A stretch of DNA of 60,073 bases from Anaerolineales bacterium (GTDB taxonomy: Bacteria; Chloroflexota; Anaerolineae; Anaerolineales; RBG-16-64-43). The notes below the pieces were generated by a model. The model was not told where the DNA came from. It did no database searches and worked only from the letters and a program-made list of their open reading frames with translations. Of this stretch, positions 1 to 60,073 are shown piece after piece; position 1 is the stretch's first letter; each line of letters begins with the position of its first letter. The stretch covers positions 1-60,073 of the forward strand of contig JAFGKK010000092.1 in NCBI GenBank assembly GCA_016928575.1, written 5' to 3'. A program made the position numbers and the translations under genes.

Positions 1-125
1 GGGGGTGTTCGTAGCGGGCATCCAGCCATGGAAACCCTGGATTCCCGCTAAACCCACCCCCGGCGAAGAACGCGCCGAGGGCCGACGCGGGAATGACGGA
101 CTACCTCCGGCTGGGAATTTTTCAC
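1..125 (+). repeat. Fragment of dispersed intergenic repeat
   Basis: The segment around 50-115 (CCCCCGGCGAAGAACGCGCC, then a GGGAATGACGG-like end) matches the 3' part of the intergenic repeats at 20384-20638 and 59715-59945, and the inverted copy at 4364-4490. Only this terminal part is recognisable; the rest is cut by the window edge or has diverged. No gene is seen between 1 and 177. Confidence 0.55.
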
Positions 126-177
126 AAATACCATTGATTTACTTTATCGACAGACACTTTTTCCATGAGATCCAAGC

Positions 178-1353
178 TCAAGGCAAATAATTAAGCGGAT
201 TGACCAGCCCAAGCTCCTCACTCCGCATCTCGAAATGCAGGTGCGGTCCGGTGGAATTCCCGGTGCTGCCGCCCAGACCGATCACTTCTCCCCGATAGAC
301 GTCGAAGCCGCAGCCGGCATAGACGACGCTCAGGTGGGCGTAGACCGTCTGCCAGCCGTTCCCGTGATCGACCACGATCAGATTGCCGTACCCCCACGTG
401 CTCCAACCGGAAAACACCACCACGCCGGAATCAGAGGCGTAAACGTTGTCGCCGGTTTGCAGGGATATGTCGATGGCGTGGTGCCATTCGCAATACGGGT
501 TCCCGCGCGAGGTGTCCCGTCCGTCGGTCGGCCAGACGAAATACCCGCTGCCTTGGGCGCTGCTGAGGTAGGGGCCCTGGCAGGCTCCGGGCCCGCCCCA
601 AGCCCAGCGCATCTGGTCGGTGCGGCGAAGAATTGGGATCTGCCATTGGACGAATTCGCGGGAGCCGCCGGGGATGATCAGCCAAGTCCCGGCCGGGATT
701 TTGGGATTTTTCGGGTCGACATCGGCGTCGAGATGGTTTCCAGGCCAGGAGATGATGTCCACCATATTCGCCTTGAACCGTTCGGCGACGGCATCCAGCT
801 GGTTTCCATCCTGCCATTGGTAATACACCCCGTCCACCGGCAGGATGAAGAGTTCCATGCCCGGCGTCAACAGGTCCGGGTTGTCCTTCAGCGTGTTCTG
901 GTTCGACCAGAATATCGTTTCCGGCTTTATGTTGAATTTTTGGGCGATCCCGAACAGCGTATCGCCGGAGGCGACGGTATAGACGACCACGTCCGAACGC
1001 GGATGGTCGGGAAGGTAGGTGGTGAAGTTGATCGCCCGCGATACGTACCCCGCGGGACCGCCGGAGGAGGATTCCGGAAGCAGCGCCGTTTCACGGAAGG
1101 CGGGAGTCGGCGACTGCTTCTGGAGGGTGGGATTGATTTCGATCCGGGCCGGCAAAAGCTCGAGGAGCGACGACCGCGCCAGCCAGGCGCCGAGAGCGAC
1201 GATCAGCAGGATCAGCATGTGGCCCGCGTAGCGCATGGCCACCGCGCGCAGCCCGGAATGGGTGATCGAATCCCAAATCGAGGCCGCGAGCGAAGGCTCC
1301 GGATCCTCGGATTTCCTCGGGGGGAACGGCCAGGACGGTTTTGCGGATCTCAT
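178..1353 (-). CDS. LysM domain / M23 metallopeptidase, membrane-anchored
   Basis: A 391-aa predicted cell-wall hydrolase. One membrane segment at about residues 43-62 is followed by a linker, a LysM peptidoglycan-binding domain (about 122-174), a second degenerate LysM-like stretch (about 178-229) and a C-terminal M23 (lysostaphin-like) domain. The zinc ligands are intact: HxxxD (H292, D295), the YAH histidine (H340) and HLH (371-373). The family cleaves peptidoglycan cross-bridges outside the membrane. It is a paralogue of the next minus-strand gene, with the same domain order. No Shine-Dalgarno precedes the ATG, but a TACAAT -10-like box (1366-1371) lies 12 nt upstream, so its own short-leader transcript is possible. 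The family is secure; the exact substrate bond is not. Confidence 0.9.
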   Translation of the reverse strand: MRSAKPSWPFPPRKSEDPEPSLAASIWDSITHSGLRAVAMRYAGHMLILLIVALGAWLARSSLLELLPARIEINPTLQKQSPTPAFRETALLPESSSGGPAGYVSRAINFTTYLPDHPRSDVVVYTVASGDTLFGIAQKFNIKPETIFWSNQNTLKDNPDLLTPGMELFILPVDGVYYQWQDGNQLDAVAERFKANMVDIISWPGNHLDADVDPKNPKIPAGTWLIIPGGSREFVQWQIPILRRTDQMRWAWGGPGACQGPYLSSAQGSGYFVWPTDGRDTSRGNPYCEWHHAIDISLQTGDNVYASDSGVVVFSGWSTWGYGNLIVVDHGNGWQTVYAHLSVVYAGCGFDVYRGEVIGLGGSTGNSTGPHLHFEMRSEELGLVNPLNYLP

Positions 1354-1365
1354 GGAAATTACGAC

Positions 1366-1371
1366 ATTGTA
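1366..1371 (-). promoter_or_regulatory. Candidate -10 box, short-leader promoter
   Basis: On the minus strand TACAAT lies 12 nt before the ATG at 1353, which would give a leader of about 5 nt. The start codon has no Shine-Dalgarno, in keeping with leaderless or near-leaderless initiation. No good -35 box is seen. Confidence 0.3.
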
Positions 1372-1423
1372 TGATAGGCCCGGCGGAATCCGGCGTCAAG
1401 CCCGCGTAAGAGAATGGTGGGGA

Positions 1424-2524
1424 TCATGGAGGGGGCAGCAACCCCCATGGGTTTTGCCCAACGCCATTGAACCGCATCTCGTAATGCAGGTGCGGTCCGG
1501 TGGAATTGCCGGTGGTCCCGCCGTACCCCACCAGCGATCCGGCCCAAACCTGCTGGCCGCATTGCACGGCGGGATAATCCAAGTGGGCGTAGAACGTATG
1601 CCACTGGTTGAGGTGGTCGACGATCACCAGGTATCCGTACCCGCGGTCACTCCACCCGGTGAAGACGATCACGCCGGCTTGCGAGGCGTAGATCGGCTGG
1701 CCGATGTATACGTAAATGTCGATTCCGGGGTGCGCCGGGCCGAAATCGTATCCGGAGAGGTTGTGGTTGGCGGTTGGCCAGATCCAGTCTCCGGTGCCCG
1801 GCGTGCCGTTGTATTTTCCGGCGCAGGTCCCAGGCCCCAGGCTGTAGGTCCGGCTGGTCCCCCCGGTGGAGACCGGCGCCACTTCCCAGGAGAAGGGGCG
1901 CCATCCGCCGGGGATGATCACCCAGGTTCCCGGCCGGACGACCGGATCGAGCGGATTAAGCTCGTTGCCCGGCCAATCCACGATGGCTTCGACCTCGACA
2001 TGGAATTGCGCGGAAACGGATTCGAGCGTGTCCTTCTCCTTCCATTTGTAGAAGGCGCCGTCGACGGGGAGGATGTAGAGGGTCTGCCCGGGTTTGAGGA
2101 AGTTGGGATCGTCCTTAAGCGTGTCGGTGTTCCCGAACATGATGGTCTGCCACTGCAGGCCGAACTTGGAGGCGATGGTCGAGAGGTTGTCGCCCCGCTG
2201 GACGACGTATTCCGTCACCCAGGCGGATCCGCGCTCCGGGATGTCCGTGTGCGGATCGACGGTGCGGTAGAGGGTGAAGGCGGCCGAAGATCCCGGGACG
2301 GACGGCAGCTCGGCTCCGGGATCCACCACCGCGGTCGGGGTCCCGGGGGCGGCGACGGAGGTCTCGCCCGGCAGGCCGGACGGTCTGGCGTGGAACGCGT
2401 TCCAGGCCCAGAAACCAACCGCGGAAACCAACACCAACGCGGCAAAACTGCCGGCCCAAAAACGCCAATTGCGGTAGGAAGGGACTTCTTCTTCCGGCTG
2501 CAAAGCGGGAACAGAATTCGCCAT
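1424..2524 (-). CDS. LysM domain / M23 metallopeptidase (paralogue)
   Basis: A 366-aa paralogue of the 178-1353 gene. It has a short cytoplasmic N-terminus, one membrane helix (about 22-42), a Pro/Thr-rich linker, LysM (about 105-156), a LysM-like repeat (about 158-207) and M23 at the C-terminus with H265/D269, H314 and H345/H347 as the expected zinc and catalytic residues. The ATG overlaps the rho stop by one base (TGATG, 2522-2526), so it is probably translationally coupled to rho and co-transcribed. Expected role: peptidoglycan remodelling outside the membrane. Which of the two paralogues acts in division or elongation cannot be told from sequence. Confidence 0.92.
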   Translation of the reverse strand: MANSVPALQPEEEVPSYRNWRFWAGSFAALVLVSAVGFWAWNAFHARPSGLPGETSVAAPGTPTAVVDPGAELPSVPGSSAAFTLYRTVDPHTDIPERGSAWVTEYVVQRGDNLSTIASKFGLQWQTIMFGNTDTLKDDPNFLKPGQTLYILPVDGAFYKWKEKDTLESVSAQFHVEVEAIVDWPGNELNPLDPVVRPGTWVIIPGGWRPFSWEVAPVSTGGTSRTYSLGPGTCAGKYNGTPGTGDWIWPTANHNLSGYDFGPAHPGIDIYVYIGQPIYASQAGVIVFTGWSDRGYGYLVIVDHLNQWHTFYAHLDYPAVQCGQQVWAGSLVGYGGTTGNSTGPHLHYEMRFNGVGQNPWGLLPPP

Positions 2525-3804
2525 CAGACGTTGTCCTTGCCCAAGTTTTCCAGAAACTCCATGTTGTCGCTGCTCTGCTGCAGGCGCTGGAGGATCGCCT
2601 CGGTGGCGGTGGTGATGTCCATCCCGGCTCCTCCGGGAGGCGGGGTGACCATCTGGGCGACCATCCGGCGCATCAGCCAGACCCGCGGCGTGATGTCCGG
2701 GCCGAGCAGGAGTTCTTCGCGGCGGGTGGAGGAGCGTTCGATGTCGAAGGCCGGGAAGATCCGCCGTTCCTGCAGTTTGCGCGAAAGCAAGAGTTCCATG
2801 TTGCCCGTGCCCTTAAACTCCTCGTATATCACGTCGTCGAGCCGCGACCCGGTATCGACCAGGCAGGTGGCGATGATGGTCAGCGAGCCGCCGCCTTCGA
2901 TGTTCCGAGCCGCGCCGAAGAAGCGTTTGGGGGGATACAGCGCCGCCGGATCCAAACCGCCGGAGAGGGTGCGGCCCGAGGGCGTGACAACCAGATTATA
3001 CGCCCGTCCGAGGCGGGTGATCGAATCCAGCAGAATGACGACATGATGGCCGATTTCCACCAGCCGTTTGGCCCGTTCGAGGGCGATTTCGGCCACCCGG
3101 ACGTGCGAGGTTACCGGCTCGTCGAAGGTCGAGGCGATCACTTCGGCGTCGACCGACCGGTCCATGTCGGTCACTTCCTCGGGGCGCTCGCCGATCAGCG
3201 CCACCATCAGGTGCACGTCCGGATATTTTATCGAGATGGCGTTGGCGATCTGCTTGAGCACGGTGGTCTTGCCGGCTTTGGGCGGCGAGACGATCAGCCC
3301 GCGCTGGCCGCGTCCAATCGGGGCGACGAGGTTGAGCAGGCGGGTGGTCAGTTCATGCGGATCGGTTTCCAGGTCGAAGCGCTGGTCGGGGAAGATCGGC
3401 ACCAGGTCTTCGAAAATCGGGCGTTGCTTGGCGGCTTCGGGATCCAGCCCGTTAATCGCCTCCACCCGCAGCAGGCCGTAATACTTCTCGGTCTCCTTCG
3501 GCGCCCGCACCTGTCCAATCACCATGTCGCCGGTGCGCAGGCTGAAGCGCCGAATCTGCGACTGGGAGACGTAGATGTCGTTCTGGCCGGGAAGGTAGTG
3601 GTCCGCCCGGAGAAATCCGATTCCTTCGTCGACGATCTCCAGGATGCCGCCGCGCAGTTCCAGCCCCTGGCGCTCGGCGTTGGCTTGCAGCAACCGCAGG
3701 ATGAGGTCTTCCTTCTTCATCCGGGCGGCGCCGGGAATTTCAAATTCCTTGGCCATCCGGCGCATATCGACGAGGGAGGTTTTTTCAAGTTCGGAGATGT
3801 TCAT
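2524..3804 (-). CDS. rho: Transcription termination factor Rho
   Basis: A 426-aa protein with the full Rho layout: Rho-N helical domain (about 1-45), cold-shock-like RNA-binding domain (about 50-125) and RecA-type hexameric ATPase. Walker A is SPPKAGKTT (173-181). Walker B ends at D260 in VVILLDSITRLGRAYN, followed by the Q/R-loop region. The length is typical for a compact Rho without insertions. It is an RNA-DNA helicase that ends transcription of untranslated RNA. It is first in a minus-strand run with two LysM-M23 genes, the next one overlapping by one base, and tRNA-Lys lies about 200 bp upstream on the same strand. The start codon has no strong Shine-Dalgarno. Confidence 0.97.
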   Translation of the reverse strand: MNISELEKTSLVDMRRMAKEFEIPGAARMKKEDLILRLLQANAERQGLELRGGILEIVDEGIGFLRADHYLPGQNDIYVSQSQIRRFSLRTGDMVIGQVRAPKETEKYYGLLRVEAINGLDPEAAKQRPIFEDLVPIFPDQRFDLETDPHELTTRLLNLVAPIGRGQRGLIVSPPKAGKTTVLKQIANAISIKYPDVHLMVALIGERPEEVTDMDRSVDAEVIASTFDEPVTSHVRVAEIALERAKRLVEIGHHVVILLDSITRLGRAYNLVVTPSGRTLSGGLDPAALYPPKRFFGAARNIEGGGSLTIIATCLVDTGSRLDDVIYEEFKGTGNMELLLSRKLQERRIFPAFDIERSSTRREELLLGPDITPRVWLMRRMVAQMVTPPPGGAGMDITTATEAILQRLQQSSDNMEFLENLGKDNV

Positions 3805-4006
3805 CGATCGGTCTCATTTCTTGATGTGAAGGATGGGCGGACGTTGCGGACGGATACCCGGATCCGGTTATGGTCATCGAAGAAGGGGGAAGGGTTAGGC
3901 GCTCAAAGGTGTTCCGGAATAGGATTCTTCGGTTCGCGGACGGCACCCGGGATTCGGGTGGGGATGGTTAAATCCACCACACTGGGCAGTTGGTCGGCAG
4001 GAAACG

Positions 4007-4082
4007 TGGTGACCCACGGGGGACTCGAACCCTCAACCAACTGATTAAGAGTCAGCTGCTCTACCGATTGAGCTAGTGGGCC
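4007..4082 (-). tRNA. tRNA-Lys (CUU), CCA encoded
   Basis: The minus strand folds as a standard 76-nt tRNA. The acceptor stem GGCCCAC (4082-4076) pairs with GTGGGTC (4017-4011), one pair being G-U. The discriminator is A and CCA is encoded (4009-4007). The anticodon stem CTGA/TCAG holds the loop CTCTTAA, so the anticodon is CUU, for lysine AAG codons. The T-arm GGGTTCGAGTCCC is canonical. Confidence 0.97.
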
Positions 4083-4965
4083 AATTTGCTGTCATTCTAC
4101 CGGACCTGCTCGGCTTCAGCAGGCGGCTTCGCGGTGAAAATGCATCTCAATCTTACCCGAATCATGTGAAGTGTCAAGCCCCGGAAAACCCGCGCCGCGA
4201 GCATCCTCCGCACCAACCGTCCCGTCCACCGGCAAGTCCGGCGCACCTTGCCGCCTAAATAAGATGCGGGTCCAGACGGCGGACGGCATGCGCGGCGGGA
4301 GATCGGGGAAAAGCCTGCTTCGCCTATTCCATATGGAAAGGTGAACGCAACTGTTCAGTCAGTGGTCGTCATGCCGGCGCCCGCCCTCGGTGCGTTCTTG
4401 GCCGGGGGCGGTTTTTTTCGGCGTCCATTGAACTTCCAAAAATCACTGAATCCCGGCTTCGAACCCCGTTTCCCCCGCTCCCCGCGTCCACTGTCGCCAG
4501 GCGATGGAAGCGGGTGTTGGCAGGGAGAGTCGAGAACAGGGAAAGCTTGTCCTCGGGCGGAGCGGCGCCACAGCGGATGCGTGAGTGCGGAGGGCGTTCT
4601 CGAAGAATCACATCCCAAGTCCGGACTGAGTAGACAAAACCGGAACGGATTATGCGCCTGTGCATACGAGTGGACTGATTCGGACAGCTGAAAAAAATGT
4701 TGGAAACGAAAGCGGAGGGTGGAAAATCGCTCTGCGGGTCTAGGTTTTTTCGGCAGATGAAAAAACCATACAACGGCGCGCCGCGCCTCAGACAACCGGA
4801 TTCGGGCTTTGATGACCGTCCGCTCCGGCAACTGGCATGGTTTGTGTACCCTACGGCGAATGCCGGGAAGGATCCGTTTGGCTGCGGGGCGACTCCATGA
4901 GGCGCCGGCCGGTTTACGGGCATCCTTCACGGTCAGGCGCAAACCAAGCCGGGAAGGAGCGGGAA
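4083..4965. other. Gene-poor interval with one repeat copy
   Basis: About 880 bp without a convincing gene. ORFs on both strands lack recognisable protein features and overlap one another. The interval holds the inverted repeat copy at 4364-4490 and a small perfect inverted repeat, GGTTTTTTC / GAAAAAACC (4743-4767). The promoter of the lipoprotein gene at 4966 should lie near its right end, but no clear -35/-10 pair was seen. Confidence 0.5.
4364..4490 (-). repeat. Dispersed intergenic repeat, inverted copy
   Basis: Read on the minus strand, this matches the right two thirds of the copies at 20384 and 59715. The shared blocks, in order, are AGCGGGGGAA, GGGGTTCGAAGCCGGG, a TGATTTxTxGAAG-like block, AAGAACGCxxCGAGG and GGCGCCGGCATGACGA. 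It is diverged from both and lacks their left 80-100 bp. Confidence 0.7.
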
Positions 4966-6285
4966 ATGAAAATCGGAAAGACAAGCATCGGAGCGCTGAC
5001 GGTTCTGGTTGTCCTCGCGGCATGCAACCTGAACGCAGAGCGCGAGCAGACCTCGATTCCGTGGGAGACTTTCGCCGCGCCCTCCGCCGCCGTCACACTG
5101 CCGTCCGGCGGGATGACCGCCCCCAGCGCGACGGCGCCGGCCGCAACGGCGACTGCAACCTCCACTCCGACCGCCGATCCGCTGGCCGTGCCCCGCTTGG
5201 AGAATGGATCTCCGATCGACATCCTGCGTGTGGAAATGATCGACGCCCAAAACGGATGGGGAATCGGCGGACCGCTGCACAGCGGCAACGCCGCCCACGT
5301 TTTCCGGACTTACGACGGCGGATCCACTTGGATTGAAGTCACCCCGCCTGAAACCGCGGAATCCGCGGGCGCCGTTTCCTCGATGGCGGCGATCGGATTC
5401 TTTGCGGATATGCAAACGGGTTGGGTGATCTATCATGCCTTGATTCCCTCCAGCGTTCCGGACCGGGTCTTGGTTTGGAGGACAGCCGACGGAGGCCGCA
5501 CCTGGCAGCCCAGCGAGCCTCTCGGCACAACCGGTCTGACCGAGACCTTCTCCGTCTCACACATTTTTTTCTCCGGAACGCAGTCCGGATGGGTTCTGGC
5601 GCACGTCGGCGCCGGGATGAACCACGATTACGTGGCGCTGTACCGCTCGACGGACGGGGGGGCGCGCTGGACTCGGGTGATCGATCCGGGAATCGATGGG
5701 GGAATCCAAAGCTGTTCAAAGACCGGGATGGGATTTGCCGACGGCGCGAACGGATGGCTGACCGGCGACTGCCATGGCGTGCGGCCGGGCGCTTTCCTCT
5801 TTCAGACTACCGACGCCGGAGCCCATTGGTCGCCGGTGTATCTGCCCGCGCCGCACGATCCCGCGGATTTGTATACGGCGGACCGGTTCGCGTGTTCCGT
5901 GCGCGCGCCATTCGTCCTCGGACAAACAGCCTTCGTGGGGGTGGAATGCGCGGATATGGCAAATCCCGAGGACCCGAACGCGGCTTTCCTGTACGACGTA
6001 TCCCTGGGAGGAATTTCGAATTTCCGCGCGTATCCCGGGGGAGACCTGTTCACCCTGGATGGAATTCGGATTTGGGCGCTCGGAGCGGACATCCACCGCT
6101 CGGAGGACGGAGGGCAAAGCTGGGGGAAGATTTCCTCGGTGACCTGGACCGGCCAGTTCGATTTCGTGTCCGATACGACGGGATGGGCGGCGGTCCAAAA
6201 GGGGGGTGAATACGGGCTGGTGCATACGAGCGACGGCGGCGCCTTCTGGATCCAGCTGGAGCCTGTCGTGGCCGCCGGTTCATAG
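4966..6285 (+). CDS. Asp-box (BNR/YCF48-like) repeat lipoprotein
   Basis: A 439-aa predicted lipoprotein. The signal peptide ends in a lipobox (LVVLAAC, C20), followed by a Ser/Thr/Ala/Pro linker. At least six Asp-box motifs (S/T-x-D-x-G-x-x-W: YDGGSTW, ADGGRTW, TDGGARW, TDAGAHW, EDGGQSW, SDGGAFW) are spread along the chain, as in sialidase-type or YCF48-like beta-propellers. The start at 4966 is chosen because AAGGAG lies 7 nt upstream and the signal peptide begins there; an upstream in-frame ATG at 4837 adds residues with no signal-peptide character. The binding partner is unknown. Sialidase activity cannot be claimed, because no catalytic Tyr/Glu/Arg set is evident. Confidence 0.8.
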   Translation: MKIGKTSIGALTVLVVLAACNLNAEREQTSIPWETFAAPSAAVTLPSGGMTAPSATAPAATATATSTPTADPLAVPRLENGSPIDILRVEMIDAQNGWGIGGPLHSGNAAHVFRTYDGGSTWIEVTPPETAESAGAVSSMAAIGFFADMQTGWVIYHALIPSSVPDRVLVWRTADGGRTWQPSEPLGTTGLTETFSVSHIFFSGTQSGWVLAHVGAGMNHDYVALYRSTDGGARWTRVIDPGIDGGIQSCSKTGMGFADGANGWLTGDCHGVRPGAFLFQTTDAGAHWSPVYLPAPHDPADLYTADRFACSVRAPFVLGQTAFVGVECADMANPEDPNAAFLYDVSLGGISNFRAYPGGDLFTLDGIRIWALGADIHRSEDGGQSWGKISSVTWTGQFDFVSDTTGWAAVQKGGEYGLVHTSDGGAFWIQLEPVVAAGS

Positions 6286-6344
6286 AGGGCGGCGCGGGCG
6301 GATTTTCGCGGGGATTTTGGTAAACCGGGGCGGCAGGTTGGGCG

Positions 6345-6350
6345 TATAAT
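6345..6350 (+). promoter_or_regulatory. TATAAT -10 box, near-leaderless promoter
   Basis: A perfect TATAAT lies 9 nt before the ATG at 6360, placing the transcript start about 3 nt upstream of the start codon. No Shine-Dalgarno and no convincing -35 box are present. It would drive the SLC13-tgt operon as a leaderless or near-leaderless mRNA. Confidence 0.55.
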
Positions 6351-6359
6351 CTCCTCGGC

Positions 6360-10649
<4,290 letters not shown>

Positions 10650-10653
<4 letters not shown>

Positions 10654-12824
10654 AACCGGAACGGAATCCCGGAAGAATTCTCCGCCATGCGGCCGCCGTT
10701 CTGCTTGCGGTCTCCGGCGCGGGATGCGCGGGTGGCTTCACAAATCCTCCGCCCGCGACGATGCCCTCGGACGTCCCCGCACCGACGCCGGCTTCGTTTT
10801 CCGCACGAATCTACCTCGAGGAGATCGGAAAAGACGCTTCTGAATTCGCTTCCCGCTACTTTTCCCCGGAGGGCGATTTTTCCCTTGCCGTGCCGGTCGA
10901 ATGGCAATACAACCAAAACCCGGATTCCGGCCGGGAAGTGGACAGCGTTTCCGAAATTCGCGGGGGACCGGCGGTGGCGGCGTTCTATTTGCTGAAAAAG
11001 CTTGGAAAGGAAAAGGACCTTCGGCAATCGATGAGGTCGTTTTCCGAGCTTGACTGGATGGCCGCCCGCCGGATCACCGTCGCGGAAGAGGGGGCTTTTC
11101 CGGCAGCCGAGGGAACGGATGGATGGCGGCTATCCGGAACCCTGATCGCCGACAGCGCCCACGGCCTGCGGGAAGCGGTCGAACTGATCGCTTTCCTGCG
11201 CGGCGAAAACGTGTATGTCCTGGCGGCCTATCCGGACCGGGCCCGTTCTCCGGACGCCTTCACCGTGGAATTCCTGAAAGCTGCGGAATCCATCCGATTC
11301 GAGGAACGGCGAACCGAGGACGTGGCAAAGGAAAACGCCCTCCAGCTTCTCCTGGAGGAACCGGCCACGCTGGATCCCGCCCTGACTCAGGAAGGCCCGG
11401 GCGGCGCCGTCGGCGATCTCTTCAGCGGATTGGTGGCGCTCGACACGTCGCTGAACATCCGTCCGGAGCTGGCGGAACGCTGGGATGTCACGCCCGACGG
11501 CAGGACCTACACCTTTCACCTGCGGGAGAGGGCGAGATTCCACAACGGACGCCCCGTGACGGCGGACGACGTCTTGTACAGCTGGCTGCGGGCGGCCAGT
11601 CCCGGATTGCGTTCGACGACGGCCGTTCGGTATCTGGGCGACATCGCCGGACTCCGCGAATATCGGGCCGGAACCGCCGATTCGATTCCCGGCATCCGCA
11701 TCGTCGACCCGCAAACGCTGCAAGTGACCCTCAACGCTCCGGTTCCTTTTTTTCTGGAAAAGCTGGCCTATCCGACGTCATGGATCGTGGACCGCTACAA
11801 CGTGCGGCTGCCGAATTGGGAGTTCAATCCCAACGGCACCGGCCCTTTTCGGATGGCGCAACGGGTGCATCAGCGAAGCGTCCTCCTGGAAACCAACGGC
11901 AATTACTACGGCGCTCCTTCGAAACTGCGCTACATAATTTACTGGATCACCGCCTCATCGGCGGAAAGCCTGTTCCGCAGCGGAAAGATCGACCGGATGA
12001 CTGTCCCCTCCGAAATGCTGCCGGCCGTCGGCAATCCGCACGACGAAATGTTCGGGGCGGTTTCGGTTGAGCGGAATTTGTGCACGAAATTCATCCGCTT
12101 CAACACCGAGATTGCCCCGTTCGACGATCCTTTGGTCCGTCAAGCGTTCTCCCTGTCGATCGACCGCGAAGTGTATGCCGAGGTGACCGCCGAGGAGGGG
12201 GATCTGCCCGGATCCGGCATTCTTCCTCCGGGGATGCGGGGCTATTCGGCGGACTACGCCTGGCCCGTGTACGATCCGGACCAAGCCAGGGCCCTGCTGG
12301 CCCGATCCCGGTACTACGACGGAACGGATCCGTATCCGGAGATCCGGTTCGTTCTTCCAAGCTGGGGGGGCGAATTCGAGCATTCCATGGAGTTCTTGGT
12401 AGACTCCTGGGAAAACGCCCTGGGGATAGACATCCGGGTGGAAGGACTGGCGGAGGAGGAGTACCGCAAGTGGCTGGGGGGGGACCCGGACATGCAGATG
12501 ATCCTCTCCCGTCATTGCGCGGCCTACCCCGATCCAGACAGTTTTTACGGCTTTCTGTTCCACGGAAGCCAGGCCGATTTGTCCTGCGGCTACCGGAACG
12601 ATTCCCTGGATGCCTTGCTGGATTCCGCGGCGGTGGAAACGGATTGGTTCCGGCGGACGGACCTGTACCATCAGGCGGACCGGATTCTCTATGACGATGC
12701 CCCGATACTGATTCTCGCCTACGCCGGACCGACCTACGCCGTTTGGAAGACGCGGGTCATGGGGTACGTCCCCGTGCCGATCACCGTAGCCCAACATCAC
12801 CGGCTTTGGATCCTTTCGGATTGA
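10650..12824 (+). CDS. Family 5 solute-binding lipoprotein with extra N-domain
   Basis: A 724-aa lipoprotein (signal peptide, C26) with two parts. Residues about 50-225 form an unrecognised alpha/beta domain. From about residue 230 there is a complete peptide/nickel-type (SBP_bac_5) binding protein, marked by the LDPALTQ start, the DGRTYTFHLRERARFHNGRPVTADD block and the later NGTGPF block. Such proteins deliver peptides or similar ligands to an ABC importer, but no permease or ATPase gene is adjacent, so it is an orphan here. The start is set by ATGA overlap with the preceding stop. The size exceeds the usual 500-600 aa because of the extra domain. Confidence 0.85.
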
Positions 12825-13666
12825 TGAGGCTTAACCGCTCGGCCTGCTCCGAATGCCCAAGAAGGCGAACTGGCGTAGCCCCGTTCGGAGGAATCGCCGC
12901 CGCGGTCATGGTCGGCGGATTGCTTTGCGGCTGCCGGTCCGCCCAGGGTGGGGAGGATTCCGTCTTGAGGATCGCCGTTGAACCGGATCTCGAACCGATT
13001 GCCGCGGTTCTGGTGGAGGAGTTCAACCGGGCCAACGGGCAGGGGGTTCTCTTGTCGACGGCCATTTTGGATTACCCTGCAATCCAAACGGCGCTGGAGA
13101 GCGGACAGGCGGCGGGTGTTTTGGATTGGGAAGAGCCGCCGCCGGATGATTGGTCGGCGCGCGTCGGATGGGTCGGAATCCGTTTCGCTGTCCATCCGGA
13201 GAATCCCGTCGGGGATCTCTCGTCCCTGCAGGCCCGGGGGATCTACCTCGGACGGATCGACGCCTGGGAGGAGATCGGCGGGATCGCGGGAAAAATCCAT
13301 GCACTGGCGTTCGATCCGCAGGCGGGGTGGGGAGCGGCTTTCGGGATGGCGGTGTTGACGGGCAGCCGTCTGGCGCCCGGCGCGCAAATCGTCCCGACCC
13401 TGGAGGCAATGGCCGCGGAGGTCGCGGCGGATCCATCGGCAATCGGCTATTTGCCGGGGTTTTATCGCTCGATAGGAATCAGGTTTGTGACGGTTGGCGG
13501 GGTTGCCGCAGGGTATGCGCAGGTGCTTTCCGGCGGGTATCCCTTCCGCCTTCCCTTGTACCTGACGGCGGAGTCGGAATCCAGCCGGGAAATACTCGAG
13601 TTCGCGGGCTGGATGCAATCTCCGGCCGGCCAAGCTGTGTTAATGCAAACACAATCATGGGAGTAG
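12824..13666 (+). CDS. PstS-like periplasmic-binding lipoprotein
   Basis: A 280-aa lipoprotein (lipobox ending at C37) followed by a compact type 2 periplasmic-binding fold. The start VLRIAVEPDLEPIAAVLVEEFNRANG resembles phosphate or molybdate-type binding proteins. The ATG overlaps the preceding stop by one base (TGATG); an upstream in-frame start at 12743 would lie inside the previous gene. No transport ATPase or permease is nearby. Together with the preceding gene this makes two solute-binding lipoproteins in one operon without a transporter, which hints at a sensing role or shared use of remote permeases. The ligand cannot be assigned. Confidence 0.65.
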   Translation: MRLNRSACSECPRRRTGVAPFGGIAAAVMVGGLLCGCRSAQGGEDSVLRIAVEPDLEPIAAVLVEEFNRANGQGVLLSTAILDYPAIQTALESGQAAGVLDWEEPPPDDWSARVGWVGIRFAVHPENPVGDLSSLQARGIYLGRIDAWEEIGGIAGKIHALAFDPQAGWGAAFGMAVLTGSRLAPGAQIVPTLEAMAAEVAADPSAIGYLPGFYRSIGIRFVTVGGVAAGYAQVLSGGYPFRLPLYLTAESESSREILEFAGWMQSPAGQAVLMQTQSWE

Positions 13667-13670
13667 ATCC

Positions 13671-14657
13671 ATGGAAACCCTAAGCTCCTCGGACAGAATT
13701 CGGATGGTCCTGGCGGGAGAGAAGCCGGACCGGATCCCGGTGGCCCTGTGGCGTCATTTTCCCGTTGACGACCAAGATCCCCGCGCGCTGGCGGAATCGT
13801 CGATTGCATTCCAGGAGGAGTTCGGCCTGGACCTGATTAAAGTGACGCCGGCGTCCTCCTTCTGCCTGAAGGATTGGGGAGTGCAGGATGTGTGGGAAGG
13901 CAACACCGAGGGGACGAGGACGTATACCCGGGATGTCGTCCAAAAACCGGGCGATTGGAAGCGGCTGAAAATCCTGGATCCGGTCAAAGGGGCGCTGGGA
14001 AATCAGTTGGCTTGCTTGAAGGAAATCGTCCGCCGCAAGGGTGGAACCGTTCCGGTTCTGCAAACGGTGTTCAACCCGCTGGCGCAGGCCAAGCACCTGT
14101 GCGGGCCGGACCGGCTGAAGGAGCATTTAATCCGCTATCCCGACGCGCTCCGGGAGGGCTTGGACATCATCGCCCGGTCGACGGTGTTGTTCGTGGAAGC
14201 CAGCTTGGAAACGGGGATCGACGGTGTCTTCTTTGCCGTCCAGCACGCCAACGCCGCCTTTCCCGGAGAAGAGGAATACCGCCGCTGGGCGGTGAAGGAC
14301 GATCAGACCATTCTGCGCGCCGCCCGCAGCGCCTGGTTGAACGTCCTGCACCTGCACGGGCTGAAGGTGTATTTTTCCCTCGCCCAGGAATACCCCGTCC
14401 AGGTGGTCAACTGGCACGACCGGGAATCCGGACCGTCGTTGGAAAACGGATATCAGAAATCGCGGAAGACGGTTTGCGGCGGCTGGCGGCAATGGGAAAC
14501 GATGGCGCTGGGAAACGAAAAGAAGATCGACTCCGAGGCCCAGGATGCAATCCGGCAGATGAAGGGCAGGCGCCTTATTTTGGGAACCGGCTGCGTGACG
14601 CCGATCATCGCTCCCCGCACCTGCCTGAAAGCGGCCGCGAAACATCGGAAGGGATAG
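13671..14657 (+). CDS. Uroporphyrinogen decarboxylase (URO-D) family protein
   Basis: A 328-aa TIM-barrel protein of the URO-D superfamily. The N-terminal RIRMVLAGEKPDRIPVALWRH, the central DGVFFAVQHAN and the C-terminal ILGTGCVTPI are family marks. The family contains true HemE enzymes and cobalamin or corrinoid methyltransferases (MtaA/CmuA-like). The absence of nearby haem genes and divergence from HemE make a methyltransferase or unknown role as likely as haem synthesis. It begins 4 nt after the preceding stop and closes the six-gene run that starts at 6360. Only about 100 bp separates it from the convergent fabH, and no clear terminator was seen there. Confidence 0.75.
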   Translation: METLSSSDRIRMVLAGEKPDRIPVALWRHFPVDDQDPRALAESSIAFQEEFGLDLIKVTPASSFCLKDWGVQDVWEGNTEGTRTYTRDVVQKPGDWKRLKILDPVKGALGNQLACLKEIVRRKGGTVPVLQTVFNPLAQAKHLCGPDRLKEHLIRYPDALREGLDIIARSTVLFVEASLETGIDGVFFAVQHANAAFPGEEEYRRWAVKDDQTILRAARSAWLNVLHLHGLKVYFSLAQEYPVQVVNWHDRESGPSLENGYQKSRKTVCGGWRQWETMALGNEKKIDSEAQDAIRQMKGRRLILGTGCVTPIIAPRTCLKAAAKHRKG

Positions 14658-14755
14658 CCGCCGCGCGGAAGGATGATCCTGACGGGGGGGGGCATCGCCG
14701 AGCGCCGGGGCGCGGAAGCGCTGAGAGGCAAAGCAAAAGGTGCGGAAGGCTGTGC

Positions 14756-15862
14756 TTATTCGTTTTTTCCCCAGATAATCTCCTCAATCCTGCGGCGGGT
14801 TCGGCGCGCGGCCGAACGGGCGCGCGCGAACCAGCGGTCCGACCACGGCAGACGGCGGCCTTTCCTGCGGACGGAGGAAACCCACTTCGCCACGACCGAG
14901 CCCCACGTGAGTCCGGCGCCGAAAGCGACCATGACGATGTTGTCGCCGGGCCGGAGTTGTCCGGCCGACACGGCTTCGCAGAGGGCGATGGGGATGGACG
15001 CCGCGGAGGTATTGCCGAAGCGGTCGATGTTCATCACGAACCGGTCCATCGGCAGGTTCAACTCCTTGGCGGAGGACTCGATGATCCGGCGGTTGGCCTG
15101 GTGGGGGATGATCAGGCGGATGTCCTCCAAGGCCAGCCCGGCTTTGGCGACTACTTCGCGGATGGAGGATGCGATCACGCGGGTGGCGAACCGGTAAACG
15201 CCCCGGCCGTTCATCACGATCGCGTGCTTGTTGTCTTCGAGGGTTTCCAGCGAAGCCGGCATGCGGCTTCCGCCGGCCGGAACCATCAGCAAGTCGCCCC
15301 CGGAGCCGTCGGAGCCGAGCGAGAAGGAGAGGACGCCCCCGGGTTTTTCACCGGCCTGCAGGACGACCGCCCCGGCGCCGTCGCCGAACAGCACGCAGGT
15401 GGACCGGTCGTTCCAGTCGATCATGCGGGACAGGGTTTCCGAACCGATGACCAGCGCGGTGGAATAGACGCCGCCGACGATCATCTGCGACGCCACCGCC
15501 AGCGCGTAGGGGAAGCCGGAGCAGGCCGCCGAGAGGTCGAAGGCCGCGGCGTTGCTGGCGCCCAACTGGTCCTGGACGACGCAGGCGGTGGAGGGAAACA
15601 AGTACTCGGGAAGGCTGGTGGCGACGATGATCAGATCGATGCGGCGCGCGGGAACACCGGCGATGTTGAGCGCCTGAATTGCGGCGTCCGCCGCCAGCGT
15701 GGCGGTGGATTCCCGCGGCCCGGCGATGTGCCGTTCGCGGATCCCGGTCATGGTTTGGATCCATTCGTCGCTGGTGTCGACCATCCTCGTCAGGTCGTCG
15801 TTGGTCAGAACTTGAGGCGGGACGCTCATGCCCCAGCCCACGATGTGTGCGTAGCGAGCCAT
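14756..15862 (-). CDS. fabH: 3-oxoacyl-ACP synthase III (FabH-like)
   Basis: A 368-aa initiating condensing enzyme of type II fatty acid synthesis. The triad is complete: C114 (AACSGF), H254 (IIPHQANRR) and N284 (RFGNTSAAS). The family joins acetyl-CoA or a branched acyl-CoA to malonyl-ACP. After the usual end at about residue 328 there is a 40-residue Arg-rich tail that is unusual for FabH. AGAGGA sits just before the ATG. It lies 8 nt downstream of fabF on the same strand, forming a two-gene fab operon. Acyl preference is not predictable here. Confidence 0.93.
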   Translation of the reverse strand: MARYAHIVGWGMSVPPQVLTNDDLTRMVDTSDEWIQTMTGIRERHIAGPRESTATLAADAAIQALNIAGVPARRIDLIIVATSLPEYLFPSTACVVQDQLGASNAAAFDLSAACSGFPYALAVASQMIVGGVYSTALVIGSETLSRMIDWNDRSTCVLFGDGAGAVVLQAGEKPGGVLSFSLGSDGSGGDLLMVPAGGSRMPASLETLEDNKHAIVMNGRGVYRFATRVIASSIREVVAKAGLALEDIRLIIPHQANRRIIESSAKELNLPMDRFVMNIDRFGNTSAASIPIALCEAVSAGQLRPGDNIVMVAFGAGLTWGSVVAKWVSSVRRKGRRLPWSDRWFARARSAARRTRRRIEEIIWGKNE

Positions 15863-15870
15863 GCTTCCTC

Positions 15871-17121
15871 TTAGGCGGCGGTTTCCGGCAAGCGGGTGAA
15901 TACCAAGGCGGCATTATGGCCGCCGAACCCGAACGAGTTCGACATCGCCGTGCGGAGAGGCTTCCTCCTGAGGCGAAGCGGGGTGTAATCCAGATCGCAT
16001 TCCGGATCCGGCGAATCCAGGTTGATCGTCGGCGGAACAATCCCGTCCCGGAGTGCCAGGACGGTGAACACGGCTTCAATGCCGCCCGCCGCTCCGAGCA
16101 GGTGGCCGGTCATGGATTTTGTGGAGGAAATGGCGACGGAATGCGCCGCGGCGCCGAACACGCTTTTGATCGCGCGGGTTTCGGATTTGTCGTTCAGCGG
16201 GGTGGAAGTCCCGTGGGCGTTGATGTAATCCACCGCGGAAGGAGTCAATCCGGCTTGCCCGAGCGCCAGCCGCATGCACCCGGCGGCTCCAGATCCGTCC
16301 TCCAGCGGGGCGGAGATGTGATGGGCGTCGTTGGTCGTCCCGTAGCCGGCGAGTTCCGCCAGCAGGGGCGCTCCGCGCGCGCGGGCGAAATCGAGTTCCT
16401 CGAGGATGAGAATTCCCGCGCCCTCGCCGATGATGAATCCGTCGCGGTCCCGGTCGAACGGACGGGAGGCCGCCGCCGGCGCATCGTTGCGCTCCGAGAG
16501 CGTGCCCATCACGCTGAAGCCGGCGACGGCGATGGGGATGACGGCCGCCTCCGCACCGCCGGCGATCATCACGTCGGCCGCGCCGCGGCGGATGACCTCC
16601 GCCGCCTCGCCGATAGCATTGGCGGCGCTGGCGCAGGCGGAGGCGATGCTCAGGTTTGGGCCCCGCGCCCCGATGTGAATCGCCGCCAGCCCCGCGGCGT
16701 TGTCGGACAGCATCATCGGCACCAGGAACGGGCTGACGCGGTTCGGACCGCTGCGCCGCAGGGTTTCGCCTTCGCTGTCGAGCGTCCGCATCCCGCCGGT
16801 CGCACTGCTGATGAACACTCCCGTCCGTTCGGGAGCGGGGAGGGGCACGGGCAAGGCGGCGTTCCGGACGGCTTCGGTCACCGCCGCCATCGCGAATTGC
16901 GCGTAGCGGTCCGCGCGGCGCGCTTCCTTGCGCCCGAGGATGGCCGCCGGATCGAATCCCTTGACTTCGGCCGCGATCCTGGTCTTAAAGGAAGACGGAT
17001 CAAATGCGGTGATGGCGTCCACGCCGGAACGGCCGGCGCATATTCCCTCCCAGGCTCTGTCGATGTTGTTTCCCACCGGGCAAATAATTCCCAGCCCGGT
17101 CACCATAACTCGTCTTTTCAC
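15871..17121 (-). CDS. fabF: 3-oxoacyl-ACP synthase II (FabF)
   Basis: A 416-aa elongating condensing enzyme. The nucleophile C163 is in SIASACASAANA, the two catalytic histidines are in NAHGTSTPLND and MTGHLLGAAGG, and the C-terminal SNSFGFGGHNAALVF matches the family. It starts with GTG, preceded by GGAGAGGG, and is the first gene of the fabF-fabH pair. The acyl-carrier-protein gene that usually precedes fabF is not here; upstream lies a 142-bp divergent promoter region shared with the glycosyltransferase at 17264. Confidence 0.95.
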   Translation of the reverse strand: MKRRVMVTGLGIICPVGNNIDRAWEGICAGRSGVDAITAFDPSSFKTRIAAEVKGFDPAAILGRKEARRADRYAQFAMAAVTEAVRNAALPVPLPAPERTGVFISSATGGMRTLDSEGETLRRSGPNRVSPFLVPMMLSDNAAGLAAIHIGARGPNLSIASACASAANAIGEAAEVIRRGAADVMIAGGAEAAVIPIAVAGFSVMGTLSERNDAPAAASRPFDRDRDGFIIGEGAGILILEELDFARARGAPLLAELAGYGTTNDAHHISAPLEDGSGAAGCMRLALGQAGLTPSAVDYINAHGTSTPLNDKSETRAIKSVFGAAAHSVAISSTKSMTGHLLGAAGGIEAVFTVLALRDGIVPPTINLDSPDPECDLDYTPLRLRRKPLRTAMSNSFGFGGHNAALVFTRLPETAA

Positions 17122-17197
17122 GTTCCCTCTCCAAGCCGCGATTTTACTGCTTTAACACCGCCCGCGGAAGATCGATGCCGGATTCTTGGCCGGAAAT

Positions 17198-17226
17198 TTG
17201 CGGGAGGCATCCGGATGGTTTATACT
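17198..17226 (+). promoter_or_regulatory. Sigma70-type promoter of the GT2 gene
   Basis: TTGCGG (17198-17203), a 17-nt spacer and TATACT (17221-17226) give a good housekeeping promoter. The transcript would start near 17233, leaving about 30 nt of leader with the GGGAGG ribosome site of the gene at 17264. Confidence 0.6.
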
Positions 17227-17263
17227 ACATCGCGGCGGAGTGAACGAGTGGGAGGGCGTCTGT

Positions 17264-18217
17264 ATGAAGCCGAATTTTTCAATCGTCATCCCGGTATTTA
17301 ACGAGGAAGAAAGCCTTCCCGAATTCCACCGTCGGCTGGTTCGGATGAGCGAAGGCGCCGGGGGGAATTGGGAATTTCTCTACGTCAACGACGGCAGCAC
17401 CGATGCCTCCACCGATCTGCTGAAAAGCTTCGCTAAGAAGGATCCGCGGGTTTGGGTGGTCGACTTCGCCAGAAATTTCGGCCACCAGATTGCGGTCACA
17501 GCCGGGCTGGACTCCGCCGCGGGGCGGGCGGTGATCGTGATCGACGCCGACCTGCAGGATCCTCCGGAAGTGATCCCGGAGTTGATCGCCAAGTGGCGGG
17601 AAGGCTACGAGGTGGTGTACGCCGTTCGTTCGGAGCGGGAAGGGGAAACCTGGATAAAGGAAACCACGGCGAAAATCTTTTACCGGCTGATCTTCCGGAT
17701 CACCGACATCCAAATTCCGCTCGACACCGGCGACTTCCGGTTGTTGGACCATAAAGTGGTCGCCGTCATGCGCCGGATGCGGGAACGGCACCGCTTTTTG
17801 CGGGGGATGGCGTCGTGGGTGGGCTTCCGGCAAATCGGCGTCCCCTACAAGCGCCATGCCCGTTTTGCGGGGAAGACCAAATACCCGTTCAACAAGATGG
17901 TGCGTCTGGCGCTGAATGCGATCACGTCGTTTTCCTATTTCCCGCTCCAACTCGCAAGCTACCTGGGCTTCCTCTGCGCGGTCGCCGCGGCGGCGGCGAT
18001 TCCGCTCGTTGTCGTGCTGCGCCTCACCGGATCGGCCGCCTTCTTCGGACAAGCAACCACGCTGATCTCGGTGCTGTTCCTGGGCGGCGTGCAATTGATT
18101 TGCGTGGGAATCCTCGGGGAATACATCGGGCGGATCTATGACGAGGCGAAGGGCCGGCCGTTGTATGTCACCCGCGACGACCTCGATGGCAGGGCTTCCG
18201 CAAAGCAGAAGAAGTAG
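17264..18217 (+). CDS. Polyprenyl-phosphate glycosyltransferase, GT2 family
   Basis: A 317-aa DPM1/GtrB-like enzyme. It has an N-terminal GT-A fold starting [15 protein letters not shown], the metal-binding DADLQDPPE (about residues 94-102) and two C-terminal membrane helices (about 230-255 and 266-290), the layout of bactoprenol-phosphate glucosyl- or mannosyltransferases. It makes polyprenyl-phosphate-sugar on the cytoplasmic face. The ATG at 17264 follows GGGAGG. The next gene, a GT39-type membrane transferase 12 nt downstream, is the natural user of this lipid-linked sugar outside the membrane. The sugar is not determined. Confidence 0.9.
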
Positions 18218-18229
18218 TCCGGAACCCCA

Positions 18230-19714
18230 ATGGCCTCCTCATTCCCCAACCGCCGGACGCCGTTTTACAATCCCAAGGCCCAGACAACATGGGCCTTTCC
18301 GGCCGTGTGTCTGGCGGCCTTTCTCCTCCGGCTGGTCAACCTCGGCCGGCAGGGTTTGTGGTTCGACGAGGCCTACACCGCATTCGTCGTCCGGCGGCCT
18401 CCGGCAGAGATGGTGCAGTTCCTGATCACCGACGGAGTCCACCCGCCGTTGTATTACGTGCTGATGGCGGCGTGGGTCCGGCTCTTCGGCGATTCGGAAG
18501 TGAGTCTGAGGCTGCCCTCCGCGATCGGCGGAGGCGTTGCGGTGTGGATCCTTTACCTTTTGGTCCGGCGGATGACCGGGGAGCGGGAGGCGCTGGTGTC
18601 GGCCGCGTTCCTCGGGGCGTCGCCCTTTCTGATCTGGCATTCCATGGACGCGCGCATGTATTCGCTGGAGTGCCTGGCGGCGGTGGCGGCGGCGTTTTTC
18701 TTCTGGGAATACCTGCATCGGCCGGCAGCCGGCGCTTTCCTCGGGTTTATCTTCTCGCATGCGCTTTTGTACGGGACGCATTATTTCGGCGTGTTCCTGC
18801 TGTTGGCCGAGGCTTTTTTCCTGATCCTGGGTTGGCGGGACCATCTGCGTGTGTGGATTCCGTTTCTCGCCGGGCAGGCCGCGGCCCTGGCTCCGCTGGC
18901 GGTCTGGGGCGGCATCCTCCTGCAAAGGGAGAACGGATCGTTTGGAATCGGATGGATTTCCAAGCCGGGCTGGATGGATCCGGTCCTGACGATGGTGAAT
19001 TTTTTTGCGGCGAACGGCGGGCAGTGGAATCTCGCCGCCGTCACGGTGGGGCTCGCCTTGCTCCTGCTGTTTACCGCGGCGGCGAGGAGCGCCGCGCATA
19101 CGGAGGCGGTCCGCTTCGGGTTTTTCTGGCTTGGAATTCCGGTCCTGATGGCTTGGGTCCTCTCCCAGAAGATTCCGATTTACATCGACCGGTACCTGAT
19201 CCTCTCGCTTCCCGCCGCCGCCTTCCTGGCGTCGGTCGGAGCGGGGTCCCTGCGGGGATGGAAGCGTTGGTTTTTTCCGACTCTCTTGGTGGGAGCCATG
19301 ATTCCGGGCGTTCTCGGGATCCATGGGCCGGCGGAAGGATACCGGAAAGAGGGTTGGCGCGAGGCGGCGCAATCCATCCGTTCGCAGTTCCAGTCCGGCG
19401 ACGTCCTTCTGGTCCGCCTGTTTCAAGTGGCGGTTCCATTGCAGTATTACCAGGTTTTGGACCGGAATTGGTATGTCCTGGAGACCAATTCTCACGTGAC
19501 CTTGCCTGAAATCGAACCGGGAGCGGGCAGGTTTTTTTTGGTGTATTGGTTTCCGGCGCAGTCGGCGCACAGCTTCGGCACGGAAATTCCGGCCTGGGCG
19601 GAGGACCACGATCCGCGCGTGGCGGCGTGGATGGAAGAGAGCTTCATCTTGCTGTCGAAGGAAAACGATTACCGCGGAGTGGTCGTCTTGGTGATGAAAC
19701 CGGCAAAGGGATGA
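18230..19714 (+). CDS. GT39-type membrane glycosyltransferase (PMT_2-like)
   Basis: A 494-aa polytopic membrane protein of the ArnT/PMT GT-C class. The first external loop carries the typical acidic motif (LWFDEAYTAF) and a second loop has DGVHPPLYY, both characteristic of PMT_2 proteins using polyprenyl-phosphate sugars. About ten further hydrophobic segments follow, then a soluble C-terminal domain (about residues 375-494). Paired with the GT2 gene just upstream, it is likely to glycosylate a surface protein, lipid or wall polymer. The acceptor is unknown. Confidence 0.85.
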   Translation: MASSFPNRRTPFYNPKAQTTWAFPAVCLAAFLLRLVNLGRQGLWFDEAYTAFVVRRPPAEMVQFLITDGVHPPLYYVLMAAWVRLFGDSEVSLRLPSAIGGGVAVWILYLLVRRMTGEREALVSAAFLGASPFLIWHSMDARMYSLECLAAVAAAFFFWEYLHRPAAGAFLGFIFSHALLYGTHYFGVFLLLAEAFFLILGWRDHLRVWIPFLAGQAAALAPLAVWGGILLQRENGSFGIGWISKPGWMDPVLTMVNFFAANGGQWNLAAVTVGLALLLLFTAAARSAAHTEAVRFGFFWLGIPVLMAWVLSQKIPIYIDRYLILSLPAAAFLASVGAGSLRGWKRWFFPTLLVGAMIPGVLGIHGPAEGYRKEGWREAAQSIRSQFQSGDVLLVRLFQVAVPLQYYQVLDRNWYVLETNSHVTLPEIEPGAGRFFLVYWFPAQSAHSFGTEIPAWAEDHDPRVAAWMEESFILLSKENDYRGVVVLVMKPAKG

Positions 19715-19759
19715 CCGCCGGGGCCCGGCGGCCGGATGGTGCGGCGCCCCGGATTCGGA

Positions 19760-19765
19760 TACAAT
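19760..19765 (+). promoter_or_regulatory. Candidate -10 box upstream of unknown gene
   Basis: TACAAT lies 8 nt before an in-frame ATG at 19774 and 38 nt before the preferred ATG at 19804. It could serve either a leaderless start at 19774 or a 32-nt leader carrying the AAAGGGGGA ribosome site. No clear -35 box. Confidence 0.35.
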
Positions 19766-19803
19766 GGAAACAGATGGAATTCGCGATAGGCAAAGGGGGA
19801 GCC

Positions 19804-20367
19804 ATGCTTGAGCCAACCGATCTTGTTCTTGTCGCCATACTCAACAACCGCCGCGATCTCGAAGTCGTTCGGTTGCTGGGGTGGTACCGCATTCCGCTGC
19901 GGTCGGCGCCGAAACTCGTCTCCGTGGACGCGGTCGCGTTCTATCAGACAGCGGCGTTTGCCGAGGAGCGTTGGAGCATCCGCCGGTATGCGCGGGTCTG
20001 CGGGGTGGAATTGGTGCGGCGGGCAGAGTTGTTCCAGGATGAAGAAAATCATCCGCGGGCGCGGGAGGAATACTACAAACTGCAATTGGGGCCGCTGGAA
20101 ACCCTTGCGCGTCCGGTTGTCTCACGAACCTGGCGGCGGTTGACGTTTTTTTACACCACGGGGGAGCGGCTGCTGAATTCGGAGGAGGTTGGCGGACTGG
20201 CGATTCCAACGGCGGACCGGAAGAGTTTGTGGCGTGCGCTTCGCGATCGGGGGTATCCGGAGGTGAGGGGGTTCGGACCGGAGGATTTTTCCCCCTGGGC
20301 AGACGCGATGGATGCCTTGTTTGAATCCACGAGGATGCACGGACAAACACCGAAAAAACCCGAATAA
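19804..20367 (+). CDS. Conserved-looking hypothetical protein
   Basis: A 187-aa soluble protein not recognised. It opens with a hydrophobic beta-like strand (DLVLVAILNN) and then alternates strands with Arg/Tyr-rich helices (RRYARVCGVELVRRAELFQDE). It has no signal peptide and no membrane segment. The composition and codon use resemble neighbouring genes, so it is probably expressed. The start at 19804 follows AAAGGGGGA; an alternative ATG at 19774 adds 10 residues. It lies 89 bp after the GT39 gene and probably has its own promoter. A nuclease or nucleic-acid-binding role is conceivable from the basic, aromatic character, but nothing specific supports it. Confidence 0.6.
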   Translation: MLEPTDLVLVAILNNRRDLEVVRLLGWYRIPLRSAPKLVSVDAVAFYQTAAFAEERWSIRRYARVCGVELVRRAELFQDEENHPRAREEYYKLQLGPLETLARPVVSRTWRRLTFFYTTGERLLNSEEVGGLAIPTADRKSLWRALRDRGYPEVRGFGPEDFSPWADAMDALFESTRMHGQTPKKPE

Positions 20368-20383
20368 ACCAACATACTCTCCG

Positions 20384-20638
20384 ACTGCTCAGGCAGCATA
20401 TTTCGACAGAATAATCTCAGCATACCATTACGGGTATTATTGGTTTTGTCCGTCACCCCGGCGTGGCTACCTCGCGCCTGCCCTCGCGCCTGCCCTCGCG
20501 CCTGCCCTCGCGAAGCGGGGGAAGCGGAGGAAGCGGGGTTCGAAGCCGGGGTCCATGATTTATTGAAGATTTACTGGATGCCGGCTAAGTTCACCCCCGA
20601 CGAAGAACACAACGAGGACGGGCGCCGGCATGACGATC
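20384..20638 (+). repeat. Dispersed intergenic repeat, full-length copy A
   Basis: About 250 bp, closely similar to 59715-59945 over its whole length (shared ACTGCTCAGGCAGC, ATTTCGACAGAATAATCT, TTTTGTCCGTCACCCCGGCG, GGGGTTCGAAGCCGGGGTCC and GCCGGCATGACGA), and to the inverted copy at 4364-4490 over its right part. No coding potential is seen. The interval to the next gene (20368-20733) holds nothing else recognised. Confidence 0.85.
20471..20506 (+). repeat. 12-bp tandem repeat, three units
   Basis: Three perfect copies of CTCGCGCCTGCC followed by a fourth, partial unit (CTCGCGAAGCGG). The copy at 59715 has only one such unit (CTCGCGCCCGCC) before CTCGCGAAGCGG, so this is a copy-number expansion inside the dispersed repeat. 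Confidence 0.9.
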
Positions 20639-20733
20639 GCCAGCCGGGTAGTAACCATTTTTTTTCGTTGCTTTTTCGGGGCCGGTGCGGCGGAATGGCT
20701 GGGCCCACGCAGGATTGGGTTTTCTACGCGAAT

Positions 20734-21132
20734 TCAACATTCCAGCATTTTTAGAACGACCCGCCGCTCACGGGGACCGTCGAATTCCGCCAGGTACACG
20801 CCCTGCCACGATCCCAACGCCAATCGTCCGTCTTCGATCGGCAGGGATAGGCTGGCGCCCAGCAGGGAGGAACGGACGTGAGCGGCGGAGTTGCCTTCTT
20901 CATGGCGGTGCGCCGGATCGGCGGGAGCGGTTTGATGTTCGAGGGTGTGGAGGATGTCCGCCCGCACGTCCGGATCCCAATTCTCGTTTAGGGTGAGGGC
21001 CGCGGTCGTGTGCGGCAGGAACAGGAAGCACACGCCGTTCATGACCCCGCTTTTCCCGACCTCGGATTGCACCGCACCGGTGATGTCGAGCAACTGCTGA
21101 GAGGCGCGCGAGGAGAATCGGAGGACGGGCAT
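20734..21132 (-). CDS. yjbQ: YjbQ / UPF0047 family protein
   Basis: A 132-aa protein of the YjbQ (UPF0047) family, complete over the usual 130-140 aa. Family marks are GVCFLFLPHTTAALTLNEN and the C-terminal LALGSWQGVYLAEFDGPRERRVV. Members can show weak thiamine-phosphate synthase activity, but the physiological role is unclear. It starts 4 nt after the stop of the YbhB-like gene on the same strand. A perfect hairpin (21133-21150) covers that junction. Confidence 0.92.
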   Translation of the reverse strand: MPVLRFSSRASQQLLDITGAVQSEVGKSGVMNGVCFLFLPHTTAALTLNENWDPDVRADILHTLEHQTAPADPAHRHEEGNSAAHVRSSLLGASLSLPIEDGRLALGSWQGVYLAEFDGPRERRVVLKMLEC

Positions 21133-21150
21133 CGTATCACCGATGATACG
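21133..21150 (-). promoter_or_regulatory. Hairpin at the ybhB-yjbQ junction
   Basis: CGTATCA and TGATACG form a perfect 7-bp stem with a 4-nt loop. It contains the ybhB stop codon and ends at the base before the yjbQ ATG, where it would hide the ribosome site. It could couple yjbQ translation to reading through ybhB. It has no T-tract, so it is not an intrinsic terminator. Confidence 0.45.
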
Positions 21151-21598
21151 TTCCCATCAGCGAGCCCGAATCCAGCAGGTGGCTTTGCATCTCCCGCTGC
21201 AGTTCGGCCGCGGTGCATCCGGATGGAAGATCCAACATCTCATCCAAGGCGAAAATCCGGAAAAAGTAGCGGTGCGGTTTGCCGGGCGGGGGACAGGGGC
21301 CAAAATACCCGTTGGTCTTCGCGTCGTTCACGCCCTGGCGGCCGATTCCGGGAATCTCCTTCCTCACCGCCACGCCTGCGGGAAGGCCGCGGGCTTCCGG
21401 AGGGATGTTGAAAATCACCCAGTGGATGAATGTCCTGGACGGCGCGTCAGGATCTTCGGCGACGACCGCGTAACTTTTCACCGGCAAGCCGGATTTCGAC
21501 CAGGCGAGTTCGGGAGAGAGGTTGTTGCCGTCGCAGGCGTGGCGCTTGGGAATCATGGCCCCTTCGGAGAAGGCCGGGGAGGAAAGGGAAATAGCCAT
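21137..21598 (-). CDS. YbhB/YbcL family (PEBP-like) protein
   Basis: A 153-aa phosphatidylethanolamine-binding-protein-like protein. Family motifs are LSPELAWS, DPDAPSRTFIHWVIFNIP, NGYFGPCPPPGKPHRYFFRIFALD and the C-terminal LMGTYHR. Bacterial members are soluble and their ligand is unknown; the Raf-kinase-inhibitor label comes only from eukaryotic homologues. A strong AAAGGAGG lies 5 nt before the ATG. It is the first gene of a two-gene unit with yjbQ. Confidence 0.93.
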   Translation of the reverse strand: MAISLSSPAFSEGAMIPKRHACDGNNLSPELAWSKSGLPVKSYAVVAEDPDAPSRTFIHWVIFNIPPEARGLPAGVAVRKEIPGIGRQGVNDAKTNGYFGPCPPPGKPHRYFFRIFALDEMLDLPSGCTAAELQREMQSHLLDSGSLMGTYHR

Positions 21599-21985
21599 CG
21601 CAGCCTCCTTTGGTTGGTATGGATATTATATGAGGAAACCTTTAAAAAAGGGCGTCATCTTGAGCGAAGCGGATGTTTGGGCACTTCTGAAAAATTGCTT
21701 GTTTTTTTTCGTTTCAATGAGATATGGCAGACTGTCCCCCGGCCGGGACGAGTAGCCCCTATTGTCTGTCCCACGGGAGAGTCGGGAAAGGGGAGGAGGC
21801 GCTGCCGTGGTCTTGATGTTTCTCCATTGCGAAGGCGGAAGGGGGGTCAAGACAGGCTCGGGGAAGAAAAAAAAGTTATGATCAATCCCGGAAACCTTCA
21901 AAGACGCGGTGAGCGAAAAGGTTTCGCCGCACAAATCTATCTTGGCGCGCTTCGCGCCCTTGGGATGTAGGTTTTTTCTCCGCCG
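21599..21985. other. Intergenic region, no gene
   Basis: 387 bp between ybhB and the SufT-like gene, with no credible ORF. It contains GTCATCTTGAGCGAAGCGGA (21645-21664), a string that resembles dispersed intergenic repeats common in bacterial genomes, but no second copy was noticed in this window. The promoter for ybhB should lie at its left end. Confidence 0.4.
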
Positions 21986-22360
21986 TCAATACAACAATCC
22001 CCAATCCCCGCCCGCATCGTCTTCCATCATCGACGGCTTCCAGGCTTCGTCGCCCATTTCGATCGTTGCCGGCAGGGCGACCGCCTTTTCGGCTTTTTGG
22101 CGGGCATGCTCCATCAGCGCCGGCCCATACGGGCAGAACGGGGTGGTCAAGATCATCCGGAGGAACACCCCGTTTTCCTTCAGTTGGACGTCGCGGATCA
22201 TCCCCAATTGAATGATGCTTAATCCCAACTCCGGATCCATCACTTCCCCCAAAGCTTTCCTGAGCGATGCCGCTCTCTCCGGGTGGGACCGATCCGCCTG
22301 CCAGACCGTTTTTGGAGAAGCGTCCGCCGCAGGATCATCCATCCCCGGCTTCTTCATCAT
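21986..22360 (-). CDS. MIP18/DUF59 (SufT-like) iron-sulfur assembly factor
   Basis: A 124-aa protein with the DUF59/MIP18 core: LRKALGEVMDPELGLSIIQLGMIRDV, then LILTTPFCPYGP-like residues (MILTTPFCPYGPALMEH) carrying the conserved reactive cysteine. Such proteins help mature or deliver Fe-S clusters. It overlaps the end of the SufR-like gene by 26 nt on the same strand and so is probably co-transcribed with it, divergent from the suf operon. Two adjacent ATG codons (22360, 22357) follow GGAG; either may be used. SufT is the likely name, but the family also serves other pathways (PaaD), so no symbol is given. Confidence 0.85.
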   Translation of the reverse strand: MMKKPGMDDPAADASPKTVWQADRSHPERAASLRKALGEVMDPELGLSIIQLGMIRDVQLKENGVFLRMILTTPFCPYGPALMEHARQKAEKAVALPATIEMGDEAWKPSMMEDDAGGDWGLLY

Positions 22361-22985
22361 CGACTCCGATCAAAAATGAGCAAACCTCCGAACCGGACCG
22401 GATGCATGAGGTCCGCTCGACGGGCATTCCCAGCGCGCGCGAGATCATTGCCTCGTCAACCGCGCAAATATCCGGATGGGAGAGGCTGATCCGGGAGTAG
22501 GGGCAGGCGAGTTCCGTCAGGCAATAGCGGCCGGGGCCGGCTTGCTCGACGCGCGCCACGAATCCCTCTTGGGTAAGCAATTCGGCCAGGCGGTTAAGCT
22601 TTTGCGGGAGCGGGAGGGGGACCAACTCCTCTTTCCATTCGGCGGCCATGCAAAAAGCGACATCCATCAACAGTGTTTTCACCGTTTCCGCGGGCAGATG
22701 TTCCTTCAATTGGTCCAACAGCAGGTTGGCAAAGAGCACAAGCCGCGCAGGGTTGCGATCGAGAGCCTGCGGGGTCAGTTTATAGATCTGGCGCGGACGT
22801 CCGACGCCGTGGCGCTCCTCCCTGACCTCGATCATGCCTTCCGCTTGAAGCGAGGACAGGTGGTGGCGGACGGCAATCGGGGTGATTCGAACTGCATCTG
22901 AAATCTCAGAAACAGTTAATTGCCCGCGATTGCGCAGTTCGAGGATGATTTTTTCTTTTGTCGGTTCAGTAGATGATATTTTCAT
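22335..22985 (-). CDS. SufR-like Fe-S-sensing transcriptional repressor
   Basis: A 216-aa regulator from the ATG at 22985. A winged helix-turn-helix (about 14-60: LTVSEISDAVRITPIAVRHHLSSLQ, then the wing with GRPRQIYKLT) is followed by an effector domain with cysteines C155, C161, C174, C194 and C202, including C-x12-C (161-174) as in SufR Fe-S repressors. SufR represses suf genes when its cluster is intact. It is divergent from sufC, which fits autoregulated suf control. An in-frame upstream ATG at 23024 would place the start inside the candidate operator and add 13 A/T-rich codons, so 22985 is preferred. Confidence 0.88.
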   Translation of the reverse strand: MKISSTEPTKEKIILELRNRGQLTVSEISDAVRITPIAVRHHLSSLQAEGMIEVREERHGVGRPRQIYKLTPQALDRNPARLVLFANLLLDQLKEHLPAETVKTLLMDVAFCMAAEWKEELVPLPLPQKLNRLAELLTQEGFVARVEQAGPGRYCLTELACPYSRISLSHPDICAVDEAMISRALGMPVERTSCIRSGSEVCSFLIGVDDEEAGDG

Positions 22986-23019
22986 ATTTTGCCCTATTTT
23001 ATTGGTTTTAATTAATTTA

Positions 23020-23053
23020 GTCAATAAATAATATAAAATTTATAAATATTGAC
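23020..23053. promoter_or_regulatory. Candidate SufR operator (inverted repeat)
   Basis: GTCAATA (23020-23026) and TATTGAC (23047-23053) form a perfect 7-bp inverted repeat with a 20-nt A/T-only spacer. The right half overlaps the -35 box of the suf promoter. Its place between the divergent sufR and sufC genes makes it a natural operator; binding is inferred. Confidence 0.6.
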
Positions 23054-23078
23054 GAATAATGCAGAAAGATGCTATACT
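23049..23078 (+). promoter_or_regulatory. Sigma70-type promoter of the suf operon
   Basis: TTGACG (23049-23054), an 18-nt spacer and TATACT (23073-23078) give a strong promoter. A transcript start near 23085 leaves a short leader with AAAGAGG before the sufC ATG at 23102. The -35 box lies in the right half of the inverted repeat 23020-23053. Confidence 0.75.
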
Positions 23079-23101
23079 CAGTCGAATTTAAAGAGGCCCA
23101 T

Positions 23102-23875
23102 ATGCCATCCGTTCTTGAAATACAAGGTCTTCATGTAAAGGTCGGGGAAAAAATGCTTCTTAACGGAGTTGACCTGACCGTCCGGCAGGGGGAAATCCAT
23201 GCCCTGATGGGGCCGAATGGTACGGGCAAGTCCACTCTGGCATATGCGCTAATGGGGCATCCCGTATATGACGTCACACAGGGCAAAATCCTTCTCGACG
23301 GGGAGGACCTGCTCGCCCTGCCGCCGGAGGAGCGGGCACGGCGGGGTTTGTTCCTGGCGTTTCAATATCCGGTGGCAATTCCGGGCGTGTCGGTCGCCAA
23401 TTTCCTGCGGACAGCGATCAATTCCCGGCGCCGGGCGGTGGACCCGCAGGATAAGGGGATCCCGGTGCCGGAGTTCCGCAAAATGCTGAAATCGAAATTG
23501 GAAATGCTGAAGATCCCGGTGGAATTCGCCGGCCGCTACCTCAACGAGGGGTTCTCCGGCGGGGAAAAGAAACGCGTAGAGGTGTTGCAGCTGGCCGTGT
23601 TGATGCCCAGGATCGCCGTTTTGGACGAGACGGATTCCGGACTGGATATCGACGCCTTGCGGATCGTGGCCGGGGGCGTGGAAGCCATCTCCGGCCCCGA
23701 ACTCGGAATCCTGGTGATCACCCATTACCAAAGGATCCTGAACTACATCAAACCGCAATTCGTGCACGTGATGTACAACGGGCGGATCGTCGAATCCGGA
23801 GACGGGGATCTCGCCGTGCGGTTGGAGGAGCAGGGATACGATTGGGTGCGTGAGAAACACGCGGAGGCGGCATAG
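23102..23875 (+). CDS. sufC: Fe-S assembly ATPase SufC
   Basis: A 257-aa ABC-type ATPase of the SufBCD scaffold. Walker A is GPNGTGKST (37-45), the signature is FSGGEKKR, and Walker B is [12 protein letters not shown] with the SufC-typical [12 protein letters not shown]. The Q-loop region [18 protein letters not shown] is also typical. It powers cluster assembly on SufB-SufD in the cytoplasm. The ATG at 23102 is chosen because an earlier in-frame ATG (23069) would lie inside the promoter -10 region. First gene of the suf operon; sufB follows after 8 nt. Confidence 0.97.
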
Positions 23876-23883
23876 GAACAACC

Positions 23884-25293
23884 ATGCCCGCAAACGGAAA
23901 AGCGCGTTGGGAAGGTCCCGGGGAATACCTTTACGGCTTCCACGATCCGGAGGAATATCCGTTTCGGGCCCGGCCGGGCCTGCATCGGGACGTGGTGGAT
24001 GAAATTTCCTCCCAAAAGGGCGAGCCGGAGTGGATGCACGCAGCCCGTCTGGAGGCGTTCGATCATTTTCTCGGGCGCCGGATGCCCGGATGGGGCGGCG
24101 ACCTTTCTGGTTTGAATCTTGACGAGATCACCTACTACATCCGGCCGAGCGAACGTTCCCGAGCGGTGTGGGACGAAGTCCCGGAGAACATCAAGCGCAC
24201 GTTCGAGCGGCTCGGTATCCCGGAGGCCGAACGCAAACTGCTGGCGGGCGTCGGCGCGCAATACGAATCCGAGATGGTCTACCACAACATCCAGCAGGCG
24301 CTGGAGCGTCAAGGGGTTGTTTTCCTCAGCAGTGACGACGGATTGAAGCGGCATCCCGAGGTCTACCGCGAGTTTTTCGGAACCGTCGTCCCGCACACCG
24401 ACAATAAATTTGCGGCGCTCAACACCGCCTTCTGGTCCGGCGGGTCCTTTGTCTACGTTCCCCCGGGGGTGCATGTGGATCTGCCCTTGCAGGCCTATTT
24501 CCGGCTGAATGCCCAGGGAGTCGGCCAGTTTGAGCGGACCCTGATCATCGTCGACGAAGGCGCGTCGGTGCACTACGTCGAGGGCTGCACGGCCCCGATC
24601 TGGTCGAAGGATTCCCTGCACAGCGGCGTGATCGAGATCATCGTCCGCCGCGGCGCGCGGATGCGTTACACGACCATTCAAAACTGGTCGACCAACGTGT
24701 ACAACCTGGTCACCCAGCGCGCTTTGGTCGAGGAGGGCGCGGTGATGGAATGGGTGGATTCCAACCTCGGCAGCCGGTTGACGATGAAATATCCGGCCTG
24801 CATCCTGAAAGGCAGGGGCGCCCACGGCGAGATCCTTTCCATGGCGTTCGCCGGCAAAGGCCAGCACCAGGACGCCGGGGGAAAAATGATCCACCTAGCG
24901 CCGGAGACGACGAGCAAGATCACCTCCAAATCGATTAGCCGGTCCGGAGGCCGATCTTCGTACCGGGGTCTGGTGAGGGTCGCCGAAGGCGCGGAGCGGG
25001 CTCGGTCCAAGGTCGTCTGCGACGCGCTGCTGCTTGATTCGGACGCCCGGACCGATACGTATCCGACTATCCGATCGGACGAACAAAGGGTCGCACTGGG
25101 GCACGAAGCGACGGTCAGCAAGATCGGCCAGGAACAGCTTTTCTATCTCCGCAGCCGGGGACTGTCGGAAGAGGAAGCCGTCACCATGGTGGTATCGGGA
25201 TTCATCGAGCCGCTGGTCAAGGAACTTCCGATGGAATATGCGATCGAAATGAACCGATTGGTGCAATTGCAGATGTCCGGATCGGTCGGATAA
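23884..25293 (+). CDS. sufB: Fe-S cluster scaffold protein SufB
   Basis: A 469-aa SufB. Family marks include [11 protein letters not shown] near the N-terminus, the [20 protein letters not shown] block, [21 protein letters not shown], the [18 protein letters not shown] strand of the beta-helix and the C-terminal [13 protein letters not shown]. It forms the SufBC2D complex where nascent Fe-S clusters are built. The length is normal (460-495). AGGAAC precedes the ATG, 8 nt after sufC; sufD follows 2 nt after the stop. Confidence 0.97.
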
Positions 25294-25295
25294 GC

Positions 25296-26729
25296 ATGGG
25301 CGCGCGCAGGAACGCCTCGAACAAACTCCAAACTGGCGCCGGGGGAATCCGGCTTCCGCCGTTGTCGGACATCCAAGTCGAAGCCCTCGGCCGGGAAACG
25401 GGGGAGCCGGGCTGGATGGTGGATGATCGGCGCGCCGCCTGGCAACGCTACCGGCGGATGCCCCCGCCGGCCGCGGACGAACCGGCTTGGCGGGAAGGCG
25501 GAGCGAGGGAGTTTCCGTTTTCGGAATTGAACCTGGAGGCGCTGGCAGTTTCCGGAAAAGGGAAGCGCGCGCCGGCTGGGTGGTTGAAACCGGCCGCCGG
25601 CGCGGACACCGGCGGTCAGTTGTTGCTGGAGGACCGGACCACCCACACTCTGATCCTCGACGAAACCCTCGCCCGCGCCGGAGTTGTCTTTTTGCCGCTC
25701 TTCCAGGCGGCCAAAGAGCGCCCGGAACTGGTGCGCGGGGTCTTGGGCAGCATCGTTCCGGCGGAGACGGACGTCTTCGCGGCGCTGGCTTCGGTGGTGT
25801 TCGACGTCGGTTTTTTTCTGCATGTGCCGAAGGGAGTGCGGATCGCACAGCCCCTGCACACCCTGCTGTGGTCGTCGGGCGAGGGCTTGCGCGCCTGGCG
25901 GCTGTTGATCCATCTTGACGAGGGAGCGGAAGCCAGCCTGATCCACGAGTGCGCATCCCCGGAAAGGAATCCGGACGCGGTCCGGCTGGATATCGTCGAA
26001 TTGATCGTCGGTCGCGGAGCTGCCCTGCGGTTCTTTCTGAATCAGGCGTGGGGCGGCAACATCTTCCGAATCGGGCACGAGCGGGCGGTTGTCGATCGGG
26101 GCGGGACGCTGACCTGGGGCTTTGCGCACATTGGAGCCCGCCGTGCGGTGACGTCTGCCGGGGTGGACCTGGCGGACAAAGGCGCCTCCGTCCGGTGGTC
26201 GGGGATTCAATTCCTCAACGGGAAACAGTCGTCGGTCGCCAAGACTATCCAAAACCACGCCATGCCGGATACGGGATCCGATTTTCTCTGCAAAAGCGTG
26301 CTGGCGGGCGAGGCGCGGTCCCACTGGCAAGGTATGGTGCGGGTGGCGCCGGAAGCCGCGGGATCGGACGGATATCAGAGCAGCCGGTATCTGCTATGTT
26401 CCGCAAAAGCGAAGGCGGAAGCCGTTCCGGGGTTGGAAATCCTCTCCGACGACGTGCGCTGTACGCACGGCGTCACGATCGGAGAGTTAGATCCGGAGGA
26501 GCTGTTCTACCTGCGCTCGCGGGGGATTGCGGAGACGGAGGCGAGCAGACTCCTGGTCGGCGGATTTCTGGAAGACGCGTTGGCGCGGATTCCGGAGGAG
26601 GCGGTCCGGCAGAGGGTGCATCTTGCCGTGGACGCAAAAATGAAGACAATGGAGGAGGGAACGGCCGCCGTGGTGGGGAAAGCCGCCCGGAAGGATCCGG
26701 AGCCGGAACCTCGGGGAGCGCTGTCATGA
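25296..26729 (+). CDS. sufD: Fe-S cluster assembly protein SufD
   Basis: A 477-aa SufD: a poorly conserved helical N-terminal half, then the beta-helix core with FFLHVPKGVRIAQPLHTLLWSSG, the QSSRYLLCSAKAKAEAVPGLEI block and the C-terminal FYLRSRGIAETEASRLLVGGF motif shared with SufB. It partners SufB and SufC. It is slightly long because of a charged C-terminal extension. The start is 2 nt after sufB without a clear Shine-Dalgarno, suggesting coupled translation; the next gene overlaps its stop (ATGA). Confidence 0.94.
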   Translation: MGARRNASNKLQTGAGGIRLPPLSDIQVEALGRETGEPGWMVDDRRAAWQRYRRMPPPAADEPAWREGGAREFPFSELNLEALAVSGKGKRAPAGWLKPAAGADTGGQLLLEDRTTHTLILDETLARAGVVFLPLFQAAKERPELVRGVLGSIVPAETDVFAALASVVFDVGFFLHVPKGVRIAQPLHTLLWSSGEGLRAWRLLIHLDEGAEASLIHECASPERNPDAVRLDIVELIVGRGAALRFFLNQAWGGNIFRIGHERAVVDRGGTLTWGFAHIGARRAVTSAGVDLADKGASVRWSGIQFLNGKQSSVAKTIQNHAMPDTGSDFLCKSVLAGEARSHWQGMVRVAPEAAGSDGYQSSRYLLCSAKAKAEAVPGLEILSDDVRCTHGVTIGELDPEELFYLRSRGIAETEASRLLVGGFLEDALARIPEEAVRQRVHLAVDAKMKTMEEGTAAVVGKAARKDPEPEPRGALS

Positions 26730-27088
26730 CGCCAATAGCGGTTGCGATTGGGGACATCGTGGAGGTGTTATGTGATCACAAGCGGGGCGGCCGGCGGATC
26801 CGCGACTGGGTGGAAGGGGTGGTCGTGCACGCCGACGACCGAATGACGGCGATCCAGTTCAGAACCGACGTGTATCTGACCGACGGTTGGATGGTTCCCG
26901 ACCGGATCCTTTGGTTTAACAAGGGGACGGCCAAAATCCGGCTGGCCAAGAAGGGCAAATCCGCCGCAACCTCCGGCATTTCGAAGAAGGCATCCCCTCC
27001 GCGGAAAAAGCAGACGCCCTCGAAAGCACGGAAGCCGCCGGCCGTCTTGCGAAAATCCAAGCCTTCAAAAATAAGGCGCAGGGGATGA
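26726..27088 (+). CDS. Small unknown protein with basic tail in the suf operon
   Basis: A 120-aa protein, not recognised. Residues 1-70 look like a small folded beta domain (IGDIVEVLCDHKRGGRRIRDWVEG, then MTAIQFRTDVYLTDGWMVPDRILWF), resembling an SH3-like or hydrophobic-core barrel. Residues about 75-120 are a Lys/Ser/Pro-rich disordered tail. It overlaps sufD by 4 nt (ATGA), so its expression is tied to the suf operon. A role in RNA or DNA binding is possible from the tail; a link to Fe-S assembly is only by position. Confidence 0.7.
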   Translation: MTPIAVAIGDIVEVLCDHKRGGRRIRDWVEGVVVHADDRMTAIQFRTDVYLTDGWMVPDRILWFNKGTAKIRLAKKGKSAATSGISKKASPPRKKQTPSKARKPPAVLRKSKPSKIRRRG

Positions 27089-27175
27089 TCCGGCCCGCCC
27101 ATTCATGGTCCAACGCCGCGGCACCGCCACCGCCTGAAGGTGTCGGATCGGAAAAAGCAACGGAGCAAGGACTTC

Positions 27176-28072
27176 ATGAAGCGCTTCCCGCTTAAGAAAA
27201 TCGACGCCTTTGCGAAGGGAGCGTCATCGGGAAATCCGGCGGGGGTAATCTACCTCGGGCCGCATCAGGGAGTTTCAGACCGGGAAATTCTGCGGATCGC
27301 ACAGGAATTGAAAGGTTTTGTAAGCGAGGTGGGCTTCGTCCGGATACAGGCCGGCGGAGAGTATGCCATCCGATATTATTCGGCGGAAAGGGAAGTGGAA
27401 TTCTGCGGACACGCCACGATCGCCATTGTGTATGATCTGCTAAAAAACGGTTCCGGGTCCAGCGGCGGAACGACCGCGACGATTGTGACGCCCAAAGGCG
27501 CCCTGCAGGTGGAAAACAGGATCGAAGAGGAAGACGCGGTTTTTATTGCGGCTCCGACGCCAGTTTATTCGCAGGATCGGATCGCCCTGACCGCCGTGGC
27601 GGAGGCATTGGATCTCGCTGAGGCAGACATCCACGCCAGGCGGCCGATCGCCGTCGTCAATGCCGGACTGGAAACCTTAATCCTCCCGATGGCCTCCCTG
27701 GAAGCGGTGCTTGCCATGAACCCTTCGCTGGAAAAATCGAAATCCTTCTGCCGTGAGAACGGGATCGACATCATCACCGTGTTTTCGGGGGAAGTGTCGG
27801 ATCCGGCGAACCGGTTCCGGACGCGCGTCTTCGCCTCAACCTACGGATATTTGGAAGACCCGGCCACCGGATCCGGAAGCGCGGCGCTCGGGTGCTACCT
27901 CTTGCAGCAAGGACTTTGGGACGGAGCCGGAATTTCCTTGGAGCAAAACGGCAGCCGCGAAAGACCGAACATCGTGAAAATCGCGGCGAGAAACGCGGCG
28001 GATGGAGCGCGGCAATCCGCCTTTGGCGGAAACGCCGTGCTGCGGATCCAGGGCGAATATTGCCTGGCGTAA
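27176..28072 (+). CDS. PhzF family isomerase/epimerase-like protein
   Basis: A 298-aa PhzF-type protein with the diaminopimelate-epimerase-like double fold. It opens KKIDAFAKGASSGNPAGVIYLG, has the EVEFCGHATIA motif (about 76-86) and the late DPATGSGSAALGCYL motif. Family members catalyse proton shifts on small carboxylic acids, and most are of unknown substrate. The ATG at 27176 follows AAGGA; an upstream GTG (27140) adds 12 basic residues and is less likely. Its position between sufD and sufS on the same strand is unusual. Confidence 0.88.
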   Translation: MKRFPLKKIDAFAKGASSGNPAGVIYLGPHQGVSDREILRIAQELKGFVSEVGFVRIQAGGEYAIRYYSAEREVEFCGHATIAIVYDLLKNGSGSSGGTTATIVTPKGALQVENRIEEEDAVFIAAPTPVYSQDRIALTAVAEALDLAEADIHARRPIAVVNAGLETLILPMASLEAVLAMNPSLEKSKSFCRENGIDIITVFSGEVSDPANRFRTRVFASTYGYLEDPATGSGSAALGCYLLQQGLWDGAGISLEQNGSRERPNIVKIAARNAADGARQSAFGGNAVLRIQGEYCLA

Positions 28073-28112
28073 AAAGAGAGCCGCAGGCGGCCCATAGTTG
28101 CGGAAGGTAGAT

Positions 28113-29372
28113 GTGGACACCCTGTCAAAAAAGCAAAACGGACCTGGTGAAGCGCTGGACATCGATCGGATTCGGTCGGATTTTCCGATCCTTCAGCGCC
28201 ATATCCGCCCCGGAATTCCGCTGGTGTATTTGGATTCCGCGGCCTCTTCTCAGAAACCGGAGGCGGTGATCGCCTCCATGGGGGAGTACTACCGCAGACA
28301 TCACGCCAACATCCACCGGGCGGTGCACACCCTGGCCGAAGAAGCCACCGGCCTGTACGAGGAAGCGCGCCGAAAAGTGGCGGGCTTCATCTCCGCCCAG
28401 CCGGAGGAGGTCGTCTTCACCCGCAACGCAACCGAGGCGATCAACCTGGCGGCGCAATCCTGGGGCAGGGCGAATCTCCATCCGGGCGACACGGTCCTGC
28501 TGACGGAAATGGAGCACCACAGCAACCACGTGCCGTGGCAGATCCTGGCCGCGGAACGGGGCCTCAAACTGGAATTCGCGCCGCTGACCGGCGATGGAGA
28601 ATTGGACCTGGACGAGTTGGAAACGCTGCTGAAGCACGGGCCGAAGCTGGTCGCGCTGACGCAGATGTCGAACGTGTTGGGGACGATCGTCCCCGTCGCG
28701 GATGTCATCCGCTTGGCGCACCGCGAGGGAGCCAGGGTGCTGGTCGACGCGGCCCAATCGGTTCCGCACATTCCGGTGGACGTTCGGACCCTGGACGCGG
28801 ATTTCCTGGCTTTCTCGGCGCACAAAATGTGCGGTCCGACCGGAATCGGCGCGCTGTTCGGCAAACGGGAAATCCTCCGCGCCATGCCTCCCTTCCTGGG
28901 CGGCGGCGAGATGATCCGCAAGGTGGATTGGTTAACGTTCGAGCCGAACGAACTGCCGCATATTTTTGAAGCCGGCACGCCGGCCATCGCCGAGGCCGTG
29001 GGGTGGGGTGCGGCGGTTGATTACCTGAACGGAATCGGGTTGCCGGCCATTCATCGCCACGAGCAGGCCTTGGCGGCGTACGCCATGGAGCGCTTGCGGG
29101 AGATCCCCGGGTTGACCCTCCTGGGTCCGGAGGCGCGGAAGCGGGGCGGAGTGATTTCGTTCACCCTCGCGGGGATTCACCCGCACGACATCGCCCAGAT
29201 CCTGGATTCGTACGGGGTGGCGGTCCGCGCCGGACATCATTGCGCCATGCCGCTTCATACCAAGCTCGGACTCTCCGCAACCACGCGGGCGTCGTTTTAC
29301 CTGTATACGACCTTTGCGGAAGTGGATGCGCTCCTTTCCGGTCTGCGCAAAGCCCGCGCCCTTTTCGCTTGA
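28113..29372 (+). CDS. sufS: Cysteine desulfurase SufS
   Basis: A 419-aa group II cysteine desulfurase. The PLP lysine is K238 in AFSAHKMCGPTG, the cofactor-stacking histidine is in TEMEHHSN (135-136), and the persulfide cysteine is C377 in RAGHHCAMPLHTK. It supplies sulfane sulfur to SufU and then SufBCD. The GTG start at 28113 is chosen because GGAAGG lies 5 nt upstream; a TTG at 28098 would precede it without a ribosome site. sufU follows after 7 nt. Confidence 0.96.
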   Translation: MDTLSKKQNGPGEALDIDRIRSDFPILQRHIRPGIPLVYLDSAASSQKPEAVIASMGEYYRRHHANIHRAVHTLAEEATGLYEEARRKVAGFISAQPEEVVFTRNATEAINLAAQSWGRANLHPGDTVLLTEMEHHSNHVPWQILAAERGLKLEFAPLTGDGELDLDELETLLKHGPKLVALTQMSNVLGTIVPVADVIRLAHREGARVLVDAAQSVPHIPVDVRTLDADFLAFSAHKMCGPTGIGALFGKREILRAMPPFLGGGEMIRKVDWLTFEPNELPHIFEAGTPAIAEAVGWGAAVDYLNGIGLPAIHRHEQALAAYAMERLREIPGLTLLGPEARKRGGVISFTLAGIHPHDIAQILDSYGVAVRAGHHCAMPLHTKLGLSATTRASFYLYTTFAEVDALLSGLRKARALFA

Positions 29373-29379
29373 GGCCGCC

Positions 29380-29766
29380 ATGGACGACTTGTACCGGCAG
29401 CAGATCATCGACCGCTACAAGCATCCGCTGAAACGCGGCGTGCTGGATCCGCACGACATCTCCTACGAGGACGAAAATCCCCTGTGCGGGGACAGACTGC
29501 GGATTGACCTGCGCGTCGACGCGCAAGGCCGGATTACACAGGCGGCCTTCTCCGGGGATGGATGCGCCATTTCACAGGCCTCGGCGGACCTGTTGATGGA
29601 GCATATCGAGGGAAAAACGCTCGAACAGGTGCGCGTCTTAACCAAAGAGGATATCCTCGGGATGCTGGGGATCGAACTCAGCCCGATCAGGCTGAAATGC
29701 GCGTTGTTGTCGCTGAAGGTGCTCAAAGCCGGAGCATACGGTTTAGAAGAAGATAAGGGAACTTAA
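29380..29766 (+). CDS. sufU: Sulfur-transfer protein SufU
   Basis: A 128-aa SufU with the zinc/persulfide ligands C36 and D38 (PLCGDR), C62 (GDGCAIS) and C107 (RLKCALLSLKVL). The SufU-type insertion between the second and third ligand regions separates it from IscU. It takes sulfur from SufS and passes it to SufBCD. The ATG at 29380 is where homology starts, 7 nt after sufS; the longer in-frame reading lies inside sufS. Last gene of the suf operon; no clear intrinsic terminator follows. Confidence 0.95.
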   Translation: MDDLYRQQIIDRYKHPLKRGVLDPHDISYEDENPLCGDRLRIDLRVDAQGRITQAAFSGDGCAISQASADLLMEHIEGKTLEQVRVLTKEDILGMLGIELSPIRLKCALLSLKVLKAGAYGLEEDKGT

Positions 29767-30143
29767 CTGTCGGTACTGCTGTTTCCGGCTGCTGACGATC
29801 GCATAGACCAATCTCCGAAAAAACGGAACAAACGGGATGGTTGTGGGAAAAGACGGGCGTTGCTCCATTGATCGCGGCGCTTCTAAGCTGTGATTGGCTG
29901 CAGCCTGCTCTGAGCCTTACGGAGGACAGAAACCTGTTTTGAGGTCCGGGCTATAAACGCAAGGTAATCTAAGGCCGAGGGGTGGGGGTCTACCCGGGAT
30001 GGCCAAATCCATGCTGGTCTGGATGGGGGGCGGTTCGGCCCGCGCGCCGAGTTTTTTTCCATGGGGTTATTTCAGCCAGGCATGGTAAAATTCGGCGCTG
30101 TTTCCACCCCATAATTTTAATCTCCCGAAAGGAGCCAATCAGA
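29767..30143. other. Long untranslated region before ppdK
   Basis: 377 bp without a credible ORF. Several short stem-forming stretches occur (for example GGCTGCAGCC at 29898-29907), and the lower-GC left half differs from the neighbouring coding sequence. It must hold the end of the suf transcript and the ppdK promoter, and could encode a structured leader or small RNA. No known RNA family is recognised. Confidence 0.35.
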
Positions 30144-32924
30144 ATGACCGCAACGAAAAAGAAAAAATCCGCGACCGTCAAGCGAACGAAGAAAAAGGCT
30201 TCGGCCGCCGGAAAGTCGAAAAAATGGGTATATCTTTTCACCGAGGTCGCCCAGGCTGAAAAATACGCAAAAACCTGGGAGGGCGTTCGTGCCTTGCTGG
30301 GGGGCAAGGGCGCCGGCCTGGCGGATATGAGCCGCGGCGGCCTGCCGGTTCCGCCCGGATTCACCGTCACTACCGAAGCCTGCAACGCCTATCTGGCCGC
30401 CGGCGAGAAATTTCCCGCCGGGTTGTGGGATCAGGAAGCGGCCGCGATGCGCCAGGTGGAAAAGCAAACCGGGAAGAAATTCGGCGACCCGAAAAATCCG
30501 CTCCTGGTTTCCTGCCGCTCCGGCGCGAAATTCTCCATGCCCGGGATGATGGACACCGTGCTCAACATCGGCCTGAACGACGAAACCGCACAGGGGATGA
30601 TCGAACTCACGAAGAACGAGCGCTTCGTGTACGACGCCTACCGTCGGTTGGTGCAGATGTTCTCCTCGGTGGTGATGGGCGTTTCCAAGGACGATTTTGA
30701 AAAAGTCCTCGAATCCCACCGTCATCAGCGCAATGTGACCAACGACGCCGAACTTCCGGTGGAGGACCTCAAAAGTATCACCGCCGAGTTCAAGCGGATC
30801 GTGTCTCAAAAGACGGGCCGCGCGTTTCCGGACGATCCCATGGAACAGTTGAAACTCGCCACCGAAGCGGTGTTCAAATCCTGGAACGGGAAGCGCGCCG
30901 TGGACTACCGCAACGCGGCCAAGATCGCCCACGATCTTGGAACGGCGGTCAACATCGTCACCATGGTGTTCGGCAACATGGGCGAGGGCAGCGGCACCGG
31001 CGTGCTGACCACCCGCAACGTGTCCGACGGCTCGCAGGCGATCGAGGGCGATTTTCTGCTCAACGCCCAGGGCGAGGACGTCGTCTCCGGCACCCGGCAG
31101 ACGATGGAAATCGCCGAAATGAAGACCATCATGCCCAAGATGTACGCCGAGCTCGAAAAATACTGCAAACGGCTCGAGAAATACTACCGCGAGACGCAGG
31201 ACATCGAGTTCACCGTCGAGCGCGGCAAGCTGTGGATGCTGCAAACCCGCAACGCCAAACGGACCGCCCAGGCGGCGATCCGGATCGCCGTCGACATGGC
31301 CGAGGAAAAGCTGATCTCCAAGGAAGAGGCGGTCTGGCGGGTTCAGCCCGAGCACGTCGATTTCTACCTGCATCCCCAGTTTGACGCCGCAGAGAAGAAA
31401 TACGCCTCCTCGCGCGGGGACCAGATCGCCAAGGGATTAAACGTTTCCCCCGGCGCGGCCGTTGGCCAGATCACCTTCGACGCCGACACCGCCGAAAAGT
31501 GGGCCAAGGAGGAGAAGCGGGCCGTGATCATGGTCCGTCCCGAGACGACCCCCAACGACGTACACGGCATGCTGGCGGCCAAAGGGATCCTCACCAGCCG
31601 CGGCGGCCGCACCTCGCACGCGGCCTTGGTCGCACGGCAATTCGGAATCCCGGCGGTGGTGGGCGTGGCGGCGATGGACGTCGACGTCGAACGGCGCCAA
31701 TTCACCGTGGCCGGAAAGGTCTACCACGAAGGGGATTGGATCTCGCTTGACGGAACCACCGGAGAAATTTTCTCCGGAAAAATCAAGACCGCCGATCCGT
31801 CGTTCGACGATCCGTACCTGCTGAAACTGCTGTCCTGGTCCGATGACGTGCGCAAGCTGGGGATTTGGGCCAACGCGGATTATCCGCGGGACGCCCGCCG
31901 CGCCCGCAACTTCGGCGCCGAAGGCATCGGGCTTTGCCGCACCGAGCATATGTTCTTCGAAACCGAGCGCCTGCCCATCGTGCAGAAGATGATTCTGGCC
32001 AAGACGCCCGAAGCGAGGAAGGCGGAACTCGAGAAACTCCTTCCCTTCCAGCGCGGCGATTTCGACGGTTTGTTCCGCGCGATGGACGGCCTGCCGGTGA
32101 CCATCCGGCTAATCGATCCGCCGATGCACGAATTCCTGCCCTCGCAGACGGCCCTCCTGCAGGAAGTGATCGAATTGCGGCTGAAGGGGAACGAGACCGG
32201 CCAACTGCAGGAGAAGGAGAACCTGCTTTCCGCCGTGGAAGCCATGCACGAGACGAACCCGATGCTCGGCCTGCGCGGCGTGCGCCTGGGCATCCACATC
32301 CCCGAACTGACCCGCATGCAGGTGCGCGCCATCTTCGAGGCCGCCTGCCAATGCGCCAAACAGGGCATCGACGTCCATCCCAAGATCATGATCCCGTTGA
32401 CTTCGCACATCAATGAATTGAAGATCCAGCAGACGGCCCTGGAAGAAGAAGGCCGGATCGTCATGGAGGAGCAGGGCATCAAGATCGACTACCAGTTCGG
32501 GACGATGATCGAGATCCCGCGCGCCGCAATCACCGCCGGACAGATCGCAGAGATGGCGCAGTTCTTCTCCTTCGGCACCAACGACCTGACTCAGATGACC
32601 TTCGGCATCTCCCGCGACGACGCCGAAAAGGGCTTCCTGATCGAATACATCGAAAAGAAGATCCTGCCGGAAAATCCCTTTGCCTCGATCGACGAAGACG
32701 GAGTGGGAAAGTTGATGGACATGGCCGTGAAGGCCGGCCGCGCCACGCGCAAAACCCTCGAGGTAGGCATCTGCGGCGAGCACGGGGGTGACCCGAAATC
32801 GATCCACTTCTGCCACACCGTGGGGTTGGATTACGTGTCCTGTTCGCCCTTCCGGGTGCCGATCGCCCGGCTGGCGGCTGCACACGCCGCGGTGGAAAAG
32901 AAAATGGGCGAGAAGGAAAAATAA
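30144..32924 (+). CDS. ppdK: Pyruvate, phosphate dikinase
   Basis: A 926-aa PPDK interconverting pyruvate, ATP and Pi with PEP, AMP and PPi. It has an N-terminal ATP-grasp domain (LLGGKGAGLADMSRGGLPVPPGF, SCRSGAKFSMPGMMDTVLNIGL), a swivelling domain with catalytic H492 in GGRTSHAAL, and a C-terminal TIM-barrel with the acid/base C877 in GICGEHGGD. AAAGGAG precedes the ATG at 30144. The first 27 residues are an unusual Lys/Ala-rich extension before the normal start. It is monocistronic and ends at a strong terminator. Confidence 0.97.
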   Translation: MTATKKKKSATVKRTKKKASAAGKSKKWVYLFTEVAQAEKYAKTWEGVRALLGGKGAGLADMSRGGLPVPPGFTVTTEACNAYLAAGEKFPAGLWDQEAAAMRQVEKQTGKKFGDPKNPLLVSCRSGAKFSMPGMMDTVLNIGLNDETAQGMIELTKNERFVYDAYRRLVQMFSSVVMGVSKDDFEKVLESHRHQRNVTNDAELPVEDLKSITAEFKRIVSQKTGRAFPDDPMEQLKLATEAVFKSWNGKRAVDYRNAAKIAHDLGTAVNIVTMVFGNMGEGSGTGVLTTRNVSDGSQAIEGDFLLNAQGEDVVSGTRQTMEIAEMKTIMPKMYAELEKYCKRLEKYYRETQDIEFTVERGKLWMLQTRNAKRTAQAAIRIAVDMAEEKLISKEEAVWRVQPEHVDFYLHPQFDAAEKKYASSRGDQIAKGLNVSPGAAVGQITFDADTAEKWAKEEKRAVIMVRPETTPNDVHGMLAAKGILTSRGGRTSHAALVARQFGIPAVVGVAAMDVDVERRQFTVAGKVYHEGDWISLDGTTGEIFSGKIKTADPSFDDPYLLKLLSWSDDVRKLGIWANADYPRDARRARNFGAEGIGLCRTEHMFFETERLPIVQKMILAKTPEARKAELEKLLPFQRGDFDGLFRAMDGLPVTIRLIDPPMHEFLPSQTALLQEVIELRLKGNETGQLQEKENLLSAVEAMHETNPMLGLRGVRLGIHIPELTRMQVRAIFEAACQCAKQGIDVHPKIMIPLTSHINELKIQQTALEEEGRIVMEEQGIKIDYQFGTMIEIPRAAITAGQIAEMAQFFSFGTNDLTQMTFGISRDDAEKGFLIEYIEKKILPENPFASIDEDGVGKLMDMAVKAGRATRKTLEVGICGEHGGDPKSIHFCHTVGLDYVSCSPFRVPIARLAAAHAAVEKKMGEKEK

Positions 32925-32933
32925 ACACCACCG

Positions 32934-32970
32934 AAAAAAAGCTGCAGCCTTGGCTGCAGCTTTTTTTTTT
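32934..32970. terminator. Bidirectional intrinsic terminator
   Basis: GCTGCAGC (32941-32948) and GCTGCAGC (32953-32960) form a GC-rich stem with a 4-nt loop. Ten T follow (32961-32970) and seven A precede it (32934-32940), so it can stop ppdK on the plus strand and the membrane-protein gene on the minus strand. Confidence 0.92.
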
Positions 32971-33171
32971 GCAGTGGCAGGATCTCCATATCCCGCAGCT
33001 TGCCAGATAGTCCTCGTGGATCGCTTTTCCGGGGGGGGAAAATTATCCTTTGGCGTTGCGATTCAACGCTTCCTTGTGCGAGGCTGGGGCGGGATCCGGA
33101 CACCGCGCGGCGGTTCGTGGTTCGGGCTGGTGACGCAGGGAAACCCGCCAGTCACCCATCCCTGGGTCGAT

Positions 33172-33759
33172 TTACCTGTTCATTGCTGAATATCCCGCCA
33201 ATCCGAGGCAGAGTAATACAAGGACGACATACGGGAAAAAGAGCGAACTTGGTCCGGAGATTGCGGCGATAATGAGGAAAATCACGCCCAAGACGGACAG
33301 GAACAGACATGCTCCCAAGGCGGCAGTTTTTAAGATACCGAGAATTTTCCTTGTGGCGCCTTCGTCAAATTCGGTTTTTCCGAGGGAGAAAACACCCGCT
33401 GCAAAAAGGCCGACGGAAATCCAGGCGTAAAAAAGAAGAAGATTCCCCGGAGGAAACACTGGGCCGGTGGCCATTTCAGGATTCCAATAGAGAAGGATTT
33501 CCAACGCAACGAGTGCGCAGGTTGCAGCGATCATCCACAGAAGGCCGACGCAAACGGCGAACCATTCAAGGATATTCCGGACCGCAAAGTTAAGCCCCGA
33601 CCACCACGCGGAGATCGCGGAGAACAACCAAAACCGGGAAGGCGCGGCTTCGGGGAAAAGCCGGCGGACGATGGAGCGTAGAAGGGGAAGGATCAGCAGA
33701 AGGAAAAAACCAAACCAAAAGAGGAGGGAAGAGGCGGAACCGCCGAACTGGACATTCAT
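33172..33759 (-). CDS. Small polytopic membrane protein, unknown
   Basis: A 195-aa membrane protein from the ATG at 33759, with about five hydrophobic segments (residues about 10-28, 60-85, 100-125, 140-160 and 165-190). No catalytic motif or family is recognised. Start 33759 follows AAAGG (spaced 12 nt); the frame stays open to 33828, but that would overlap the end of the HNH gene. It follows the HNH gene on the same strand by 41 bp and ends facing ppdK. Confidence 0.6.
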   Translation of the reverse strand: MNVQFGGSASSLLFWFGFFLLLILPLLRSIVRRLFPEAAPSRFWLFSAISAWWSGLNFAVRNILEWFAVCVGLLWMIAATCALVALEILLYWNPEMATGPVFPPGNLLLFYAWISVGLFAAGVFSLGKTEFDEGATRKILGILKTAALGACLFLSVLGVIFLIIAAISGPSSLFFPYVVLVLLCLGLAGYSAMNR

Positions 33760-33800
33760 TGTTGCACCGCTACCTTTGCTGAGGAAGTACGCGGCTGGAT

Positions 33801-34304
33801 TTACCAACCTTCCAGATACGTCCGCCATTCCTCATAATCCGTCAGATAGTGCTCGAACAGGTACAGCGCCGTGCAGGGCGGTTCTTTCGGGATCCGCCGC
33901 AGGCTCATGTGGGCCTCCGACAGCAGTCGGCCGCCCTTCCTGCGGTTGCATGCCGGGCAGGCTGCGACGAGGTTGTTCCAGGCATGCGTGCCGCCCCGGT
34001 AGCGGGGAATGACATGGTCCACCGTCAGGTGCGGGGTTTGGCGTCCGCAGTATTGACAGGTGTATCCGTCCCGACGGAAAACCTCGCGCTTGGACAGGTG
34101 CGGAAACGGGCGGGGAGGATGGATCATCTTTTGCAGTTGGATGATCGAAGGGCTGGGATAGGAAAGCCGTACGGTGCGGATGCAGCCGCGCCCGTTCGCC
34201 ACCAGCCGGGCTTTTCCGCCGATGATTAAATGCAGGGCCCTCCGCGTGTCGCACACGTGGATCGGTTCATAATTGGCATTCAATACCAGAACCGGCTTCT
34301 TCAT
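33801..34304 (-). CDS. HNH endonuclease family protein
   Basis: A 167-aa protein with the zinc-bound HNH nuclease fold common in free-standing bacterial members: CQYCGR, then TVDHVIPRYRGG (the first metal/catalytic histidine in VDH), NLVAACPACNRRKGGR as second CxxC with N and K. The N-terminal VLVLNANYEPIHVCDTRRALHLIIGGKARLV is typical of this stand-alone subfamily. The cellular role of the subfamily is not known. The ATG at 34304 is where homology starts; the longer frame upstream has no family character. Confidence 0.92.
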   Translation of the reverse strand: MKKPVLVLNANYEPIHVCDTRRALHLIIGGKARLVANGRGCIRTVRLSYPSPSIIQLQKMIHPPRPFPHLSKREVFRRDGYTCQYCGRQTPHLTVDHVIPRYRGGTHAWNNLVAACPACNRRKGGRLLSEAHMSLRRIPKEPPCTALYLFEHYLTDYEEWRTYLEGW

Positions 34305-34465
34305 CGGTCGTACCTGCGTTTTTTCCGTCGAAGCGGAGTATGTAATTCTCCCAATCGAACGGCGATGATTTGGGCGGGAGTATAGCACCATCCACCTGGC
34401 ACGCAAGTTTCCCGGCGGGTCCGGCGCGAAGGCCGCGCGGTCTCCGACGAACCGTTGCGCAGGGT

Positions 34466-35479
34466 TTACTTGGGCAGGGAGCTGCGCAGCGAAATCAAAC
34501 GCGCCGCCGCCAATTGCGGATTTCTCCGCAAAGCATACAGGGCGCCGTAGCCTTCCGCGGCCAGCGAGGCGGAGATGCATCCAGTCAGGGTGGATTCCAA
34601 AACGTCATAGGATTTGCACCATTCCGCCAGAAAGCCGCCGCAGAACGCGGCTCCGATCGCAAGCGGATTGACGATCTCCGCGGGATAGAACGGCACAAAA
34701 CGGCCCTTGCGGGCTTCCGCATCGAAAACACGGATTCCCTGGTTTCCCCTTTGCAGGAGGATGATTTTCGGACCCCAATCCGAAAGGATTTCGGAGATTT
34801 CATTCTCGCCCGGAGGAGGATCGCCGGTGAAAGCCCGGATCGGTTCCTCGCGGGAGAAGAAAATATCCGTACCGTGCAGGATTTCCCGCACCTGCCTGCG
34901 ATAGGAGGGAAGCAGCAACCCGTCCGGAGGCGCAAGCAGGATCGTTCCGACCCCGCTTTGCCTAAGCGCAACGGAAAGGGTAATCAGGCTTTGATAATGA
35001 CAGGAGATGATGCAGGCCGCACGGGCCGAACGATACGACGGAGGGATATCGTCGCGGCGAAGCGCGTTTTCCGGAAACGCCTGCGGGTTGTGTTCCGGCA
35101 GGGAAACTGGCGAGTAGTGCAGCAATTCCCGCGGGCATGCAAGGTTATGCTTGGCATAAAACTTCGCCGGATCCCAATCGATCCGCTTTTCCGGCGTCTC
35201 AAAATAATGAAAGGCGTTGTCGGAGGCGCACTCGGGGAGCACGCGGATGCCGGAGCCGTTCAACCCGGCCCGGGAGACCTCCTCCGCGGCTTCACCGCCG
35301 AGGTCCGGGCCGACGCGGGAAACGATCCCGACCCGTTCCGCGGTCCAAGGCTTGGCTCCGGCGGCGGCATACAGCGCCGGACCGCCAAGCAAACGTGAAT
35401 GCGCCTTCCCGTTCCACGTGAGAAAAAACTCCCTGCGGACCGGACCGGCGAAGAGGAAGGATGGAATATCGGAAGTCAT
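34466..35479 (-). CDS. PfkB-fold sugar-kinase-like protein lacking catalytic Asp
   Basis: A 337-aa ribokinase/PfkB-fold protein, with GGPALYAAAGA near residue 32 and GIVSRVGPDLGGE as in PfkB motif 1. The second PfkB motif (normally DTTGAGDAF) reads NPLAIGAAF (271-279), so the catalytic Asp is Ala277 and the anion-hole glycines are partly lost. It is probably a non-catalytic, ligand-binding member. The start is uncertain: ATG 35479 begins the fold, while ATG 35542 or the frame opening at 35608 adds low-complexity residues. It is divergent from the response regulator at 35644. Confidence 0.75.
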   Translation of the reverse strand: MTSDIPSFLFAGPVRREFFLTWNGKAHSRLLGGPALYAAAGAKPWTAERVGIVSRVGPDLGGEAAEEVSRAGLNGSGIRVLPECASDNAFHYFETPEKRIDWDPAKFYAKHNLACPRELLHYSPVSLPEHNPQAFPENALRRDDIPPSYRSARAACIISCHYQSLITLSVALRQSGVGTILLAPPDGLLLPSYRRQVREILHGTDIFFSREEPIRAFTGDPPPGENEISEILSDWGPKIILLQRGNQGIRVFDAEARKGRFVPFYPAEIVNPLAIGAAFCGGFLAEWCKSYDVLESTLTGCISASLAAEGYGALYALRRNPQLAAARLISLRSSLPK

Positions 35480-35629
35480 GGCCGCGGCCGTACGGCGATC
35501 CGATGCGGAAGCCGCCGGCGCCGTTCCGCTGCTTGCGCCCATCTCCCCATCGGAGATATAATGAACCCGGGTTTTCGTTTTCTCCGACACGCGAACGACA
35601 AACGGCAAGTTCGTTTCACTCCGGCAAGA

Positions 35630-35635
35630 TATACC
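35630..35635 (+). promoter_or_regulatory. -10 box, near-leaderless promoter
   Basis: TATACC lies 8 nt before the ATG at 35644, placing the transcript start about 2 nt upstream. No Shine-Dalgarno is present before this ATG, which supports a leaderless or near-leaderless start. Confidence 0.45.
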
Positions 35636-35643
35636 ATAAACCT

Positions 35644-36321
35644 ATGACGCCCGCCAAGGTTCTTTTGATCGAATCCGACCGCACAACCGTCCCTTCGCAC
35701 AGTTCGGCGTTGCTGAAACGGGGATTCGCCTTGTTCGTGGAGAACTCGCCGCGAAAAGCGGCGGACCGGGTGCGCGCGGCGAAACCCGACGTTATCGTTC
35801 TGGATGCCATTTCCCTCAGGACCTCCGGGATCCGGCTTTGCCGGCATCTGCGCAAGGAGGTCGAGGATTGCCCGATTGTCCTGATCACGCGCGCCATTCT
35901 CTCCAATCCGGAGGAAATCGGCGCCCAGGCGGTGTTGGTGCCGCCGTTCACCCCGCGAAAATTGTTGAATGCCGTTCAGCGCCAACTGCCCAGCGACGAA
36001 GAAAGCTCGATCCAGGCCGGGCCCATCCGGATCAATACCAAACAGCGGAAGATCTCCTGCGGCGGCAGGGAGGATCAGGTCACTCCCAAGGAGGCCCAAC
36101 TGCTGGAAGTTTTTCTCCGCCATCCCGGGACTCTGTTGACCCGGAAATTCCTGATCAAGACCGTGTGGGATACGGACTACACGGGGGACACCCGCACGCT
36201 GGACGTGCATATCTCTTGGCTGCGGCAGATCCTCGAACCGGATCCTTCCTCGCCAAGATACTTAAAAACTGTGCGCGGTCAGGGGTATCGGCTGGATATA
36301 CCTGAAACGACGAAAAAGTGA
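35644..36321 (+). CDS. OmpR-type response regulator with atypical receiver
   Basis: A 225-aa two-domain regulator. The receiver (about 1-115) keeps the acidic pair (E10, D12), a phosphoacceptor-like D54 (IVLDAIS) and T82, but the conserved Lys of the KPF motif is replaced (VPPF, P100-P101). The C-terminal winged helix (about 125-220: LTRKFLIKTVWDTDYTGDTRTLDVHISWLRQ, then YLKTVRGQGYRL) is intact and should bind DNA. No histidine kinase is in the window. Loss of the Lys suggests phosphorylation-independent or altered signalling. It is divergent from the PfkB-fold gene; the 3' end runs into a long gene-free interval. Confidence 0.9.
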   Translation: MTPAKVLLIESDRTTVPSHSSALLKRGFALFVENSPRKAADRVRAAKPDVIVLDAISLRTSGIRLCRHLRKEVEDCPIVLITRAILSNPEEIGAQAVLVPPFTPRKLLNAVQRQLPSDEESSIQAGPIRINTKQRKISCGGREDQVTPKEAQLLEVFLRHPGTLLTRKFLIKTVWDTDYTGDTRTLDVHISWLRQILEPDPSSPRYLKTVRGQGYRLDIPETTKK

Positions 36322-36760
36322 ATTGTCTGAACGGCTGGGAAACCTTCTATCATTTCCCCCTCATCCCATATTCCCGCAACTGTCCCTCGCATCGCTCGTG
36401 AGGAGTGTTTCAAGGTAAAAAACCACCGGCCCGTTTCTGCAGATTATTGGTTTCGAATGCTGACTCCTCTGCAATAACATAAAGACCAACCACAGCGACG
36501 CCAAGTCCGCAAAGAATTGTTGGGAAATACTTGGCGTTCTTCGCGTCTTTGCGGTGAGAAACGGCGTTTTGCAGTGTTTAATTCTTTTTTGCCGTTTTTA
36601 GGGGTCTGGGGAGCCGGTCACGATGAAAATCCGGGAACGACGGCCAACCCCGTCCCGAAGCGTCTGGACCGAGTACGGCGAGACAAATTGCGCGGCCGGG
36701 CGGTTTTGACCGGGGGTTCATCCGGATAAAGCGCATGGCAACCCGGTATCTGGGTCGGTG
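36322..36760. other. Intergenic region with inverted repeat
   Basis: 439 bp without a credible gene. It contains the imperfect inverted element at 36489-36556 and A/T-rich runs (36575-36600). It separates the convergent response regulator and argS; no clean intrinsic terminator was found for either. Confidence 0.45.
36489..36556. repeat. Inverted repeat of the CGCAAAGACGC type
   Basis: Left arm CCACAGCGACGCCAAGTCCG (36490-36509) with GCAAAGAA; right arm TTGGCGTTCTTCGCGTCTTT (36531-36550) with GCGGTG. GCCAAG/CTTGGC pair directly and the outer parts pair imperfectly. Related strings (CGCAAAGACGC, CTTTGCGTC) are common as dispersed repeats in many bacterial genomes. Confidence 0.5.
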
Positions 36761-38572
36761 CTACATTGTCTGCGGGGACCGGATCCCCAACAGCCTCAGG
36801 CTGTTGGCCAGAGTCTGCCGCGCGGCGGCCACTATGGCCAACCGGATTCTGCGAATCCCGGGTTCGGCCTGCGTCACCGGGCATTCGCGGTAAAACTCGC
36901 TGAAGGCTTTGGCCAGGGCATACGCATAGTTGGCCATGTACAGCGGCTTGTATTCCTCCGCCGCCCGTTCGACTTCCTCCCCGAACCGGGAAATCCAATC
37001 GACCAAAGTGACTTCCGCCGGATGCAAATCATACGCGGGGCGGGAGGGCTGCGGCGGGTCTCCCGCCTTCTCGAGAATGCTCGTGGCGCGAACGTGCGCG
37101 TATTGGATGTAGGGCGCCGCCTGTCCGTCGAAACTCAGCACGGAATCCCAGGAAAAGACGATTTGTTTGGTGTTGTCCACCGAGAGCATGGCGTACTTCA
37201 TCGCTCCGAGACCCACCTGCCAGGCCGTTTCTTCGCGCGCCTGGCCTGTCAACTCGGGATTCTTCTCGGCGATGATCTCCCGCACCCGCCGACGCGCTTC
37301 CTCGGCGACGTCGAGGTAATACACGATGTTTCCCTTGCGGGACGACATCGTGCCCTCCGGCAAAGTGACGATCTCGTATGCCAGATGGTGGCATTTCGAG
37401 GCTTGGGGGAACCCCCACAGTTCGAGGATTTTAAACGCCTGACGGAAATGCAGGCTTTGGCGGACGTCGACGACGTAGATCGAACGGTCGACGCGGTACT
37501 GTTCGAACTTGATTTTCGCCAGCGCCAGGTCCTTGGTAAGGTAAAGGCTGGTCCCGTCCGAGCGGAGGATGACGGCGACGCGGTAGGTTTCCTTTTTTAA
37601 ACCGAGTTTCTCATCGATGCGAACGATCACCGGACCGCCCGTAGGACGTTCGTCCTCGGCGATGCCCCGGGCGATCAGCTCTTCGACGATCGCCTTGCCC
37701 AACTCGTCGGCTTGGCTTTCGTAAAAGAAGACGTCGATCGGCGTATCCAGCTGCTTCAGCACGGCATCCAATTCGTCCAGGCTCCACCGGCGCGTGCGCT
37801 CCCACAGCTCGCGGGTTTGCTTGTCGCCCGAATCCCACAGGCGGTACAAATCCCGCACCTCGGTTTCATACCCCTCGCGCACCGCTTTTTGCGCATCGGT
37901 TTCGCCGGGTTTCGGTTCCAGCAGGGTGCTGGCTTCGGTGTAGATCTGTCCCAGCCACCGTCCGCGCTCCAGGGCGCCGGGAGGCTCTTCGCCCATGTGG
38001 AATTTGCGGTAGCCCCACATGCATTTCACTACGCCCAAACCGATATCGCCGGGATAACCTGCCCGGATGGTCTTATAGCCCGCGAACTCCGTGAGGCGGG
38101 CCAGGGATTCGCCCAGGACGGCGTTTCGGAAATGTCCGATGTGAAACGAGTGGTGGGTGTTGGGATTGGCATGCTCGACCATAACCGTTTCGGATTTGGG
38201 GCTTCCCCGGCCGTAGTCATCCCCCAAGGACAGCACCGTTTCCAGCACCTTTTCGACGTACGGTTTGGTCTCGAAGAGCAGGTTGAGATACCCGCGAACC
38301 GCCTCGATGCGGCAAAACTCCGCCGGCAGAACGATTTCCGCGGCGATCCGGGCGGCCAAATCCTGGGCTTGTTGGGGTATGGGCAGGGCGTTCCGCCCGG
38401 TCCGGGCCAGGAAGGCCGCGGCCTTGATGCAGGCGGAGGTGCCCAACCCCCAATGGTCGACAAGCGGGATGGGGGACCATTCGATTTCGAGTGTTTGGGG
38501 AACGCCGCGGCGGGCCAATTCGGCCTGGATCTGCCTGCTGACGGCGTTTATCTCTGCGGAATAGAATGTCAT
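36761..38572 (-). CDS. argS: Arginyl-tRNA synthetase
   Basis: A 603-aa class I synthetase. It has an N-terminal additional domain (about 1-115), the ATP-binding HIGH in SFHIGHFRN, the MSSRKGN form of the KMSKS loop, the NTKQIVFSWDSVLSFDG block and a C-terminal DALR anticodon-binding domain ending in LGIRSPQTM. It charges tRNA-Arg. The length is normal. Shine-Dalgarno is poor at the ATG. It lies on the minus strand downstream of rpsT, with an intrinsic terminator between them, so it is probably transcribed separately. Confidence 0.97.
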   Translation of the reverse strand: MTFYSAEINAVSRQIQAELARRGVPQTLEIEWSPIPLVDHWGLGTSACIKAAAFLARTGRNALPIPQQAQDLAARIAAEIVLPAEFCRIEAVRGYLNLLFETKPYVEKVLETVLSLGDDYGRGSPKSETVMVEHANPNTHHSFHIGHFRNAVLGESLARLTEFAGYKTIRAGYPGDIGLGVVKCMWGYRKFHMGEEPPGALERGRWLGQIYTEASTLLEPKPGETDAQKAVREGYETEVRDLYRLWDSGDKQTRELWERTRRWSLDELDAVLKQLDTPIDVFFYESQADELGKAIVEELIARGIAEDERPTGGPVIVRIDEKLGLKKETYRVAVILRSDGTSLYLTKDLALAKIKFEQYRVDRSIYVVDVRQSLHFRQAFKILELWGFPQASKCHHLAYEIVTLPEGTMSSRKGNIVYYLDVAEEARRRVREIIAEKNPELTGQAREETAWQVGLGAMKYAMLSVDNTKQIVFSWDSVLSFDGQAAPYIQYAHVRATSILEKAGDPPQPSRPAYDLHPAEVTLVDWISRFGEEVERAAEEYKPLYMANYAYALAKAFSEFYRECPVTQAEPGIRRIRLAIVAAARQTLANSLRLLGIRSPQTM

Positions 38573-38620
38573 GGCGAGGTATGCGAATCCGGCCGGACGG
38601 CGGAGTCGGGCGTCACGCGC

Positions 38621-38646
38621 AAAAGCCCCCTGAACAGGGGGCCGTT
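38621..38646 (-). terminator. Intrinsic terminator of rpsT
   Basis: On the minus strand GCCCCCTG and CAGGGGGC form an 8-bp stem with a very short loop (7 bp if the loop is 4 nt), followed by TTTT. It lies about 20 bp after the rpsT stop. Confidence 0.8.
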
Positions 38647-38665
38647 TAGTCAGTCTGCTTCGGCG

Positions 38666-38968
38666 TTATCCCTTTTTCTTCGCCGGCGGTTTAAGGGCGT
38701 TCAATTCCCGGAGCAATCTGCTCTTTCGGCGGGCGGCGTTGTTCTTGTGGATCACGCCCTTGGACGCCGCGCGGTCCAACTCGCGGATCGCGGTGCGGAT
38801 CGCGGCTTCTTTGGATTCCTTCCCGGCGGATTTCGCGGTTCCCACCGCGGAGCGCGTGCGGCTTCGAATAATTCTGTTCCGCACCCGTTTGCGTTCATTG
38901 CTTCGGATGCGTTTAATGGCGGAATGTAAATTTGCCAACCTGGCCTCCTGGAATCGAATGGAGGCCAT
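38666..38968 (-). CDS. rpsT: Small ribosomal subunit protein bS20
   Basis: A 100-aa basic protein with the bS20 pattern: NLHSAIKRIRSNERKRVRNRIIRSRTRSAV and the C-terminal DRAASKGVIHKNNAARRKSRL. It binds 16S rRNA in the body of the 30S subunit. GGAAGG lies 5 nt before the ATG at 38968. The N-terminus MASIRFQEARLANLHS is slightly longer than in E. coli. Monocistronic, with its own terminator. Confidence 0.95.
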   Translation of the reverse strand: MASIRFQEARLANLHSAIKRIRSNERKRVRNRIIRSRTRSAVGTAKSAGKESKEAAIRTAIRELDRAASKGVIHKNNAARRKSRLLRELNALKPPAKKKG

Positions 38969-39211
38969 TATACCCTTCCTGTTTCCGCGCTGTAAAGGTT
39001 CGGACGGATGAGGAGGGACGGTTCTTTTCGGCGGACGGTGCAATTGACACGGGCTTGCTTCCTGATTAAACTTTATCACCTCCCGGCGTTTGGTTATCGG
39101 ATCGACATCCCCCGGCGGCGCTCGGGCGGCCCCGGAACGCTTCTTTGCGGAAACGAGGCGCCGGATTGCGTGTTATTACTCATACATCTTTACAGCGGGA
39201 GAACTTCAATC

Positions 39212-39952
39212 ATGAACGTTCTGCTGGCATTCGGATTGGCGGCGGCGGGTTACATTCTGGGATCCATCCCCAGCGGGATGCTCATTGTCCGGCTGACCAC
39301 CGGGCGGGATATTCGGCAGGTCGGCAGCGGACGGACGGGCGGCACAAACGCCATGCGGGCGGGCGGATCCTTGGCCGGGTTGGCAACCGGCGTCCTGGAC
39401 GTTCTTAAAAGCTTTCTTGCCGTGCACCTCTGCCGCTGGGCGATGCCCGGGGTTTTTTGGATGGAAGCCCTCGTCGGCCTGGCCGCGGTTCTCGGGCATA
39501 ATTATTCGCTGTTCTCCATCGACTGGAAGAAAACGCGGCTGGGGACCGTCCCCGTCTTCCACGGCGGTGCGGGAGGCGCGCCGACACTCGGTGCCGCCAC
39601 GGCCTTCTGGTTTCCCAGCTTGTACTTCATCCTGCCGATCGGGTTGTTCTGTTTTATGGTCATCGGATATGCCTCCGTCGCCACCTTGGCGGGAGGGTTG
39701 ACGGTGACCGTCCTCTTCGCCGTCCGCGCGGCGCTCGGATACTCGTCAAAATGGTACGCGGCATTCGGGGTTGTCACCCTGGCCCTCATGGCGTTGTCCC
39801 TTCGCCCCAACCTCGGACGTCTTTGGCACGGCACGGAACGGGTGGTGGGTTTGCGGGCATGGCGCAAGCAGCGAAGAGAAGCGGCGGCGGACCAACCGTC
39901 AGCGCCCGAGGAACAGGACCAACACCAGCAGCGCGATCGCATCAATACATAA
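39212..39952 (+). CDS. PlsY-like glycerol-3-phosphate acyltransferase, divergent
   Basis: A 246-aa membrane protein of the PlsY fold (five to seven helices). Motif 1 is recognisable as GSGRTGGTNAMRAGG (canonical GSGNxGATN) and the region GHNYSLFS matches the GH motif. But the third PlsY motif, usually GGKGVAT, reads GGAGGAPT, without the lysine, and is preceded by an insertion. PlsY acylates glycerol-3-phosphate from acyl-phosphate. Activity or substrate may be altered here. GGGAGA precedes the ATG. The hydrophilic C-terminal tail overlaps the convergent gene 39899-40741 by 54 nt. Confidence 0.85.
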   Translation: MNVLLAFGLAAAGYILGSIPSGMLIVRLTTGRDIRQVGSGRTGGTNAMRAGGSLAGLATGVLDVLKSFLAVHLCRWAMPGVFWMEALVGLAAVLGHNYSLFSIDWKKTRLGTVPVFHGGAGGAPTLGAATAFWFPSLYFILPIGLFCFMVIGYASVATLAGGLTVTVLFAVRAALGYSSKWYAAFGVVTLALMALSLRPNLGRLWHGTERVVGLRAWRKQRREAAADQPSAPEEQDQHQQRDRINT

Positions 39953-40741
39953 ATACTCGAGGATCACCGACCGGTTTTTCGGATCCCCCGCGCGAATCTG
40001 GGTCGCGCCCACCAGAGTGTGCGCCGCCAGCGTCAGGAGCAAGCCGAAGGTAACCGAAGAAACCGGCAGATAGAAAAGCGGAAGCGCCAATTCGGCGACC
40101 AGCAGGCCGATTCCCGCCGCCAAGAATTTATTGCGGGGGTTTTCTGGCTCCAAAAGGTCCACCAGCCGTCCGGCGACGGCGGCCACAAAAACCGCAATCA
40201 GCGGGACGGCAAAGGCCAGGCGCGCCGCGCCGGCATGGATCGCGTTCAACAGCAGGGCCAGCAGCGTCAACCCGAGGATGTTCAATCCGACCGAGGCGAG
40301 GTCGTAGCGAAAGCCCTCCTTTTCCAGGGTGAGGTATTCGCCGGCGATGCAAGCGATAAGCAGGCCGGTGACCAGAACCAGTCCGAGCCACCAGCGCGGG
40401 CCGGGCGGGAACATGTTCACCGCCGCGCTGCCCCCGAAGGCCGCGATTCCGGGGAGGATCCAATGGACGGCCGTGGAGGGACGGCCCCGCACTCCCTGAG
40501 GAAGGGCCAGCGAGGGATGGGAGCGCAGGATGGTTTCGGTGCCGATCACCACCAGCAACGCCAACAGCAGCATGAATAAAAGATTGCCGTTGATCTCCAC
40601 CACCCATTGGATGTTCCAAACGGTCAAGCGGAATCCGCGGCTTGGAATTTCCACGACGCGCGAAACGCCGTTGACCAGAAATATGATCGCGGAAATCGTG
40701 CTCAAACGCCGGAGGTCTATTTTTAATTTATAATGATTCAT
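39899..40741 (-). CDS. Polytopic membrane protein, unknown
   Basis: A 280-aa membrane protein with about eight hydrophobic helices. Notable polar spots are the N-terminal YKLKIDLRRLS and the loop VDLLEPENPRNK. No enzyme motif is seen; it may belong to a membrane DUF family found in Chloroflexota, which I cannot confirm. No Shine-Dalgarno is present, but a minus-strand TAGAAT box lies 6 nt before the ATG, fitting a leaderless transcript. Its 3' end overlaps plsY by 54 nt in a convergent way. Confidence 0.75.
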   Translation of the reverse strand: MNHYKLKIDLRRLSTISAIIFLVNGVSRVVEIPSRGFRLTVWNIQWVVEINGNLLFMLLLALLVVIGTETILRSHPSLALPQGVRGRPSTAVHWILPGIAAFGGSAAVNMFPPGPRWWLGLVLVTGLLIACIAGEYLTLEKEGFRYDLASVGLNILGLTLLALLLNAIHAGAARLAFAVPLIAVFVAAVAGRLVDLLEPENPRNKFLAAGIGLLVAELALPLFYLPVSSVTFGLLLTLAAHTLVGATQIRAGDPKNRSVILEYLCIDAIALLVLVLFLGR

Positions 40742-40747
40742 GCGCGG

Positions 40748-40753
40748 ATTCTA
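40748..40753 (-). promoter_or_regulatory. -10 box, leaderless promoter
   Basis: On the minus strand TAGAAT, preceded by GT, lies 6 nt before the ATG at 40741, so transcription should begin at or next to the start codon. It shares a 75-bp divergent region with the prepilin peptidase gene at 40817. Confidence 0.5.
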
Positions 40754-40816
40754 ACACGGGAAAACCGGCGATTTCCTTTGCGGCGGTGATCCCGCATTCC
40801 GACGCAGGAGCTGGAC

Positions 40817-41626
40817 ATGATCGTGCTGGCGGCTGCGATGGGCTTGGTGTGCGGCATAGCGGTGAACGCCCTGGCAGATAACCTGATGCGGGAGGAGCCC
40901 CTGCCTTTCGGGGCGTGGTTTGTCCCGCGCTGCGGCTACTGCGATGCGCCGCGCACGCTCCCGGATTGGTCGGCCATTTTTTCAAGTTTGTTCCATTCCG
41001 GAGGCTGCCGGCGATGCGGTGCCCCGCGACCCTTCCGCGACCTGTTGGTGGAGGCCGTGCTGTGGGTGGGTTTCCCCGCGATCTGGATGACCGGCGGCGG
41101 CGGTCTGCAAGGGTTGGTCAACGGGGGAGGAATCCTTTTCGCGTTTGTGCTCTTTGCCGTCATCGATTTCGAACGGCGGCTGGTGGCCGTGGAGGCGGTT
41201 GCTTTGGCGTCGTTGTTCCTGGTGCTGGCGGGATGGAGCCGGGGCGCCGAACACCTCTGGCGCGTGCTCGGCGGCGGGGCGGCCGGGTTTGTCGTGTTCC
41301 TGTCGCTGTTCCTTTTCGGAAAAATCCTCTCCGGGCTGTTCCGCTTGGGCGGGGGGATCGAGCCACTCGGTTTCGGCGATGTGATCCTGGCGGCGCTGGT
41401 GGGTTTGGCCACCGGATGGCCGGCTGTTCTGGCCGCAATGTTCCTTTCGATCTTTTTGGGTGGAATCGCCGGAGTGGGATTGTTGGCGGCCTCCCTCATC
41501 CGTCGGAATCCGCTGCAAACGGCCACCATGGCCTACGGCCCGTACCTGCTGTTGGCCGGCCTGATTGTTTTTTTCTTCGGGGGCCCGTTTTTGGAGGGAA
41601 CGAAGACTTTAGGCGGAGGCTTCTAA
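40817..41626 (+). CDS. Type IV prepilin peptidase (A24 family)
   Basis: A 269-aa membrane aspartyl protease of the PilD/GspO type. The N-terminal cytoplasmic loop carries the zinc site CGYC and CRRCG (about residues 38-41 and 66-70); the two catalytic aspartates are in VIDFERRL (about 117) and GFGDVIL (about 191). It cleaves prepilin leader peptides and may N-methylate them. No pilin or pilus assembly genes lie nearby. AGGAG is 6 nt upstream of the ATG. It is 49 bp before the three-gene cluster on the same strand and could be co-transcribed. Confidence 0.9.
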   Translation: MIVLAAAMGLVCGIAVNALADNLMREEPLPFGAWFVPRCGYCDAPRTLPDWSAIFSSLFHSGGCRRCGAPRPFRDLLVEAVLWVGFPAIWMTGGGGLQGLVNGGGILFAFVLFAVIDFERRLVAVEAVALASLFLVLAGWSRGAEHLWRVLGGGAAGFVVFLSLFLFGKILSGLFRLGGGIEPLGFGDVILAALVGLATGWPAVLAAMFLSIFLGGIAGVGLLAASLIRRNPLQTATMAYGPYLLLAGLIVFFFGGPFLEGTKTLGGGF

Positions 41627-41675
41627 TCGGGAGGGTGCACGCCGGCCAACGGAGATCCGCAATTCGGAGTGCGGC

Positions 41676-43325
41676 ATGGAGAACAATCCGAAAAAAAAGA
41701 CCGTCGTCGCCGCAGCCTTGGGGGAGTGCGTACACGTAGCGGGCGTAACCAATTTTCTCCGCTTGGCGGAAACGGCTGGTTGGCGGACGGTTTTTCTCGG
41801 ACCGGCCGTCACGGTGGCTCGGCTGCTGGAGGCCGCGGCGGAGGAACGGGCTGATCTCGTCGGAGTCTCTTATCGGCTGACACCGGAAACCGGGGAACGG
41901 CTGTTGGGTCAAATGGCCGAGGCGGCCGCCGAATTGCACGAACGAGGCGTGCGATTCGTATTCGGCGGAACTCCGCCGGTGGCGGAGCGCGCCGAAAAGA
42001 TGGGTTTCTTCGAGCGCGTATTCCGCGGCGGAGAATCATCGGATGAAATCCTGACGTTTTTGCGGGGCGGGGCGGAACGGACCTCGGGAAAACTCTCATA
42101 TCCTCAAACGGCGGTCGAACGCATCCGGTGGAAAACTCCGTATCCGATCCTCCGGCACCACTTCGGCCTTCCCTCCCTGGAAGCGACTCTGGCGGGAATC
42201 AGGGACATTGCCGAAGCCGGAGCTTTGGACGTCATCTCGCTGGGAATAGACCAGGACGCGCAGGAGAATTTTTTCCACCCGGAACGCCAGGACCCGAGGC
42301 GCAAAGGCGCCGGAGGGGTGCCGGTTCGAAGCCCCGAGGACTACAGTGCGCTGTATGAGGCCGCGCGGCGCGGCAACCATCCGCTGCTGCGCACCTATTC
42401 CGGCACCGACGATTTCATCCGCCTGGCGGAAGTCTACATCGATACGATCCGGATCGCGTGGTGCGCCATCCCGCTCTTCTGGTTCAACCGGATGGACGGG
42501 CGCGGGCCGTGGGACCTTGCCGGATCCATCGCCGAACATCAGAAAGTGATGGCGTTCTACGGACGGCGCGGAATTCCGGTGGAATTGAACGAACCCCATC
42601 ATTGGGGCATGCGCGACGCGCCGGATGCGGTGTTCGTCGCCTCCGCCTTCCTGGCGGCGTATAATGCCAAGCAATTCGGCGTGCGGGATTACATCGCCCA
42701 GATGATGTTCAACAGCCCGCCGGGGCTTTCGGACGCGATGGATCTGGCGAAGATGCTGGCCGTGCTGGAAGTGACGGCGGAATTGGCCGGTTCCGATTTC
42801 CGGATCTGGCGCCAGACACGCACCGGGCTGTTGTCGTACCCGCTGGATCCGGAGGCCGCGCGCGGACACTTGGCCGCCAGCGTCTACCTGCAGATGAACC
42901 TCACGCCCGACATCCTCCACATCGTCGGGCACAGCGAGGCGGACCACGCCGCCACCGCCGAAGACGTGATCGCTGCAAGCCGGATCGCCCGGCGGGCGAT
43001 CGAAAACTCCTTGCGCGGGGCACCCGATTCGACGGCCGACCCGCGGGTCCGGGAACGGCAGGCTGAACTCGTCGATGAAACCCGGGGGACGCTGGAAGCC
43101 GTGCGCGGATTGGCGGGAAAGGGCGTGGACGATCCGTGGGCGGACGCCCGCACTCTGGAGAAGGCGGTCACGTCCGGTGTTTTGGATGCGCCCCAACTGC
43201 AAAACAACCCGTTCGGGCGAGGCGCCGTCCGCACGCGGATTGTGGAGGGCAAGTGCTTGGCGGTGGATTCGGATGGGCGTCCGCTGTCCGAGCGTAAACG
43301 GTTATCTTCGTTGCGAAAGGAGTGA
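41676..43325 (+). CDS. Cobalamin-binding domain / mutase-like TIM-barrel protein
   Basis: A 549-aa protein. Residues about 8-125 are a B12-binding Rossmann-like domain: CVHVAG matches DxHxxG with the ligand histidine kept but Asp replaced by Cys, VSYRL is in the SxL position and FGGTPP gives the GG motif. The rest (about 145-490) looks like a TIM barrel related to adenosylcobalamin aminomutases or glutamate mutase E, with PVELNEPHHWGMRDAPD and HIVGHSEADHAATAEDVI. The reaction is unknown; a carbon-skeleton or amino shift is plausible. GGAG lies 7 nt before the ATG. The next gene follows in the same frame directly after its TGA. Confidence 0.7.
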   Translation: MENNPKKKTVVAAALGECVHVAGVTNFLRLAETAGWRTVFLGPAVTVARLLEAAAEERADLVGVSYRLTPETGERLLGQMAEAAAELHERGVRFVFGGTPPVAERAEKMGFFERVFRGGESSDEILTFLRGGAERTSGKLSYPQTAVERIRWKTPYPILRHHFGLPSLEATLAGIRDIAEAGALDVISLGIDQDAQENFFHPERQDPRRKGAGGVPVRSPEDYSALYEAARRGNHPLLRTYSGTDDFIRLAEVYIDTIRIAWCAIPLFWFNRMDGRGPWDLAGSIAEHQKVMAFYGRRGIPVELNEPHHWGMRDAPDAVFVASAFLAAYNAKQFGVRDYIAQMMFNSPPGLSDAMDLAKMLAVLEVTAELAGSDFRIWRQTRTGLLSYPLDPEAARGHLAASVYLQMNLTPDILHIVGHSEADHAATAEDVIAASRIARRAIENSLRGAPDSTADPRVRERQAELVDETRGTLEAVRGLAGKGVDDPWADARTLEKAVTSGVLDAPQLQNNPFGRGAVRTRIVEGKCLAVDSDGRPLSERKRLSSLRKE

Positions 43326-43328
43326 ACG

Positions 43329-44435
43329 ATAAACCCACCGCGGAATTACGCTGTCGTCGGAGCCGGACACGGCGGGAAGGCCATGGCCGCTCACCTCTCG
43401 TTGATGGGCTGTCGGGTCGCCCTGTTCAACCGGACCGAGGACCACATCTCCGTCCTCAAGCAGCGCGGCGGAATTGAACTGGAAGCGCCGGAAGGAATCC
43501 AGCACGGGTTCGCCAAACTGGCGCGGATCACCGCGGATTTCGGCGAAGCGCTGAAAGGGGCTCAGGTGATTATGGTCGTCGTTCCGTCCTCGGCCCACGT
43601 CGACGTGGCCGCGGGGATGGCCCCGCATCTGAAATCCGGGCAGATCATCATTCTGCATCCCGGCCGGACATGCGGGGCGATCGAATTCGCCAAGGTGCTG
43701 CGCGACCAGGGCTGCCGGGCCGAGGTGACGATCGCCGAGGCCGAGACCTTTATCTACGCCAGCCGATCCGACGGACCGGCGCAAGCCAGGATCTTCCGGA
43801 TCAAAGAGGCCGTGCCGCTGGCGGCGTTGCCGTCCGTGCGCACCGCACAGGTGTTGGAGGCGATCCGGCCGTTTTATCCGCAGTACATCGACGGAATCAA
43901 CGTCCTCCACACCGGTTTGAACAACATGGGGGCGATCTTCCATCCCGCGCTGACCCTGCTGAACGCCGGGTGGATCGAGGCGACGCACGGGGATTACGAA
44001 TTCTACATCGACGGCGTCACCCCTTCGGTGGCGAGGGTTTTGGAGGTTCTGGATCGGGAAAGGGTGACGGTCGCCTCCTCGCTGGGCATCCGCGCCCGCA
44101 ACGCCATGGAATGGCTGGAACTCGCCTACAACACCACCGGGGAAAACCTGCACGAGGCCATCCATAACCAGGTGGGGTACTACGGCATCAAGGCCCCCAG
44201 CACGTTGAACCACCGCTACATCTTTGAGGACGTCCCTATGAGCATCGTGCCGATCGCCTCGCTGGGGGGGCGATTCGGGGTTTCGGTCCGCGGCATGGAC
44301 AGCATCGTTCGCCTGGCGTGCATCATCCACCGCACCGATTATTGGAAGCGCGGAAGGACGGTGGACAAACTCGGAATCGGGGATTTAAGCGTCGGCGAGT
44401 TGAACCGTTATGTCGAAGAAGGAATTCTCGAATAG
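43329..44435 (+). CDS. Opine (octopine/nopaline-type) dehydrogenase, AUA start likely
   Basis: A 368-aa NAD(P)-dependent dehydrogenase. The N-terminal Rossmann motif is GAGHGG (residues 11-16). The C-terminal octopine-dehydrogenase domain has IFHPALTLLNAGWIE (catalytic-type His), FYIDGVTPSVARVLEVLDRERV and RYIFEDVPMSIVPI. The family reductively joins an amino acid to a 2-oxo acid. The first ATG (43383) would delete the NAD motif. Between the upstream in-frame TGA (43323) and that ATG there is no ATG, GTG or TTG. AAAGGAG (43316-43322) is spaced 6 nt from ATA at 43329, the best candidate initiator. The cluster suggests a specific amino-acid conjugate as product. Confidence 0.82.
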   Translation: MNPPRNYAVVGAGHGGKAMAAHLSLMGCRVALFNRTEDHISVLKQRGGIELEAPEGIQHGFAKLARITADFGEALKGAQVIMVVVPSSAHVDVAAGMAPHLKSGQIIILHPGRTCGAIEFAKVLRDQGCRAEVTIAEAETFIYASRSDGPAQARIFRIKEAVPLAALPSVRTAQVLEAIRPFYPQYIDGINVLHTGLNNMGAIFHPALTLLNAGWIEATHGDYEFYIDGVTPSVARVLEVLDRERVTVASSLGIRARNAMEWLELAYNTTGENLHEAIHNQVGYYGIKAPSTLNHRYIFEDVPMSIVPIASLGGRFGVSVRGMDSIVRLACIIHRTDYWKRGRTVDKLGIGDLSVGELNRYVEEGILE

Positions 44436-44452
44436 GAGAGGAAAGGTTTTTG

Positions 44453-45799
44453 ATGACAGCGATCGCCGGAATTGAACGCGGCGGAAAAAAAGAACTTGTG
44501 AAACGCATGCTGGAGAAAATGGCCCACCGGGGCGGGAAGCAATGCAGAATCATCGAAAGCGGACACGCGACGATCGGGGTGGCTCCTTCCGCCGGTCAGG
44601 AATCCTCCGGGGAAATCCGCATCCAGCAGGAATTCGTCGAGGACGGATCCGGACCGGGAAGGTTTGCCCGGGCGCGGATCGCCGACGACGGTCTGGAGTT
44701 GACGCGCGATCCCGTCGGGGTCGCACCGCTTTATTACGGATGGACGGAGGCGGGCGAGCTTTGCTTCGCCTCAGAAGTCAAGGGGCTGCTTCCGGAGGTG
44801 CGCCGGATCCATGAGCTGGCGCCGGGAAGTTCCTTACGCGGAGGAAACCTCGACCACTTTTTCCGCTTGAATCCCGGAAAGGAAATCGACGATCCGCCGC
44901 AGACCGTCGCCGCCGGTCTGCGGCGCAGGCTCGAGCAAGCCGTGGAAAAAAGTCTGGCGGGCGGAAAGATCGGATCGTGGCTTTCCGGCGGTTTGGATTC
45001 CAGCTCCTTGGCCGCGCTGGCAAGCCGCCATGTGGACCGGCTTCCGACGTTCGCCGCCGGGCTGGAAAACGCGCCGGATCTGGAGTTCGCCCGGCGGACG
45101 GCGGCCTTCCTCCGCACTGATCATCACGAAGTGGTCGTCAAATCCGCCGATGTGATTGCGGCGCTGCCGGAAGTCATCTACCACTTGGAATCCTTTGACG
45201 CGCTCCTGGTGCGGTCCAGCGTCCTTAATTATTTGGTGGCGAAGGAAGCCGCCAACTTCGTTCCGGCGGTCCTATCCGGAGAAGGGGGGGATGAGCTGTT
45301 TGCCGGATACGAATATCTGAAAAGCATCGATTCCGGCAGATTGAAGGATGAATTGCTCGACATCACGGGCAGGCTGCACAATACGGCCCTGCAGCGGGTG
45401 GACCGTTGCGCCTCGGCCCACGCCACTACGCCCCACGTCTGTTTTCTGGATCCCGAGGTGGTGGAATACGCCCTGAGGATACCCGTGGAATACAAGCTGC
45501 GAAACGGGGTGGAAAAATGGATTCTCCGCGAGGCCGTCGGCGAGCTGCTGCCGTCCGAGGTGCGCCAACGCCCGAAGGCCAAATTCTGGCAGGGCGCCGG
45601 CGTGGAGGATTTGCTTGCCCGCTATGCGGAAAACAACGTGAGCTCGGAGGATTTCAAGCGCGAACGGCGTCTGCCAAACGGCTGGCAATTGAATACCAAA
45701 GAGGAGTTGCTCTACTACCGGTTGTTCCGGGAGAACTTCGGATCGGTGGAAGACCTGGCCTGGATGGGGAGGACCAAGGGCGCGCCGACAGCCTTGTAG
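44453..45799 (+). CDS. Asparagine-synthetase-like amide ligase without Cys2
   Basis: A 448-aa AsnB homologue. The N-terminal region has the Ntn-amidotransferase layout but begins MTAIAGI instead of MCGI, so the glutaminase nucleophile is missing. The C-terminal synthetase domain is intact, with the PP-loop SGGLDSS (about 183-189), SGEGGDELFAGY and a late KYKL/KWILREAV region. It should adenylate a carboxylate and then accept ammonia or an amine, possibly inside the same molecule as in beta-lactam synthetases, which also lost Cys2. A strong AGGAGAGG precedes the ATG. It is last in the three-gene cluster and ends at a terminator. Confidence 0.85.
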   Translation: MTAIAGIERGGKKELVKRMLEKMAHRGGKQCRIIESGHATIGVAPSAGQESSGEIRIQQEFVEDGSGPGRFARARIADDGLELTRDPVGVAPLYYGWTEAGELCFASEVKGLLPEVRRIHELAPGSSLRGGNLDHFFRLNPGKEIDDPPQTVAAGLRRRLEQAVEKSLAGGKIGSWLSGGLDSSSLAALASRHVDRLPTFAAGLENAPDLEFARRTAAFLRTDHHEVVVKSADVIAALPEVIYHLESFDALLVRSSVLNYLVAKEAANFVPAVLSGEGGDELFAGYEYLKSIDSGRLKDELLDITGRLHNTALQRVDRCASAHATTPHVCFLDPEVVEYALRIPVEYKLRNGVEKWILREAVGELLPSEVRQRPKAKFWQGAGVEDLLARYAENNVSSEDFKRERRLPNGWQLNTKEELLYYRLFRENFGSVEDLAWMGRTKGAPTAL

Positions 45800-45850
45800 C
45801 AGGCGCAGCGGAGGCGGTCCGCGTTTCGTGGATCTGAACGCCGTGAAAAG

Positions 45851-45890
45851 AAAACGCGCCGGCGCCTGAACACGGGCGCCGGCGCGTTTT
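45851..45890. terminator. Bidirectional intrinsic terminator
   Basis: AAAACGCGCCGGCGCC (45851-45866) and its perfect complement (45875-45890) form a 16-bp stem with an 8-nt loop; the outer A and T runs act as U-tracts on both strands. It separates the convergent AsnB-like and secF genes. Confidence 0.93.
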
Positions 45891-45917
45891 CGAGATTGAA
45901 GCGGCCTTTCCGGGGAA

Positions 45918-46856
45918 TTACGCTTTCGAAGGCTTTCGATTCCTGGAGAACCAGGTTTCCCACTCGCGGTTTTCCCAGACCACCAGAATCGCCGCGGCGT
46001 TGAAGATCGAGGAGTAGGAGCCGCTGGCCATGCCCACCAGCAGGATGATGATGAAGTGCCTGGTGGTCGATCCGCCGAACAGGGCCATCGCCAGCAGGGT
46101 GAAAAGCACCGTCAGGGTCGTGTTGATCGAGCGGTCGAGGGTTTGCACGATGCTGTGGTTGACGACCCTGTCGAACGGGGCCCGGCTGTACCGGGCGCGG
46201 TTCTCCCGGATCCGGTCGAACACCACAATCGTGTCGTGAACCGAAAAACCGATCACGGTCAAGACGGCCGTCAGAAAGAGGGCGTCCGCCTCCCAGCCTA
46301 ACAACAGCCCGAGAATGGCTTCCAAGCCCAGCAGCACCAGGACGTCGTGCAGCAGCGAAAAGACCGCCGCCATGCCGTAGCGCGAAGCGTTGGGCAGTTT
46401 GCGGAAGGCGAACCAAACGTAGAGGGCGATCGCGATCGCCGCCAGGGCGACCGCGCCCGCCGCGCGCTGGGCGACTTCCCCTCCGACCGAGGCGCCCACG
46501 TTGTCCTTAACGTCGAGGGTGGCTCCGCCGAAGGTTTCATCGAGAACGGCGGTGATGCGTTGAATGGTCTCTTCGTCGATTTGCTTTACCCGCAAAACGA
46601 TTCTGTCGGTGCCCAGGGTCTGGATCTGGACGTTCTCAAGTGTTTCGCCCGTCGCGGCGACCGTGACGCCGCCCAAGGCGCTCCGGATTTCATCCAACGA
46701 AGGGGCGTTGCCCGAGGCGAAGACATATTCCATCATCGTTCCGCCGGTGAAATCGATCGACGGCTTCAGCCCGCCCATCGCCAACGCGACCAGCCCCGGG
46801 ATGATGATTAACAGCGAAAGGCCGAAAAACCAGTACCGCTTGCCGATGATGTTCAT
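45918..46856 (-). CDS. secF: Protein translocase subunit SecF
   Basis: A 312-aa six-helix membrane protein: N-terminal KRYWFFGLSLLIIIPG, the IDFTGGTMMEY motif, a periplasmic P1-like domain and the C-terminal membrane block with GFSVHDTIVVFDRIREN and SINTTLTVLFTLLAMALFGG. It acts with SecD to help pull secreted proteins across the membrane using the proton or sodium gradient. The ATG overlaps the secD stop (ATGA), so the two are coupled. Confidence 0.97.
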   Translation of the reverse strand: MNIIGKRYWFFGLSLLIIIPGLVALAMGGLKPSIDFTGGTMMEYVFASGNAPSLDEIRSALGGVTVAATGETLENVQIQTLGTDRIVLRVKQIDEETIQRITAVLDETFGGATLDVKDNVGASVGGEVAQRAAGAVALAAIAIALYVWFAFRKLPNASRYGMAAVFSLLHDVLVLLGLEAILGLLLGWEADALFLTAVLTVIGFSVHDTIVVFDRIRENRARYSRAPFDRVVNHSIVQTLDRSINTTLTVLFTLLAMALFGGSTTRHFIIILLVGMASGSYSSIFNAAAILVVWENREWETWFSRNRKPSKA

Positions 46857-48358
46857 CCCGAATTCTCCGTTTGCGAGGGGGGTTCGTCCGCGATGCCAAA
46901 CCAGGAATGGCGTTCGGAAAAATCCACCCGGTCCAGGACGAGATGAAGCAGGTTGCGGGTGAAGAGAATCGCCGTGAACATGCTGACCAGCACGCCGACG
47001 GCCAGGGTGATCGCAAAGCCCTTGACGATGCTCGCGCCGAACGTGCCGCCGAACCAGATCAGGATCAGGCAGGTGATCAGGGTGGAGATGTTCGAATCCC
47101 GGATCGACGGCCAGGCCCGGGAGAAGCCCATGTCCACCGCTTCGCGCAGAACCTTTCCGGAACGCAATTCCTCCTTCATCCGCTCGAAGATCAGGACATT
47201 GGCGTCGACGGCCATCCCGACCGAGAGGATGAACCCGGCGATGCCGGGCAGGCTGAAGGTGACCGGGATCAGGCGGTAGATCGTCAAACTCGAAAAAGCG
47301 TACAGCACGAGCGCCACATCGGCCAGCGCTCCGGGCAGCCGGTAGTAGAGCAGCATGAACAGCACGACCGCGAGCAGACCGATGGCGCCCGCGGTCAGCG
47401 AACGGCGGAGGGAATCCTGTCCGAGGGTCGGCCCGATGATCTGTTCGCGGACGATTTTCAACGGGACGGGCATGGCGCCGTAGGAGAGGAGAATCGCCAA
47501 CTGCTTGGCTTCGGCGGCGGTGAATTGCCCGGAGATCGTTCCGCTGCCTCCCAGGATCGGTTCCGAAACCGTCGGGCAGGAAATCACCTTTTTATCGAGC
47601 ACGATCGCCAGATACCAGCCGACATGGTTGGTCGTGTATTCGGCGAATTTCTTAGCGCCCTCGTCGGTCAGCAGGAAGTCCACGCTTGGTTGCCCGGTGG
47701 GATCCATCCCGACTTCGGCCCTTTGCAGGTCCGCGCCGGTCATGATGGTGTGGTAGACCGTACCCGGAACGGCGGTGGGAGCCAGGGAGGGTGTCGGCGG
47801 CAGGACCGGGCCGGATCCCGCTCCCTCCTCCGTCGCGATGACGACGAAGCTGAAGGTGGGGGTGACGGTGGGAATCGGGGTGATGGTCAGGGTCGGCGTG
47901 AACACCGCGGTCGGCGCGCCGCTCTCAGCCGCGGCCGGATCCGAGGACGTCAGGTAGTCGGTGGCGATGGTGGTGTCGGCTTCGATCAGGAATTCGGTGG
48001 CCACGAATTCCAAAAGGCCCGTGTTCTGGATAAGCTTGCGGGCTTCCTCCGGATTGTCGTAGCCGGGCAATTCGACGACGATTCTGCGCGGCAGGGAAAC
48101 CTGCACGACGGCCTCACTGACCCCGAGCGCGTTCACGCGGTTGTCGATCACATTCGCGGCGACTTCCATGGAATTCTCGGGGACGGCTTGGTCCGCCGGC
48201 AAATCGGCCTCGAGCAGGATTTGCAGGCCGCCCTGTAAATCCAGGCCTTGGCGGATGCGGGTTTCCTGGCCGAAGATCAGTATGTTTTGGGGGATGTTGA
48301 CGACCAGGATCGCCACGAACATGATCCCGACGATCATCCAGGTGAAGAACCGGCTCAT
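46853..48358 (-). CDS. secD: Protein translocase subunit SecD
   Basis: A 501-aa SecD. It starts MSRFFTWM with a membrane helix, then RQGLDLQGGLQILLEAD, the first periplasmic domain, and the C-terminal six-helix block with VGMAVDANVLIFERMKEELRSGK. Between about residues 145 and 215 there is a Pro/Thr/Val-rich low-complexity insertion that splits the periplasmic domain and is absent from E. coli SecD. GGAGG lies 7 nt before the ATG at 48358; the longer in-frame TTG would start inside that ribosome site. First gene of secD-secF. Confidence 0.96.
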   Translation of the reverse strand: MSRFFTWMIVGIMFVAILVVNIPQNILIFGQETRIRQGLDLQGGLQILLEADLPADQAVPENSMEVAANVIDNRVNALGVSEAVVQVSLPRRIVVELPGYDNPEEARKLIQNTGLLEFVATEFLIEADTTIATDYLTSSDPAAAESGAPTAVFTPTLTITPIPTVTPTFSFVVIATEEGAGSGPVLPPTPSLAPTAVPGTVYHTIMTGADLQRAEVGMDPTGQPSVDFLLTDEGAKKFAEYTTNHVGWYLAIVLDKKVISCPTVSEPILGGSGTISGQFTAAEAKQLAILLSYGAMPVPLKIVREQIIGPTLGQDSLRRSLTAGAIGLLAVVLFMLLYYRLPGALADVALVLYAFSSLTIYRLIPVTFSLPGIAGFILSVGMAVDANVLIFERMKEELRSGKVLREAVDMGFSRAWPSIRDSNISTLITCLILIWFGGTFGASIVKGFAITLAVGVLVSMFTAILFTRNLLHLVLDRVDFSERHSWFGIADEPPSQTENSG

Positions 48359-48431
48359 CCGTGCAACCTCCAAACAGCAAAATATCTGCCCGGGCGCAAC
48401 CGCCTGTCAACCCTGGAGGCAGACTCGGACA

Positions 48432-49271
48432 TTATATCACCCGCGGGCGTTTCTTCCCGCCGCCCCGCCAAGCCGCCATCAAGCCGGGAAGATCCGCCGC
48501 CGTCCAAGTCGGCCGGATTCGGCTGTTCCGCAATTCCTTCCGCCGCGTGACCCCGGTCAGGACCAGGATGCTTTTCAGCCCGGCGTTTTGAGCGCCCAGG
48601 ATGTCCGTTTCCAACCGGTCGCCAACCACGGCGATCCGCGCCTTGGGGAGCCCCAGCCGCCGCACGGCGATCCGCAGGATCGCCGGCGACGGTTTGCCGA
48701 TGATTTTCGGCCGCGCGCCGGTGGCCGCGGCGAGCGCCGCCAAGATCGCACCGTTGCCGTGGGCGATTCCCCGCTCCGTGGGGAAGGTGACGTCGCCGTT
48801 GGTGCCGATGAAGGCCGCGCCGTTGCGGATGGTGATCGTGGCGCAGGCGAGTTTGTTCCAGGAAAGGCCGCGGTCCATTCCACAGACGACGTATTCTGCG
48901 TCGACCGAATCGGCGCCGGCGACGCGCAATCCGGCCGACTCCACCGCCCGGATCAACCCTTCCTCCCCGATCACAAACGCCTTCTCCCCGGGCCGAGCAG
49001 TCCGCTGTAAATAGTCCGCGGTGGCCGTGGCCGAAGTGAGAATCTGATCCTCGCCGACCGGCGCGCCAAGCCGTTCGAGTTTCTGCCTGTAGCTGACGGG
49101 GGTTCGGCTGGCATTGTTGGTGGCCAGGATGAAGCGGATGCCTTGTTCGTTGAGGAAACGGAAGAAATCCTGGAGCCCCGGGAGGGCGGTCTCGCCCTGC
49201 CACAGGACTCCGTCCATGTCGAGGATCAATCCGCGCAGGAACGAGAGCGGGACGCGTTTCGCCGGAGGCAT
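48432..49271 (-). CDS. HAD-IIA family phosphatase (NagD-like)
   Basis: A 279-aa haloacid-dehalogenase hydrolase of the NagD/PGP class. Motif I is DMDGVLW (D18, D20), motif II is ATNNASRTP, motif III has the KIIGKPSP lysine and motif IV is VVGDRLETDI. Family members hydrolyse small phosphates such as 4-nitrophenyl phosphate, nucleotides or glycerol phosphate; the substrate here is unknown. It is 15 bp downstream of clpP on the same strand and is probably the third gene of the tig-clpP operon. Confidence 0.92.
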   Translation of the reverse strand: MPPAKRVPLSFLRGLILDMDGVLWQGETALPGLQDFFRFLNEQGIRFILATNNASRTPVSYRQKLERLGAPVGEDQILTSATATADYLQRTARPGEKAFVIGEEGLIRAVESAGLRVAGADSVDAEYVVCGMDRGLSWNKLACATITIRNGAAFIGTNGDVTFPTERGIAHGNGAILAALAAATGARPKIIGKPSPAILRIAVRRLGLPKARIAVVGDRLETDILGAQNAGLKSILVLTGVTRRKELRNSRIRPTWTAADLPGLMAAWRGGGKKRPRVI

Positions 49272-49286
49272 GGGAGTGGAAGGCGG

Positions 49287-49937
49287 CTACTTCGCAGCCT
49301 TGCCCGACTCCTCGGAGGAATCCATGGTCATCACTTTGTCCACGAACCCGTATTTGACAGCCGCCGAAGCGTCCAGGTAAAAATCGCGGTCGGTGTCCCG
49401 CTCGATCACATCGAGGGACTGGCCGGTGTGTTTGACCAGGATCTGGTTCAGCGCGCCGCGCAGCCGCAGGATTTCCTTGGCTGCGATCTCCACGTCGGTC
49501 GCCTGACCCTGCGCACCGCCGAGCGGTTGGTGCACATGGATGGTGGCGTGTGGCAGGGCATAGCGGAATCCTTTGGTCCCGGCCGCCAGCAGGACCGTGC
49601 CGAAAGAGGCGGTCACCCCGATCGCATAGGTGTAAATCGGATTGGTCGCCTGGATCTGCTGCATCGTGTCGTAGATCGCCAGCCCGGCGTACACCTGCCC
49701 GCCCGGACTGTTGATGTACATGTGGATCGGCCGTTCGGAATCCTCGTGGTTGAGGAACAGCAGCTGGGCGACGATCAGGTTGGCGACCATGTCGCTGATC
49801 GGTGTCCCGACAAAAATGATCCGTTCCTTCAACAGCAACGAGAAAATGTCGTAGGAACGCTCGCCGCGGGCGTTGGATTCGACGATGTGGGGGACGATGA
49901 TCGGAATGCCTTCCAAAGACGGCGTGCGGTTGTTCAT
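49287..49937 (-). CDS. clpP: ATP-dependent Clp protease proteolytic subunit
   Basis: A 216-aa ClpP with catalytic S111 (TASFG), H136 (HVHQPLGG) and D185 ([10 protein letters not shown]) in place. The usual GQAASMG reads GVTASFG, and MIHQP reads IHVHQP, so it is a somewhat divergent but probably active ClpP. It forms the tetradecameric chamber used with ClpX or ClpC, neither of which is in the window. GGGAGG precedes the ATG. It follows tig by 25 bp, the common tig-clpP order. Confidence 0.95.
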
Positions 49938-49962
49938 GGGGATCCTCCCAGGGAGACAAATG

Positions 49963-51291
49963 TCAGGATTCGGGCAGCTCGGGCGCCGAGCCTTTGCCGA
50001 TCGCCACGACGCGCTGGACGATCAGGCGCGACATGACGTCGTTGGAGGCCAACCGGCGAAAGGTGTCCTCGACGGAGGGGTTGTTTTTCGTTTTTCCCGG
50101 GCTTTGGGCGTAAAGGGATTGATACATCTTGAGCTTGGCCTCGACCGCTGCGTCGGACGGTTCCAGTTTCTCACGCTTCACTAACTCGGTCAGCAGCAGG
50201 CGCCGGATAAGCTTCCGGCGGGCGTTGGGTTCCAGTTGCTTGCGCAGACCGTCCAGCCCTTCGGGAAGCGTCCGCAGGTAAACCTCCAGAGAGGCCCGGC
50301 GCTGCTCAAGGCGGCGGCCTAGGGTTTGGATTTCGTCGTCGATCTCCTCCTCAAGGAGCGCCGGCGGGAAGACGATGTTCGCCCCTTCCACCATCTTGTC
50401 GATGACGGCGTCGGCGTATTCCTCCTCCTTGGATTCCTCGGCCTGCATCTTCAGCCGCTTGCGGACTTCCTCGCGGAGTTCCTCGACCGTGGCGAACACG
50501 CTCACCGACTGAACCAAGTCGTCGTTCCATTCGGGGATTTTTCGGATCTTCACCCCCAGGCACCTGACGGTGATCTGCGCCTGCAAGCCCTTCAACCGGG
50601 CGATCGGAAACGTGTCCGGAAAGCGGATGGAGACCGTGCGGGTTTCCCCTTCGCGGATCCCGACCAGCTCCGGGCCGGCGCCTGGGAACATCCCGCCCAG
50701 GTTGTCGTCCAGTTCCAGATCCTGCGGGTTGGTTTCGCCGTCGATCTCCAGCGGCTGGATCTTCCCGTTTTCGGCAAGGATCCCCGCCTGGACGTCCGCC
50801 GAAAGAACATCCCCCTTCTGCGCCGGCCTCTCGACCGGCATCAGGATGGATTGCGGCTGGCGCAATTCGTCCATCGCCTTCTCCACGTCCTCCTCGGAGA
50901 CGGCGGGCTCTTCGTAGGGCACGCGGACGGAGCGGTAATCGCGGATCTCGACGACCGGCTGGGTCGGAACCAGGAATTCCAGCGTGAGCGGGTCGCGGGA
51001 GACGATCCGATGCATTCTCCCCGCCGCCGAGGGCTCGATCTTCTGCTCCTCCAGAACCCGGCGGTAAACCTCGGGGCCGAGCGCATCGAGCGCTTCGTCG
51101 AGGATCGCCTCCTCGCCCCAGACCTGCAGAATCCGGGAGTAGGGCGCTTTGCCTTTGCGGAAACCGGGCAGGTTTTTCTTCTCCGAAAGACGCCGGGCGG
51201 CCTTTTGCATGGCGGATTCGACGGCGGACGGATCGAGTTCGACCGTGACCACGGCCTCGCAGGATTCTTTTTGGTCAACCTGGATCTTCAT
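49963..51291 (-). CDS. tig: Trigger factor
   Basis: A 442-aa ribosome-associated chaperone. The N-terminal ribosome-binding domain carries the [11 protein letters not shown] form of the FRxGxxP signature; a middle FKBP-like peptidyl-prolyl isomerase domain (about 150-245) and a long helical C-terminal domain follow. It binds nascent chains at the tunnel exit. First gene of tig-clpP-HAD. The ATG has only a weak ribosome site. tRNA-Leu lies about 70 bp upstream on the same strand. Confidence 0.95.
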
Positions 51292-51358
51292 GAAAGCGTT
51301 TTCCTTCCTCGGGAGAAAGATGCCGCGGACTCGCCGGCCGGAGACGGCGCGGACGGTG

Positions 51359-51440
51359 TGGGGAAGGAGGGAATTGAACCCTCACGCCTTGCGGCACATG
51401 ATCCTAAGTCATGCCTGTCTGCCAGTTCCAGCACTTCCCC
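51359..51440 (-). tRNA. tRNA-Leu (UAG)
   Basis: The minus strand folds as a class II tRNA of 82 nt without CCA. The acceptor stem GGGGAAG (51440-51434) pairs with CTTCCCC (51366-51360) and the discriminator is A. The anticodon stem CATGA/TCATG holds CTTAGGA, giving anticodon UAG (Leu CUN). It has a long variable arm and a T-arm AGGGTTCAATTCCCT. The 3' CCA is not encoded, unlike tRNA-Lys in this window. Confidence 0.95.
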
Positions 51441-51579
51441 GGCCCCGCGATTATAGCGCGGGGGGGAAAATCCTGGAAGATGCGTTGACACGCCCCGACG
51501 CATCCCGTATCATTCCCCCGCCGGAATCCCATTCCCCCGCGCGTTTCCGACTCCGCCATCCCATCCTTGCGAGGTGATC

Positions 51580-54120
51580 GTGAAAAAGACTCCTGGCACC
51601 GTCCGAAAAGTGGATATCGACCGCGAGGTCCAGCAATCCTACCTGGATTACGCGATGAGCGTCATCGTGGCGCGGGCTCTGCCGGACGCCCGCGACGGGT
51701 TGAAGCCCGTTCAGCGCCGGATCCTCTACGCCATGAACGACATGAGCCTCGCCCCGTCCGGCGGCTACAAAAAATCCGCCCGTATCGTCGGGGAAGTGCT
51801 CGGCAAATACCATCCGCACGGCGATATGGCGGTCTATGAAAGCATGGCGCGCATGGCCCAGGATTTCTCCATGCGCTACATGCTGGTGGACGGACAGGGG
51901 AACTTCGGGTCGGTCGACGGAGATCCGCCGGCGGCCATGCGCTACACCGAAGCCCGGCTGGCCCCGATTTCGGTGGAAATCCTTTCCGATCTGGAGAAGG
52001 ACACGGTCCGTTACGCTTCGAATTTCGACGGATCGCTGCAGGAGCCGGACGTCCTGCCGGCGGCGGTGCCGAACCTGCTGGTCAACGGCGCCACCGGAAT
52101 CGCGGTCGGCATGGCCACTTCCATCCCGCCCCACAACCTGGGGGAGGTGTGCGATGCGCTCGTGTTCATGCTCCGCTCGTGGAGCCGGCTGGAGGAGATT
52201 TCGGTCGGGGAACTCACCCGGCACATCACCGGACCGGATTTTCCGACCGGCGGATTGATTCTCGATCCGGCCGGGAGCGAGGAGGGCCTTTCCGCGGCCT
52301 ACGGATCCGGCCGCGGACGAATAACCGTCCGGGCGCGGACCCACGTCGAGGAGACCACCCGCGGACGGTCGCGGATCCTCATCACCGAGCTCCCCTACCA
52401 GGTCAACAAATCCGCCTTGCTCGAACGGATCGCCGACCTGGTGCGGACCGGCGCGGTCGAGGGAATCTCGGATTTGCGGGACGAATCCGACCGCCGCGGA
52501 ATGCGGGTGGTGATCGACTTAATGCGCACTTCGGACGCCCGGCAGGTCCTGCGCAGCCTGTACAAGAAAACCCCCATGGAAACGACCTTCAGCGTCAACC
52601 TGCTGGCGCTGGTGAACAACGAGCCGCGGATGCTGACGCTGAAGCAGGCCCTGCGCGTGTTCCTCGACCACCGCCTGGAGGTGATCCGCAAGCGGAGCGC
52701 GTACGATCTGGAACGTGCCAGGGAACGGGCCCACATCCTCGAGGGATTGCGCACGGCGCTGAAGCACCTCGACGAGGTCATCCGGCTCATCCGCGGGGCG
52801 CGCGACGCCGACGAGGCGCGGGCGAAACTGCGGAAGCGCTTCAGGCTGAGCGAGCTCCAAGCCACGGCCATCCTCGATATGCCCCTCCGGCGGCTGGCCG
52901 CCCTTGAGCGCGAGAAGATCGAATTGGAATATAAAGAGAAGAAAGCCCTGATCGTACAGCTTGAAAAAATCCTCGCTTCGCCGAAGCTTCTGCGGCAGGT
53001 CCTGATCGACGATCTCCAGAGGGTGAAGAAGCAATACGCCGACCCGCGGCGAAGCATCATCGTCCGGGGGTGGGAATCCGAAAAGGAGGCCCCGGTGACG
53101 GCGGAGGCGGCCGCGCCGGCGACCGAATCGTGGGTGGTGCTATTGCGGGGCGGCGAGATCTCGCGGATAGCGGGGGTGAAGCCGCCGCTGTCATTCGCCA
53201 AACGGCCGCCGAGATTCGTCCTGCGCGCCGGATCGCGGGATATCCTCTACCTGTTCACGGAAAAGGGGCGCTCCGCCTCGATCCCGGTCCACACCATTCC
53301 CGCCCGCGAGGATCCGGCCGGCGGAGTCCCCTTCTCCACCCTGTGCGCACTCGAACCCCCCAGCCGGGTGATCGCCGGACTGGCAGTGACGCCGGCCGAT
53401 TTGCAAGGCGCGGAGGATCCCCGCTCAATCCTGCTGGCCACGCGCAAGGGGATGCTGAAGAAAACCTCGGGCCGAGAGCTTCCGGGCTCCTCCTCGCAGG
53501 TTCTGCAGGCAATGAAAGTAGCACCGGAGGATACGGTCGGCTGGGCGCTGGTCCTCTCCGGCAAGGATGATATTCTTTTGGCCACCAGCGCCGGACGGAG
53601 CATCCGCTTCCGCGAAGAAGAGATCCGCCCCACCGGCTGGGGGGCCGCCGGGGTGATGGGAATCCGGATCACCCGGCCGGACGAACGCGTTGTCGCTGCG
53701 GCGGCGCCCGCCGGGAAGGAAGATCTGTTGCTGGTCTCGGCGGGAGGACAGGCGAAGCGAACGCCCGTCCTCCAATATCCCGTCCAGGCGAGGTACGGAG
53801 TTGGAGTAGCGACCTGGAAAAGCGGCGCGAAAACGGAGTTGTTGGGCGGGTTTTCGGCGGCGCCGCAGGATAAGCTGGCGTTGATCTGGAAGGATGGGCA
53901 GACCCGCGTCGTCGCGCTGGAGGACATCCCCAGGCGCGGTCGGCCCGGAGCAGGCAAATTGATTCTGCCGCGCAAAACCTCCGGTGCGTTGGAAGCGGTA
54001 ATCCCCATCCGGATGAAAGCGCCTCCCGTTCCGAAAAAAGCCAAACCGCAGAAGCCGAAAAAAGGCCGCCGGAAACCGGCGAAAAAAACCTCGCCCAGCA
54101 GGAAGAAGAAGAGGAAGTGA
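51580..54120 (+). CDS. Type IIA topoisomerase subunit A (GyrA/ParC family)
   Basis: An 846-aa protein. The breakage-reunion domain has [34 protein letters not shown] and the catalytic tyrosine in [10 protein letters not shown] (about residue 125), then the tower and coiled-coil regions. A C-terminal beta-pinwheel follows, but no QRRGGRG GyrA-box could be found, so it may be a ParC-like or a gyrase with weak wrapping. It ends in a 28-residue Lys/Pro-rich tail. The GTG at 51580 is preferred because GAGG lies 5 nt upstream (another GTG is at 51574). No subunit B gene is adjacent. Confidence 0.92.
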
Positions 54121-54172
54121 CAGGAGCCGTCGAATCCGGCATGGGGGAATGACAGGCCGGGAGCGGACGAAA

Positions 54173-55579
54173 ATGCCAGCCGACATCCTCGAGATCGTAC
54201 AACGCTATATCCGGCGCAAAGCCCTCTTCGACCCGGGAGGGCGGATTCTTGCCGCAGTGTCCGGGGGAGCGGACAGCCTATGCCTGTTGCTGGTGCTGGA
54301 CCGCCTCGGCTACCCGCTTCACATCGCCCACTTCGATCACGGATTGAGGCCGGAAAGCGGGGCGGAAGCCGATACGGTCCGCCGCACCGCCGAATCCCTG
54401 GGGATTCCCTTTACGCTCGGCCGGGGAGACGTCCGTCGGCATGCCGAAGAGAAGCGGATGAATCTGGAGGAAGCGGCCCGCGGATTGCGCTACGAATTCC
54501 TTAACCGCACAGGACGGGAAATTCAGGCCGCGGTGATCGCCGTCGGACACACCATGGACGATCAGGCCGAGACGGTTCTATTGCATCTTCTCCGCGGAAG
54601 CGGAATCCGGGGCTTGGGCGGCATTCGGCCCGTCGCATCGGTTCCGGGGCGGCCGGGGGAGTCCCTGCGAATCGTCCGTCCACTGTTGTGCCTGACGCAC
54701 CGCCAAACGACGGATTATTGCCGCGCCGAAGGGTGGGTCCCCCTGGAGGATTCCAGCAATCTGGATCCGGCCTTCACCCGCAACAGGATCCGATTGGAGT
54801 TGCTGCCGCTGTTGAAAACCTACAACGGTTCGGTTGTGGAGCGGCTGTTCCGGCTTTCCGAAATCGCCCAGGATCAGGAGGACTACCTCGACCGGGCGAC
54901 GGAGGAAATTTGGAGGCGGTCGGCGTCCATCCGGGATGCAGGGGTCGTCCGCATTCCGCGTTCCGTTTTTGCGGACGCCCATCCCGCGCTTCAACAAGCG
55001 CTGGTGCGCCGCGCCGTTCATGAGTTGAGGGGGAAGCTTGCGGATCTGGCGCACCGGCATGTCGAACAAGCCGTTGCGTTTCAGCGGAGTCCGAGCGCCT
55101 CGCGCCGAATAGATTTGGCGTTGGGCGTAAAGGTTTCGGTGGAAGCCGGGGATTTGGTTTTTCGGGCGGAACCCGCCGCGCCGTCGGAACCGGATTGGGA
55201 CGGATCGGAGCTTCCCATTCCGGGATCCATTTCCACTAGGGCTCCCGATTGGACCTTTGATGTTTCCTTGGGAGAGGGAGAATCCTGCTCCGCTCCTGAT
55301 CCGTGGACGGTGTGGCTCGATGCCGGGCGGCTGAAGCCGCCGTTGACGCTGCGCAGAAGACGGGCGGGGGATAGATTCTCGCCGGCGGGAATGCCCGGCC
55401 CCGTAAAATTGAACGATTTCCTGGCTTCCCATCACCTTGGGTTGGGCGAGCGCGACCGGTGGCCGTTGGTTTGTGACGCCGATGGCATTATCTGGATCCC
55501 GGGTTTTCGGTTGAAAGCGGAAGTTGGTTCGTCTGCAGGGAGTCCGAAATCAATCAGAATTCATGTGGAAAGAAGCTAG
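54173..55579 (+). CDS. tilS: tRNA(Ile)-lysidine synthetase TilS
   Basis: A 468-aa PP-loop enzyme with SGGADS (30-35), followed by HFDHGLRPES and GHTMDDQAETVLLHLLRGSG, all typical of TilS. The C-terminal domains (about 220-468) include the TilS substrate-binding and LRRRRAGDRFSPAGMPGPVKLNDFL region. It converts C34 of the CAU-anticodon tRNA-Ile to lysidine, letting it read AUA. The ATG at 54173 follows GGGAG; an earlier ATG at 54149 lacks spacing. Notably, AUA is also the likely start codon of the gene at 43329. Confidence 0.94.
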   Translation: MPADILEIVQRYIRRKALFDPGGRILAAVSGGADSLCLLLVLDRLGYPLHIAHFDHGLRPESGAEADTVRRTAESLGIPFTLGRGDVRRHAEEKRMNLEEAARGLRYEFLNRTGREIQAAVIAVGHTMDDQAETVLLHLLRGSGIRGLGGIRPVASVPGRPGESLRIVRPLLCLTHRQTTDYCRAEGWVPLEDSSNLDPAFTRNRIRLELLPLLKTYNGSVVERLFRLSEIAQDQEDYLDRATEEIWRRSASIRDAGVVRIPRSVFADAHPALQQALVRRAVHELRGKLADLAHRHVEQAVAFQRSPSASRRIDLALGVKVSVEAGDLVFRAEPAAPSEPDWDGSELPIPGSISTRAPDWTFDVSLGEGESCSAPDPWTVWLDAGRLKPPLTLRRRRAGDRFSPAGMPGPVKLNDFLASHHLGLGERDRWPLVCDADGIIWIPGFRLKAEVGSSAGSPKSIRIHVERS

Positions 55580-55965
55580 GCAAACGCTTGTCAAGAAACG
55601 AGGTGCTTCCTCAGGCTTTTTATTTCCATGCAAAAATCGTGTAAAAGAGGCATCTACTCAGCTTCTCCCTCATCCGCCCTCCCGTCGCTTTCCCTCGCTT
55701 TCACTTGCTCCGCTCGGGACAGGCCCTCGGGACAGGCGCTCCGGGACAGGTTCGGGCACCTTTCCCGAATTTGCGCCGGGACCGGCTTCCCAGCCCCGCA
55801 AAAGCGAAAGAAAGAAATTCCTTTCAGCCATCAATCTCGAGAGATGGACTGGGAGAACTTGTCCCGGACTGCAGGGACGGGAGGATGGGATGAGGGGGAA
55901 AAGAAAACCGATTTTCTTCCTATAAATAACGGCCTTGTGGAAGGGTAAAGAAGACTGTAATGACG
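55580..55965. other. Intergenic region with short direct repeats
   Basis: About 385 bp with no credible gene. It contains three near-direct copies of C(T/G)CxGGACAGG (CTCGGGACAGG, CTCGGGACAGG and CTCCGGGACAGG, 55713-55751). A weak GAGG/CCTC hairpin followed by T5 near 55600-55622 could end tilS, but it is poor. Confidence 0.4.
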
Positions 55966-56009
55966 AAAAAAACCGGGGTGCGAATTCTGCCCAATCCGTC
56001 ACCCCGGTT
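55966..56009 (-). terminator. Intrinsic terminator of the zinc-ribbon/H1-like gene
   Basis: AACCGGGGTG (55971-55980) pairs with CACCCCGGTT (56000-56009), a 10-bp stem with a 19-nt loop. On the minus strand the stem is followed by a T-run (A-run 55966-55972 on the plus strand). It lies about 55 bp after the stop of the gene at 56064. Confidence 0.75.
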
Positions 56010-56063
56010 TGGTATACCGCGCTGTCCCGAAGGATCGATCCTTCAATAAGGTGTTTTTCCGCC

Positions 56064-56651
56064 TTACTTTCTCTTTTTCTTCGCAGCCTTTTTTGCGGTT
56101 TTCTTGGTGGCCTTCTTGGCGGTTTTCTTAACCTTTTTGGCGGATTTCTTGGCGATCTTCTTGGCGGCCTTTTTGACGGTCTTCTTTGCTGTTTTCTTTG
56201 TGGTTTTCTTTGCGGATTTCTTTGCGGGTTTCTTAGCACGCTTGACCGGCTTCTTGGCGGCTTTCTTCGCCTTCTTGGCGGGTTCCGGCGGACCCGCCGG
56301 TTCTTCGAAAGCCGGGAGCTCTATCACAGGTGCCGGCACAGGCTCGGGAGCCGGTTCCGGAGCAGTCGGTTCGACTGTCGGAAAAGGAGCAGGTATGTCT
56401 GTCATAGGCTTCTGGTCCTCCTGAATGGGTAGACTGCGAATGGGGGCCGGAGAGGCGGACGGGGCACTTGCGGGTGCATGATGGCGCAATTGATCCACGG
56501 GAATTTTCAGCGCCCTGCGGCACCGTGGACAGTATTCCACGTGGTGCCTGGCCTGTGTGGCGTCCGCGGCGGCGAGGGCAGACGCCACCGTATCGGGACT
56601 CATCTGAAATGCCCAGCTGCAGTATTGACATCTCCAAGAAAACGCGGACAT
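56064..56651 (-). CDS. Zinc-ribbon protein with histone H1-like Lys/Ala tail
   Basis: A 195-aa protein in three parts. An N-terminal treble-clef or zinc-ribbon-like head has CxxC at C8-C11 and CPRC at C41-C44. A Pro/Ala/Glu-rich linker (about 57-122) follows. The tail, from about residue 123, is a run of AKK, KKAAKK and KKTAKK units of the histone H1 / Hc1-like type. The tail should bind DNA or RNA without sequence specificity; the head may bind a protein or nucleic acid. The ATG at 56651 follows AGGAGG by 5 nt. The monocistronic gene ends at a terminator. No homologue with the same head is known to me. Confidence 0.8.
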   Translation of the reverse strand: MSAFSWRCQYCSWAFQMSPDTVASALAAADATQARHHVEYCPRCRRALKIPVDQLRHHAPASAPSASPAPIRSLPIQEDQKPMTDIPAPFPTVEPTAPEPAPEPVPAPVIELPAFEEPAGPPEPAKKAKKAAKKPVKRAKKPAKKSAKKTTKKTAKKTVKKAAKKIAKKSAKKVKKTAKKATKKTAKKAAKKKRK

Positions 56652-56947
56652 CAATGCCTCCTATTCTTTTCCAATATACACAAAATTACCAGAAATGCAA
56701 ATCCGGCCGAGCACGATCCGCTTCCCCTTTGATCTCGGCGGTCGAACCATGCCGGCAGGCGGGATTGCCCCGGATCACGCCGCCCGCAGGCCTCGGAAGG
56801 AAATCGGGGATGGTACCTCTCGGAAATGCGCCAGGACCCGCATGAAGAAAATCCGGCTCCTGCCGCCGGGTGGAGGGGTGGTGGGAACGCGGTAGAGCGC
56901 GCCAATGGCTCCGGATATACGAGAGCCAAGGTGGGGATCAAAAAACC

Positions 56948-56967
56948 ACCGGATTTATCCGGTTTTC
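56948..56967 (+). terminator. Small intrinsic-terminator-like hairpin
   Basis: ACCGGA (56948-56953), loop TTTA, TCCGGT (56958-56963), then TTT (56964-56966). The stem is only 6 bp and the T-run is short, so it is weak. It lies immediately upstream of the sod promoter and may shield it from upstream transcription. Confidence 0.4.
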
Positions 56968-56996
56968 TTGACAAGCCATTTGATGAAAGCTACAAT
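56968..56996 (+). promoter_or_regulatory. Near-consensus promoter of sod
   Basis: TTGACA (56968-56973), a 17-nt spacer and TACAAT (56991-56996) form a near-perfect sigma70-type promoter. A transcript start near 57003 gives a leader of about 70 nt before the sod ATG at 57073. The rest of the 418-bp gap (56655-57072) holds no recognised gene. Confidence 0.8.
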
Positions 56997-57072
56997 CCAT
57001 ATTCAATCAGCATTTTCATTCATCGGTTGTGTCTCGTGCGGAGAAGATGACACGCAGAAAGGAGCGATTTCC

Positions 57073-57681
57073 ATGCCGTACGAACTGCCCCCGCTTCCAT
57101 ATCCCTACAACGCCCTGGAACCCCACATCGACGAACAAACCCTGCGGCTGCACCACGACAAACACCACCAAGCCTACGTTGATGGGTTGAACAATGCCGA
57201 AGCCAAGCTGGCCGAGGCGCGGTCGAAATCGGATTTCGCTTTGGCCAAGCACTGGGCTCGGGAACTCGCTTTCCATGGCTCGGGACACATCCTGCACTCC
57301 CTTTATTGGGCGACCATGGCTCCGAGCGGAAAAGGGGGCGGAAAGCCGGAGGGAGAACTCCTGCGGCAGTTGGAAGGCGATTTCGGATCCTACGACACCT
57401 TCGTCAAGCAGTTTTCCGCCCAGGCGGCGGCGGTGGAGGGTTCGGGCTGGGCGGTCTTGGCGCTTTCGCCGTTGGGACGCAAGCTGGAGATCCTGACTGC
57501 GGAAAAGCATCAGGATCTCACCCAATGGGGATGCGTTCCGATCCTGACGGTCGATGTCTGGGAACACGCGTATTATTTGAAGTTTCAAAACCGCCGGGCG
57601 GAGTACATCGCCGCTTGGTGGAATGTGGTGAACTGGACGGAGGCGGCCGCCCGCCTTTCCGCCGCGCTGAGGAAGATCTGA
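57073..57681 (+). CDS. Superoxide dismutase, Fe/Mn family
   Basis: A 202-aa Fe/Mn SOD with all four metal ligands: H27 (LHHDKHH), H75 (GHILHSLYW), D161 and H165 (DVWEHAYYL). It converts superoxide to hydrogen peroxide and oxygen. Iron or manganese preference is not safely predicted. The ATG at 57073 follows AAAGGAG and lies about 70 nt after the promoter at 56968. The ferredoxin gene follows by 77 bp on the same strand and may be co-transcribed. Confidence 0.96.
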   Translation: MPYELPPLPYPYNALEPHIDEQTLRLHHDKHHQAYVDGLNNAEAKLAEARSKSDFALAKHWARELAFHGSGHILHSLYWATMAPSGKGGGKPEGELLRQLEGDFGSYDTFVKQFSAQAAAVEGSGWAVLALSPLGRKLEILTAEKHQDLTQWGCVPILTVDVWEHAYYLKFQNRRAEYIAAWWNVVNWTEAAARLSAALRKI

Positions 57682-57758
57682 TCCGACGGTTCATTTGGGG
57701 CGGCGGAAAGCGTTTCCGCCGCTTGCATGGTCCACCTACTATCCAAAGGAGCAATCCT

Positions 57759-58154
57759 ATGCCACATGTCATAACCAGCTTGTGTCTGCGGGACGGCGGT
57801 TGCAAAGATGTCTGCCCGGTGGAGGCGATCGTCCCCGGGAAGCCGGAAACCCAGTGGCCCTGGTATTACATCGATCCGGACACCTGCATCGATTGCGGAG
57901 CCTGCGTGGCGGAATGCCCGTTTGAGGCGATCTTCCCGGACAGCGAGGTTCCTTCCGCCCACGTTGCCAAAGAAGGCCAGCGCCTCTCCCGTCCGGAAGG
58001 CACCGCCGCCTACGACGGCACCGACCACTACAAACAGCCCGTGCATTTGGAGCACACGGTGGTGCTCACGGCCGGCCAAAAAGTGGATCTGACACCGGAC
58101 GCCGCCTGGAACGCGAAGTTCTTCAAAGAAGGCCCCGGCCACTCGGCGAAGTAG
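57759..58154 (+). CDS. 7Fe-type ferredoxin with C-terminal extension
   Basis: A 131-aa ferredoxin. Cysteines C9, C15 and C19 (C-x5-C-x3-CP) and C43, C46, C49 and C53 (CIDCGACVAECP) give seven cysteines, the pattern of [3Fe-4S][4Fe-4S] ferredoxins rather than 2[4Fe-4S]. The extra C-terminal 75 residues (EGQRLSRPEGTAAYDGTD and beyond) wrap the cluster domain in related proteins. It is a low-potential electron carrier; its partner is unknown. AAAGGAG lies 8 nt before the ATG at 57759. Confidence 0.9.
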   Translation: MPHVITSLCLRDGGCKDVCPVEAIVPGKPETQWPWYYIDPDTCIDCGACVAECPFEAIFPDSEVPSAHVAKEGQRLSRPEGTAAYDGTDHYKQPVHLEHTVVLTAGQKVDLTPDAAWNAKFFKEGPGHSAK

Positions 58155-58197
58155 TTGCTTCGCGCGATCTACGCACAGACCGTTTTTTTGGGGACGT

Positions 58198-58232
58198 CCG
58201 ACCCTTAGGAATCAAGCAACCCTAAGGGTCGG
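58198..58232 (+). terminator. Strong hairpin after ferredoxin
   Basis: CCGACCCTTAGG (58198-58209) and CCTAAGGGTCGG (58221-58232) form a perfect 12-bp stem with an 11-nt loop. Only CTGTTT follows, so it is not a classical terminator but is a likely transcript end or processing point between the ferredoxin and aspartase genes. A T-run precedes it at 58183-58189. Confidence 0.5.
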
Positions 58233-58256
58233 CTGTTTCCGGTTTTGGAGGAGGGC

Positions 58257-59687
58257 ATGGAGGAAACCCGGATCGAAAGGGATTCGCTTGGAGACGTGCG
58301 AGTCCCCGCCGGCGCGCTGTACGGGGCGCAGACCCGGCGCGCGATGGAGAATTTTCCCGTCTCCGGAAAGCGCCCGTACCGGGCGTTCATCTGGTCGGTG
58401 GCGATGATCAAACGCGCCGCGGCCGAAGTAAACGGCGCCTTGGGTTTGCTCGGCGCGGAAAAAACCTCCGCCATCGCCCGGGCGGCCGCCGAGGTGGCCG
58501 CCGGCAAGTGGGATTTGGAATTCGTGGTTGATCCGATCCAGGCCGGGGCCGGAACCAGCCACAACATGAACGCCAATGAGGTAATCGCCAACCGCGCCAC
58601 CCAGTTGTTGGGCGGTGCGCTCGGACAATACCTCGTCCACCCGAACGACGACGTCAACATGGCGCAATCCACCAACGACGTGATCCCCACCGCGATCCGG
58701 CTGGGCATCCTATGGAGGACCGCGGAATTATTATCCGTCGTCGACGGTTTGGACCGGGCGCTCTCCGAAAAAGCCGCTGAATGGGGTGGGGTGGTGAAAT
58801 CCGGTCGGACCCATTTGCAGGATGCGGTTCCGGTGCGGCTGGGACAGGAATTCTCGGGGTATGCCCGGGCGGTGGCCGGAGATCGGGTACGCCTGGAGGA
58901 GGCGTCCCGGCCGCTCCACCGGCTGGGGATCGGTGGAACGGCGACCGGCACCGGTTTAAACGCACATCCCGAATATCCCCGCCGGATGGTGCAGCGCCTG
59001 GCGGAAGAAACCGGATGGCCACTGCGCGTAACCGATGACTTCTTCGAATCTATGCAATCGATGGCGGACTTCGCGGGATTTTCGGCCGCGATCCGCACCC
59101 TCGCCCTCACGCTGACGCGGATCGCCAACGACTTGCGGTTGATGTCCTCCGGGCCGAATTCCGGACTCGACGAAATCCGCTTTACGCCGGTTCAGCCGGG
59201 TTCGTCGATCATGCCGGGCAAGGTCAACCCGGTGATGGCCGAGATGCTCAACATGGCGATGTACCACGTCATCGGGCTGGATACCGCGGTGGCGCTGGCT
59301 TCCCAGGCCGGACAGCTGGAATTGAACGTGATGATGCCGATCATCGCCCACGACCTGTTCGAGATGATGCAGGTGACGATCGGATCGGTTCGCGCGTTTA
59401 CGGAAAGGGGCGTCCGCGGATTGCAGGCAAATCCGCCGAAGGTCGAAGCTTGGTTGTCGCGCAATGCGGCGGTCGCGACCGCGCTCAATCCGTTAATCGG
59501 CTACCTGGCGGCGGCGGAGTTGGTGAAGGAGGCCGCCGCGGCCAACCGTTCGATTCGGGAACTGGCGCTCGAAAAGGCCGCGGCCTCCAAACTCAACCAT
59601 AAGGATCTCGGCCGGTCGGTCACGTGCGCGGAGGTGGAATCGGCGTTGGGCAACGTGCACCGGATGACCGAAGGGGGGATTCTATAG
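58257..59687 (+). CDS. Aspartate ammonia-lyase / class II fumarase family
   Basis: A 476-aa fumarase/aspartase superfamily enzyme. Signature GSSIMPGKVNPV is complete; other family blocks are AGAGTSHNMNANEVIANRA, NMAQSTNDVIPTA, GRTHLQDAVPVRLGQEFSGYA and TALNPLIGYLAAAELVKEA. The LQDAVPxxLGQEF and KVNPV forms lean towards aspartase, whereas GRTHLQD is also found in fumarases. It reversibly releases ammonia or water from aspartate or malate to give fumarate. GGAGGAG lies 4-5 nt before the ATG at 58257. Monocistronic, followed by the repeat at 59715. Confidence 0.88.
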   Translation: MEETRIERDSLGDVRVPAGALYGAQTRRAMENFPVSGKRPYRAFIWSVAMIKRAAAEVNGALGLLGAEKTSAIARAAAEVAAGKWDLEFVVDPIQAGAGTSHNMNANEVIANRATQLLGGALGQYLVHPNDDVNMAQSTNDVIPTAIRLGILWRTAELLSVVDGLDRALSEKAAEWGGVVKSGRTHLQDAVPVRLGQEFSGYARAVAGDRVRLEEASRPLHRLGIGGTATGTGLNAHPEYPRRMVQRLAEETGWPLRVTDDFFESMQSMADFAGFSAAIRTLALTLTRIANDLRLMSSGPNSGLDEIRFTPVQPGSSIMPGKVNPVMAEMLNMAMYHVIGLDTAVALASQAGQLELNVMMPIIAHDLFEMMQVTIGSVRAFTERGVRGLQANPPKVEAWLSRNAAVATALNPLIGYLAAAELVKEAAAANRSIRELALEKAAASKLNHKDLGRSVTCAEVESALGNVHRMTEGGIL

Positions 59688-59714
59688 CGAACGATAATGA
59701 AAAAAAGGAAAGCA

Positions 59715-59945
59715 ACTGCTCAGGCAGCTTATTTCGACAGAATAATCTAAGCATAACATCACCGGTGTAATAGGTTTTGTCCGTCACCCCGGCGTGGCTC
59801 ACTCGCGCCCGCCCTCGCGAAGCGGGGGAAGCGAGGGAAGCGGGGTTCGAAGCCGGGGTCCAGTATTTATTGAAGATTTAACGGATGCTGGTTAATTTCA
59901 CCCCCGGCGAAGAACGCGCCGCGGGCGGGTGCCGGCATGACGACA
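59715..59945 (+). repeat. Dispersed intergenic repeat, full-length copy B
   Basis: About 230 bp, closely similar in order and sequence to 20384-20638; shorter mainly because it has one rather than three of the 12-bp tandem units. It is inserted just after the aspartase/fumarase gene. No coding potential. Confidence 0.85.
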
Positions 59946-60019
59946 ACTGGCTGAGCAAATAAAAAAATGTATCTCCTCAGCCCCCGGTCCCTGCCCTTTC
60001 CTCACCCCCAACCCCACAA

Positions 60020-60063
60020 CCCCTTCCCCCTCTCCTGACTTATGCCAGGAGAGGGGGAAGGGG
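60020..60063. repeat. Perfect 18-bp palindromic hairpin (REP-like)
   Basis: CCCCTTCCCCCTCTCCTG (60020-60037) and its exact complement (60046-60063) with an 8-nt loop ACTTATGC. It sits in a C-rich, then G-rich, intergenic context resembling dispersed palindromic repeats. No T-tract follows, so termination is not its obvious role. The gap 59688-60073 holds no gene. Confidence 0.8.
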
Positions 60064-60073
60064 CCAGGGGATA

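Follow-up and report, generated by a model that had tools for sequence, protein, structure and literature searches.

A B12-dependent mutase-like protein, an opine dehydrogenase, and an asparagine-synthetase-like protein lacking Cys2 are encoded side by side in a 60,073-nt stretch of DNA from an Anaerolineales bacterium (contig JAFGKK010000092.1; the whole stretch that was analyzed is referred to as the window), which raises the question of whether the three proteins act in one pathway, and what such a pathway would make. The genes appear to specify a pathway not yet described, whose product may be a protectant against salt stress.

Gene Organization

The three ORFs lie on the + strand with gaps of 3 and 17 nt (Table 1), as an earlier note made from the sequence alone had described, and its reading of the three enzyme classes agrees with the Pfam matches, namely B12-binding (1e-12, residues 9–124 of the first protein), Octopine_DH (1e-45) on the second protein, and Asn_synthase (1.5e-64) on the third. 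The surrounding genes in the window, such as those for prepilin peptidase and SecD/SecF, are unrelated. The dehydrogenase ORF contains no ATG, GTG, or TTG before its GxGxxG motif, and an ATA at 43329 aligns with the start Met of its relatives; this apparent start, in place of the ATG of the relatives, may be a rare start codon or reflect readthrough or a sequence error. Window positions 43323–43331 hold TGA ACG between the mutase and the dehydrogenase, and both genes are in the same frame.

Table 1. Coordinates of the genes and predicted functional residues of the cluster, in window positions.
Feature	Position	Strand	Basis
B12-dependent mutase-like protein, 549 aa; N-terminal B12-binding domain and glutamate-mutase-E-like barrel	41676..43325	+	Pfam, AF2 model, PDB match, hhalign
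Opine dehydrogenase, ArODH/mODH type, 368 aa	~43329..44435	+	PF02317 1e-45; 1bg6_A E 1e-70
Cys-less asparagine-synthetase-like protein, 448 aa	44453..45799	+	Asn_synthase Pfam, motifs, structure match
Codons of G16-ECVHVA-G23, counterpart of the cobalamin-ligating DxHxxG	41721..41744	+	Alignments, including to 1be1_A
Mutase catalytic barrel, residues ~141–542	42096..43301	+	Structure and profile alignment
Arg113, ArODH position 111, predicted acidic-amino-acid preference	43665..43667	+	Alignment; mutagenesis elsewhere (PMC10787698)
Gly201, ArODH position 198, predicted second specificity determinant	43929..43931	+	Alignments; PMC10787698
His205, Trp262, Arg296, and Asp301, conserved catalytic/active-site residues of the opine dehydrogenase	span 43941..44231	+	Alignments

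Linkage of the Mutase and Dehydrogenase Genes

When 84,980 species genomes were scanned, 238 relatives of the first protein emerged, of which the best 80 were kept. All of the best 80 belong to Chloroflexota, and they include the isolates Anaerolinea thermolimosa, Bellilinea caldifistulae, Levilinea saccharolytica, and Ornatilinea apprima as well as Roseiflexus MAGs; the pair is present in Roseiflexus genomes. The dehydrogenase gene is located directly 3' of the mutase gene in nearly all of these 80 loci; other genes intervene at L041, and at L066 the dehydrogenase is only 58% identical and is encoded upstream of the mutase.

The same association is found in 400 evenly drawn Chloroflexota genomes, in which dehydrogenases were counted above 600 bits and the next best ones score below 400 bits. 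The orthologous B12 protein is present in 27/400 genomes, and a 28th, G237, carries a diverged form. Every genome with the dehydrogenase (26/26) also has the B12 protein, immediately adjacent, and 26/27 hold in the reverse direction (Fisher 6e-40, with genomes that are not independent of each other). The pair spans 10 families in a patchy distribution, and as members of one genus, such as g13, differ in having it, it has apparently been gained or lost as a unit. The linkage of mutase and dehydrogenase is firm. The co-occurrence search proposed in the earlier note thus excludes, for the first two genes, that they are neighbors only in this genome; of the three-gene unit that it had described, the first two genes are the conserved part, whereas the third is not fixed, its Cys-less form occurring beside the pair in 7/80 loci.

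In one MAG, the two genes form a single 920-aa ORF (L089:5392-8154); the junction keeps an RBS-like stretch and an ATG, and the fusion was set aside as evidence because an assembly indel is equally likely. Spread of the pair by plasmids was also considered, and no plasmid match was obtained. No cobalamin or c-di-AMP riboswitch was found at Rfam gathering thresholds in eight loci or near the window, and no paper that treats glutamate mutase and opine dehydrogenase together was found in the literature searched.

The B12-Dependent Mutase-Like Protein

The structurally known AdoCbl amino-acid mutases are few, and the B12 protein represents a conserved, uncharacterized branch. The AF2 model (pLDDT 83) is most similar to glutamate mutase E, with Z-scores of 30.6 to 6h9e_B (368 residues, rmsd 3.5) and 30.3 to 1cb7_B, followed by lysine 5,6- and ornithine 4,5-aminomutases (Z 24–28), and hhalign also relates the protein to glutamate mutase E (prob 92.7, E 6e-8). 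The B12 domain corresponds to the S chain of glutamate mutase in the alignment to 1be1_A and carries CxHxxG instead of DxHxxG, in which the ligand His20 and the Gly are kept and the Asp is replaced by an invariant Cys18. The MutS-like B12 domain and the barrel fold are those of GlmE/GlmS, but the window protein joins them in a single polypeptide that begins with the B12 domain, shares 17% identity with glutamate mutase, and is paired with an opine dehydrogenase; no PF06368 match over the cut-off was found in the window's genome. Judged from these sequence and model comparisons, the B12 protein is a well-supported candidate for an AdoCbl-dependent radical mutase with the glutamate-mutase fold. 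A PLP-dependent aminomutase of the lysine/ornithine type was considered and rejected, as residues 1–124 contain no invariant Lys, and Lys8 is only nearly invariant.

The migrating glycyl part of the glutamate mutase substrate is held by R66, R149, and E171, and the acrylate part by R100 and Y177 (PMC10947579). R100 of the arginine claw aligns with Q196 of the window protein, whereas the adenosine-site E330 aligns with E421; R160/H162 and R239/Y241 lie near the counterparts of R66 and R149, where the alignment is off by two residues, and the region of E171 shows no conserved acid in the alignment. On these comparisons, the reaction type is likely shared with glutamate mutase, but the substrate is probably different.

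Diverged homologues in G054 and G237, which are 33–40% identical to the mutase and also contain the CVH motif, are joined in one polypeptide to a MutL-type domain, as indicated by a PF13941 match inside the same ORF in G237 and by sequence reading in G054. These mutases again adjoin an opine dehydrogenase gene, which they follow, and the fusion in this position provides independent support for AdoCbl chemistry and for the coupling of the two enzymes. The window's genome has a separate MutL-family gene; such genes are present in 147/400 Chloroflexota genomes, 26/28 with the mutase and 121/372 without it, an association that is confounded by ancestry because MutL is common in the phylum. The diverged mutase–MutL proteins (1264–1269 aa; L222:7209-11018 on the − strand and L223:4233-8027 on the + strand), with the octopine-dehydrogenase-like gene adjacent, reside in operons that on sequence reading encode an oligopeptide-type ABC transporter and an RpiR-like regulator, with a thiolase-like gene near L222.

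The Opine Dehydrogenase

The window dehydrogenase is homologous over its full length to Arthrobacter ArODH (1bg6_A, E 1e-70), and the Rossmann motif, the catalytic His, Arg, and Asp, and the active-site Trp are all kept in the alignments. Hot-spring mODHs, whose nearest relative is ArODH, were described in 2024 and prefer L-Asp or L-Glu with pyruvate; Arg111 and Gly198 (ArODH numbering) were shown to set this preference, their exchange switching specificity to L-Asp, and Arg35 marks NADPH acceptance (PMC10787698). The window protein has R113, G201, and R35 at these places, a likeness to the mODHs that rests on the published residue positions. Both specificity residues are invariant in the clade of this protein: Arg113 is present in 80/80 homologues and Gly201 in 75/80, the other five being truncated or missed by the pattern. 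The class assignment is well supported, and the enzyme would be an opine dehydrogenase that takes acidic amino acids and accepts NADPH.

L-Asp is a poor substrate of the published enzymes (for mODH-582, Km 25 mM and kcat 0.9/s; PMC10787698), and aspartate is thus probably a stand-in for another substrate. The main text of that study contains neither 3-methylaspartate, nor gene context, nor a specific physiological role for the mODHs. The near-exceptionless tie to a partner with measured specificity determinants makes the substrate of the mutase testable now.

The Variable Third Gene

The third protein begins with MTAIAG, in which Thr replaces Cys2, confirming the loss that the earlier note had pointed out. 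The glutamine-binding NGEIYN/SDTEV stretch is deleted, while SGGLDSS, GEGGDE, and RPKAKF are kept, and the protein falls below the NCBIfam AsnB cut-offs (308.9 of 499 and 218.2 of 267.1 bits). Having lost glutamine hydrolysis, it should use free ammonia or a substrate amine. Its fold and its SGGLDSS PP-loop, GEGxDE, and K-x-K-F motifs are nonetheless those of E. coli AsnB (1ct9), its nearest match (1e-72, Z 38.7). β-Lactam synthetase, which has a Tyr-Glu catalytic dyad and lacks Cys2 and whose substrate is an N-carboxyalkyl amino acid, N-carboxyethyl-arginine, had been invoked as a precedent. The comparison holds in that β-lactam and carbapenam synthetases are likewise AsnB-derived, with an inactive glutaminase domain, but in overall similarity both are more distant from the window protein than AsnB is (E 4e-28 and 2e-26; Z 32.2 and 29.1), and no β-lactam pathway genes are seen nearby. 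The osmolyte pathway to N-acetylglutaminylglutamine amide (NAGGN) likewise employs an amide former of the AsnB type together with an ATP-grasp ligase for a compatible solute; unlike the present gene set, that pathway has no mutase or opine dehydrogenase, and the Cys-less protein misses the cut-off of the NAGGN amidotransferase model TIGR03104 (114 of 570.1 bits).

Across the 80 loci, the slot beside the pair is occupied by a Cys-less AsnB, a normal AsnB, a D-Ala-D-Ala-ligase-like ATP-grasp protein, or nothing, an amide ligase being absent from this position in over half of the loci. Within 60 nt 3' of the dehydrogenase, 11 loci carry an AsnB-family gene and 4 carry a Ddl-like gene; the glutamine-dependent AsnB proteins keep the Cys and score above the NCBIfam cut-off. 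Relatives of the Cys-less form that adjoin the pair are 53–59% identical, and an eighth locus is truncated. Both AsnB forms stand in tandem at L042, and a Ddl-like gene accompanies a Cys-less AsnB at L069. At L041, mutase and dehydrogenase are separated by a D-glutamate-cyclase-like gene (L041:3403-4479, PF14336 1e-70), on the side of the mutase, and the Cys-less AsnB.

Genomic Neighborhood and Possible Physiological Role

Because a family-by-family comparison of neighbors is circular, its queries being drawn from the neighbors themselves, the fair comparison is a blind Pfam scan of 148 neighbors against 148 random ORFs from three complete pair-bearing genomes. The neighbors matched DUF5698/2179 (11), Asn_synthase (6), CitMHS (5, antiporters of the CitMHS/ArsB type), Na_Ca_ex (3), Na_H_Exchanger (2), CdAMP_rec (2), and Inos-1-P_synth (2), and none of these families was matched by two or more control ORFs; the counts overstate independence, as the neighbors are related by descent. 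Roseiflexus and Chloroflexus yielded no genes for ectoine or betaine synthesis (PMC7824335). The recurrence of ion antiporters and c-di-AMP receptors among the neighbors, together with the lack of known osmolyte synthesis genes in Roseiflexus, suggest that the role of the pair may be osmoadaptation, although the window's own neighbors do not show this and no ion antiporter was seen near the pair in the window.

Several individual neighbors may be recorded. The DUF5698/DUF2179 gene is the commonest, occurring in 32/80 loci (e.g., L091:1657-2235). At L055:13000-14901, a gene near the pair encodes a Na+/H+ antiporter with a fused c-di-AMP receptor domain, stand-alone c-di-AMP receptors occur at other loci (e.g., L088:5591-5890), and a mannosylglycerate-hydrolase/trehalase-type glycosidase is found in 9 loci (e.g., L079:9342-11723).

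Proposed Pathway and Alternatives

The most economical reading, which seems quite possible while falling short of probable, is that the mutase, the dehydrogenase, and the amide ligase share one acidic amino-acid scaffold and would together yield an amide-capped N-carboxyethyl amino acid. The mutase would rearrange a glutamate-like carbon skeleton into a branched, 3-methylaspartate-like isomer; the dehydrogenase would join this isomer reductively to pyruvate, giving an N-(1-carboxyethyl) acidic amino acid; and the ligase would amidate one carboxylate or close it to a lactam. The earlier note had likewise proposed a rearranged amino acid that becomes an opine and then an amide or lactam, and this chemistry fits the glutamate-mutase fold, the predicted acidic preference of the dehydrogenase, the intact AMP-forming site of the synthetase, and the D-glutamate-cyclase-like gene in one operon; the substrates and the order of the steps, like the product and its role, are what we infer. 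Glutamate itself may not be the substrate of the mutase, given Gln196 at R100 and no evident E171 acid. The product would most likely be a compatible solute or a different metabolite that serves salt and ion homeostasis. If it is an osmolyte, it would explain the salt-stress response of Anaerolineae and of Roseiflexus, and it would give a physiological role to a subclass of opine dehydrogenases so far characterized only in vitro. A bolder form of this proposal, which must be regarded as doubtful, is that an undescribed B12-dependent pathway, widespread among Chloroflexota, leads to a new class of compatible solutes, namely amide-capped N-carboxyethyl derivatives of radical-rearranged acidic amino acids, linked to control by c-di-AMP and ion antiport, and that these represent a new substrate class for the glutamate-mutase fold.

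An unlikely but coherent alternative is that the pair is catabolic, the dehydrogenase splitting an opine into pyruvate and an acidic amino acid that the mutase isomerizes for fermentation. Glutamate mutase is a fermentative enzyme in clostridia, LacI-type regulators are encoded near the main-clade pair in 14 loci, and the ABC-transporter operon of the diverged mutase–MutL pair (L222, L223), with its RpiR-like regulator and the thiolase-like gene near L222, looks catabolic, which speaks against a synthetic role. Around the main clade, however, ABC_tran is not enriched (4/148 neighbors and 4/148 controls), and the recurrent amide ligases are a biosynthetic mark.

Within a biosynthetic pathway, the order could be reversed, with the dehydrogenase preceding the mutase, whose substrate would then be the N-carboxyethyl acidic amino acid rather than the free one. 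E171 of glutamate mutase touches the substrate amine, and a corresponding region without a conserved acid, along with Gln at R100, would suit an N-substituted or amidated substrate; gene adjacency is silent on reaction order. The published dehydrogenases accept ordinary acidic amino acids, however, so neither order is required, and the reversed one is considered rather unlikely.

It is similarly improbable that the Cys-less AsnB is a mere ammonia-dependent asparagine synthetase that lies beside an unrelated pair by chance. Besides its closeness to E. coli AsnB, this reading draws on the window's genome (G000) and G447, in both of which the searches recovered no Asn_synthase-family gene besides that of the Cys-less protein, and no AsnA. 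In G000, however, a search for asparaginyl-tRNA synthetase gave no match over the curated cut-off, so free asparagine is not evidently needed for translation there, and these features of G000 taken together argue against a housekeeping asparagine role. The Cys-less form, moreover, recurs beside the pair and lies between its two genes at L041, and it is present in only 3/400 genomes, all three of which have the pair (beside it in 2/3, unlinked in G016). In another genome, G128, an asparaginyl-tRNA synthetase is present, and neither AsnA nor an Asn_synthase-family gene was found.

Opine dehydrogenases catalyze the last step of staphylopine- and pseudopaline-type pathways, but synthesis of such a metallophore by this module is highly improbable, since no nicotianamine-synthase-like or metal-transport gene recurs among the neighbors and the window dehydrogenase is of the ArODH type (PF02317), whereas staphylopine dehydrogenases belong to another Pfam family.
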